The position numbers were made by a program, and so were the translations under genes. Shown piece by piece: positions 1 through 45,858 of a DNA stretch of 45,858 nucleotides. The DNA comes from Burkholderiales bacterium. Lineage in GTDB: Bacteria; Pseudomonadota; Gammaproteobacteria; Burkholderiales; UBA11063. The first letter of the stretch is position 1; every line of letters starts with the position of its first letter. Below the pieces are notes generated by a model. The model was given only the letters and a program-made list of their open reading frames with translations, made no database searches and was not told the DNA's origin. Location of the stretch: the NCBI GenBank assembly GCA_019748155.1, contig JAIEPY010000095.1, positions 1 to 45,858 of the forward strand. The letters are read 5' to 3'.

Positions 1-90
1 TTCCGTTTTTCGACTACCGACTCTTTGCGGCAGAACGGTATTATCACACAGACAAAACCTTGGCGTCAAATCTTTTTGCAAGAAATTTAA
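1..90 (+). CDS. C-terminal end of an unidentified gene (partial)
   Basis: Frame 1 is open from the window edge to a TAA at 88-90 and encodes about 29 residues ending in KPWRQIFLQEI. No start lies inside the window, so this can only be the tail of a gene that begins upstream. I do not recognise the family. A second frame is also open to about 137, so the assignment rests only on the ordinary composition of the peptide. No hairpin terminator follows; the next gene has its own promoter at 163-171. Confidence 0.3.
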   Translation, partial: FRFSTTDSLRQNGIITQTKPWRQIFLQEI

Positions 91-162
91 TAAATTTTAC
101 TTCCTGAGACAAGGCAAGCACCCTCCCAAGAGTGATTAAGAGCGATTAGCTGACACGTAAAA

Positions 163-171
163 TGCTATAAT
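163..171 (+). promoter_or_regulatory. Extended -10 promoter of nfeD-qmcA
   Basis: TGCTATAAT is a perfect extended -10 element (TGn plus consensus TATAAT) about 45 bases before the nfeD ATG. No good -35 hexamer is found 16-18 bases upstream, which is usual for extended -10 promoters. The expected start of transcription is near 178. Confidence 0.6.
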
Positions 172-216
172 ACCATATTGATATAATTTATCAATTTCGT
201 TATTAAGGTAGTTATA

Positions 217-633
217 ATGTTAAGCTTTTATTTTTATCTCTTATTTGGTATCATAATAATCACATTAGAACTCGCTACAACAACTTTCTATCTATTAGTA
301 ATCGGTATTTCGTGTGTTATTGCTAGTTTTAGCGCTCTTATTTTGCATGATTGGACTATTCCAACTATTAGCGCTGGTGTTTTATCTATTGTCGGCTGCT
401 TTTTTATTAGTCGCTATAAACCCAAAAGCGCAGCCAAGGGAGGAATGCTAGTAAAACATATTGGACAGAGTGTGGAAGTTATTGAAGTTAAGCAAAGCCA
501 TGTTCGCGTACTCTATAGTGGAACTTACTGGGATGCCAAGACGCAGAATCCAGAACAAATAAAAATCGGTGATCACTTAATCATCACCAAATTCAGTAAC
601 CATGAACTTGAAATAGCAAAGGAAATTAAATAA
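217..633 (+). CDS. NfeD-family membrane protein
   Basis: A 138-residue protein with hydrophobic N-terminal segments (about residues 4-24, 26-44 and 48-65) followed by a soluble C-terminal half (about 75-138) of beta-rich character, matching the short NfeD type with an OB-fold tail. NfeD proteins are encoded next to SPFH/stomatin proteins and are thought to act with them in membrane microdomains. Here the SPFH gene follows after one base, so the two are one transcription unit and probably translationally coupled. The ATG is preceded by AAGGTAG at 205-211. Family identification relies on the architecture and the neighbour rather than on a catalytic motif. Confidence 0.85.
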   Translation: MLSFYFYLLFGIIIITLELATTTFYLLVIGISCVIASFSALILHDWTIPTISAGVLSIVGCFFISRYKPKSAAKGGMLVKHIGQSVEVIEVKQSHVRVLYSGTYWDAKTQNPEQIKIGDHLIITKFSNHELEIAKEIK

Positions 634-634
634 A

Positions 635-1618
635 ATGAATGTTGAAGCCCTAAATAGCATAATTATCCAGTACGGTGTACTGATTGCTTTTATATTTTGT
701 ATCGTAATTTTTGTTAAATCCAGTATTAAAATTATCCCACAGGAACGAGTGGGTATTGTCGAGCGTTTAGGCAAATTCCATAGCGCGTTAAATCCTGGAT
801 TGCATATTTTAGTGCCATTTGTCGATCGCCTGGTAGTTATTCACGATATGCGTGAAGTACCGATGGTCGTTCCCGAACAAGTATGTATTACTAAAGATAA
901 TACTCAGCTGGCAATTGATGGTGTAGTTTACTTTCAAATCAGCGATGCCAAATTAGCAACTTATGGTACTAATAACTTCGTTGCGGCAATTGTTCAACTT
1001 TCACAAACTACGCTTCGCTCAGTTATTGGTAAAATGGAATTAGATAAAACCTTTGAAGAACGTGACGAAATTAATAAACACGTAGTAGCCGCAGTTGATC
1101 AGGCCTCGCTTAACTGGGGTGTAAAAGTATTACGTTATGAATTAAAGAATATTCAGCCACCACAGCATATATTAAATGCGATGCAGGAACAAATTACCGC
1201 CGAGCGTGAGAAACGCGCTAAAATCGCCCGTTCTGAGGGGGATCGCCAGGAGAAAATCAATCTGGCTGAAGGTGATACTATGTCAACTATCCGCCGTTCT
1301 GAAGGCGATAAGCAATCTGCAATCAATAAAGCAATTGGTGAAGCTGAGGCGATGAAAACTAAAGCACAAGGTGAAGCACAAGCCATCTTAGCAATTGCCG
1401 AAGCCAATGCGGGTGCAATTAAACTGATTGCTGATGCTATTTGCAATGAAAATGGTGAGTTAGCAGTGAATCAAAAACTAGCGGCTCAATACATCGAGCA
1501 GTTTGGTAATTTAGCTAAAGTTGGCAATACTATTATCCTGCCACAAAATTTAACGGATATTGCAGGTGTGGTAACTACTGCTCTTGCCGCAGTCAAGCAA
1601 TCGCCAACAAAATCATAA
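635..1618 (+). CDS. qmcA: SPFH/stomatin-family membrane protein, QmcA-like
   Basis: A 327-residue protein with one N-terminal membrane helix (about residues 10-30), then the SPFH domain (VPQ-like IPQERVGIVERLGKF, NPGLHILVPFVDR, and a QLSQTTLRSVIGKMELD stretch typical of stomatin/QmcA), then a charged helical region of about 11-residue repeats rich in EGD/EGE (about 195-260), expected to form a coiled coil. QmcA/slipin proteins assemble into large cage-like membrane oligomers. Its length is close to E. coli QmcA (305). It follows nfeD with a one-base gap, and a strong terminator at 1640-1660 ends the operon. The exact subclass (QmcA versus slipin) is inferred. Confidence 0.9.
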   Translation: MNVEALNSIIIQYGVLIAFIFCIVIFVKSSIKIIPQERVGIVERLGKFHSALNPGLHILVPFVDRLVVIHDMREVPMVVPEQVCITKDNTQLAIDGVVYFQISDAKLATYGTNNFVAAIVQLSQTTLRSVIGKMELDKTFEERDEINKHVVAAVDQASLNWGVKVLRYELKNIQPPQHILNAMQEQITAEREKRAKIARSEGDRQEKINLAEGDTMSTIRRSEGDKQSAINKAIGEAEAMKTKAQGEAQAILAIAEANAGAIKLIADAICNENGELAVNQKLAAQYIEQFGNLAKVGNTIILPQNLTDIAGVVTTALAAVKQSPTKS

Positions 1619-1639
1619 TAAGATAATTATCAATCAATT

Positions 1640-1660
1640 GCCGGACTTGTTCCGGCTTTT
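1640..1660 (+). terminator. Rho-independent terminator after nfeD-qmcA
   Basis: A perfect 6-bp stem GCCGGA/TCCGGC with a 5-base loop (CTTGT) is followed by TTTT, 21 bases after the qmcA stop codon. Confidence 0.85.
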
Positions 1661-1720
1661 AAATTATCAGGGTAAGAAATCCACCCAAAATATTTCAACT
1701 GATATCAATATTGATCCATA

Positions 1721-1729
1721 TGTTATAAT
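1721..1729 (+). promoter_or_regulatory. Extended -10 promoter of mdfA-like gene
   Basis: TGTTATAAT is a perfect extended -10 element ending 30 bases before the ATG at 1760. No convincing -35 is present. It lies just after the terminator of the preceding operon, so the transporter is transcribed on its own. Confidence 0.6.
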
Positions 1730-1759
1730 CATTAGCTTTTTATTTAAGGGAAGAGAATT

Positions 1760-2950
1760 ATGAAGAATAATAAAAGCCTGATCCTCTTTGCCGTTTTTTT
1801 CATTATCTACGAATTCAATGCTTATATTGCCAATGACATGATCATGCCAGGTATGATCAAAGTTATCACTGAATTTAATAGTCCTGTCGAAAATATCGCA
1901 AAATCATTATCGCTTTTTATCATTGGTGGCAGTAGCTTACAGATTTTTCTGGGTCCACTGTGTGACCGTTACGGTAAACGTAATATATTATTAGCTGGCA
2001 ATACGTTATTTCTGATCGCAAGTGGAATAATTCCTTTTGTAGTTAATATTGATCAGTTTTTAGCTGCACGCTATTTCCAAGGTCTGGGATTGTGCTTCAT
2101 TTTCATTGGTTATGCAATGATTCATGAACTATTTGACGATAAAGCAGCCGTTAAACTTTGTACTTTGATTGCCAATATCAGTGTCTTTGCACCATTACTC
2201 GGTCCAGTTATTGGTAGTGCAATTATTGTAGCTGCAAACTGGCGTTATGTGTTCATCGTTACTGCAATTTTAGCCGTTACTTCGTTAATTGGTTTGGCGA
2301 AAAATATGCCAAATAACAAACCTGACACACCACGAATGAATTTAAAAGAGGTATTACAAACCTATGTTAAGATTCTTAGCACTCGTACCTTACTTCAAGG
2401 TGGATTAATTATTGCGCTGGCGATGTTGCCGATGATTGCATGGATTGGAATGGCGCCGATTTTAGTTATGCAAATCATGGGTAAAAGTTTTGGTGCTTAT
2501 ATAATCTACCAGTCATTTGTCTTTGGTGGTTTTATTTTAAGTAGCATCAGCATTCAATTTGTTGCTGGACGCTTTAGCTTTTACACTATGATTACCCGTG
2601 GAACAATGATTGCTTTAATTGGCTTGCTTATCTCAGTATTTGGGCACAACAGTAATGAGATCTTTGTATTTGGGTTATTTGTTGCGTCTTTTGGAATCGG
2701 ACTTTTTAACGGTTCAATTTACCGAATTGCAATTACATCAACTGGCTTATCTGGTAGTATGAGTGCTGCATCATTAAATATTATTCAGGCGACTATGTTG
2801 GCTGCCGGAGTCGAAATATTAAATGACTTATGCAGTAAATTCAAGTATAGTACGTTAAGCTTTAGTATGCTAAATCTGATCGTTGGAATTATTCTGAGCG
2901 TATTATGCTTTAATTATGCCAAATTAGTTAAATCTCGCTTATGGCAATAG
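1760..2950 (+). CDS. mdfA: MdfA-family multidrug efflux MFS transporter
   Basis: A 396-residue protein with 12 predicted membrane segments, a drug/proton antiporter of the major facilitator superfamily. The first helix reads YEFNAYIANDMIMPGM, nearly the MdfA signature, which places acidic residues E18 and D26 where MdfA has its substrate/proton residues E26 and D34. The motif A region GPLCDRYGKR follows helix 2, and the AARYFQG stretch corresponds to the MdfA segment with the essential Arg112. Length matches MdfA (410). A GGGAAGAG ribosome site precedes the ATG. It is monocistronic between its own promoter and a hairpin at 2984-3014. The substrate is unknown; MdfA homologues export lipophilic cations and chloramphenicol. 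Confidence 0.9.
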   Translation: MKNNKSLILFAVFFIIYEFNAYIANDMIMPGMIKVITEFNSPVENIAKSLSLFIIGGSSLQIFLGPLCDRYGKRNILLAGNTLFLIASGIIPFVVNIDQFLAARYFQGLGLCFIFIGYAMIHELFDDKAAVKLCTLIANISVFAPLLGPVIGSAIIVAANWRYVFIVTAILAVTSLIGLAKNMPNNKPDTPRMNLKEVLQTYVKILSTRTLLQGGLIIALAMLPMIAWIGMAPILVMQIMGKSFGAYIIYQSFVFGGFILSSISIQFVAGRFSFYTMITRGTMIALIGLLISVFGHNSNEIFVFGLFVASFGIGLFNGSIYRIAITSTGLSGSMSAASLNIIQATMLAAGVEILNDLCSKFKYSTLSFSMLNLIVGIILSVLCFNYAKLVKSRLWQ

Positions 2951-2983
2951 TCAATTTATTCCTTGTTTAAGCAGCTCAAACTA

Positions 2984-3014
2984 CCCCGGACATGCATTTT
3001 CATATCCGGGGTTT
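2984..3014. terminator. Hairpin between convergent mdfA and patatin genes
   Basis: CCCCGGA and TCCGGGG pair perfectly. After one C-A mismatch, ATG/CAT adds three pairs inside the loop. On the plus strand the stem is followed by only three T residues, so termination of mdfA would be moderate. The hairpin lies in the gap between convergent genes and could serve both directions. Confidence 0.6.
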
Positions 3015-3078
3015 CAGTTAAATATGTTTGGTTTCCAGACTCACTAATTCTCTTATTGAGATTTAAAATATACTACAA

Positions 3079-4221
3079 CTACTTAAGAACTGAAATAAGG
3101 TAATCAATTTTCTCCTGATTTTCTGCCATAAGGCGCGCTGCATATTGATTGATTTTTTCCATGTTTTGAGATGAGGTATCGACTGTAGAAAGCTCGTGTC
3201 CACCATCAGAGTTTATATACACAAAATCGACATCCAAACCATAATCACGCGCTTCATAGATATACTCTTGTACCAGATCAGTAGAAAATTTAGAGCTAAT
3301 TATCGGTGAATTTAGTAAGTATTGGAATAAACCATAGGCACCAAATTCTGCCATGTGCGTATGTCCATAACTCTCTGCATCGTTACCGCCATTACCGATT
3401 AATACAATCCGAATCTTTTTATTGGGAAACATAAACCAAGCATTTAGTAGCGCAACTTCGGCCGGATTATTCAAGATAACACCAGGATCAATGAATACCC
3501 GCGTTTTACCACCGACAAAAAATCTCCGTGGGGAAAAAAGCATCGGCGGGTTAGACGCTCCATGAATTAAATCCCGCAAAAAATAATTAGTATAGTTGCC
3601 ATCAAGGCTAGGTTCCCAGTTCCTAATTACGCGTAAGGCATTCTCAGAAAGATCATATACTGGAACTATTAAATTATTTTGTAAATCTGCCAGTGTACAA
3701 TCAGCAAAATACCCCTCAAGAATCTCAAGCTTACCCTCAGGTAAATAGCGTGGTCCAAAAATCCCAAATAGAGTTAAAATATGATGATACCAAGGCGCAC
3801 TAAACATTCTACGGATATTTCTAACATAATCACGGCTTATATCCTGTGAACTAAATTTATATCCAGCATCACCATCTGGCACCGATAAAATAGCACAGTT
3901 AATTGCACCAGTTGATGTTCCTGCCATAAATTCAAAAAGTTCACCAGTCTTTTTACCTGTCGCTTCTTCTAATTTATTCAGAATTTGCAAAGGGACAATA
4001 CCACGAACACCGCCACCAGTCAAGACTAATATATTAATCACATCATTATCTGCATATTTTTCGCGAATCATCTGATTGGTTTTAAGTTTGAGACGATTAT
4101 CTAATGCAGTAGAAAGATCTATTACAACCTTTAAATATTTATTAGTAATATGTTTTAAATAAAAATATACTAGTCCAATATAACAGACTAGTATGATAAA
4201 AACCACATTAAAAATATTCAA
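3079..4221 (-). CDS. Patatin-like phospholipase
   Basis: A 380-residue protein with an N-terminal membrane anchor (about residues 5-22) and a patatin domain: oxyanion motif GGGVRG (69-74), nucleophile motif GTSTG with Ser103, and the dyad aspartate in DPG (Asp245; most patatins have DGG or DGA). Patatins hydrolyse acyl chains from phospholipids using a Ser-Asp dyad. The start is unusual: the codon right after the TAA of the upstream peptidase gene, in the same frame, is TTG. There is no ATG before residue 51, which would remove the anchor and come close to the active site, so the TTG (or GTG at residue 6) is preferred. No strong ribosome site is visible, so translation is probably coupled to the peptidase gene. 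Confidence 0.88.
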   Translation of the reverse strand: MNIFNVVFIILVCYIGLVYFYLKHITNKYLKVVIDLSTALDNRLKLKTNQMIREKYADNDVINILVLTGGGVRGIVPLQILNKLEEATGKKTGELFEFMAGTSTGAINCAILSVPDGDAGYKFSSQDISRDYVRNIRRMFSAPWYHHILTLFGIFGPRYLPEGKLEILEGYFADCTLADLQNNLIVPVYDLSENALRVIRNWEPSLDGNYTNYFLRDLIHGASNPPMLFSPRRFFVGGKTRVFIDPGVILNNPAEVALLNAWFMFPNKKIRIVLIGNGGNDAESYGHTHMAEFGAYGLFQYLLNSPIISSKFSTDLVQEYIYEARDYGLDVDFVYINSDGGHELSTVDTSSQNMEKINQYAARLMAENQEKIDYLISVLK

Positions 4222-5151
4222 TTAATTAAATCCATTTGCAGAGCTCATTAACGATTGTTTAGCTGAATCGACTAAACCAACGCCAAGCTTTTTAGAAATT
4301 TTATCAAGTGCATCTTGTGATGGGGTAAAATCAACCACATTTTCACTTTTGAACTGATCACGGGCAATACTATCAACCGTACCATAACCATCAATAAGAC
4401 CAAGTTTTTTAGCATCCTGCCCAATCCAATAGCGTCCGCTAAATAGATCTGGGTCATTACTAAGCTTAGTTCCGCGACCACGTTTAACCGCATCAATAAA
4501 TTGCTGGTGAATCTCATCCAACATAGCTTGTTGCATAATAGTTTGTTCCTGACTTTCTGGTAAAAATGGATAACCCATTGCTTTATTACGTCCGGAAATT
4601 AACAAGCGACTATCAATACCCAGTTTTTTAATTGCTTCAGTTGCACCAAATCCGCTATAAATTACCCCAATTGATCCAACAATACTAGCAGGAGCAGCAT
4701 AAATTTTGTCAGCTGCAGCAGCAGCATAATAACATCCCGAGGCACAAACCTCCTCAACGACAAAGTCAATTGGTTTATTAGGATGTAATTTGCGAAGTCT
4801 GGTCAATTCATTGTTTAATATATCTGAATAAACTGGCGAACCACCTGGTGAATTAGCACGAATTAATACGGCTACCGTTTTTTTATCTTTTAAGGCGTCG
4901 GTAACACCTTTGATTACAGTTATATAATTTTTATTATCACCATCAATTACGCCTTTAAAGTCAACAACTGCAACTTGCGGACCCGATTTATCACTATCTT
5001 CCACATCACTACCATAGTTAGCATAAACCGCCCAGCCAATTAATCCCAGCACGATCAAACGAAAAAAAACTCGCCAGCGCCGCGCTCTTCTTTGCTCTTT
5101 AACTGTTTCTAGTAATACCTTTTGGATTGTCTCTTGTTCCCAATTGCTCAT
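4222..5151 (-). CDS. sppA: S49-family signal peptide peptidase (short SppA type)
   Basis: A 309-residue membrane-anchored serine protease. A basic cytoplasmic N-terminus is followed by one membrane helix (about 28-44) and the S49 domain. The Ser-Lys dyad is visible: Ser138 in CASGCYYAAAAAD and Lys190 in SGRNKAMGYPF. The NSPGGSP strand (about 100-106) and the IGSIGVIY-like segment fit the family. These enzymes degrade cleaved signal peptides in the membrane. Length fits the single-domain bacterial form, about half of E. coli SppA. Ribosome site GAGGG stands 6 bases before the ATG. The patatin gene follows directly with no gap. Confidence 0.92.
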   Translation of the reverse strand: MSNWEQETIQKVLLETVKEQRRARRWRVFFRLIVLGLIGWAVYANYGSDVEDSDKSGPQVAVVDFKGVIDGDNKNYITVIKGVTDALKDKKTVAVLIRANSPGGSPVYSDILNNELTRLRKLHPNKPIDFVVEEVCASGCYYAAAAADKIYAAPASIVGSIGVIYSGFGATEAIKKLGIDSRLLISGRNKAMGYPFLPESQEQTIMQQAMLDEIHQQFIDAVKRGRGTKLSNDPDLFSGRYWIGQDAKKLGLIDGYGTVDSIARDQFKSENVVDFTPSQDALDKISKKLGVGLVDSAKQSLMSSANGFN

Positions 5152-5273
5152 AATTACCCTCTTTAATGATATAATAGCGACCTAGTAAGCTGTTATTATA
5201 TTACATAATCCGCTTTGGATTCTGAGTTTAGAAGAGAAAACAGTATAAAAAATTAAAAGGACGCTACGCAATA

Positions 5274-5828
5274 ATGAAGAAATTTTTATTAACATCGGGA
5301 ATTTTGATAAGCATCAGTAGTTTTGCTGACCCAACAGGAGTTTATATCGGTGGTGGATTAGGTTATGGTTCGCAACAAGCAAATTATCTTGGTTCATCAA
5401 ATAGTGATGGTACACCCGCACTTCGAGTGCAGTTTGGTTATCAATTTGCGACTTGGCTTGATGCAGAACTGGGCTGGAATTACCTAACTCAGGGTGGCAA
5501 TTGGAATAATCTCGGTGCACCATCAACAACCATATATGATTTTGCATTTTTACCTGGATTCACGCTTCCGGCAACACCAATCACCGTGTTTGTCCGCCTT
5601 GGTATTGATGCTGTATCTGCTAACTTAAATAGTAGCTGGTATAATCAACTAATTAGTAATTCGACCACTAACTTTGAATATGGTGCTGGTGTTAAGGTAA
5701 ACATACCAGAAACTAATACTTTTGTTAGACTAGAGTATATTAATTACGGTGCGGCGCCAAACAATAACAATTCTAATCTGACGACAACACCGACTGCAAT
5801 CATGATGACTGCAGCCTATGTGTTTTAG
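5274..5828 (+). CDS. Small outer-membrane beta-barrel protein
   Basis: A 184-residue protein with a signal peptide (about residues 1-18, cleavage near SSFA-DP), alternating amphipathic strands with aromatic girdles (VYIGGGLGYG, LRVQFGYQF, LDAELGWNY, FVRLEYINYG) and a terminal Phe (AAYVF), the usual recognition signal for outer-membrane insertion. Size suggests an eight-stranded OmpA/OmpW-like barrel. AAAAGG lies 13 bases before the ATG, longer than optimal. It is divergent from sppA and convergent with the lipase gene, with only 8 bases between stop codons and no clear terminator. Its function is unknown. Confidence 0.75.
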   Translation: MKKFLLTSGILISISSFADPTGVYIGGGLGYGSQQANYLGSSNSDGTPALRVQFGYQFATWLDAELGWNYLTQGGNWNNLGAPSTTIYDFAFLPGFTLPATPITVFVRLGIDAVSANLNSSWYNQLISNSTTNFEYGAGVKVNIPETNTFVRLEYINYGAAPNNNNSNLTTTPTAIMMTAAYVF

Positions 5829-5836
5829 ACTCAAAT

Positions 5837-6880
5837 TTAATTAGCTCTGACAACGGTCGGACAATTTTGGCTAAAAACATCACAAACCCAGATAAAATCT
5901 CGATAATTATACCGATCATGGATTGATATTTGATATTTAAAACTATCTGGAAGTGATGGCGGTAATGACTCATCTATACCATGATTTTTATCAATGGCAA
6001 TCACTAGAGCTGTTCCAAAGTGCTGATAGTTGAAGACATTAATCGACGAGACAACGGGGTCTCCAACTGAAGATGGAGAAAAATAGCCAAATATTTTATC
6101 TGGATTGCCAATATTAACAACTCGGATATAATTAGTAATAAGTGGCTGATATTTACTGACAAATCCCCAATAACCTACTGCAGGCTGCCCATAGGTAATT
6201 AGCTTAACTCGATTAGCAGGGATTTTATTATCAATTAATTTAGCACTAAGTAATAATGCTCCTGCAGCACCCAGGCTGTGCCCTGTTAAAACATAGCTTG
6301 GCTTGTGTGCCAGTTCAATCTGCTCCAACCACTCTTGCAGCGTAAGACTGCTATTTTGCATTCGAGAGGCAAGGACTGATTTTAAAAAATGATTAAATCC
6401 GCTATGAACTTTAATGGTTGGGTCACTGGCAAATGTTTCTGGAGTTACAGTTAAATTTAAAAGCCAGTTAACTAAATTATTTGATCCTCGCAACGAGATG
6501 TAAACCGTATTAGTTTTACCATCGTAAATAGTTAACGATTGAAATGAATCTGCCTCAGAATTTAGTCTGGTTGTTTTTGTAGAAAGTTGATGTAAATTTT
6601 GCCAAAATTCACCGCCTTGTGAATAGTGATTAACGGCAAGATTTTTAGTTGCCTTAATCCGAATATTCGCTTTAACCTCACGCCCTAGATACCAATTTAT
6701 TGGTAAGGTCGCATTGTTGATTACGAAGCTATCACGACATTCCGGACCATGTTCATTTTGACAATAAACTAATGCTGATAATTCGGATGATAATCGTAAA
6801 TCCTGATAACTAAGATTTGCTGCAAAACTAAAAGAGCCAAAACAAGTAAAAGCTAAAAATAGTTTTGTTGTGATTTTCAT
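5837..6880 (-). CDS. Secreted class 3 (alpha/beta-hydrolase) lipase
   Basis: A 347-residue exported lipase. From the start chosen here it has a clear signal peptide (residues 1-20, MKITTKLFLA to SFSFA). The nucleophile elbow is GHSLGAAGA with Ser202. Asp274 in VGDPVVS and His321 in ISIHDRYNY complete the likely triad, and YISLRGSNN is the family strand before the oxyanion hole. Fungal-type class 3 lipases hydrolyse triacylglycerols or related esters. An ATG four codons upstream (6892) exists, but GGAGATAGAG overlaps those codons and is ideally spaced for the ATG at 6880, so the shorter form is preferred. Six cysteines suggest disulfides in the periplasm or outside. Confidence 0.85.
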   Translation of the reverse strand: MKITTKLFLAFTCFGSFSFAANLSYQDLRLSSELSALVYCQNEHGPECRDSFVINNATLPINWYLGREVKANIRIKATKNLAVNHYSQGGEFWQNLHQLSTKTTRLNSEADSFQSLTIYDGKTNTVYISLRGSNNLVNWLLNLTVTPETFASDPTIKVHSGFNHFLKSVLASRMQNSSLTLQEWLEQIELAHKPSYVLTGHSLGAAGALLLSAKLIDNKIPANRVKLITYGQPAVGYWGFVSKYQPLITNYIRVVNIGNPDKIFGYFSPSSVGDPVVSSINVFNYQHFGTALVIAIDKNHGIDESLPPSLPDSFKYQISIHDRYNYRDFIWVCDVFSQNCPTVVRAN

Positions 6881-6933
6881 CTCTATCTCCATTTGGTAAA
6901 ATTTAGCGCTAATAATAAACTAAGCTCTTTATC

Positions 6934-8070
<1,137 letters not shown>

Positions 8071-8192
8071 TTATTTTGTGTATTGGTTTATCAGCTTAAT
8101 GGCTCGCGTGGAATGGCTCTCAAGAGCTTTTTTCTATTTCTTCAGGATCTTATTTTTCTCAATTAAAGCCAATAAAACTCTGACTAATTTTT

Positions 8193-9275
8193 CTATTGCC
8201 CGCAACATTTTTTATATTTTTTACCACTTCCACACGGGCAAGGATCATTGCGACCAACTTTTTCACCACTCCTTACATAGGACTCATTTCCGGTGTGTAA
8301 ATATTCGTAATCATCTTGTGGCTCTGCCAAAGTTGTAACATCACCATTATGAATAAAAGAATTCTGATTCAAATAACCCCACTCATCATCAAGCTCATCA
8401 TCATCCATGACTTTGCGAAATAAATACTTTGAATCATCGCTATTGTCACTTAACGCATCTACTTTTAATCCATGTGAATCGGCGTATTTTTGTGTTTTTT
8501 TACGCTCCTTAAGCTCTGGAATATAATCAGAAATTTTATGTAACTCTCCAGTAGTTAAATAGTTCTCTTCCAGATAATCAACTAGCTGAGCTGCAACTTC
8601 TGGGCTTAACAAATGAAACCAACCTTGCATAATTGGAAAATGGCACATTTCACGTGGCGCTTCAAACTCGAGTAACCAATCGTCACCACCAGCTGAGCGA
8701 GCTGGAAATTTTTCGAGAGCAAATTCAAAAACTCTAACTTTAAATCCAGCGGAAAAAATTTGCGAAATATTCATTAACGCAAATAATAAAATAGTGATTT
8801 CTTCATTATCCGGGTACTCTTCAGCCAAGCTAGTTACGGTTTCATATAAGAAATCCTCTTGATGTAAATAGCTCTTAATGCTGCGCAAAAATAGGGCATA
8901 AAACCCCCGGCAATCATCCAATTCATAAGCATTATTCCATTCCAATAACCGCTTAAAGACTAAATGATGACTGTCATTTTTTTCTATTAGCATATACGCG
9001 GCAATGTATGCTAAAAATTCGTTAAACAAATGATCAGCAATTTGTTCTATCTCTAACTGTTTAATCACTTGCCACCAAAATTCTTCATCAATTTGCTTTA
9101 AATTATAGCGCTTAATTATTTTTGTAACAGCCGTTAGTTTCTCATCAGAAAAAACATTGATACAATCTTCGTAAAAATCATCATAATTCAAACCATTGCT
9201 GTTAGTTTCATTATACTTTTGATAAATTTGCTGTAGCTGTTTTGGTAATTCAATTGGTAAGCAAAAATCCCACAT
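8193..9275 (-). CDS. SEC-C zinc-motif protein of unknown function
   Basis: About 360 residues. The last 22 residues hold a SEC-C motif ([19 protein letters not shown]) like the one at the C-terminus of SecA, which binds zinc and can contact SecB or ribosomes. The rest is helical and acidic, resembling DUF1186-type SEC-C proteins. An ATG at 9287 gives four more residues but lacks a ribosome site; GGTGA is properly spaced before the ATG at 9275, so that start is used. No catalytic motif is seen. The gene lies in the same direction as tgt downstream and the frameshifted gene upstream. A role as an adaptor or ribosome-associated factor is only inferred. Confidence 0.75.
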
Positions 9276-9349
9276 GATATTCACCATAAAAAATAATTAT
9301 TCTATTAAAATAGGTTCATCACCCTGAGTCGTTAACAAGTATTTCAAAT

Positions 9350-9866
9350 CTATTTCATTGGTAAAACATCAATCACCGCATGACCATCAAAAACAGGTGT
9401 CAAATGGCTATAATGCACCAACCAGCGCGCTCCAGTGGTAGTCGTTAGTGATACGCGTTTAGGATTTAAGCGCGTGATTTTGCCCACTAAGCGGTTCCCA
9501 TTTTTATCAAAAAAAGACACCATATCACCGACCCCAAATGACGTACGATCAACCGACTTAGATTCTAATCTATCAACTGAAATCGCTTCAATGTCCAACA
9601 TATAATAACGAATTGTAAAAACATGTTTGCTGTCCAAATCCATCACTAAAACTTTTTGCGGTTTCTTTTCAAGAATTTGCACTTCATGCAAGCGATTAGT
9701 ATGGTAATCAAAATAATTTAGTTGCTGTCCATCCAACCTGAACTTGATTACGAATATCATCCACTAATGATTGTTGATCTAAAAATTGATTTGCTATGCA
9801 ATAAATACGCCATATTTCATATGGGCTCGCATCGTCAAGATCGTTCTTTATAGAATTCAAATCCAT
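9350..9866 (-). pseudogene. Small conserved-looking gene split by a 4-bp tandem duplication
   Basis: Two overlapping frames form one interrupted gene. The first begins at ATG 9866 with ribosome site GGGGTG and encodes a helical N-terminus (MDLNSIKNDLDDASPYEIW..., 52 residues, stop TGA 9708-9710). The second carries on with GQQLNYFDYHTNRLHEVQIL and about 120 more residues, a beta-rich domain with a KOW/Tudor-like stretch (VGDMVSFFDKNGNRLVGKI). At 9728-9735 the minus strand reads TGGATGGA; removing one TGGA joins the frames into a continuous 170-residue protein running VQVGQQLNYFD. The family is not recognised with certainty. The downstream frame could still be translated from its own ATG at 9760. 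It follows the methyltransferase gene by 19 bases. Confidence 0.65.
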
Positions 9867-9885
9867 TGTTTACACCCCATTAAAT

Positions 9886-10791
9886 TTATTTGCGCACAAC
9901 ACAAGTAGGAAAGATGTATTTACTATCACCATAAATTGTGATATCATTAAAGCCCGCTTGCTTGAGTAAGCCACTTATCTGCTCAGTAGTACGAAAACAA
10001 CTCCAGCTAACCTCAAGGATTTCACCAAAAACAACTCTTGCCACATGATCATCATCATTATACTCTCCTGCTGTTTGTTCGCTAAGTTCAGGAAACAAAG
10101 GAGGGTAAGTTAAAAAACTAGTAACTAAAACACCACCAATTTTTAGAGCTTCATAAAGTTTAGTAAATAATTGGAGAACATCTTTATCTTCTGTCAAATA
10201 AATCGTCAAACCATTTGAGGAAATTAGATCAAAGTGGTTGTTAATTGTCAGGCTAAACGCATCTTGCTTTAAGTAGCTTATTTTAGGTGTTAAATTCAAT
10301 GCTGCATACTTTCGTTGTGACAAAAGCAATGAATCATTATCTAAATCTATTCCCGTTATCTGCAATTCATTAACTTGGCTAAAATCTAAATCTAATAGCT
10401 CACTCATTAAACCACAAGGAATTGCTGCAAGATGTGCCCCATTTTCAACTTTAGTCTGATTAATTTTCTTAAAAATCTGTTGCCGTTCATAAGTTGCATA
10501 AAATGGTTTCGAACGAAGTAAGCATTGCTCTAGCTCATGTAATTCATCAATTTGTTCACGCGGATAATTTATTGCATAATCAGTCCAATAACCATTGAGT
10601 CCACGATTAATTAACAAAAATTGTCCTAAATCAAATTGTGTTAGTTCTTCAAGCAACTTTAAGCGCAATGCTAATTCATCTGGTTCAGAGTATTTACATT
10701 GCAACCGTTGCTTACATTCTAAAATATTACTATTTAATATATTTTGATCTATTTGGGTATGCTTATGACTATAGTTGATGAATGATTGCAT
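9886..10791 (-). CDS. Class I SAM-dependent methyltransferase
   Basis: A 301-residue protein. The Rossmann SAM-binding features are AAIPCGLMSELLDLD (motif I position, with a PCG instead of the usual GxGxG), TGIDLDNDSL (motif II acidic residue), a motif III-like KQDAFSLT, and FDLISSNGLTIYL (motif IV/post-III). The N-terminal 110 residues are helical and probably confer substrate specificity. The substrate is unknown. Its ATG overlaps the TAA of the upstream permease gene (TAATG), so the two are translationally coupled. Confidence 0.75.
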   Translation of the reverse strand: MQSFINYSHKHTQIDQNILNSNILECKQRLQCKYSEPDELALRLKLLEELTQFDLGQFLLINRGLNGYWTDYAINYPREQIDELHELEQCLLRSKPFYATYERQQIFKKINQTKVENGAHLAAIPCGLMSELLDLDFSQVNELQITGIDLDNDSLLLSQRKYAALNLTPKISYLKQDAFSLTINNHFDLISSNGLTIYLTEDKDVLQLFTKLYEALKIGGVLVTSFLTYPPLFPELSEQTAGEYNDDDHVARVVFGEILEVSWSCFRTTEQISGLLKQAGFNDITIYGDSKYIFPTCVVRK

Positions 10792-11690
10792 TACATTTGA
10801 CTCCTTTTACTTTTGACTAATTTATTACGATACTGCGTATAAGTCATCCCAATAATCACTAACAAAATTATAGCGATAGCTAAATAAGTACTCGTTGAAA
10901 ATTGCTGCTGAAAAATAAAATAACCGTAGATAACTCCGGTTAATGCAGCAATTGCATTAACCAAAGAATAATAGACTGAGCCAACCATTTTAATTATAAC
11001 AAACAATAAAATATAGCCAAGCGTAGATAAAAATACTTCTAGTAAAATCAACGCAGAACTAAGATCATTAAAACGCAGCGGGTAGTACCCATGCTGAATC
11101 ACGGTTAAAGGGCTCACACACAGAGTTGACACCATCAGCATCCACAAGGCATAGTTTAAAACACTAGCACGCCCCGGATGAAAGCGCGAGAGGTAAACGG
11201 CGCAAAACGCATAACTAAATGGAATCAATAAAGCAAGATATAACCAAGCACTCCCCAAATCAAGAGTCAGATTGTGTCTATTAGGAACTATGATTAGAAT
11301 AACCCCAATTAAGCCAAGTAAAATCAATAATAAGCGGCTGATTGAGAATTTCTCATCACCAAAAGCTAACGCTAAAGGATAGGTAAAAATTGGCGATAAA
11401 TTGGCTAATACGGTAAGTAATCCCGAAGGGATGTGCGCTGCTGCAAAATAAATTAATAGATTAGGAATTACGATTCCAAAAACACCACAGAGGAGTGCAT
11501 AAACCGCACCTGCTTTTTCCAGCCATAGTTCGCCGCGTATAGCTTGGATGCATAGCAAGATAACAAAAGGTCCAAATGATTGCCAAAATGCATAACCATA
11601 GGGGTTTACACCATGCGTCATACAATATCCGGCAATCGCATAACCGCTTGCCCAATCAATACCCAAAAGGATCAACAAAAATAATGCCAC
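10791..11690 (-). CDS. EamA/DMT-family permease
   Basis: A 299-residue protein with about ten membrane helices arranged as two EamA repeats, a drug/metabolite transporter. Typical segments are PNLLIYFAAAHIPSGLLTVLANLSPIFTYPLA at the end of repeat 1 and the IYGYFIFQQQFS stretch in repeat 2; a basic tail follows (KSKRS). The start codon is GTG with GGGTAAG upstream. It overlaps the methyltransferase gene by one base, suggesting that the pair handle a common compound, though which one cannot be told. Confidence 0.85.
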   Translation of the reverse strand: MALFLLILLGIDWASGYAIAGYCMTHGVNPYGYAFWQSFGPFVILLCIQAIRGELWLEKAGAVYALLCGVFGIVIPNLLIYFAAAHIPSGLLTVLANLSPIFTYPLALAFGDEKFSISRLLLILLGLIGVILIIVPNRHNLTLDLGSAWLYLALLIPFSYAFCAVYLSRFHPGRASVLNYALWMLMVSTLCVSPLTVIQHGYYPLRFNDLSSALILLEVFLSTLGYILLFVIIKMVGSVYYSLVNAIAALTGVIYGYFIFQQQFSTSTYLAIAIILLVIIGMTYTQYRNKLVKSKRSQM

Positions 11691-11725
11691 GTTATACTTA
11701 CCCGTGAATTAGTTTTAAAGTGAAT

Positions 11726-11751
11726 AAACCCGCAGGATAGCGTGCGGGTTT
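11726..11751 (-). terminator. Terminator after secA
   Basis: A perfect 9-bp inverted repeat AAACCCGCA/TGCGGGTTT with an 8-base loop lies 20 bases beyond the secA stop codon on the minus strand. The A and T ends of the arms provide the U-rich 3' side. Confidence 0.8.
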
Positions 11752-11771
11752 AAGAAACAATCTAAACATTG

Positions 11772-14669
11772 CTAAGCTAATGCACCGTGGCAATGTTTGT
11801 ATTTTTTACCACTACCACATGGGCATGGTGCATTACGGCTAATTGGCTGCTCTTGCTCACCAGAACTGCTGCTAAGTGCAGACATTGGCTCACGATGAAC
11901 ATTACTCACACGTGACTCATCAACATCATCAAAACTATCCTCATTTGGCACATCATCCATACCTTGTAAGCGCACCGTAAAGAGAACTTTAACGATATCT
12001 TGCTTAATCCCATCCAACATTTGAGCAAATAGATTAAATGATTCTTTTTTGTACTCTTGTTTTGGATCTTTTTGGGCATAACCACGCAAACCAATACCTT
12101 GACGTAAATGCTCTAGTTGAGTCAAATGATCGCGCCAGTAATGATCCAGATGCTGCAATAAAACGCCACGTTCAAAGCGAGTAGCTTGCGCATTAACCAC
12201 CGTTTCGGCCACTTGATTAAACATCGCCATAACTTCATCACGACTATCTGTTTCAGCAAATTTCTCAACAAAAGAACCATCACTAGTTCCGCCATTTTGT
12301 AAAACAAACCCATCTAAGGCCGCTAAATTCCATTCTTCACGAGCATCGGGTAACATAGTCGTCGCAAATTGTTCAACCTCAAGCCGAATCCGAGCTTTAA
12401 AGTTATCTAATTTAGCATGATAACTATCCAAAGCAAAGCTAACTAATTCTTCACGAAGCTCATTTTCATCAAAACTAGAATTTCCATCAATTTTAGCTTT
12501 AACGGCAAAATTTAAATGATATTCATCTTTTAACACTTTCTCTAGACCCGCAATATCCCACGCATCTTCCATTGATTTGGGTGGAATATACTCATCAAAT
12601 AAATCACCAATCACACCATTAATCATATTATTACTCATTGGTGACAGATCATCAGAAGTTAAAACTTCATCACGCTGAGTATAAATCACTTTACGTTGAG
12701 CATTCGCCACATCATCGTAATCCAATAATTGTTTACGGATATCAAAATTATGACCTTCGACCTTACGCTGGGCAGACTCAATTGAGCGTGATAATAAACG
12801 ATGTTCAATCGCCTCACCTGGCTGCATACCAAGACGCTGCATCATGCCACGCATCCGTTCACCACCAAAAATGCGTAACAATGAATCATCTAATGAAAGA
12901 TAGAAACGCGAAGCACCATGATCTCCCTGACGACCTGAACGACCACGCAATTGATTATCAATCCGCCGTGACTCATGGCGCTCAGTACCAACAATATACA
13001 GACCACCAGCCGCCAAAACAAGCGCATTGCGTTCTTGCCATTGTGCCATAATCTCGTCGACTTTAGCTTGCTGCTCTTCTATACTCAAGCTCTCATCTGC
13101 TCTTACAGCTGCAATCATTGGTTTAGGATTACCGCCTAAGATAATATCAGTACCACGACCCGCCATATTGGTAGCAACGGTAATATTTCCTGGATATCCA
13201 GCCTGAACGATAATCTCAGCCTCACTCGCATGCTGTTTGGCATTAAGCACTGAATGTTTCATTTCAGCCTTAGTCAATAGGCTTGATAATAGCTCAGAAT
13301 TTTCAACTGAGGTAGTACCAACCAATGAAGGCTGACCTTTGGCGGCACATTCTTTTAAATCTTCGATGATTGCGTTAAATTTATCTTCGACATTCATGTA
13401 GATTTTATCGTTGTAATCTTTACGCACCATTGGTTTATTGGTTGGAATTACTACAGTTTCCAAAGAATAAATCTGTTGGAACTCATATGCTTCTGTATCG
13501 GCAGTACCAGTCATACCTGAGAGTTTTTTGTACATCCGGAAATAATTTTGGAAGGTAATTGATGCCATGGTTTGATTTTCGCGCTGAATCTCAACGCCTT
13601 CTTTGGCTTCAACCGCTTGATGTAAACCATCCGACCAACGACGACCGGACATCAAACGCCCGGTAAATTCATCGACAATCACTACTTCACCATCCTGGAT
13701 TACATAATGTTGATCACGGAAATAAACATAATGTGCACGCATTGCTGCAATCAAATGATGCATCAAACTAATGTTGTTAACATTATAAAGACTATCACCT
13801 TCTTTAATTAAGCCCATTTCGGCTAAAATTTCTTCTACTCTAACATGTCCAGCTTCAGATAAGACGATGTTATGATGTTTCTCATCAACCCAGAAATCAC
13901 CTTCGCTGCTATCTTCTGCTTCTTGTTTAATTAACAACGGAGGTACACTATTGAGTGCACGATATAAATCATCTGAGCCCTCAGCCGGGCCAGATATGAT
14001 TAATGGAGTTCGCGCTTCATCAATTAAAATCGAATCAACCTCATCGACAATCGCAAAAGATAATTTACGTTGTACTTTTTGATTAGCTTCAAAAACCATA
14101 TTATCACGCAAATAATCAAAACCAAATTCATTATTCGTACCATAAGTAATATCACAAGCATAAGCTGCAGCTTTAGCATCATGATCCATATCCGGCAGAT
14201 TTACCCCAACACTTAGACCTAAAAACTCAAACAACGGACGCACGGTTTCGGCATCGCGTTTTGCCAAATAATCATTTACGGTTACAACATGGACACCATC
14301 ACCAGTAATTGCATTTAAGTAAGCTGGCAAAGTTGCCACTAGGGTTTTACCCTCACCAGTACGCATCTCGGCAATTTTATTGTCATTTAAAACCATACCA
14401 CCAATTAACTGTACGTCAAAATGGCGCATATTCAGCACCCGTTTACAAGCTTCGCGACAAACAGCAAAGACCTCAGGTAGAAGCTTGGCAATACCCTCAC
14501 CATCCTGATGCCGTTTCTTAAACTCTTCAGTTTTAGCTTGCAATTCGCTATCACTTAACGGACTAACATCTTTTTCCAAGGCATTAATTTGTGTCACTAC
14601 ACGGAAATATTGCTTTAATAAACGCTCATTGCGCGTCCCGAAAACTTTATAAACTAATTTTTTTAGCAT
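11772..14669 (-). CDS. secA: Preprotein translocase ATPase SecA
   Basis: A 965-residue motor protein of Sec export. Walker A MRTGEGKT is at residues 102-109, exactly as in E. coli; the DEAD-type [36 protein letters not shown] and [15 protein letters not shown] motifs of NBD1/NBD2 follow. The C-terminus ends in a SEC-C zinc motif ([17 protein letters not shown]), which binds SecB. At 965 residues it is some 60 longer than the E. coli protein, mainly in the C-terminal scaffold and linker. The stretch before the ATG has only a weak ribosome site (AAGA) and a 94-base leader region. Confidence 0.99.
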
Positions 14670-14692
14670 AATCTTAATCTTATCTGGTTATG

Positions 14693-14749
14693 AGGGTGTA
14701 CCCTAGGTTAATATCTGAATAGTTTTGACATAAGCGAGTGATTTTACCA
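14693..14749 (-). promoter_or_regulatory. Possible secA promoter and near-palindrome
   Basis: On the minus strand TGGTAAAAT at 14749-14741 resembles an extended -10 (TAAAAT, 5 of 6), about 72 bases before the secA ATG. Between it and the gene, AGGGT-GT-ACCCT at 14693-14704 is a 5-bp inverted repeat that could be an operator or part of the leader fold. Both are only sequence resemblance. Confidence 0.3.
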
Positions 14750-14763
14750 TAATTTAGAGCTAG

Positions 14764-15585
14764 CTAGCTAAGAAAGAAATTTACTACGTCGCGGGCAATC
14801 GTTCTAGGGTTAGCATGGAGGAAAAAATGCCCGCCATCTGGGTAAACTACTAATTTGGCATTAGGAATTGAATTAGACAGAACTTCGCAAGCAGAGCGAG
14901 GCACAACTAAATCATTGCGCGCCCATAGTACGAGAACGGGAAGTTTTATCAATGCCAAAGCTTGTGTGTCAACACCACGCCACGCCACAACCGCATAATC
15001 CTGCAACTCCTTAGCATCAAAATTAAAGCGATACTGATAATCGCTGATTGTTGGTGCTGATTGAGTAATGAGATCTTTTAGTGTTTCACGGGGAGGTCTT
15101 GAGAAAAACATGCCATAGAGTTTGCGACGAAACTCATTTGCCGGAATATGTTCGCTATTGGCAACTAAATCAACAAAATCAGGGCTGGTATAATTGGCAT
15201 GAGGCACCGTCGCAAGTAATACAGCCCCACCCAACAAATCAGGAAACTGTTGCATAATTGTCTGAGTTATCATACCACCCATCGACCAGCCAAAAACTAA
15301 GGGGCGAACTAACCCTTTAGCCTCAATAAAATCAACTACATCTAGCGCCATTCCTTGCATAGAATACTCATTGCGTGAGTCTGACAACCCCACTTTACGA
15401 TTATCCAGCAGATAGACACAATAATGTTTAGCTAATTCATCAATAAAATGCTTATTCCAGTGATAAAGCGTTCCAGAATATCCCACAATCAAAAGCAGCG
15501 GCGTACCACTGCCTACCTGACAATATCCAACTTGCCCATTTTTAGTATTGATTAACTGATAATCCAGAACAGCTTCTAAAGACAT
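14764..15585 (-). CDS. Alpha/beta hydrolase
   Basis: A 273-residue alpha/beta-fold hydrolase. The nucleophile elbow is GWSMGGM with Ser101, the acid is probably the Asp in WARNDLVVP, and the histidine lies in GGHFFLH near the C-terminus. No signal peptide is seen, so it is cytoplasmic. It ends the fadE-ACBP operon, five bases after the ACBP stop, which suggests a thioesterase or esterase role in acyl-CoA metabolism, but the family covers many substrates. Confidence 0.85.
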   Translation of the reverse strand: MSLEAVLDYQLINTKNGQVGYCQVGSGTPLLLIVGYSGTLYHWNKHFIDELAKHYCVYLLDNRKVGLSDSRNEYSMQGMALDVVDFIEAKGLVRPLVFGWSMGGMITQTIMQQFPDLLGGAVLLATVPHANYTSPDFVDLVANSEHIPANEFRRKLYGMFFSRPPRETLKDLITQSAPTISDYQYRFNFDAKELQDYAVVAWRGVDTQALALIKLPVLVLWARNDLVVPRSACEVLSNSIPNAKLVVYPDGGHFFLHANPRTIARDVVNFFLS

Positions 15586-15590
15586 ATAAG

Positions 15591-15848
15591 CTACTTACCT
15601 TCAAAAATAGCTAGGTATCCAGACATTGCTTTATCTTTATCCCAGCCTTTGATGGCATTCCAGGCACTCCATTTAGCACGTTCGACCATATTTAAAACAC
15701 TCGGGCATTCCCCCTGAACATCCCCAACTGTGGCTTGCTTATAAAAAGCATATAATTTTAATTTTTGCGTATTGTTTGGCTGAAAATCAATACTTGCTTC
15801 ACGTACGGCAGTTACCATTTCATTAAATTTTTGTTCTAAATCACTCAT
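15591..15848 (-). CDS. Acyl-CoA-binding protein (ACBP)
   Basis: An 85-residue protein matching the four-helix ACBP family in length and signature: KLKLYAFYKQATVGDV in helix 2 (the YKQATxG core with Tyr and Lys that bind the CoA adenine and phosphate) and AKWSAWNAIKG in helix 3. ACBP binds long-chain acyl-CoA in the cytosol and is mostly eukaryotic, with scattered bacterial members. It sits between fadE (13 bases upstream) and the hydrolase (5 bases downstream) with ribosome site GGAGATAAAGA, so it is clearly part of the fatty-acid operon. Confidence 0.93.
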   Translation of the reverse strand: MSDLEQKFNEMVTAVREASIDFQPNNTQKLKLYAFYKQATVGDVQGECPSVLNMVERAKWSAWNAIKGWDKDKAMSGYLAIFEGK

Positions 15849-15861
15849 TCTTTATCTCCAT

Positions 15862-18315
15862 TTAATTAGTTGCATTCCAAGACGGATGGGCATTCTTCGG
15901 ACCTAGCTCATAAGGGCTAAATTCATCAACTTGAATCACTTCATCGCTATATTTAGCGCTTAACTCCAATTTTTCAAGTTCTTCCGGTGTAATTATCCCA
16001 AGTTCTAATGCTTTAGCCGCATTCTTTGCAGGGTTTACTTTAGGTAACAGTTTGTTTTTCATTGCCTGAATAATTTTAGCTTTAACCGGCGCAGCAGCAA
16101 GAGCGGCTTGGAAAGCTTGTTCCATACGCCCAACCAAATCATCCATAACCGGATTTAGATAAATTTCACGTTTAAATTGCTGACGCGTTTCACCATCACT
16201 AAGTAAAGCCTTAGCAATCTTATGCTCCAAATAGTCACTGGGAGCACTATGTGGTAAACCATATGGAAATAAAGCAAAACGATAAAACTTCGCTAAAGGT
16301 CGCACAGAGAAATTAGCCAAAGTATCAACTAACGCATGTTGCGCTAAATATAAACAATTCTCCAATGACCATTTAACAAATATTTCATCAGCAGCAGGCT
16401 CACCATGATCTTTAAAATATTTAAGGGTTGCACTTGCCATATAAAGATAACTCATCGCATCACCAAGTCTGGCAGAAATGCGCTCTTTAATTTTTATATT
16501 ACCATTTAATACAATTAACACCATATCACTAACCACTGCGGCAGCTGAAGATAAACGCGTAATTTGTTTATAGTAACTGTTAAAGCGTGAATTATAGCCA
16601 GCTGCAAATTTCCCAGCCGTGAAAGCATGAAATAAAGCTCGGGTTTTATTCTGCGCAAAATAGCCAATATGCCCCAAAATAGCTTTATCAAATTTAGCTA
16701 AGCCATTTTCTTGCATCAATGATTCATAAATCTTACGAATACATGGATGACAGCGCATTGCACCTTGCCCAAAAATCATCAGATTACGCGTCATAATGTT
16801 AGCACCTTCGACCGTAATCGCAATTGGTACTCCCTGATACATTCGCCCTAGATAATTATTTGGTCCCAGAATAATTGCACGTCCACCATGAATATCCATT
16901 GCCCAATTTAAGACCGTGCGACCATTCTCAGTTAAATGATATTTGGCAATTGCGGAAGCAACTGATGGACGGATTCCGCCATCAACCGCAGCGACTGTAA
17001 ATTGACGGGTAGCATTCATCATATAAGTTAAGCCACCGATCTTGCCTAGCCCCTCTTCTACACCTTCAAAGCTACCGATTGACACTTTAAATTGCTCACG
17101 CACCAAGGCATAAGCCGAAGTAGTTACGCTTGATAATAAAGCATTAGCAGTGCCACAGCCAGGTAAAGAAATCGCACGGCCGATTGAGAGACATTCAACT
17201 AACATCCGCCAGCCTTCACCAGCCATTTTTTGTCCACCGATAACCCAGTCCATCGGGATAAATGAATCTTTTATCCGCACAGTACCGTTCATAAAGATTT
17301 GATCTAGTGGAAGCAAGCGATTACCAATTTCTAAACCAGGATGATCATGGGGTAATAAAGCACAAGTAATCCCGATCCTGCCCACACCACCAAGTAAACC
17401 ATCCGGATCTTTTAATTGAAATGCCAAGCCAACCAATGTTGCCACTGGAGCTAAGGTAATATAGCGTTTGTCTACATTTTGCAGACGAATTCCAAGCATA
17501 ACTTTACCGTTAAATTCTTGCATACAAACAATTCCCAGATCAGGAATCGAAGTCGCATCAGAACCAGCAGTTGGCCCGGTAAGTGCAAAGCAAGGAATTT
17601 CTTCACCACGTGCCAAACGTGGTAAATAATAGTTTTTTTGCTCCTCCGTCCCATAATGATATAAAAGTTCACCAGGACCTAAGGAATTAGGTACCATTAC
17701 CGTTACGGCAGCAGAGCTACTGCGAGTAGCTACTTTCATTACAATCTCAGAATGAGCAGCGGCTGAAAACCCTTTACCGCCAAATTCTTTTTTGATAACT
17801 AAGCCAAAAAAGCCTTTTGTCCGCATAAAGTCCCAGACCTCACTCGGGAAATCTTTAACCTTATGCGTTGCTTCCCAGTCATTAACCATCGCACATAATT
17901 GATTAGTTTCATTAGCGAGGAAGTCTTGCTCTTCCTGACTTAGCGTAAATTTTTGTAAACCATGCAGTTTATTAAAATCAGGTTTACCCTGAAAAATATC
18001 TTTTTCCCACCAAGAATCACCCGCATCAAGCGCTAATTGCTCGGTTTCCGAAATTGATGGCAGAATTTTCTTAGCTCGATTATAGATTGGTCTTGTAATC
18101 AATCTTCTTAGAAATGTTATATTACCAAATATGATTACCACCGCAGTGATTATTGCCAGCAGCGCATAAAGAATTAAATTAATTGAAGCACCTACCAATG
18201 GATAAGTTCCAATAAAGTAGGCAAGCATTACCAGCGACCATAGCCAAATCCGTGGCTTATGATAAATCACGAGTAAATTTAACAGCAATAAAACGATAAT
18301 GAATAAGTAACTCAT
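15862..18315 (-). CDS. fadE: Acyl-CoA dehydrogenase FadE
   Basis: An 817-residue flavoprotein that carries out the first oxidation of beta-oxidation. It aligns with E. coli FadE (814) throughout: N-terminal hydrophobic helices (about 1-75), TWWEKDIFQGKPDF-like DSWWEKDIFQGKPD, NSLGPGELLYHYGTEEQK, ALTGPTAGSDA, KRYITLAPVATLVGLAF, KMAGEGWRMLVECLSIGR, and AITVEGANIMTRNLMIFGQGA. The N-terminal helices suggest membrane attachment. Ribosome site GAGGGTGA precedes the ATG. It heads an operon with ACBP and a hydrolase and has a shared fad site at 18428-18444 in its promoter. Confidence 0.97.
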   Translation of the reverse strand: MSYLFIIVLLLLNLLVIYHKPRIWLWSLVMLAYFIGTYPLVGASINLILYALLAIITAVVIIFGNITFLRRLITRPIYNRAKKILPSISETEQLALDAGDSWWEKDIFQGKPDFNKLHGLQKFTLSQEEQDFLANETNQLCAMVNDWEATHKVKDFPSEVWDFMRTKGFFGLVIKKEFGGKGFSAAAHSEIVMKVATRSSSAAVTVMVPNSLGPGELLYHYGTEEQKNYYLPRLARGEEIPCFALTGPTAGSDATSIPDLGIVCMQEFNGKVMLGIRLQNVDKRYITLAPVATLVGLAFQLKDPDGLLGGVGRIGITCALLPHDHPGLEIGNRLLPLDQIFMNGTVRIKDSFIPMDWVIGGQKMAGEGWRMLVECLSIGRAISLPGCGTANALLSSVTTSAYALVREQFKVSIGSFEGVEEGLGKIGGLTYMMNATRQFTVAAVDGGIRPSVASAIAKYHLTENGRTVLNWAMDIHGGRAIILGPNNYLGRMYQGVPIAITVEGANIMTRNLMIFGQGAMRCHPCIRKIYESLMQENGLAKFDKAILGHIGYFAQNKTRALFHAFTAGKFAAGYNSRFNSYYKQITRLSSAAAVVSDMVLIVLNGNIKIKERISARLGDAMSYLYMASATLKYFKDHGEPAADEIFVKWSLENCLYLAQHALVDTLANFSVRPLAKFYRFALFPYGLPHSAPSDYLEHKIAKALLSDGETRQQFKREIYLNPVMDDLVGRMEQAFQAALAAAPVKAKIIQAMKNKLLPKVNPAKNAAKALELGIITPEELEKLELSAKYSDEVIQVDEFSPYELGPKNAHPSWNATN

Positions 18316-18404
18316 AATAATTCACCCTCATAAAAACCTACTTAATCAATGCAAAAGCACTGAACCTTCTAAGCCTTGTGGCTCAATTTTCCGTACAATG
18401 TTAG

Positions 18405-18444
18405 AGTGTAATACATATGCTGATAAATTACATCATGCGATGCA
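18405..18444 (-). promoter_or_regulatory. fadE promoter with shared fad site
   Basis: On the minus strand the 17-mer TGCATCGCATGATGTAA (18444-18428) ends in ATGTAA, which could serve as a weak -35; 17 bases further lies TACACT (18410-18405) as -10. The fadB-type gene has the same 17-mer with one change, and at the same 17-base distance a TACAAT. The coincidence of sequence and spacing in front of two beta-oxidation operons supports a shared regulator site overlapping the -35. Confidence 0.6.
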
Positions 18445-18838
18445 AAATAAACGCTTATGTTTAGCTAGATAAAAAGTCAATAAAGAAAAACTTGATAGCC
18501 AGAGCAGCACGTATGGGCTTGGTGTTAACTAAAGTCGCTCGTGCTGCAAATGTGTAGCGCTGTGTCATTGGAAATAAATATCAAGAATTACCATACTACT
18601 CAATCAATCTATCACATTTTACGATAGATGGTATCATAATCTAGCTATTTTAAAATAAGATATATTTCTAATATAATTATTCATAACACCATAAACATTT
18701 AAGGTAGCAACTTATAGATAAGTGCTAGTATGTACTGAGAACTACACAAAGTTAATTAAACAATGACAAAACTAAAATGATAAAATTCGCGCGCATATAA
18801 ATAAGCGCCATCAAAGCATTAAATAAGGACAACACCGC
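18445..18838. other. Intergenic stretch without a gene
   Basis: No credible coding frame is seen in this AT-rich gap. It holds two hairpin-forming inverted repeats: GCAGCACG/CGTGCTGC (18504-18511 and 18540-18547, 28-base loop) and ATCTATC/GATAGAT (18607-18613 and 18623-18629). Neither is followed by a T tract. The first has higher G+C than its surroundings and could be a small structured RNA or the remnant of one, but there is no further support. Confidence 0.4.
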
Positions 18839-19037
18839 ATGGATAGCACACTAAATTACCTAAAATCTCTAACAGAGAAGTTGCATTATGCAACTGCCAT
18901 AAAAAAATCTGCAGACGTTATTTGCTGCAGTAGTTGAGCATAAGACCATAAAACTATGGTCAATATTTAATAAACGGTCGGACTGTGTAAAAATGAGTAG
19001 GTTACTTGTGCTGGAAGATGCCAAAAACATGCAATAG
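18839..19037 (+). pseudogene. Degraded small phage-type HTH regulator (candidate)
   Basis: An ATG with AAGGAC upstream opens a 32-residue frame (MDSTLNYLKSLTEKLHYAT...), which resembles the N-terminus of small phage or plasmid helix-turn-helix proteins. It stops at 18937. Shifting one base at an ATTTGC run gives VIAAVVEHKTIKLWSIFNK, like the C-terminal helix of the same proteins, and that frame runs on to a TAG at 19035-19037. The central HTH segment is missing. I read this as a regulator relic with an internal deletion plus a frameshift. Recognition is from remembered family character only. Confidence 0.35.
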
Positions 19038-19088
19038 AGGAATTTGGGATAAAGCAGCTCATGCAGCTTATGATGCGGGGTTATTAAA

Positions 19089-19160
19089 ATGTCAAATAAT
19101 AGTTTGTGTAGTTCTCAGGATGATTTATCGTATTCAAACTATGGCGGCGTTGGGGAATAA
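19089..19160 (+). CDS. Possible 23-residue leader peptide coupled to the barrel gene
   Basis: ATG at 19089 with GGGG about 8 bases upstream opens a 23-residue frame ending YSNYGGVGE. Its TAA shares an A with the ATG of the outer-membrane protein gene (TAATG at 19158-19162). The overlap would couple translation, since the barrel gene itself lacks a good ribosome site apart from the GGGG at the end of this frame. It may equally be a remnant of the degraded sequence just upstream. Confidence 0.3.
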   Translation: MSNNSLCSSQDDLSYSNYGGVGE

Positions 19161-20005
19161 TGAGAAAAAAGTTACTGGCATTCCTAAGTCTGTCTAGTTC
19201 GTGTAGTATTGGGGCAGTATTGCCATTAATGGTTGTAGAGTCTGAGATTATACTTAGTGAATCAATAAAACTAGATGATTATAGCGGGGTAGTCGGTACT
19301 TCTTCAACTAGCCGTCAAACTATTTCAGCTGCAGGCACGGGATTTACCGCATCACCCAATGGAACTACCTTTTATGTTTTCTTTTCTCAAACTCTTGCCA
19401 ATGACCTCTATTACGAAGCACGGCTTTCAGGTAGATATAATTATGCTTCATCTAATCCTAATATCCCGGGTATTCCAGCTTCGCAACTTACTCCACCGAT
19501 GGGTTATGGAACTAACTGGTTTTTGGGGTATAATTTTCATCCGACAGAAAAAGTTAATCTTACACCATATTTGCGGTTGAATGTATCGCATAATATCTCT
19601 GGAGCGGTATTTGATGACTCCAATGGTGATTATGTTAATTCGACTAGCTATGCCACTTTAATTGGTGCAAAACTGAGTTTTCGAGCAAGCGAAGTACTTT
19701 CACCATATATTAATATTTGGGGTGGCTTACAGCGTAATTATTTAGTTGGAGCATACCCGAACTCTCAAACTCAGAGCAATACTCCAGTGAGCGGTATTTT
19801 AAATCAGATACCGATTACCTATCAGATTGGCTTCGGGATGAAGCTTACGAATGCAGTGACTTTACTGCCATATTGGCAATACACCGTTACAATAAATAAT
19901 CCTGATACCAATGCAGCATTGGCAATTGATCAAGGTGGGCTAAATCAAAGTAGTTTGACTGGCACATCTTATGCTTATGGTTTGAAATTAAGCATAGCTT
20001 GGTAA
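19160..20005 (+). CDS. Outer-membrane beta-barrel protein, unknown function
   Basis: A 281-residue protein with an N-terminal signal sequence (MRKKLLAFLSLSSSCSIGAV, cleavage likely after residue 18-24), many alternating-polarity strands (NWFLGYNF, VNLTPYLRLNVSHN, ATLIGAKLSF, ITYQIGFGMKL, LLPYWQYTVTI) and a C-terminal aromatic residue (LKLSIAW). Asn/Ser/Thr-rich loops are typical of outer-membrane barrels of 10-12 strands. Ribosome signal TTGGGGAA precedes the ATG. No homologue is recognised. It sits downstream of degraded sequence and is convergent with the propeller lipoprotein gene. Confidence 0.65.
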   Translation: MRKKLLAFLSLSSSCSIGAVLPLMVVESEIILSESIKLDDYSGVVGTSSTSRQTISAAGTGFTASPNGTTFYVFFSQTLANDLYYEARLSGRYNYASSNPNIPGIPASQLTPPMGYGTNWFLGYNFHPTEKVNLTPYLRLNVSHNISGAVFDDSNGDYVNSTSYATLIGAKLSFRASEVLSPYINIWGGLQRNYLVGAYPNSQTQSNTPVSGILNQIPITYQIGFGMKLTNAVTLLPYWQYTVTINNPDTNAALAIDQGGLNQSSLTGTSYAYGLKLSIAW

Positions 20006-20064
20006 GTATTGTAAAATGTAATTGTTCTAAAAGCCATATTTTGAGTCATCCGCTAACGGGTACC

Positions 20065-21183
20065 CTAATTGCTACCAAATGCAATATAGGTAAGATAAAC
20101 GCCTTTACCCGGAGGTGCATAATTTGGATTAGTAATTCCTTGTGGTACATAATTATTACAATTAGCTAGGAAACCAGACTCGCTAATATTACACATAGTA
20201 TAACTATAACCGACAGATTCACCAGCAGGACCATTTTCATTGGTAATATATACATAATTACCATTAATTGCAATTCCTGTAGGGCTATTTAATTGACCAG
20301 GTGAAGTTTGCTGGGTAGAGCAGTGGCTTAATTTACCATCTGTAGGACTTACATTACATAGCGTATAAGCAGAATCAAACTGTTTTGTTCCACCACCTGT
20401 ATTTCCTGAATCAGCAAAATAAGCATAACCATTAATAATCGTCATTTGCCGCGGTCCAATTGGTGTTATACCACCGCTGCCTGCCACTAAACTCTCAAAG
20501 CTACAGCTATTTAAACTACCATCAATATTGCTAACCTTACAGTAAGAATAACCTGCATTCTGTTGATCCGTAACATAAGCAACGCTATTGCCAATAGTTG
20601 TGTTGTTATTAATAGTAATCACTTCAGGAGTTGCACTACTTTCCATCGCTATACCTGGCGCGGATTCAGTATTACAATTCGTCAAGTTACCAGTAGACTG
20701 TTCAAGACTGCACCAGGTATAACTACCGGGTTTAGTGTATCCGGGTCCGCCGAAATAATTGGCAATATAGGCATAACTGCCATTAATTGTAAAACCAATC
20801 GGATTGCTTACTCCCGTTGGGGAAGAGACCAAACATCCGCTAAGGGTGGCAATACCGCCTGATAATGCACATTGTATGCTACTACTTTGTACAGACTGAA
20901 AGCCGCTATTAAATCCACTATTATTAACATATATCTGGCCATTATTAAGTGCAATACCTGTCGGAGCATTTAAGGTATTGGGCTGTGCGATATTCTGGCA
21001 ATTTACCAGCTGACCATTGTTAGAATTAACCGAACATTGCAATAGTTTATTGCCGCCAAAATCTGATATGTAGGCATAAGTTCCACTTGCAGTTGACGAT
21101 GAACTACTACCACTACTACAGCCATATACCCCAATTGCACCTACCGATACAGCTGACATGATAATAATATTTTTTAGTTTCAT
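20065..21183 (-). CDS. Secreted lipoprotein with six cysteine-paired propeller-like repeats
   Basis: A 372-residue protein. A lipobox (AIGVYGC, Cys22) after the signal sequence marks a lipoprotein; a Gly/Ser linker follows. The remainder consists of six repeats of about 50-60 residues, each with a YAYI-type strand, an NGxxY strand, and a cysteine pair of the form C-x(8-11)-L-x2-C (for example YTLCNVSPTDGKLSHC, YSYCKVSNIDGSLNSC). The pattern suggests a six-bladed propeller of NHL/YncE type with one disulfide per blade. No enzyme motif is seen; binding of a ligand or partner at the cell surface is inferred. AAGGAAACGT precedes the ATG. Confidence 0.7.
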   Translation of the reverse strand: MKLKNIIIMSAVSVGAIGVYGCSSGSSSSSTASGTYAYISDFGGNKLLQCSVNSNNGQLVNCQNIAQPNTLNAPTGIALNNGQIYVNNSGFNSGFQSVQSSSIQCALSGGIATLSGCLVSSPTGVSNPIGFTINGSYAYIANYFGGPGYTKPGSYTWCSLEQSTGNLTNCNTESAPGIAMESSATPEVITINNNTTIGNSVAYVTDQQNAGYSYCKVSNIDGSLNSCSFESLVAGSGGITPIGPRQMTIINGYAYFADSGNTGGGTKQFDSAYTLCNVSPTDGKLSHCSTQQTSPGQLNSPTGIAINGNYVYITNENGPAGESVGYSYTMCNISESGFLANCNNYVPQGITNPNYAPPGKGVYLTYIAFGSN

Positions 21184-21224
21184 ACGTTTCCTTTTTAATA
21201 AAAATTAATCAAATGCTCTATTGT

Positions 21225-21266
21225 CCACCACATAAAGGCCAGACATTAATCAGTTTTATGAGGTGG
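21225..21266. repeat. Imperfect inverted repeat between propeller lipoprotein and SDR genes
   Basis: CCACCACATAAA (21225-21236) pairs with TTTATGAGGTGG (21255-21266), 11 of 12 positions, around an 18-base loop. It lies downstream of the SDR gene and upstream of the lipoprotein gene on the same strand, so it may terminate the fadD-SDR transcript, though there is no T tract on that strand. Confidence 0.4.
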
Positions 21267-21323
21267 CAGTTTTAACATTGAAATTCCTATACATTTAATT
21301 AACTTCACTGAGCTTAGCGCCTA

Positions 21324-22133
21324 CTACTCCACATAAAGATCAGTTATCAACTTACTACCTGGCACACAATTATATTGCGCCAAATCAACACCATTGTCAC
21401 GTAAGATATCATCATCAAGATGGAAATGCCCACTATAACTGCTCTCTTTAGCAACTAAATACGCAACGGCATCAGCTACAATCCGTGGATGGCGTGAATG
21501 TTTAACTGCCATATCACCACCTAAGAGATTTTGTACCGCAGCAGTAGCCAAAAGCGTATGTGGCCACACAGCATTAACCGCGATGCCATCTTTAGCCAGT
21601 TCTTCTGCCAAGCCCATCACCAGCATCGCTGAAGAGTATTTACAGACCGTATAAGCGGTATGCCCGGCAAACCATTTTGGTTTTAAATCAATTGGAGGTG
21701 CCAAATGGATAACTCGTGGATTAGCTGACTTCTTAAGCCATGGCAGTGCATATTGAGTGGCAAAAAAGCTTCCACGAACGATAACCTCATGCATCAGGTT
21801 AAATTTTGAAGGCGTAATTTCTTGCGCACTCAAGAGATAAAGTGCGCTGGCGTTATTTACCAGCAAATCTATTTTCCCAAAGCGCTCACCAGCAGTTTTG
21901 ACTGCTTGCTCCAACGCTTCAAGATCGCGCACATCACAAGCTAATGCCAGCACCTCAGATGCACCAGCCTGACGAATTTCTTCCGCAGCACTATCCAAAG
22001 TACCCGGTAGTTTGGGATGCGGTGTGACTGTTTTACCGACAATGGCTACTTGCGCACCACTTGCTGCGAATTTCTTGGCAATCTCAAGCCCTACTCCGCG
22101 AGTTCCTCCGGTTATAAATACTGATTGAACCAT
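21324..22133 (-). CDS. Short-chain dehydrogenase/reductase, HSDL2-like
   Basis: A 269-residue NAD(P)-dependent oxidoreductase. The nucleotide motif TGGTRGVG is at residues 8-15, NNAS at about 93-96, and the active-site YxxxK at Tyr161-Lys165 (AYTVCKYSS). The segments HLAPPIDLKPKWF and AVNAVWPHT resemble the HSDL2 (hydroxysteroid dehydrogenase-like 2) subfamily, linked to fatty-acid metabolism in animals. At the place where that subfamily has a Ser (SPP) this protein has Ala145, so the usual catalytic serine may be missing. It follows fadD by 4 bases in an apparent operon, which supports a role with acyl-CoA or lipid substrates. Confidence 0.85.
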   Translation of the reverse strand: MVQSVFITGGTRGVGLEIAKKFAASGAQVAIVGKTVTPHPKLPGTLDSAAEEIRQAGASEVLALACDVRDLEALEQAVKTAGERFGKIDLLVNNASALYLLSAQEITPSKFNLMHEVIVRGSFFATQYALPWLKKSANPRVIHLAPPIDLKPKWFAGHTAYTVCKYSSAMLVMGLAEELAKDGIAVNAVWPHTLLATAAVQNLLGGDMAVKHSRHPRIVADAVAYLVAKESSYSGHFHLDDDILRDNGVDLAQYNCVPGSKLITDLYVE

Positions 22134-22137
22134 GACA

Positions 22138-23817
22138 TTACTCCTTGTTTTTAATTAAATGTTGTGCGACTAGCGCTTTTTTGTCGATTTTACCCACCAA
22201 TGTTTTTGGCAGCTCATCAACAATTGTAATAAAATGCGGAATCTTATAGCGAGTTAAATTTTTGCGGCAATGTAACAATATTTGCTCAACCGTAATAGTA
22301 TGTTGTGTGGTTAATACAATATAAGCATACACCGCTTCACCACTTTCCTCATCAGGATAACCAACTACCGCAACTTCAGCAATTTCCGGTAACTGATCTA
22401 TAACCATCTCGACTTCCGCAGGATAAACGTTAAATCCTGAGACAATTACCATTTCGGTTTCACGACCACTAATAAATAATAAGCCCTCCGAATTAACATA
22501 ACCGATATCACCGGTTTTCAACCAACCATCAGCAGATAACGCCAGCTTGGTTTGCTCAGGATTACGCCAATAACCCGCCATCACTTGCGGACCACGCACC
22601 ATAATAACACCAATTTCACCTTGAGCCAAGCTTTGTGTAGCAGTTGCGATATCGCGAATATCAATCTCAGTTGATGGTGCTGGATAGCCGACTGAGCCAT
22701 TAAACGGACTTCCCAAATCATTCATGCTAACGCAAGGCGATGTCTCAGTCAAACCATAGCAATTAGTTGGGACTAAACCAGTATGTTGATACCAACGTTG
22801 TGCCACAGATTGGCGAATTGCCATTCCGCCACAGATTCCATACTTAAAGTGCGGATGTTTGGCATTGATAAACGGTTTATACTCCAATAATTTGTGGTAG
22901 AGTGTGTCTAATGAGTTAAACACCGTAAATGGCGTTGAATTCATGGTTTTAACCAAATCTTTAATGTTCTTGGCATTGGGCACCATGACATTTTCTGAAC
23001 CATGAAAAAAGAAAGTAAAGAAATTCGCCGTTAACGAAAAAATATGATACATTGGTAGCGCGCTAATAACCACCTGTTTTGACATATCATCAACCTGAGC
23101 TTCCAACAAAATAAAAATCTGTTTGATGTTTGAAGCAATATTGCGGTGTAACAACATTGCACCTTTGGGATGCCCGGTAGTCGCTCCGGTATATTGGATA
23201 AATGCAATATCATCTGCCACTACTTTAACTGGTGTAGCTAGTGGTGAAGATTTTTCACAGAGTGCGCGCCATGATAATGGTGTATAAACTAGTTTAGGAT
23301 TAACATGAGCAACAAAACGCAGCAATAGATTAATGATACTACGCTTTATCGTCGGATATGGATCGGCAATTTTAGTACTGATAATATGTTTAATGCCAAA
23401 TTTATTATAAAATCCATTTAGCTTTTCTGAAAACATGTCTAATGTAACTACGATAGATGGCTCAGAATCTTTCACTACATACTCAATTTCACTTGGCGTA
23501 TATAAGGGATTAATATTTACCACTGTCGCGCCCAATAGCAGCACGGCAAATACCGTCAAAGGATACTGTAAGCAATTGGGTAGGATTAATGCTACCCGAT
23601 CACCTTTCTTCACCCCTAAATCAGCAAGCGCCTGCGCCATACGTAAGGAGCGCTCCTTGACATCAGCAAAGCTTAATGCTACTTTATGACAGCTAACCGC
23701 ACGATTAGACGCGTATTTTTCACAAGCTAGATTAAACAAGTCAACCAGCGTTGTATCATCAAGCTTAATCTCTGCCGCTATCCCAGGTTTGTAATTTTTA
23801 AGCCATATTTTTTCCAT
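22138..23817 (-). CDS. fadD: Long-chain acyl-CoA synthetase
   Basis: A 559-residue adenylate-forming enzyme that activates fatty acids with ATP and CoA. The ATP loop is YTGATTGHPKGAML, followed by NCYGLTETSPC, WLKTGDIGYV, the FadD hinge segment FISGRETEMVIVSGFNVYP, and the C-terminal catalytic lysine region PKTLVGKIDKKAL. Length matches E. coli FadD (561). AGAGAG precedes the ATG, and TATAAC at 23836-23841 (reverse) may be its -10. It heads a two-gene unit with the SDR gene. The shared fad 17-mer is not found in front of it. Confidence 0.95.
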   Translation of the reverse strand: MEKIWLKNYKPGIAAEIKLDDTTLVDLFNLACEKYASNRAVSCHKVALSFADVKERSLRMAQALADLGVKKGDRVALILPNCLQYPLTVFAVLLLGATVVNINPLYTPSEIEYVVKDSEPSIVVTLDMFSEKLNGFYNKFGIKHIISTKIADPYPTIKRSIINLLLRFVAHVNPKLVYTPLSWRALCEKSSPLATPVKVVADDIAFIQYTGATTGHPKGAMLLHRNIASNIKQIFILLEAQVDDMSKQVVISALPMYHIFSLTANFFTFFFHGSENVMVPNAKNIKDLVKTMNSTPFTVFNSLDTLYHKLLEYKPFINAKHPHFKYGICGGMAIRQSVAQRWYQHTGLVPTNCYGLTETSPCVSMNDLGSPFNGSVGYPAPSTEIDIRDIATATQSLAQGEIGVIMVRGPQVMAGYWRNPEQTKLALSADGWLKTGDIGYVNSEGLLFISGRETEMVIVSGFNVYPAEVEMVIDQLPEIAEVAVVGYPDEESGEAVYAYIVLTTQHTITVEQILLHCRKNLTRYKIPHFITIVDELPKTLVGKIDKKALVAQHLIKNKE

Positions 23818-23946
23818 GATTGACTCTCTTTAATTGTTATACTCAAACAGATTGGAAATACTGGTAGGCGATTTACGACGAAGCTTACTAGCTGTCAGTG
23901 AGGAGTAAATCAACGACCCAGTATGATGAATCTGATTGAGTAGTAG

Positions 23947-25134
23947 TTAGCAAACTTCAAATAAACCAGCAGCACCCATTCCTGCACCGATACACATTGA
24001 AACAATCCCATATTTTTTCTGTGTTCGACGCAGTCCATGTAATACTCTCACCGCTAATACTGCTCCAGTTGCACCAAGCGGATGCCCTAAGGCAATCGCA
24101 CCACCATAAGGATTAACTTTACCTGAATCTAAATCAAGCTCATTAATAACTGCCAATGACTGTGCTGCAAAAGCTTCGTTTAATTCAATCCAATCAATAT
24201 CTTTTAATGTAAGATTTTGCTGTTTGATCAATTGCGGAATCGCTTTAATCGGACCTATCCCCATGATTTCTGCCGCAACACCACTAACCGCAAAACCATG
24301 AAATTTACCCAGTGCTTTTAGACCATGTTGCTTTAAATATTCACCGCTAACTAAGACTAATACCCCTGCACCATCAGTCATTTGTGAGCTATTACCCGGC
24401 GTAACCGAGCCAGCAGCAGCAAAAGCTGGTTTTAATTTAGCCAAGCCTTCAGGAGTGGTATCGGCACGAATTCCTTCATCGCTATCTACTATCTTAGTTG
24501 TGCTAATAATCTCTCCGCTTTTCTCATTCGCTTTTTTGCGACTAATTTCAATCGGCGTAATCTCCTCAGCAAAGAAACCAGCTTTTTGTGCCGCATCCGC
24601 CTTACGATTACTGGCAGTAGCAAATTCGTCCTGTGCTTGACGGCTCACTTGCCATTGCTCTGCCACTTTCTCAGCCGTAATCCCCATGCCATAAGCTAGA
24701 CCAATATGTTTATCATTTTGAAAAACTGCCGGGCTCACTGAAAAATCATTGCCACCCATTGGGATCATACTCATTGATTCGACACCGCCAGCAATTGCTA
24801 CCTCAATTTCACCTGTTTGAATCCGGTTTGCGGCAATCGCGATTGCATTTAACCCAGAGCTACAGTAGCGGTTAATCGTCATACCCGGAACGCTATCCGG
24901 CAAACCAGCTAATTGGGCAGCTACCCGCGCTACATTTAAACCTTGTTCTGCCTCAGGAAAAGCACAACCAATAATTACATCACCGATATCTTCTGGCATA
25001 ACTCCAGAACTCGCGACGGTTTTTTGCATTAATTGCGCTAATAAATCATCCGGACGAGTATTAGCAAAACTACCCTTTTTAGCTTTAGTCAACGCGCTAC
25101 GTTTAGCAGCAACAATATAAACTTCTCTAGTCAT
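23947..25134 (-). CDS. fadA: Acetyl-CoA acyltransferase (3-ketoacyl-CoA thiolase)
   Basis: A 395-residue thiolase that performs the last step of beta-oxidation. The acyl-accepting Cys91 is in NRYCSSGLNAIAIAANRI, the histidine in GGAIALGHPLGATGA, and the second catalytic cysteine in CIGAGMGAAG. Ribosome site GGAGAA stands before the ATG. It is 15 bases downstream of the bifunctional FadB-type gene, the usual fadBA arrangement. Confidence 0.96.
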   Translation of the reverse strand: MTREVYIVAAKRSALTKAKKGSFANTRPDDLLAQLMQKTVASSGVMPEDIGDVIIGCAFPEAEQGLNVARVAAQLAGLPDSVPGMTINRYCSSGLNAIAIAANRIQTGEIEVAIAGGVESMSMIPMGGNDFSVSPAVFQNDKHIGLAYGMGITAEKVAEQWQVSRQAQDEFATASNRKADAAQKAGFFAEEITPIEISRKKANEKSGEIISTTKIVDSDEGIRADTTPEGLAKLKPAFAAAGSVTPGNSSQMTDGAGVLVLVSGEYLKQHGLKALGKFHGFAVSGVAAEIMGIGPIKAIPQLIKQQNLTLKDIDWIELNEAFAAQSLAVINELDLDSGKVNPYGGAIALGHPLGATGAVLAVRVLHGLRRTQKKYGIVSMCIGAGMGAAGLFEVC

Positions 25135-25149
25135 TTGATTTCTCCATTC

Positions 25150-27510
25150 TCAGTTACGCAAAGGTTTACCGGTACTCAACATATGTTGAATCCGATCCGC
25201 GGTTTTTTCACTAATCGCTAATTCGGTAAATTTATTCAATTCCAGATTAAGCAACCAATCTTCACTAACGATACTGTTTTTATCAATCAGACCACCACAC
25301 ATAACCTCGGCTATATTCTTGGCAATCCATAAATCATGCTCAGAAATTTGTTTCCCCGCAATCATATTGGCTAAAAGCGCATTTATCGTAGCAATTCCTT
25401 GCTCACCAAAAACTTTTACCTTCGGCTTAATTGGTGGTCGGTAGCCACTTTGCGCCATAAATTTAGCCCGTTCTTTGGCAATCAATAAAACTTCGCGAGT
25501 GTTCATCACAATAGTATCTGATTCACGTAAGAAGCCCATTTCTTGTGCCTCATAAGCTGAAGTTGCAACTTTCGCCATTGCTAAATTCTGATAACGTTTG
25601 GTTAAATCCGTCCATGGATCTTGCGCGGCTGCAGCACGTACCGCCATCTCGGTTGAGCCACCCCAACCTGGCAATAAGCCGACTCCAGCTTCAACCAAAC
25701 CGATATAAGATTCCAGAGCCGCTACTACAGCATCACAATGGAGCATAATTTCACAGCCACCACCAAAAGTATAGCCACGCACCCCGGCAACCACCGGAAT
25801 CTGGCTATAGCGCAATTTATTGGCAATGATTCGATGTCCGGCAGAAATAATTTCCTGTACTGCTTGTGCACCATTCATCATAATCGAAAAACCAAACTCT
25901 TCTAAATTAGCACCAACCGAGAAAACATCTTTTTCCTGCCAGATTACCAATGCTTGGCATTGTTTTTCTGCCACACTAATTGCTTCATCCAGCCCAGTTA
26001 AAACCTCCATACCGATAGCGCACATTTTGGATTTGAAACTAAGTACGCCAATATTATCACCACTATGCCAGAGTTTAACGCCGGCATTTTCATAGAGAGT
26101 ATGTTGCTCTATTTTTATCCGTTCATTAAGAAGTAATTCAGGGAATAATTGACGGTTGTAAACCGGTAATAAATCCAGTTCAACCAGCTTCTCAACACTA
26201 TGATCATAGTGCTTACCAGCGACATATACACCATCACTTAGCTTAAATACCCATGCAGGAAGTGGCTTTTGCGAAATAGTTTTACCGGCTGCAATATCTT
26301 CCTTTATCCACTGGGCTAGTTGTAACCAGCCTGCTTGCTGCCAAATTTCAAAAGGTCCCTCTTTCCAACCAAAGCCCCAGCGCAAGGCTAAATCCATATC
26401 TCGCGGAGTATCGGTAATTTCTCCGATTAAAACCGCACAATAGTGAAATAAATCGCGGAAAGTAGCCCATAAAAATTGAGCTTCCTGATGCGTTGAATCA
26501 TGTAGAGCAGCCATTTTTTCTGCCCAGGATTTTTTTTGTAATATTGCTAATACATCAGGATCGGCTTTCTTATCTGCAGGGCGATAATCACCCAAAGCAA
26601 TATCAATTACTTTAATACCGTCTTTATCTTTACGGAATATCCCAGCCTTGGTTTTTTGTCCAAGTGCACCAGCTTTAATTAATTTATCCAACCACTCAGG
26701 AATAAGATAACTACTTTCAAATCCATCCTTACATTTAGCCGTCATCGTTTCAACAACGTGAGCAAAAGTATCCAGACCAACAACATCAGCAGTCCGAAAC
26801 GTTGCAGATTTAGCGCGTCCCAGATTTTTACCGGTTAATTGATCAACAACTTCAAAAGGTATATTAAATTTCTCAGCGTATTCTAAAACCGCCATCATCG
26901 AGAAAACCCCGATCCGATTTGCCACAAAATTAGGGGTATCTTTGGCTTCAATTACGCTTTTGCCAAGCCCACTAACTAAAAATGTTTCCAGCGCGGTTAA
27001 AACAGCTTGATCGGTTTTAGAACTTGGGATTAGCTCAACTAATGGCATATAACGTGGTGGATTAAAAAAATGGATCCCGCAAAAGTGAGAATGAAGTGAC
27101 TCAGGCACACTATTGGCTAATTCTTCAACACTTAGTCCGGAAGTATTGGTCGCAATAATCGCATGCGGATTTAGATAGGGCGCAATTTTATAGAATAGAT
27201 CAACTTTCCAATCCATGCGTTCGGCAATCGCTTCGATAATCAAGTCGCATTGCGCTAATAAATCTAAATTATCATCATAATTAGCTACGCTCAGATATGC
27301 AAACGATTTAGCGGATGCAACCGGGTTTGGTTTTAATTTAGTTAAATTAGCTAGCGCTTTATCACCTATCGCATTTGCTGCCCCGTCCTTAGCTTTTAAA
27401 TCAAATAATATTACAGGAACTCCGGCATTAGCAAAATGCGCCCCAATTTGTGCTCCCATCACTCCAGCACCTAAAATTGCCACCTTACGAATAAATAAAT
27501 TTTCACTCAT
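25150..27510 (-). CDS. Bifunctional 3-hydroxyacyl-CoA dehydrogenase/enoyl-CoA hydratase (FadB/FadN type)
   Basis: A 786-residue enzyme. The dehydrogenase comes first: NAD motif VAILGAGVMGAQIGAHFANAG at the N-terminus, NTSGLSVEEL and GIHFFNPPRYMPLVELIP in the middle of that half, while the enoyl-CoA hydratase domain is C-terminal (VRGYTFGGGCEIMLHCD, VEAGVGLLPGWGG). This order is opposite to E. coli FadB and the same as Bacillus FadN (789 residues). The frame is open 39 codons further up to 27627, but GGAGG with good spacing precedes the ATG at 27510 and the protein family begins there, while the extra part contains the promoter. Operon with fadA. Confidence 0.93.
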   Translation of the reverse strand: MSENLFIRKVAILGAGVMGAQIGAHFANAGVPVILFDLKAKDGAANAIGDKALANLTKLKPNPVASAKSFAYLSVANYDDNLDLLAQCDLIIEAIAERMDWKVDLFYKIAPYLNPHAIIATNTSGLSVEELANSVPESLHSHFCGIHFFNPPRYMPLVELIPSSKTDQAVLTALETFLVSGLGKSVIEAKDTPNFVANRIGVFSMMAVLEYAEKFNIPFEVVDQLTGKNLGRAKSATFRTADVVGLDTFAHVVETMTAKCKDGFESSYLIPEWLDKLIKAGALGQKTKAGIFRKDKDGIKVIDIALGDYRPADKKADPDVLAILQKKSWAEKMAALHDSTHQEAQFLWATFRDLFHYCAVLIGEITDTPRDMDLALRWGFGWKEGPFEIWQQAGWLQLAQWIKEDIAAGKTISQKPLPAWVFKLSDGVYVAGKHYDHSVEKLVELDLLPVYNRQLFPELLLNERIKIEQHTLYENAGVKLWHSGDNIGVLSFKSKMCAIGMEVLTGLDEAISVAEKQCQALVIWQEKDVFSVGANLEEFGFSIMMNGAQAVQEIISAGHRIIANKLRYSQIPVVAGVRGYTFGGGCEIMLHCDAVVAALESYIGLVEAGVGLLPGWGGSTEMAVRAAAAQDPWTDLTKRYQNLAMAKVATSAYEAQEMGFLRESDTIVMNTREVLLIAKERAKFMAQSGYRPPIKPKVKVFGEQGIATINALLANMIAGKQISEHDLWIAKNIAEVMCGGLIDKNSIVSEDWLLNLELNKFTELAISEKTADRIQHMLSTGKPLRN

Positions 27511-27591
27511 AGTAATAACCTCCGTCTTGAAATACCTTACTCTCACAACGCTATCAATAGTTTCACGTTTAATGGAGAAGTGTACAGCTGC

Positions 27592-27633
27592 ATTGTAGCA
27601 GATAACACTGGTAGTTACATCATGCAATGCAGC
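27592..27633 (-). promoter_or_regulatory. fadBA promoter with shared fad site and flanking inverted repeat
   Basis: On the minus strand TGCATTGCATGATGTAA (27631-27615) matches the fadE site in 16 of 17 positions. Its ATGTAA end (27620-27615) is 17 bases from an extended -10, TGCTACAAT (27600-27592). In addition GCTGCATTG recurs in inverted form: the arms 27587-27595 and 27625-27633 are perfect 9-bp complements, one over the -10 and one next to the -35. A repressor binding both arms would block the promoter; this is inferred. Confidence 0.6.
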
Positions 27634-27711
27634 AGAAAATAAATTTACTCACTAACACTAATAAATCCAGTAAAATAAGCACTTAACTAATCCCTTCTCG
27701 ACAGAAACATC

Positions 27712-30057
27712 ATGAAAATCAAACGCTCAACTCTAATTACTCTATCCCTGCTAAATTTAATTGGCATAAACTCATCTGCATTCGCTACTGAATCAATCAA
27801 AGTCAAGCAAGTCATTGTCGGACCACAAGCTGGAGATAGCAGCACTAATTTTTCAATCAAAGTAACTTTTATCAATCGCAGTGATAATTTCCACGATTGG
27901 CAATTTGGTTTTTATATGCCACGTAATTTTCGCCAGACCAGCACCAGTAATCGCAAACTAAAAATGCAAGTGTGTGAAAGCTTGACAAAAAACTGCAGAG
28001 CACTCAAGTATCAAAAAGCCGCATTTAGCGATAATGATTTAAGCACCGTATTTACAACAATAGTCGCACCAGAGGCTGATTTCACCCTGCGCAAAGGCAA
28101 GAGTTACACAATCAGTTTATTGCATAATAGCTCACGCGGACCGCTAAACTATTCCTCGCTGCCGCAGAATTTATTCCTACGCACACCAGACAAATTAGTT
28201 AAGTTAACAACCACAGCACAAAGCTACCAGATAACTAATTTTGATGCTGACGCTATAGAATCACAAACCCAAAAACGCATACAAGACAACTGGAGCAATT
28301 CCGCAGCCAATACTGAAACTAACGCGATAATAATACCGTTACCAATCCAAGTCACATTCAACGATCCATCCGGTAAATTTGTATTAGATAAGCAATTAGT
28401 AATTCATGATTTAAGTAATAATTCAGCAGCACAAACCGTACTGTGGTCACAAGCATTACAACAGGATTTACAACTATCACCGCCAATAGACCAGAAAAAA
28501 ACAAGTGCTGGAATCCTGTTACAAACGATTAACTACGACTCTAAACTTAGCCCCGAAGCCTACCGCGTACAGATTACAGCGACGCAAATCATAGTTCAAG
28601 CGAGTAATCCCGCTGGGTTTTTCTATGCCTTGCAGAGTTTGCGCCAACTGTGGTTTAAACAAAACAGTCTACCACTGCTAACCATAGAGGATACACCACG
28701 CTTTAAATATCGGGGCATTTTGCTGGATGCGGCACGCCATTACTTTACGCCCGATCAAATTAAGAATTTTATTGATATTATGGCGGCAGCCAAGCTAAAT
28801 ACCTTACATTTGCATTTATCCGATGATGAAGCATTTAGGCTTGAATTAGCAGACTACCCAGAGCTGACAAAAATTGCTGCCAGCCGAGGATTGGGTTTAC
28901 CGATTGGACCATTGTCATGGCCACAAAAAAACCTCTCACAAGCCAGCGATAAATTACCCGATGCGGGTAGTATTTACTCAGGTAGCTACTCCAAAGAACA
29001 AATTCAGGATTTGATCAGCTATGCCAATTTACACCAAATCACGATTATTCCCGAGATTGATATACCGGGACATTCACGCGCACTTATGAAAGCATTGCCA
29101 GGCAGTTTTCATGAAGAGGGAGATAATTCTGAATATGCAGGTTATGGTAATAATAGTATCCCAGTTTGTGAATTTAACAGTAATTCGGCATTAGGGCAAA
29201 AATTTACTGCAGATTTAACTAATATCCTCACCCAAACAGCTCAATTATTTAACCAACAGACTACTCTTTATGCGATAAATAATGAACTAAGTATCGGTGG
29301 TGATGAGGTATTTAAAGGAACGTGGGATGATGCACCTTCTTGTCAAACTGCGCCATGGAATAAAATGACTTCTTTACAAAAAGAACATTATTTCTTAGAT
29401 GCACTTAATAACAATCCACGGATTAATCAGCTTAAGCTCTCAGGTTGGCATGAGTTTGTTCTAACCCATGATGGACAAATTAATTCTCAACATAGCATTA
29501 AACCCAATGAAACCGGACATGTCTGGGTATGGGGCAAAAGCACTGAGGTGCAAAGTAAGGCAGTCACATTGGCTAATAATGACTATCCGGTAGTTTTGGA
29601 ATATGCGGATTACTCTTATTTTGATATGACTTATACACCACAGTTAAAAGAACCAGGGTTTTACTGGGCGAGTAAGCTGGGTGATAGCGATGCTAGCTTG
29701 AGTGTTGCGATTGCAGCAACTAATACCCAGCAACAAAGCCGCAAACCGGATAATATTATTGGCTTAGAGGGTGCACTATGGACCGATGTAATACCAGATT
29801 ATACCCAGCTGCAATATATGGCATTACCTAAACTAGCAGGGCTGGCCGAGGCTAGCTGGAGTGCGGAATCAGTGACGGACATTGGAGGCAAACCTAATTG
29901 GCAATCATTAAGTTATCGAATGGGGTGTGGTAAAGAGGGGTTTTTAGCTTATTTAAATTCTACTTATCAAGCTAATTATCGTGGCTACCCGCATGGGATA
30001 GAGCAGGAAGCACCGATGCTATGTAATGCAGCAAATAGTGTTAATCAGGTTAAATAA
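27712..30057 (+). CDS. Secreted beta-N-acetylhexosaminidase (GH20)
   Basis: A 781-residue exported enzyme that removes terminal GlcNAc from chitin oligosaccharides or glycans. Domain order: signal peptide (1-26, SSAFA-T), a carbohydrate-binding Ig-like N-terminal domain (about 28-165), GH20b domain (about 205-325), and the TIM-barrel catalytic domain (about 330-760). The catalytic Asp-Glu pair is D531-E532 in SIGGDEVFKG; LHLHLSDDEAFRLE and IPEIDIPGHSRALMKA are family signatures. Divergent from fadB with a 200-base gap. No strong ribosome site precedes the ATG. Its role is probably chitin or peptidoglycan sugar scavenging. Confidence 0.93.
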   Translation: MKIKRSTLITLSLLNLIGINSSAFATESIKVKQVIVGPQAGDSSTNFSIKVTFINRSDNFHDWQFGFYMPRNFRQTSTSNRKLKMQVCESLTKNCRALKYQKAAFSDNDLSTVFTTIVAPEADFTLRKGKSYTISLLHNSSRGPLNYSSLPQNLFLRTPDKLVKLTTTAQSYQITNFDADAIESQTQKRIQDNWSNSAANTETNAIIIPLPIQVTFNDPSGKFVLDKQLVIHDLSNNSAAQTVLWSQALQQDLQLSPPIDQKKTSAGILLQTINYDSKLSPEAYRVQITATQIIVQASNPAGFFYALQSLRQLWFKQNSLPLLTIEDTPRFKYRGILLDAARHYFTPDQIKNFIDIMAAAKLNTLHLHLSDDEAFRLELADYPELTKIAASRGLGLPIGPLSWPQKNLSQASDKLPDAGSIYSGSYSKEQIQDLISYANLHQITIIPEIDIPGHSRALMKALPGSFHEEGDNSEYAGYGNNSIPVCEFNSNSALGQKFTADLTNILTQTAQLFNQQTTLYAINNELSIGGDEVFKGTWDDAPSCQTAPWNKMTSLQKEHYFLDALNNNPRINQLKLSGWHEFVLTHDGQINSQHSIKPNETGHVWVWGKSTEVQSKAVTLANNDYPVVLEYADYSYFDMTYTPQLKEPGFYWASKLGDSDASLSVAIAATNTQQQSRKPDNIIGLEGALWTDVIPDYTQLQYMALPKLAGLAEASWSAESVTDIGGKPNWQSLSYRMGCGKEGFLAYLNSTYQANYRGYPHGIEQEAPMLCNAANSVNQVK

Positions 30058-30100
30058 AGATAATCAAATACATCGAGTATGTTTTAAATATGGATTGATA

Positions 30101-30895
30101 ATGAAAAAAATTATTCTTAGTTTATGTAGCCTGGCAGCAACAAGCGTTTTGGCAAGTGAAACCATTACGATTGGCGCCTCATCAGTTCCTCATGCCGAGA
30201 TGCTGCGTTTTATCCAGCCGACATTGGCTAAACAAGGCTATGTTCTCAAAATTTCTGAGTTTTCTGAATACCTAACCCCAAATTTAGCAGTGGTTCAGGG
30301 ACAACTAGATGCCAATTTTTTCCAGACTAAACCTTATTTACTGCAGTACAATAAAGACCATCATGCCAACTTAGTTGATTTGGTAGATGTGCACTTGGAA
30401 CCGATGGGAGCATACACCAATTCAAGTGAAGCTAAATTTGCTAAAAGTAAAAAACCAACAGACCTTATAAAAGGTTCTAAAATAGCCGTACCAAATGACG
30501 CCACCAATGAAGGACGAGCACTAAATATTCTACAAGCCAATGGAATAATCAAGGTTCAACCCGGGATTGATTTACCTACTAAGAAAAATATTACGGCTAA
30601 TCCGTATGGCGTAGAGATCGTCGAACTAGACCCATCAATGTTACCCCGTGTATTTAGTTCCAAACAAGTTGATATCGTATTGATGACTACTAATTTGGCG
30701 ATGTTTTCCGGCTTAAACCCAACTAAAGCTACATTGCTTGAGCAAAAAAGTAGCCCATTTGTTAATCTGGTAGCGGTACGAGCTGATGAGATTAATTTAC
30801 CCAAAATGAAAGCCTTAGCCAAAGCTCTCACCTCACCGGAGATGAAGACATTCATCCAACAGAAATATCGTGGAGCAGTAGTACCTGCATTTTAA
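30101..30895 (+). CDS. metQ: MetQ/NlpA-family substrate-binding protein
   Basis: A 264-residue periplasmic binding protein of the NlpA family (methionine ABC importers). Recognisable segments: ITIGASSVPHAEML, LDANFFQTKPYLLQYN, IAVPNDATNEGRALNILQANGI, and the C-terminal NLVAVRADE. The frame is open from 30026, but the signal peptide (MKKIILSLCSLAATSVLA) begins at the ATG at 30101. Unlike E. coli MetQ there is no lipobox: the only cysteine in the leader is preceded by Leu, so a soluble exported form is likely. No metN or metI lies in the window. It follows the hexosaminidase by 43 bases. Confidence 0.88.
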   Translation: MKKIILSLCSLAATSVLASETITIGASSVPHAEMLRFIQPTLAKQGYVLKISEFSEYLTPNLAVVQGQLDANFFQTKPYLLQYNKDHHANLVDLVDVHLEPMGAYTNSSEAKFAKSKKPTDLIKGSKIAVPNDATNEGRALNILQANGIIKVQPGIDLPTKKNITANPYGVEIVELDPSMLPRVFSSKQVDIVLMTTNLAMFSGLNPTKATLLEQKSSPFVNLVAVRADEINLPKMKALAKALTSPEMKTFIQQKYRGAVVPAF

Positions 30896-30935
30896 TTGGT
30901 AATAAAATTGCAGATACTGCTTTTTGATATGCCAA

Positions 30936-32537
30936 TTAATGAACACAAGTAAATGTGTCTGGCAGCGCAGCCTCCCAGAAGCGTTTGTATTGCGCAGGCA
31001 CAGTTTCAGGATCTAATAGACAGCCCGGTTTAATAAATTCATAAATCTCATCAAAACCGCGAACCTCATAGTCATTAATCCGACGCATCACACTTGATGG
31101 GAGAATGTCACTTGGATTCTCTAAGCCCATTGCACCAACCAACTCGGTAAAGCTTTTAACCGTCGAAGTATGATAATTATAAACTCGTTCAGATTTATCG
31201 CTAATATCCAATGTTTTAAATAAACGTGGGTTTTGGGTTGCAACCCCTACCGGACAAGTATCGTTATCGCACTGCTTAGATTGGATACAACCAAGTGCTA
31301 ACATCATTGCCCGAGCTGAATTTATTATATCCGCACCAAGTGCCATCATTCTAACCATATCAAAACCAGTTGCATTTTTACCGCTGGCAATAATTCGAAT
31401 ATGTTTACGTAAATCGCAGCCAAGCAATGCATTATTAACAAAAACCAAGGCTTCTTGAAGAGGCATTCCAATTGAATCAACAAACTCTGCTGGTGCAAAA
31501 CCTGTTCCACCTTCCATACCATCAACAACAATAAAATCCGGATAGATGCTAGTTTTAAGGATAGCTTTACAAATCGCAAAAAATTCGGTTTTTTTACCAA
31601 TACACAGCTTAAATCCAACTGGCTTACCATTGGACAATTCACGCAGTTGTGCGATGAAATGACAGAGTCCTTCTGGTGTTGAGAATGTTTTATGGGTTGG
31701 TGGAGAGATTAGATCTTTGTCCATGGCAATACCACCAATCCGCGCAATCTCAGGTGTTATTTTTTCTTTAGGTAATATTCCGCCATAAGCTGGCTTCGCG
31801 CCTTGGGATAATTTGATTTCAATTAGCTTGACATTCGCTAGGTTTGCTTGTTGTTTAAATTTTTCAGAATCAAAATTACCATCTTCAGTTCTAAAGCCAA
31901 AATAAGCAGTAGCCACTTGCATTCCAACATCACCACCTTGCAAATGATACTCAGTAAGTCCACCTTCTCCTGTATTATGGAGGAAGTTGCCTTTTTTAGC
32001 ACCTAAATTTAATGCCATAATTGCGTTTTTAGACAAAACACCAAAACTAAGTGCAGAAATATTCAATCGTGAGGCCGAGTAAGGCTGAGTACATTGCTCA
32101 TTACCAATTATAATTCTGGAATCAACATTACTATGCTGCTTGGGGGCTAAGGAATGCAATGCCCATTCATAACCAGCTTTCATGATGTCTTTATCACCTC
32201 CAAATGAAATAGTATCCGCAATACCCTTGGCACGCTCATAGACGATTGTTCGTGTTTTACGGTCAAAAGGACGTTCGCTATCATCGCTGGCTACAAAGTA
32301 TTGCTGGATTTCCGGACGAAAGAACTCTAATATATAATGCATGTGACCTAGTACCGGAAAATTGCGTAATAAAGTATGTTTGCGCTGTAAGCGATCATAT
32401 ATTCCAAGCGCAGCAAGCATTCCGATTAGACTAAAACTCCAGTACCAATTTGCCTGAACAATAATCAACAATACAAAGAAAAAAATTAAAACAATTCCAA
32501 ATCCTAGATACCACTTACGGCGTTCTGTTGCTAACAT
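30936..32537 (-). CDS. Membrane-anchored FMN-binding glutamate synthase-family protein
   Basis: A 533-residue protein with two N-terminal membrane helices (about 10-28 and 31-47) followed by the glutamate synthase central/FMN barrel domain. Typical segments are SALSFGVLSKNAIMALN, LKLSQGAKPAYGG-like LSQGAKPAYGGILP, IVVDGMEGGTGFAP, ASGKNATGFDMVRMMALGA and the FeS ligand cluster GCIQSKQCDNDTCPVG. It lacks the glutaminase domain, like B. subtilis YerD, so it is not a full glutamate synthase and its true reaction is unknown. Ribosome site GGGGGA precedes the ATG. Confidence 0.85.
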   Translation of the reverse strand: MLATERRKWYLGFGIVLIFFFVLLIIVQANWYWSFSLIGMLAALGIYDRLQRKHTLLRNFPVLGHMHYILEFFRPEIQQYFVASDDSERPFDRKTRTIVYERAKGIADTISFGGDKDIMKAGYEWALHSLAPKQHSNVDSRIIIGNEQCTQPYSASRLNISALSFGVLSKNAIMALNLGAKKGNFLHNTGEGGLTEYHLQGGDVGMQVATAYFGFRTEDGNFDSEKFKQQANLANVKLIEIKLSQGAKPAYGGILPKEKITPEIARIGGIAMDKDLISPPTHKTFSTPEGLCHFIAQLRELSNGKPVGFKLCIGKKTEFFAICKAILKTSIYPDFIVVDGMEGGTGFAPAEFVDSIGMPLQEALVFVNNALLGCDLRKHIRIIASGKNATGFDMVRMMALGADIINSARAMMLALGCIQSKQCDNDTCPVGVATQNPRLFKTLDISDKSERVYNYHTSTVKSFTELVGAMGLENPSDILPSSVMRRINDYEVRGFDEIYEFIKPGCLLDPETVPAQYKRFWEAALPDTFTCVH

Positions 32538-32558
32538 AAGTCCCCCTTAAAAACGTAA

Positions 32559-32590
32559 TAGCTTATTTTAACATTATAGTATAAAAGCTA
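32559..32590 (-). promoter_or_regulatory. Promoter of the glutamate synthase-like gene with inverted repeat
   Basis: A consensus TATAAT (reverse of ATTATA, 32573-32578) lies 36 bases before the ATG. It is enclosed by the inverted arms TAGCTT (32559-32564) and AAGCTA (32585-32590), which could form an operator across the -10. Confidence 0.45.
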
Positions 32591-32612
32591 AGACAATTAT
32601 GTAATGAAGGTC

Positions 32613-32942
32613 TTATTGAGGTTTGGTTTCCTCTAGGTAAGTCTGCCCCCACTCTTCCAATTGTTGCAAAATTGGTTGTAGCTTTTTACCAATTTCGGTT
32701 AATGAATATTCAACTTTAGGTGGAACTTCCGCATAAACTTTGCGACTCACCACTAAATCCACCTCTAACTCCCTAAGCTGATTAGTTAGCATCCGTTGCG
32801 TGATTCCAGAATTTAAACGGCATAATTCACTAAAACGTTTGGTTCCCCCTAAAAGCGCACAGAGAATAGATAACTTCCATTTCCCACCTAAAATTCTTAA
32901 CACTACAGCGACTGGACAATCCTCATCGTGAATATTTGACAT
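32613..32942 (-). CDS. HxlR-family transcriptional regulator
   Basis: A 109-residue winged-helix protein (HxlR/YodB family). The N-terminal DCPVAVVLRILGGKWKLSIL with Cys9 matches the position of the redox- or quinone-sensing cysteine in YodB/HypR, and ITQRMLTNQLRELE is the recognition helix, followed by the wing. It is divergent from mdaB, a quinone reductase gene, with 136 bases between them containing a perfect inverted repeat. This arrangement suggests that it represses mdaB and itself and is released by quinones or oxidants. Confidence 0.93.
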   Translation of the reverse strand: MSNIHDEDCPVAVVLRILGGKWKLSILCALLGGTKRFSELCRLNSGITQRMLTNQLRELEVDLVVSRKVYAEVPPKVEYSLTEIGKKLQPILQQLEEWGQTYLEETKPQ

Positions 32943-32978
32943 AACTTTATTTCCCTATAAAAGCAAAATACAACAGCA

Positions 32979-33000
32979 ATAGTATATATTTAGATACTAT
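32979..33000. promoter_or_regulatory. Probable HxlR operator
   Basis: ATAGTAT and ATACTAT form a perfect 7-bp inverted repeat separated by 8 bases, in the divergent gap between hxlR and mdaB. On the minus strand it includes TATACT, a candidate -10 for hxlR, so binding would repress hxlR itself. The size and dyad symmetry suit a dimeric winged-helix regulator. Confidence 0.6.
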
Positions 33001-33013
33001 ACCACATTTATGT

Positions 33014-33048
33014 AAGTACTTGTTAATTTAACCAATTATGGTTACAAT
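33014..33048 (+). promoter_or_regulatory. mdaB promoter with palindrome over the -35
   Basis: TTGTTA (33020-33025) and TACAAT (33043-33048) are separated by 17 bases, the best -35/-10 pair in the window. The palindrome AAGTACTT (33014-33021) overlaps the -35 and may be a second regulator site. The ATG is 31 bases downstream of the -10. Confidence 0.65.
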
Positions 33049-33078
33049 ACGCTATTAAAATTTTTAAGGATATACACT

Positions 33079-33669
33079 ATGTCAATCAAAAAAGTTCACA
33101 TTGTAAACGCTCACCAAAAATGGAATGGAATTGCCGAAGGTAATTTAACCCGTCATTATATTGAGATTATGAGCAAAGTTTTAGATAATAATCAAATTGA
33201 ATATACGATGGTGAATGTCGATGATGGTTATGATATTGAACAAGAAGTTAACCGCTTAGTTGACGCTGATTTAGTAATTTTACAATTTCCAATGTACTGG
33301 ATGAGTTTGCCGTGGTTGGGTAAAAAGTATATAGATGAAGTATTTATGGCAGGGCAAGGTAAGATCTATCAACATGACGGACGCGTAATTGACGATGCCA
33401 GCAAAAAATACGGCAGTGGTGGTATGTTAAGCGGTAAATATATGCTTTCAATTACCTGTAATGCACCAGTTGAAGCATTTGAAACAGATGGACAATTTTT
33501 TAATGCTTTAGGTGTGGATAATGCATTTATGGCGGTACATAATGCGTTACGCTTTGTTGGTCTAAATAGCTTGCCAACTTTTATCTCGCATGATATCTTT
33601 AAAAATCCAGAAATCGAGGCGGATAGTCAAAAATTAGAAAATTTATTGCATGATGCGCTACAATCCTAA
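33079..33669 (+). CDS. mdaB: NAD(P)H:quinone oxidoreductase MdaB
   Basis: A 196-residue flavodoxin-fold FAD enzyme that reduces quinones by two electrons. It aligns with E. coli MdaB along its length: QFPMYWMSLPWLGKKYIDEVF, the SKKYGSGGMLSGKYMLSITCNAPVEAF region, and LPTFISHDIFK. Cytoplasmic, no signal peptide. AAGGAT precedes the ATG. The divergent HxlR gene and the palindromes between them point to regulation by quinone or oxidative stress. The oppA-like gene follows closely and may be co-transcribed. Confidence 0.93.
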   Translation: MSIKKVHIVNAHQKWNGIAEGNLTRHYIEIMSKVLDNNQIEYTMVNVDDGYDIEQEVNRLVDADLVILQFPMYWMSLPWLGKKYIDEVFMAGQGKIYQHDGRVIDDASKKYGSGGMLSGKYMLSITCNAPVEAFETDGQFFNALGVDNAFMAVHNALRFVGLNSLPTFISHDIFKNPEIEADSQKLENLLHDALQS

Positions 33670-33702
33670 ACTTATGTGACAAATATGAAAGGGTGGCATT
33701 TG

Positions 33703-35340
33703 ATGGAAGTAACTAATTCTCGTAAATTAATTATCCCAACGCTATTATCCGTGTTGTTGCTAATATCATGTACTAATGACAATGCACCTGCAACAGCTAA
33801 GCTCACCCATCCGCTAGATCAACTCCGCGTGGATATTGGTAGTGAGCCACCCTCGCTAGATCCGCAGTTACTCGCGGATACTTCTTCGGCACGAGTAACT
33901 AATGATTTATTTGCGGGGCTGGTGGATTTTGATCAAAAGAATCAGCTGATTGCTGGTTTAGCTGATAAATGGACCATTAGCCGAGATGGCAAAAGCTACA
34001 CCTTTCATTTACGGGATGGTATTAAGTTTTCGGATGGAACACCAATCACTGCCAATGATGTTGTTTTTTCATGGCAACGTTTGGCTAATCCGGCTTTTGG
34101 TGCGCCATATGCACAGCTATTAAACAATGTGCTTAACGCTCCAGCAATAGCCCAAGGTAAAAAACCAGCTGCTAGCCTTGGAGTCCATGCAATTAATGCA
34201 AAAACTTTTCAAGTTAATCTAACTCAAGCAACCCCGGATTTTTTAAAATATTTAACCTTACCAGCATTTGCGGTATTAGCAGCGCATACGATTAATAAAT
34301 ATAATTCAGAGTGGACCAAGCCACAAAACATGGTCAGCTCGGGTGCTTATCAATTAGTCGAACATGTGCTAAATGGTGAAATTTTAGTTAAAAAGAATCC
34401 TTACTATTATGCCGCAGCACAAGTTGCAATTCCAACGGTTAAATTTTCCCCATACAGTGAGCGTAATTCAGCTCTCAACGCTTATAAAAGTGGAGATTTG
34501 GATATGACTTTTAGTTTGCCAACTAATGATACTCAGCGTTTAATTAGTGAATATCCACAAGAAGTGCAGCGAACTAATTATGAAGCATTGGTTTATTATG
34601 ATTTTAATATGCAGTTAGCAATATTTAAAGATCTTAAATTACGTCAGGCATTAACGATGGCAATTGACCGTCCAACCTTAGTTAGCAAGATTATTACCGA
34701 TGAAAATCGCCTGCCACTATATTCAACCGTAACACCAACCATTGCCGATGCAGCTTATGCTGATATTCATTACCCGTGGGAAAGTTTGCCACGCAATAAA
34801 CAAATTGAAACTGCTAAAAAGCTCTATACTGCTGCTGGATACAGTAGCGCAAAACCGCTTAAAATTACTATTTTGTATAATAACGACGAGGGCAATAAAA
34901 AACGGACTCTTGCTCTTGCCAGCATGTGGCATGATGTATTAGGCGTTCAGGTAGAAGTTAGAAATCAAGAATGGAAAACCTTTTTAAGCAGTCGCCAAAA
35001 TGGAGATTTTGAAATTGCACGTGATGGTAGCAATGCGGAATATAATTCGGTAACAGCTTATACTAATTTGTATATTTGCGGTAGTCGTTTAAATAACTCA
35101 CACTATTGTAATCCGACCTATGACAAATTAATCGCTGCGGCAGACAAGGCAACAGATGAGACAACTAAAACGCGTTATTACCATCAAGCCTTGGAGCTAG
35201 TATTAGCTGACTATCCGATTATCCCACTTTATCAGCCAAGTTATTCACGCTTAGTTAAACCCTACGTTAAAAATTATGAAGTGAAAGACAACCATCTGGA
35301 TCAGGTTCAATCCAAATGGCTGGCTCTAAGTGATAATTAA
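33703..35340 (+). CDS. Oligopeptide-type ABC substrate-binding lipoprotein
   Basis: A 545-residue periplasmic binding protein of the SBP_bac_5 (OppA/DppA) family. The leader ends in a good lipobox (VLLLISC), so it is membrane-anchored. Family segments: GSEPPSLDPQLLADTSSARV, GLADKWTISRDGKSYTFHLRDGIKFSDG, and LRQALTMAIDRPTLV. The frame extends to a GTG at 33676 and an ATG at 33685, but AGGGTGG is well placed for the ATG at 33703 and only the short form gives a normal lipoprotein leader. No permease or ATPase genes accompany it. Its stop overlaps the pyk stop tail to tail by 4 bases, leaving no room for a terminator outside the coding sequences. Confidence 0.9.
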   Translation: MEVTNSRKLIIPTLLSVLLLISCTNDNAPATAKLTHPLDQLRVDIGSEPPSLDPQLLADTSSARVTNDLFAGLVDFDQKNQLIAGLADKWTISRDGKSYTFHLRDGIKFSDGTPITANDVVFSWQRLANPAFGAPYAQLLNNVLNAPAIAQGKKPAASLGVHAINAKTFQVNLTQATPDFLKYLTLPAFAVLAAHTINKYNSEWTKPQNMVSSGAYQLVEHVLNGEILVKKNPYYYAAAQVAIPTVKFSPYSERNSALNAYKSGDLDMTFSLPTNDTQRLISEYPQEVQRTNYEALVYYDFNMQLAIFKDLKLRQALTMAIDRPTLVSKIITDENRLPLYSTVTPTIADAAYADIHYPWESLPRNKQIETAKKLYTAAGYSSAKPLKITILYNNDEGNKKRTLALASMWHDVLGVQVEVRNQEWKTFLSSRQNGDFEIARDGSNAEYNSVTAYTNLYICGSRLNNSHYCNPTYDKLIAAADKATDETTKTRYYHQALELVLADYPIIPLYQPSYSRLVKPYVKNYEVKDNHLDQVQSKWLALSDN

Positions 35341-36755
35341 ATTTTGATGATTTTTAGTGAATTAGTACTACCAATCTTCGACACTCTTTCACCCATTGTC
35401 GCGATAATCATATCACCTTCAGCCAAAATATGCTGACGACGTAAGAAGTCGCAGGCTTCGTTTGCATGTTCGTTAGAATTAGTTGCGCGATGTTGCATAA
35501 AAAACGGATAAACACCACGATACATCGCCATGCTTTGTAACGCTTCCTGTGAATCGGTAATCGCATAAATCGGCACTCCGCTAATTACGCGTGACATCCA
35601 GCGTGCAGTCGCTCCTGAAGTGGTAAGTGCAACAATAGCTTTAGCTTCCATATGATAAGCGGTAAATAATGCCGCCATAGAAATAGTTTGCTGGGTGTTG
35701 GCAAATTTCTCATGAACAAAATGTGCCTCAATATTATTATCCACCATTTTTTCTGCCTCTTCACATACCCGTGCCATAGTTTCAACCGCTTGTAACGGAT
35801 AATTACCGCTAGCTGTCTCCGCAGATAACATTACCGCATCAGTTCCATCTAAAACTGCATTGGCAATATCTGACACTTCGGCACGAGTTGCTACCGGATT
35901 TTCAATCATTGATTCAAGCATTTGGGTTGCGACGATTGAAACTTTGTGATATTTATGACATAGACGAATCATTTTCTTTTGCATCCCGGGGACTAAAGCT
36001 TCACCTACTTCTACCGCCAGATCACCACGCGCAACCATTACCCCATCACTGGCTTTAATTATGGCATCAAGATTTTTAAATACCGCTTCAGTACGTTCGA
36101 TTTTAGCAATTATTTGTGCTTTAGAACCAGCTTCAACTAATTTACGCCGGGCAAAAATAATATCACCCTCCTCTTTGGGAAATGACACCGCTACATAATC
36201 CAGATTTTGAGTAGCAATAAACTTAATATCATCCAAATCTTTTTCGGTTAAGGCTGGCGCAGTTAAACCACCACCTAGTTTGTTAATACCCTTGTTGTTT
36301 TTTAATATTCCACCTTGCGTAACGTTACAGGTGATTTTGCTACCTTCTACTTTAGCAACGGTAAAAGTGATTTTTCCATCATCAAGGAGTAAAATATCTT
36401 GCGGTTTTACATCATGAGCTAATTCTTTGTAATCAACCCCAACCAATTTTGCATTGCCAAGCCCATCAAATGCTGTATCAAGAACAATAACATCTCCATT
36501 GGCCAAATCTACTTGATTATTTTCAAATTTACTGACCCGGATTTTAGGGCCCTGCAGATCACCCATAATTGCTACAGGTACAGATAGTTTAGCGGCAATT
36601 TTACGGATGTTTTGTATATTTTCAGCTTTAAATTCGTGCGTACCATGTGAGAAATTTAGACGGAATACATTTACACCTGCTTTGATTAGTTTCTCCATCA
36701 TATCCAGACTCGATGATACTGGCCCCATAGTTGCAATAATTTTTGTTTGTTTCAT
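35337..36755 (-). CDS. pyk: Pyruvate kinase
   Basis: A 472-residue glycolytic enzyme that makes pyruvate and ATP from phosphoenolpyruvate and ADP. Start MKQTKIIATMGPVS, the barrel strand FRLNFSHG, the GDLQGPKIRV segment, AKIERTEAVFKNLD with the catalytic lysine, VARGDLAVEVG, and the TQMLESMIENPVATRAEVSD signature are all present. Length fits bacterial type (470). Ribosome site GGGAATAAG precedes the ATG, and an extended -10 lies at 36808-36816. Confidence 0.98.
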   Translation of the reverse strand: MKQTKIIATMGPVSSSLDMMEKLIKAGVNVFRLNFSHGTHEFKAENIQNIRKIAAKLSVPVAIMGDLQGPKIRVSKFENNQVDLANGDVIVLDTAFDGLGNAKLVGVDYKELAHDVKPQDILLLDDGKITFTVAKVEGSKITCNVTQGGILKNNKGINKLGGGLTAPALTEKDLDDIKFIATQNLDYVAVSFPKEEGDIIFARRKLVEAGSKAQIIAKIERTEAVFKNLDAIIKASDGVMVARGDLAVEVGEALVPGMQKKMIRLCHKYHKVSIVATQMLESMIENPVATRAEVSDIANAVLDGTDAVMLSAETASGNYPLQAVETMARVCEEAEKMVDNNIEAHFVHEKFANTQQTISMAALFTAYHMEAKAIVALTTSGATARWMSRVISGVPIYAITDSQEALQSMAMYRGVYPFFMQHRATNSNEHANEACDFLRRQHILAEGDMIIATMGERVSKIGSTNSLKIIKI

Positions 36756-36807
36756 GTTTTACTTATTCCCGTATAATTATTATTTGTATGGCATAACTCC
36801 GTGCGTA

Positions 36808-36816
36808 ATTTTAACA
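36808..36816 (-). promoter_or_regulatory. Extended -10 promoter of pyk
   Basis: TGTTAAAAT on the minus strand (TGn plus TAAAAT, 5 of 6) ends 53 bases before the pyk ATG. No -35 hexamer is recognisable. Two TTACGCA copies flank it, one on each side. Confidence 0.5.
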
Positions 36817-36851
36817 TTTTGACGAAATCATGCGTAACTGATTCGGCTTAT

Positions 36852-37547
36852 CTATTGTCCGATTAAAAAAATCACTTCTTGTTTATCTAAACGTAAAGCT
36901 TTACGTTGCCATTGTCCGATGCTTTTGCTAATAATTTGTTGATCTTCAGTCATTAGATTAATACCAACACAAAGTTTAATTTCATGATTAAGACCAGCTA
37001 GTAAGGCATCAAATAGATGCTGATTGCGAAATGGTGCTTCGATAAAAATCTGAGTAATGCCCTCTTTGAGAATTTGCCCCTCCAGCTGCTTGAGTCGTGT
37101 TTTACGTGCCGCTGGCTCAGCTGGTAAATAGCCTAAGAAGCTAAATTTTTGTCCATTCAATCCACTAGCCATCAAAGTTAACAGGATAGAACTAGGTCCT
37201 ATTAGTGGCACGACATTAAACCCCATTGCATGAGCAATACTCACCACGCGACTGCCAGGATCAGCCACCGCCGGACAACCACAATCGGAAATTAACCCAA
37301 CATCAAACCCTTGCTTGAGCGGTTCGATTAAGGCACTATAGTCCTGTTTATGTTTGTTAAGCTCCAACACTTCGAGCTGCTGTAATGGCAAGGCCAAGCC
37401 AAGCTGTTTGAGATGCGCCCGCCCAGTTTTTGCGGTTTCAACGATAAAGTGCTTCAGGTGGTGAATCTGTGCTTTCTGCTCTTCAATTAAAACTGACGCA
37501 TTGATTTCTGGATTAAGACTGGTTGGAATAAGATATAAATTTGGCAT
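36852..37547 (-). CDS. SAM-dependent methyltransferase, RsmI/tetrapyrrole methylase fold
   Basis: A 231-residue protein. ISDCGCPAVADPGSRVVSIAHAMG and NVVPLIGPSSILLTLMASGLNGQKFSFLGYLP match the RsmI (16S rRNA C1402 2'-O-methyltransferase) core, as does IFIEAPFRNQHLFDALL. It is about 50 residues shorter than RsmI (286), with DCGCP in place of DAGTP, so it belongs to the short RsmI-like paralogue group whose target is not known to me. Pyk is downstream on the same strand after 96 bases. Confidence 0.85.
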   Translation of the reverse strand: MPNLYLIPTSLNPEINASVLIEEQKAQIHHLKHFIVETAKTGRAHLKQLGLALPLQQLEVLELNKHKQDYSALIEPLKQGFDVGLISDCGCPAVADPGSRVVSIAHAMGFNVVPLIGPSSILLTLMASGLNGQKFSFLGYLPAEPAARKTRLKQLEGQILKEGITQIFIEAPFRNQHLFDALLAGLNHEIKLCVGINLMTEDQQIISKSIGQWQRKALRLDKQEVIFLIGQ

Positions 37548-37652
37548 GTGCTAATACTCACTAAAATTTTGCCAGATTATACCATCCAAACCAGAGTAAT
37601 ATCAGGATTGTTATCAGACAAAGAGCGTACTGTTAGACATCCACTCACAGTA

Positions 37653-37752
37653 TTTGAAACGTGGACGCGAAGGATTGATAAAAAAGACGACGCGGTGTAG
37701 CAGATCTACATAAGGAGTCTTTTTTGAAATCCGACAAAGTCCAAGTTTCAAA
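37653..37752. repeat. Nested inverted repeat (about 100 bp, MITE- or RNA-hairpin-like)
   Basis: Three pairs of arms nest around one centre: TTTGAAACGTGGAC (37653-37666) with GTCCAAGTTTCAAA (37739-37752), 13 of 14; GGATT plus AAAAAAGAC (37672-37688) with GTCTTTTTT plus AATCC (37717-37732); and TGTAG/CTACA around CAGAT (37696-37710). Together they fold into one long hairpin. Shorter complementarity (CACTC/GAGTG) continues outside. It fills the gap between the divergent methyltransferase and aroE genes. There is no coding frame. It could be a non-autonomous mobile element or a structured RNA. Confidence 0.7.
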
Positions 37753-37770
37753 GACGAAGAGTGTAGATAA

Positions 37771-37779
37771 TGTTAAAAT
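37771..37779 (+). promoter_or_regulatory. Extended -10 promoter of the aroE operon
   Basis: TGTTAAAAT (TGn plus TAAAAT) lies 33 bases before the ATG at 37812 and right after the nested inverted repeat. It overlaps the upstream ATG at 37770, which supports the later aroE start. Confidence 0.5.
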
Positions 37780-37811
37780 CACGGATTGAACTGAATAATA
37801 GGTACTTTATT

Positions 37812-38609
37812 ATGTATAAATTAGCGGTTATTGGCAATCCAATTGCGCATAGCCTCTCACCATTGATTTGGAGTGAGTTTGCCCATCAGTGTGAAATTGA
37901 GTTGGAATATAACAAAATCTGCGCACCAATTGATGATTTTGAGCATATGGCTCGGGATTTTTTTGCTAGTGGTGGACATGCATTAAGCGTAACAGCACCA
38001 TTTAAAGCTCGTGCTTATGCATTAGCTAACCGCCATACCCCACAAACCTTGCTCTCTCAAACGGCAAATCATTTGCTTGCCAAAGATGGACTATTACTGG
38101 CGGATAATACTGATGGCGTTGGTTTAGTTGCCGACTTACGTCGCATGGGTCATAATTTAAAAGATAAAAATATTTTGATAATTGGTAGTGGTAGCGTTAT
38201 TTACTCAGTGCTTAGTTCATTAGAGGTAGAAGCACCTAGGCGGATTGATTTATTGATGCGGGACAGCTCTAAACTGGATGATTTTGTGCAAAAATCTAAG
38301 TTACTGGATGCATATGATGATGCGATTAGTTATGATATTGTAATCAATACCACGCCGAATATAGCTGAAAATACTTTATTTAGCCAGGTAAAACAATTAG
38401 GCGCTCATGCGCTGGCGTATGACATGATTTACACCGCCAAGCAGACATTATTTCTAAAAGCCATGGAGCAACTCAATCCCGGGATTACTCAGGCAAATGG
38501 GCTAGGAATGTTAATTCAGCAAGCGGCAACTGCGTTTACTCTGCTTTTTGCCAAATCCCCAGATATTAATGCACTCTACCCACTGTTACAGGAAAAGATG
38601 AATGGTTAA
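37812..38609 (+). CDS. aroE: Shikimate dehydrogenase
   Basis: A 265-residue enzyme of the shikimate pathway, reducing 3-dehydroshikimate with NADPH. Substrate residues are conserved: HSLSP (two serines), VTAPFK with the catalytic lysine, the Asn in TANHLL, and the Asp in DNTDGVGL. The C-terminal QANGLGMLIQQAA is typical. The cofactor loop is GSGSV rather than GAGGA and the NRT motif is replaced by MRD, so cofactor preference may be altered. The frame extends 14 codons up to 37770, but the family begins MYKLAVIGNP at 37812. The next gene overlaps by 8 bases. Confidence 0.93.
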   Translation: MYKLAVIGNPIAHSLSPLIWSEFAHQCEIELEYNKICAPIDDFEHMARDFFASGGHALSVTAPFKARAYALANRHTPQTLLSQTANHLLAKDGLLLADNTDGVGLVADLRRMGHNLKDKNILIIGSGSVIYSVLSSLEVEAPRRIDLLMRDSSKLDDFVQKSKLLDAYDDAISYDIVINTTPNIAENTLFSQVKQLGAHALAYDMIYTAKQTLFLKAMEQLNPGITQANGLGMLIQQAATAFTLLFAKSPDINALYPLLQEKMNG

Positions 38610-39636
38610 TTTGTTACAACTCATAGTCGGAATGGTGTTTATTCTAGTCGCAGCAATGGTTTTTTGTAATGCACTGGAGCATCTTGGTGAGTCATTAGGA
38701 ATTTCCGAAGGCGTAACTGGCTCAGTCTTTGTTGCCGTTGGTACCGCATTGCCCGAAGCAATCGTACCACTAATCGCCTTATTTGGTACTCCACATGGTG
38801 AAGGGCCACTTAATTTTGGTGCTGAAATTGGAGTTGGTGCGATTTTGGGTCCACCACTAATGTTATCGACCTTATCAATTGCTTTAATGGCATTTTCAGT
38901 ATGGCGCAAACGTGGAATGAATGGTTTAATTCGCCCGGAAAAAACTGGATTAAATCGTGATCTCAAATTTTTTAGCTTTGGCTATTTTTTAGCGATATTA
39001 TTAGCTTTCAGTCATAATTTCTTCCAGAGTAATATTCTTGATGCAATGGTAGTAGCGGCCTTAATTTTAAGCTATTTTTTCTATGTAATGCTAACTATTC
39101 GCGCATCCAGCGATTTGGTTAAAGACGGTCATGGCACTGAGGCAGAAGATGAACTGTATCTCAAGCATTATTTTAAATTACCGAATAACATTGCAACCGT
39201 CGCGATTCAAGCAGTTATTGGTTTTGCTGGATTAGTTTATTTTGCGCATGTGTTTATTTTAGGAATTACGAGCACTTCTCAAGCACTGGGAATCCCAGCA
39301 TTTTTACTCTCAGTTGTACTAATTCCAGTTGCGACAGAATTACCTGAAAAAGTAAATAGTATTATGTGGATTCGTAAAGGTAAAGATACCTTAGCGATTG
39401 CCAATATTACTGGCGCGATGGTCTTTCAAGGACTACTTTTACCCGTAATGGGGATAGCTTTAACCAGTTGGCAATTGCCATGGGAAAAAGCCGTTAGCTG
39501 TATTGGAACTTTTCTTGCGATAATGTGGTTATTTGTCCATGCCGGTAAACACACGCATTACAAAGTCAAACACTTTATGGTAAATGGTGGGTTATATATT
39601 CTAAGTCTAATAGTTAGTTTAATGGTGTTTAAATAA
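38602..39636 (+). CDS. Sodium/calcium (CaCA-type) exchanger family membrane protein
   Basis: A 344-residue protein with about ten membrane helices. The two alpha-repeats of the Ca2+/cation antiporter family are seen as VFVAVGTALPEAIVPL (about 43-58) and VVLIPVATELPEKVNSIMW, each with the conserved glutamate of the GTSLPE-type motif. A hydrophilic loop sits between the halves. It should exchange Ca2+ or another cation for Na+ or H+; the ion is not determinable here. Overlaps aroE by 8 bases and tcdA by 1 (TAATG), so translation is coupled. Confidence 0.87.
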   Translation: MVNLLQLIVGMVFILVAAMVFCNALEHLGESLGISEGVTGSVFVAVGTALPEAIVPLIALFGTPHGEGPLNFGAEIGVGAILGPPLMLSTLSIALMAFSVWRKRGMNGLIRPEKTGLNRDLKFFSFGYFLAILLAFSHNFFQSNILDAMVVAALILSYFFYVMLTIRASSDLVKDGHGTEAEDELYLKHYFKLPNNIATVAIQAVIGFAGLVYFAHVFILGITSTSQALGIPAFLLSVVLIPVATELPEKVNSIMWIRKGKDTLAIANITGAMVFQGLLLPVMGIALTSWQLPWEKAVSCIGTFLAIMWLFVHAGKHTHYKVKHFMVNGGLYILSLIVSLMVFK

Positions 39637-40346
39637 TGTTGGTACAATTTACGCGGACAAATATTTTGCTTGGTGAAGCAAATCTAGCCAAGCTTGCTGG
39701 TAAACATATTTTGATTGCTGGGGTTGGTGGTGTTGGTGGTTATGTAGTTGAAGCAATCGCTCGTGCTGGTGTTGGTAAAATTACGATTATTGACAATGAT
39801 GTCGTCGATATAACCAATATCAACCGTCAGCTTATTTCTAATCTCGACAATGTTGGCAAAACTAAAGTTGATGAATTTAGCTCGCGAATCAAATCAATCA
39901 ATCCAGATGTTGAACTAGTCTCATTACCCGTGTTTATCGATGAAAATAACCTGGATGAGCTACTTAGCGATAAACCTGATTATGTGATTGATTGTATTGA
40001 CACCATTGAATCCAAATTAGCCTTAATTGTCTATTGCTTAAAACATAAATTAAAAATTGTTTCTAGTATGGGTGCGGGTAATCGAATTGATGTGACTAAG
40101 GCTAAATTAGCCGATATTAGTAAAACTCAGGTCTGTGCATTAGCCCGTAATATTCGCTTGCGCTTACGTAAAATGGGTATAAAAAAAGGTTTAACCGTGG
40201 TTTATTCAGAAGAAGAACCCTTTGCAAAACCTTTAGTTAATCCAGCTGGTGGTCGTCCAACCAATGGGACAATTAGTTATCTACCAGCACTATTTGGAAT
40301 TATGTTAGCTGGAAAAGTCTTACAGGAATTCATTATTAATGACTAA
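39636..40346 (+). CDS. tcdA: tRNA threonylcarbamoyladenosine dehydratase (TcdA, ThiF/E1-like)
   Basis: A 236-residue E1-like enzyme. The nucleotide motif GVGGVGGYVVEAIARAGVG, IDNDVVDITNINRQL with the adenylation Arg, and KTKVDEFSSRIKSINP match the ThiF fold; the MGAGNRIDVTKAKLADISKTQVCALARNIRLRLRKMGI stretch, read in parts, and the VVYSEEEP motif are specific to TcdA/CsdL. It cyclises t6A37 of ANN-decoding tRNAs to ct6A using ATP. Slightly shorter than E. coli TcdA (268). It overlaps genes on both sides, by 1 and 8 bases. Confidence 0.94.
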   Translation: MLVQFTRTNILLGEANLAKLAGKHILIAGVGGVGGYVVEAIARAGVGKITIIDNDVVDITNINRQLISNLDNVGKTKVDEFSSRIKSINPDVELVSLPVFIDENNLDELLSDKPDYVIDCIDTIESKLALIVYCLKHKLKIVSSMGAGNRIDVTKAKLADISKTQVCALARNIRLRLRKMGIKKGLTVVYSEEEPFAKPLVNPAGGRPTNGTISYLPALFGIMLAGKVLQEFIIND

Positions 40347-41472
40347 ACTCTATGATTTGATTATTATCGGTGCTGGTCCATCCGGTACAAGTTGCGCCTA
40401 CAATATCAAACGATTAAATCCTGGTGCTAGAGTTTTACTGCTGGATAAGGCAGAATTTCCGCGCTATAAACCATGTGGTGGTGGAGTTTCGCCAGAAGTT
40501 GCTAATTATCTGGATTTTGATTTAAAGCCAGCAATCGACTCAGTCTGTGATACCGTGGTAATGGTTGCTAATGGACAAGAAATAACTGCTGATAAATATC
40601 CCTTATGGATGGTTCGTCGTGAGAAATTTGATAATTATTTGTTGAGTAAAGTTAAAGACAAAGGTGTTGAATTTAAACACTCAGTTGAAGTTCAGGATAT
40701 TATAACAACTAACGAAACCCCAACTGTCATCACTAGCATTGGTGAATTTCAAGCTAAGATTGTCATTATCGCTGAAGGTGGACGTGGAAAACTCGCCAAA
40801 AAACTAGGTTATGCGGCAAAAAATACGATTTTAGCCGCAATGGAATACGAGCACTATACAGCTGAAAGTGATGGTAAACTATATATTGATTTTGATTACA
40901 ACGATAGCGGCTATGCGTGGAATTTTCCCAAATCAGATGGTCTATCGCTGGGCATTGGTGGCTTTGTCAAAGGAAAAGAAAAAGGCAAAGTTGGATTACC
41001 ACACAAATTACTAAATTATACCAAACAATTCTCGGTTAATGAATTGGACAAAAAAAACCTGCATGGGCATCCAATATTACTTTACTCAGGTCGGCAAAAA
41101 CTAGTTCATAACCGGGTAATGCTAATCGGCGAAATAGCGGGCTGTGTTGATCCTTTAACTGCAGAGGGTATTCGTCCGGCAATAAAAAGTGGTTTTCTGG
41201 CAGCTAAAGTAATTAATTATGCTTTAGCTAAAAATGATTTTAAATCATTAGTAAATTACGATCTCGCATTTCATAAAGAGATTGGCAGTGATTTTTATTA
41301 TGCACGGATAATGTCATATTTTCTCAATAAAAATCTGAAACGAGTTTTGCCAATGCTTACTAGTGCGCGCGCAGTAAACGCTTTTATGAGCGTATTTAGT
41401 GGTAAATCAACTTATCATGAGAAAATCAATTGGCGAAGGATTGGTAAATTAATCTGGAAATCTATTTTTTAG
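40339..41472 (+). CDS. Geranylgeranyl reductase-family FAD oxidoreductase
   Basis: A 377-residue flavoprotein. The FAD motif DLIIIGAGPSGTSCAYNI is N-terminal, followed by the family hallmark LLDKAEFPRYKPCGGGVSP, YAWNFPKSDGLSLGIGG and the second FAD segment VMLIGEIAGCVDPLTAEGIRPAIKSG. Family members saturate isoprenoid double bonds of lipids or chlorophyll side chains. Its bacterial substrate here is unknown; a quinone or polyprenyl side chain is possible. It ends the aroE operon and overlaps tcdA by 8 bases. Downstream lies the SRP RNA gene on the other strand. Confidence 0.9.
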   Translation: MTKLYDLIIIGAGPSGTSCAYNIKRLNPGARVLLLDKAEFPRYKPCGGGVSPEVANYLDFDLKPAIDSVCDTVVMVANGQEITADKYPLWMVRREKFDNYLLSKVKDKGVEFKHSVEVQDIITTNETPTVITSIGEFQAKIVIIAEGGRGKLAKKLGYAAKNTILAAMEYEHYTAESDGKLYIDFDYNDSGYAWNFPKSDGLSLGIGGFVKGKEKGKVGLPHKLLNYTKQFSVNELDKKNLHGHPILLYSGRQKLVHNRVMLIGEIAGCVDPLTAEGIRPAIKSGFLAAKVINYALAKNDFKSLVNYDLAFHKEIGSDFYYARIMSYFLNKNLKRVLPMLTSARAVNAFMSVFSGKSTYHEKINWRRIGKLIWKSIF

Positions 41473-41487
41473 TTTTATGCTTGAAAT

Positions 41488-41509
41488 GGTTGGGAAGGTG
41501 AGCCCAACC
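41488..41509 (-). terminator. Hairpin at the 3' end of the SRP RNA gene
   Basis: GGTTGGG (41488-41494) and CCCAACC (41503-41509) form a perfect 7-bp stem with an 8-base loop. On the minus strand it is followed by ATTTC, a poor T tract. It overlaps the mature 3' end of the RNA, so it competes with the long SRP stem; it also lies just after the end of the convergent reductase gene. Confidence 0.5.
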
Positions 41510-41591
41510 CTTGGCACTTGCTGATCCGCATATGGCTGCTTCGTTCCCGACCTGACCAGATTTTGCGGTAGACAATGCAAGGAGACCCACC
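41497..41591 (-). ncRNA. ffs: Signal recognition particle 4.5S RNA
   Basis: On the minus strand, about 95 bases fold into one long hairpin with the conserved domain IV: GGTCAGGTC, GGGAAC and GAAGCAGCC in series, as in E. coli 4.5S RNA. The closing pair of the GGAA tetraloop is G-C here and C-G in E. coli, a compensatory change. The ends GGTGGG(TCTCC) and GGGCTCACC pair. There is no Alu domain, as in proteobacteria. It is the RNA scaffold that binds Ffh for membrane targeting of nascent proteins. Ends are estimated from the pairing. Confidence 0.95.
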
Positions 41592-41607
41592 ATTGCTTGA
41601 GGTGGGT

Positions 41608-41637
41608 ATTATAACCTAGTTTAGCCTTTATTTGCAA
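41608..41637 (-). promoter_or_regulatory. Promoter of the SRP RNA gene
   Basis: TTGCAA (41637-41632) and a perfect TATAAT (41613-41608) are separated by 18 bases on the minus strand. Transcription should start near 41601, about 10 bases before the mature 5' end. The short leader contains CCCACC (from 41606), complementary to the GGTGGG that begins the mature RNA. Confidence 0.75.
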
Positions 41638-41784
41638 GGCTTATGCAAAATTTTACTATTCAACATTAAACCAGCTATTTTTTATCATGCCCTTAATACT
41701 ACTATCCACTTATTATCAAGCGATTATAAACCGATAATGAATCATGCAAAATTTAGCAATCCACAATAAAGCGTCACATAAATT

Positions 41785-41946
41785 CCACTTAAACCAGTTC
41801 CATTAACCTTGGATACCCCAATCATGTCACTGGTAACTACATTACTTCCATTACTAAGTTGGACACTAAATTCGCCAGTATTAGTTGTCCGCAAAAATGA
41901 AAATACAACACACATGAATTATTTGGGGCTATCGAAAATACGTCAT
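41785..41946 (-). pseudogene. Remnant of a paralogue of the giant lipoprotein gene
   Basis: Bases 41785-41936 match 44943-45095 of the adjacent giant gene at most positions (with one indel), including the sequence encoding FLRTTNTGxFSxQxSNGSxxVTSD. On its 5' side it joins a copy of the start region: the ATG at 41946 matches the ATG at 45373. Compared with the intact gene about 270 bases after the start are missing, and an in-frame stop (CCAAATAA) and loss of the downstream part make it non-functional. Confidence 0.8.
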
Positions 41947-42019
41947 ATAGAACCTTTAAAACTTAATTTGGATAATGCATCCAGTGAAACAAGAGATCAC
42001 TACCCATAAATATAATGTT
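41944..42019. repeat. Direct repeat copy A (76 bp)
   Basis: Matches 45371-45446 in 71 of 76 positions. On the minus strand it encodes the last residues of the giant lipoprotein (FMGSDLLFHWMHYPN and stop) and at the same time the 5' leader, ribosome site (AAAGG) and ATG of the remnant paralogue. The two copies are 3427 bases apart. Confidence 0.9.
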
Positions 42020-45000
42020 GCTATTAAGCGCATCTATTGCTATCGGATACTGCCTTAATACATTTTGCGGAGGATAAGGTAAGCTTACTGGAACATTACC
42101 ATCAACAGTTACAACTCCAAAGTTTAATACAGGACCATCATAGCCTATATTATTATTGTAATACAGATAAAATAATAATTGATTATTATTGTCGTACAAT
42201 ATCTGGGGCATGCAATAGTGTGGAGATCCAAGACATGCATTAGGAATTGAATAAATGGCATTAGAAGATTCTACCCCATTATTTTCTACATATTTAATTA
42301 TCTGTCCACTAGACGCCCATGCAGCATATGCATTACCGCTTTCATCAGCTGTGACATAAGTGTTTGAACCAGAATCTACTCGATTACAGGATAAGCTTGT
42401 ATTACAATAATATATATATCCATCATTATTAGGACCACTAAAAGCAATAGCAAACCAAATATTACCATTGCTATAAATAACTGATACAACATTACCATAT
42501 GATGAGGTATCATATACTAAACTACCATCACCAGCCCAAAGATTCCCTAACGAATCGCCATATAACGGAGTTATGTTGGATGGTAAATCTGCAGAATAAA
42601 ATGAAGAATATGGAAATTTAGCTCCTTCATGAAAAGTATTGATTGATTTAGCACCACCTGAAGTGGTCACAAAATATTCATGACCACCAAATAGCGCTGC
42701 AGTACCAGCATAGACTGAGCTTGTATCAATAGGCGCTATAGTAGTTACTCCACCGTAATCGTCACTAAAATTAATTTGTATTGTATTCCATGTTTGATTT
42801 TCTGCAATATAAACAAATAAATCTGGATTTGTATCACCAGCATAAATATTACCACTTTCATCTGTTGCCAATGCAGATGGTGGATATGAAGATGGGATTG
42901 CAGGTAATGTATTCCAACAAAATACATATACATCGTACGATACAGCTTGCCCCTTAAATGCTTTCACAGTGTATCTAATTTTGTTCCAAAAATTCTGTGA
43001 ACTTATTCCACTAGATTGTATAGCACCATCGACATAAACTTCATCTAACGAAGATGCAGTACTAAATTGGGAAACAAAACTTGCTGATTCTTGATTGGTA
43101 TATTGATATGTATTCTGTGGCAACACTATAGTTATTAACTGATTAGCTGACTCAAAAGTACCAGGATATGAGTCGCCATTATAGATTATTGCAAAGCTAT
43201 TTAGCCCAACGGGAACAGCAGGTAAAAATGAAACATATACCTGTGAATTACCATTCCAACTAGATGCAACCGATTGTTGATCTCTTGTAGCATAAAATAT
43301 ATCATTTAAATTTATGTTATACGAACCTACATAATAATCTATGGTATCAAAAGTTACATCACAATAATCATTATGCCCTAATAATTTATCTTGACAATTA
43401 TTTGACACTAGAGTATAACCGATCACCCCTGAAGCTGGAAGTGTTACTGTAAAATTAACGGCGGACTCACTACCAATATTCATATAACGTAATGTAATCG
43501 TGCCAACCTCAGCATACGGCAACACAAAAGGGGAAGATTCTACCCCATTACCACCAAATTTATTATCTTTTAGTACCAATAAATTTATGTCAAATGACTT
43601 CAACGAATAAAACTCAACGGCTAAAGACTCAATCTCATGCTTATTTTGATAACTGACATCTATTGAACCGCTATAAGAACCACCATCACTTGTTGGGCCA
43701 GCTAGCACAGCAAAACTACACGAGTCATTCGCCCCCAAAACTTGGCTACAGTTGTTATATACGATCGTAAATATATTATTTTCATTACTTAAAAAATTAA
43801 TCGCCAAATCGCTTGTAGATTGGTAACCATAATTATTAACGGTAAATACAGCAAGAGATGATTCAAAATTATCTGCAGCCAAAATTGGGTAGTGCACATA
43901 TCGTGGAGATACTTGTATAATAGGATACTTTTCAACAGTTAAATAATTAAAGTTAATAATAGATCTTAAAATATCCACACCATTATAATAATACGCTACA
44001 GATACGGATGTAGATTGCTCGGATTCGACTTGATTAGCTTGATATGTCAAAACAATTGTACAAAAATATCCAGGAGCAATATTATTGCTAATTACATCAC
44101 CACTTAACATACAGCTATCGGATTGATTAGACTGTGAAAATGTAAATAAATTACTATTTGAAACAGCTAGTTGTATGTTAGACTCATCAACAGTGCCTGT
44201 ATTAGTGATCGTCAATAGCGATGACTCTGCTTGCCCAATCATAGTACTAAAATGATCTTTTTCTGAAGAGATCATTAAGCCATAGTGTCCAACGCCTTTA
44301 TAAGTGACATCTGAAACATAATTATCTGCTACACCACCACTATATGCTACACTTAATATTGTATTATACGTACCAAACATAGTATTGGGACTAAAGCTAG
44401 TAGTGTAACTACAGCTCGATTTTGGGGGTAATATACCTGTACAAGTATTACCAGCAGTACTGATACCATTCAATGACGTTAAAACCAATGTAAATGATAT
44501 ACTGGTCTGATTACCAGCATTATAAATTGTAAATACTTGGCTTTCATTACTCGTGCTTAACACTGCATTTTGTGGTATCAAATTCAATATGCTGGTTGAT
44601 GATAATTGCGTTACGGTGATAAATGTAGTCGATGTATCGATAGCCGTATATATTCCATCTATTGTATTACCGATTTGCGCATAAATTGGCATTATCGCTG
44701 TACTTGAGGGCAAGCTTAATGCAAATGTTACCATATAACCTTGAGTAAGGCTTTCTACTCCATTTTTGCTATTTAGTACTACGTAATCTAACTTAGATCC
44801 ACTTGAATCAGTAAGCTTAATTGTATTAAAATCACTGCCGATTGATGATGAATTTACTAGCGCACTCACAACTACTCGTGTTTCTAATCCATTACGGTTA
44901 GTTATAACATACGGCACACTTATCAATTTTATTCCATCTGCACCACTTAAGCTAGTTGTATTAACCTTGGATATCCCAATTACATCACTGGTAACTATAC

Positions 45001-45373
45001 TGCTTCCATTACTCACCTGAATACTAAATCCGCCAGTATTAGTTGTACGCAAAAATGAAAAATATAGCGCGCATGAATTATTTGGCGCTATCGAATTACA
45101 CTGATTGGCTCCTAATGTAATCGACGTATTTGTAATATTATTTGATATAGTGTAATTAAGATTAGTCAACGAAGTATTTGAATTATTGTATAAATATACA
45201 TAACCATCAGTTCTAACAGAGCTATCATTTGGTAAGTAATATGGCGTTGATATACCTAGCAAACTCAAGTCTTGCACTGGATTAGATGGGGCATTTACAG
45301 AGGAGGATTTACCCCCGCAAGATATCAGTAATACCAAGCAAAATAGCCATATAACATATCTTAAATACTTCAT
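41963..45373 (-). CDS. Giant surface lipoprotein with repeated Ig-like domains and a propeller-like C-terminus
   Basis: A 1136-residue protein. The leader ends in a lipobox (LVLLISC, Cys19). After a Ser/Asn-rich linker come several domains of about 100-130 residues (to about residue 700) with the cysteine-bearing signature NxC-x(5-12)-SC-x(5)-F (for example NQCNSIAPNNSCALYFSF, NTCTGILPPKSSC), as in choice-of-anchor D/ASPM-SPD-2-Hydin type domains. The last third (about 820-1136) has propeller-like strands (DESGNIYAGD, DESGNAYAAW, SLGNLWAGDG). Composition is rich in Ser, Asn and Thr. AAAGG precedes the ATG. No catalytic motif is seen; adhesion or surface binding is inferred. Flanking repeats show it was part of a tandem array. 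Confidence 0.75.
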   Translation of the reverse strand: MKYLRYVIWLFCLVLLISCGGKSSSVNAPSNPVQDLSLLGISTPYYLPNDSSVRTDGYVYLYNNSNTSLTNLNYTISNNITNTSITLGANQCNSIAPNNSCALYFSFLRTTNTGGFSIQVSNGSSIVTSDVIGISKVNTTSLSGADGIKLISVPYVITNRNGLETRVVVSALVNSSSIGSDFNTIKLTDSSGSKLDYVVLNSKNGVESLTQGYMVTFALSLPSSTAIMPIYAQIGNTIDGIYTAIDTSTTFITVTQLSSTSILNLIPQNAVLSTSNESQVFTIYNAGNQTSISFTLVLTSLNGISTAGNTCTGILPPKSSCSYTTSFSPNTMFGTYNTILSVAYSGGVADNYVSDVTYKGVGHYGLMISSEKDHFSTMIGQAESSLLTITNTGTVDESNIQLAVSNSNLFTFSQSNQSDSCMLSGDVISNNIAPGYFCTIVLTYQANQVESEQSTSVSVAYYYNGVDILRSIINFNYLTVEKYPIIQVSPRYVHYPILAADNFESSLAVFTVNNYGYQSTSDLAINFLSNENNIFTIVYNNCSQVLGANDSCSFAVLAGPTSDGGSYSGSIDVSYQNKHEIESLAVEFYSLKSFDINLLVLKDNKFGGNGVESSPFVLPYAEVGTITLRYMNIGSESAVNFTVTLPASGVIGYTLVSNNCQDKLLGHNDYCDVTFDTIDYYVGSYNINLNDIFYATRDQQSVASSWNGNSQVYVSFLPAVPVGLNSFAIIYNGDSYPGTFESANQLITIVLPQNTYQYTNQESASFVSQFSTASSLDEVYVDGAIQSSGISSQNFWNKIRYTVKAFKGQAVSYDVYVFCWNTLPAIPSSYPPSALATDESGNIYAGDTNPDLFVYIAENQTWNTIQINFSDDYGGVTTIAPIDTSSVYAGTAALFGGHEYFVTTSGGAKSINTFHEGAKFPYSSFYSADLPSNITPLYGDSLGNLWAGDGSLVYDTSSYGNVVSVIYSNGNIWFAIAFSGPNNDGYIYYCNTSLSCNRVDSGSNTYVTADESGNAYAAWASSGQIIKYVENNGVESSNAIYSIPNACLGSPHYCMPQILYDNNNQLLFYLYYNNNIGYDGPVLNFGVVTVDGNVPVSLPYPPQNVLRQYPIAIDALNSNIIFMGSDLLFHWMHYPN

Positions 45374-45446
45374 ATAGAACCTTTAAAATTTAATTTGGAT
45401 AATGCACCCAGTGAAACAAGCAGTCACTACCCATAAATATAATGTT
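45371..45446. repeat. Direct repeat copy B (76 bp), start region plus tail of a lost upstream paralogue
   Basis: On the minus strand it reads SYNIIFMGSDCLFHWVHYPN-stop and then AAAGG and the ATG of the giant gene. The encoded tail differs from the giant protein's own C-terminus at few positions, so this is the end of a second paralogue, whose body is absent beyond 45446. A weak promoter pair GTGACT and CATTAT with 17-base spacing also lies in the repeat. Confidence 0.85.
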
Positions 45447-45565
45447 ATAGCTAACCCGATAGAGTTACCCTAAAATTTGAATTAAGAGTTAAAATTTAAT
45501 GTAAAAAACCAATCATATCAAATACAATCTTTATTTTAACTTTGACGATTTTGTATGAGGATAGC

Positions 45566-45775
45566 TTGATAGACTGGTTAAACAGAATTATAACATTTTA
45601 TGTATTTATTTGTGAAGCATATAAAAGTGAGTTACTTTTGTATTGTGAAAGATTTAGTAATTATGGTGACTTATCATTTAGCGATGAAAAGGCTTTAGTA
45701 ATTTACATGAGTAGTATTATGGATGAGAAAAGAACTGAGAAGCAGATTTATAATCATGCCAGAGACTATTGGTAA
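45566..45775 (+). CDS. Hypothetical small protein
   Basis: A 69-residue frame from TTG 45566, with GAGG five bases upstream; the frame is open up to 45542 with a further TTG but no ATG. The product starts (M)IDWLNRIITFYVFICEAYKSE and ends RDYW, amphipathic and helical with three cysteines across the full frame or two here. No family is recognised. The lack of ATG means it may be the remains of a longer gene. An 11-bp inverted repeat follows at 45798-45843. Confidence 0.35.
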   Translation: MIDWLNRIITFYVFICEAYKSELLLYCERFSNYGDLSFSDEKALVIYMSSIMDEKRTEKQIYNHARDYW

Positions 45776-45797
45776 CATTTATCTTCGTACCTTACAC

Positions 45798-45843
45798 TTA
45801 ATTCAAGATTAACCATGTAACACACTGATTATTCTTGAATTAA
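45798..45843. repeat. Inverted repeat near the right edge
   Basis: TTAATTCAAGA (45798-45808) and TCTTGAATTAA (45833-45843) are perfect 11-bp complements with a 24-base loop, 23 bases after the hypothetical gene. There is no T tract. It could be a terminator-like hairpin, an operator or the end of an element that continues outside the window. Confidence 0.5.
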
Positions 45844-45858
45844 CCTCAAATAAATCTT

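Follow-up and report, generated by a model that had tools for sequence, protein, structure and literature searches.

Two questions are raised by the locus near one end of the window, by which we mean the whole analysed stretch of 45,858 nucleotides (contig JAIEPY010000095.1 of the Burkholderiales assembly GCA_019748155.1): how a giant lipoprotein gene came to be bracketed by direct repeats, and whether this arrangement still generates variation. The original prediction held that at least three paralogous genes had once stood head to tail, that the 3′ end of each doubled as promoter and leader of the next, and that recombination through the repeats could delete, amplify or exchange surface proteins, as in antigen-diversification loci. 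In our assessment the locus is very probably what decay has left of a tandem array of about three lipoprotein units, rather than a locus at which antigens are still switched.

Units, remnants and junctions

The features of the locus are collected in Table 1. Repeat copies A and B are identical at 82 of 90 positions and recur with a period of 3427 bp (E about 2e-30 as a DNA match), and their best 76-mer, 71/76 identical at 41944 and 45371, reproduces in every particular the repeat first described as bracketing the 1136-residue lipoprotein gene. In both copies the stop of one gene and the start of the next are separated by 17 nt, with 16/17 positions of the gap identical; the 76–90-bp repeat is simply a unit junction, one per boundary.

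Table 1. Coordinates of the genes, remnants, repeats and insertion sequences of the locus
Feature	Position	Strand	Remarks
4.5S/SRP RNA gene (ffs)	41494-41591	(-)	downstream bound of the array
5′ remnant of downstream paralogue	41785-41929	(-)	84% to CDS nt ~279-431 of the 1136-aa gene
Repeat copy A	41930-42019	(-)	last 18 codons and stop of the 1136-aa gene, 17-nt spacer with ribosome-binding site, start of downstream paralogue
Intact 1136-aa lipoprotein gene	41963-45373	(-)	single ORF between repeat copies A and B
Repeat copy B	45357-45446	(-)	tail of lost upstream paralogue, 17-nt spacer, start of intact gene
Upstream paralogue tail NIIFMGSDCLFHWVHYPN*	45390-45446	(-)	18 codons and stop
IS1 remnant	45447-45782	(+)	N-terminal transposase fragment 45567-45776
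9-bp target duplication AACATTTAT	45774-45782		flanks IS2
IS2, first 76 bp (end CTTCGTACC...)	to 45858	(.)	9-bp duplication plus IS2, 45774-45858

Copy B encodes the C-terminus of an upstream paralogue that is otherwise lost, as had been proposed: its tail, NIIFMGSDCLFHWVHYPN, aligns against the intact gene's own end, NIIFMGSDLLFHWMHYPN, and the homology runs up to 45446. Copy A likewise holds the C-terminus of the intact gene and the start of a truncated paralogue. The additional match of that paralogue to the 5′ part of the gene stands as well (84% over 153 nt, fading at 41785), but it does not join directly onto the start codon, for about 267 nt are deleted immediately after codon 4–5; a 1-nt deletion, which shifts the frame, and a stop are also present. 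An intact unit therefore lies between the 3′ end of one further unit and a 5′ piece of another, only one of them being intact. Together with arrays of the same family in congeners, these parts uphold in outline the proposal of at least three units head to tail, three complete units never being directly seen.

The intact gene is predicted from its translation, inspected by eye, to encode a bacterial lipoprotein whose signal peptide carries a lipobox cysteine (LLISC, MKYLRYVIWLFCLVLLISCGG), and the product would presumably be located at the cell surface. Its first ~730 residues appear to carry Ig-like repeats resembling the choice-of-anchor D or HYDIN type. The likeness to choice-of-anchor D and HYDIN-ASH proteins amounts to a weak profile match (NF012200, residues 508–577, 33.6 bits, E 4e-8) that falls below the curated cut-off of 45 bits, and the Pfam Ig matches are weak in this protein and its relatives alike. 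The C-terminal part, in contrast to choice-of-anchor D proteins, is unique; its propeller signal is weak, and an AlphaFold model of the last 445 residues, computed without an alignment, is unusable (pLDDT 33). No Lcl_C/DUF1566 domain was found by domain search. The closest proteins in congeners share at most 34% amino acid identity, which leaves the gene with no close orthologue; a genome-wide scan of the named genomes with the 1136-aa protein gave no match, and the family tree leaves the gene unplaced (end branch 2.12, no starred group).

The search for additional copies of the 76-mer and of the C-terminal tail that the original prediction called for returned none. The repeat, the tail and the C-terminal 400 residues have no further copies elsewhere in the genome, and none beyond chance-level matches in 22 congeners. 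With the C-terminal part as query, meaningful scores came from the 1136-aa gene and the upstream tail only, and the downstream remnant is found nowhere else in the genome or the 22 congeners.

Boundaries of the array and the contig end

Downstream, beyond ffs, lies a conserved block shared with AWTP1-26 (G022), the nearest among the congeners compared, with 93% amino acid identity in the neighbouring reductase. Upstream, array homology ends at 45446, exactly where the remnant of an insertion sequence, IS1, begins. Homologues of its transposase fragment occur in G004:C169, as a transposase, and in degenerate form in G011:C201; a 72% match at C53 proved to be just a small part of IS1. The abutment of array and IS1 at 45446/45447 could also be the product of a later deletion.

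The IS1 remnant is in turn interrupted at 45783 by a second element, IS2, in which the contig breaks off at a distance of 485 bp from the start of the intact gene. This proximity is what might favor reading the locus as a collapsed array, an assembly artefact. The copies, however, are not identical, which speaks against a duplication made in assembly, and the contig end falls in an IS whose target duplication recurs on another contig of the same genome, C39. There, the opposite end of IS2 stands at the start of the contig, flanked by the identical 9 bp AACATTTAT; the IS1 transposase frame resumes past it (LFPRFPSY), and glmS follows. We consider the chance of such an artefact close to negligible. 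A hidden extension of the array beyond this contig is rejected, as the IS2 junctions with AACATTTAT lead to glmS. Since these junctions tie the contig to C39 and glmS, no further units are hidden between them, provided that IS2 inserted in a simple manner; the matching 9-bp duplication speaks for this. The IS2 end is common to several other contig ends. We infer the order reductase, ffs, 5′ remnant, intact gene, 3′ remnant, IS1 remnant with IS2, and glmS.

Transcription, recombination and age

The proposal that each 3′ end doubles as a promoter is not borne out. A promoter scan detected no promoter-like site on the coding strand within the repeat; its 26 hits compare with 25 expected, and the best of them (11/12) lies inside the IS1 remnant, outside the repeat. 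The 17-nt gap and the missing promoter-like site instead point to an operon-like arrangement, and this spacer, with its conserved ribosome-binding site, suggests that the units were co-transcribed.

An array whose shared repeats still recombine, with copy number and content varying among cells or strains, would fit the direct repeats that flank the gene, the same-family tandem arrays in congeners and the absence of the gene from the nearest species. Nevertheless, copies A and B share identical runs of at most 23 bp, a length close to the minimum for efficient RecA-dependent recombination. The neighboring units are fragments, an A–B recombination event could do no more than remove the single intact gene, the gap to glmS contains IS sequence only, and the genome holds no second copy. 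No other intact copy and no long cassette was found in the genome or in 22 congeners. The predicted capacity to exchange genes at present is thus not supported, and active recombination is a very improbable account of the locus. Given the short shared run and the lack of a second intact copy, ongoing recombination at the ffs–glmS array is not supported in this comparison, which covers one genome per species.

The repeats could alternatively have arisen had a mobile gene unit recombined into a pre-existing paralogue at the tail–leader junction, without tandem duplication. Such an event would account for the bracketing repeats, for a slot whose occupants differ among relatives, and for a gene with at most 34% amino acid identity in congeners and no close orthologue. 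No integrase or circular form was found, however; the repeats are in-frame coding ends, and the downstream homology extends well past the repeat, as it does in tandem units. We regard this explanation as very unlikely.

In G022, the interval consists of ffs, an unrelated 155-aa lipoprotein gene and glmS, and contains no gene of the 1136-aa type. The remnant and the intact gene differ at 18 sites in 119 aligned nt (~15%; codon positions 7/3/8), compared with third-position differences between the source genome (G000) and G022 of 37% and 44% for the reductase (GGR) and glmS, respectively, and 24% for tsf. As judged from these 119 nt only, the duplication therefore appears younger than the split of the two species and to have decayed since.

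The tandem-array reading is supported by junctions 82/90 identical at the unit period, remnants confined to this locus, a tail that ends beside an IS remnant, the missing gene in G022, and the arrays of relatives. According to this reading, the ffs–glmS interval would have acquired or grown three or more units, perhaps partial ones, of a large outer-membrane lipoprotein gene with Ig repeats, arranged in tandem with a 3427-bp period and 17-nt spacers and probably co-transcribed. The upstream unit may then have been truncated to 18 codons at an insertion of IS1, itself now a remnant and probably split later by IS2, while the downstream unit would have lost most of its body, keeping a frameshifted 5′ piece. 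A single intact gene would have survived this decay.

Arrays and retroelements in related genomes

The scaffold family is present in 8/23 genomes of the genus that were searched and in 0/38 genomes from the order's other families. Three family units stand head to tail in G002:C39, of which the first two share 54% identity and are reciprocally closest in BLAST; two are in tandem in G005:C54, and a more distant adjacent pair occurs in G003:C352. These intact arrays imply that array formation and loss recur. An outer-membrane beta-barrel gene of ~185 aa precedes lipoprotein units in G002 and G005 (L033, L043, L045, L046), which suggests a two-gene unit there. The C-terminal modules vary among family members, being Lcl_C, DUF1554 or the unique part of the 1136-aa protein. 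In the complete genome of Aquella oligotrophica (G016; strain P08T, from tap water, 2,820,660 bp; PMC6612550), two paralogue pairs (L034–L037) are 96–97% identical over the first ~2400 nt, after which their C-terminal modules abruptly differ; separate small secreted Lcl_C proteins are encoded just downstream. The only other close paralogue in the source genome (L008, G000:C68, 5502–11986) has a DUF1554 C-terminus, and lies directly upstream of a large gene that by eye resembles a nonribosomal-peptide condensation protein.

Diversification in this group appears to run through diversity-generating retroelements (DGRs) at other loci, on lipoproteins with Lcl_C domains. Two such loci in A. oligotrophica (L036 and L037; 2.18 and 2.41 Mb) target giant Ig-scaffold lipoproteins, the two genes being accompanied by an Avd-like gene, RT sequence or both, and by a template repeat; the template core differs from the variable repeats, in lipoprotein and small Lcl_C protein, at template adenines in 14/14, 24/26, 14/15 and 17/19 cases. 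The source genome has a DGR of its own (C61, L176, 250–5284) with Avd, a template repeat (2354–2488) and an RT split over two frames. Its variable repeats, located in an Lcl_C protein of 191 aa and a lipoprotein of 742 aa, mismatch at template adenines in 18/20 and 21/27 cases. Just upstream of this DGR, two intact tandem lipoprotein genes of a distant family (5465–8269 and 8402–11149; 934 and 915 aa) encode proteins with no BLASTP match to the window family. The RTs look incomplete or frame-split: the 2.18-Mb Aquella copy lacks a stretch present in G000, whose own copy changes frame, and of the Aquella RTs one shows a MutS_I-like match at its C-terminus and apparently misses part of its interior, the other being a fragment. 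A literature search for Aquella together with a DGR found no paper in the collection covered.

LdtA of Legionella is likewise a DGR-diversified lipoprotein, as cited in PMC8144416. A. oligotrophica members of the family share the Ig-repeat scaffold and lipobox with the window gene; unlike these DGR-diversified proteins (LdtA, G000:C61 and Aquella), the window gene carries neither an Lcl_C/DUF1566 domain nor a variable or template repeat, and RT and Avd are absent from its vicinity, the DGRs lying on other contigs. Lacking both domain and repeat, it is not a DGR target. A parallel with antigen diversification in host-immune evasion is not supported either, for a genus that is aquatic and found in tap water, with DGR-based diversification located elsewhere. 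A likeness in organization is offered by the lpl genes on the nuSa-alpha island of Staphylococcus aureus, a tandem lipoprotein cluster (PMC4470592) of head-to-tail paralogues; the window locus differs in comprising one intact gene and two fragments of an unrelated protein family, in an aquatic, Neisseriales-like host.

We tentatively entertain, at somewhat less than even chances, a display system that spans the genus, in which tandem duplication and loss would renew giant Ig-scaffold lipoproteins, C-terminal modules (Lcl_C, DUF1554, propeller-like) would be swapped at one fixed boundary, around nt 2410, and DGRs would hypermutate the Lcl_C tips. Were this true, the window locus would represent one of its burnt-out stations. 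The locus offers a clean, bounded case of how a tandem lipoprotein array arises and decays, its upstream break marked by an IS remnant, in an uncultured bacterium of a poorly studied tap-water lineage. It has also led to intact arrays and DGR-diversified family members in relatives, places where diversification is directly testable, A. oligotrophica being in culture.
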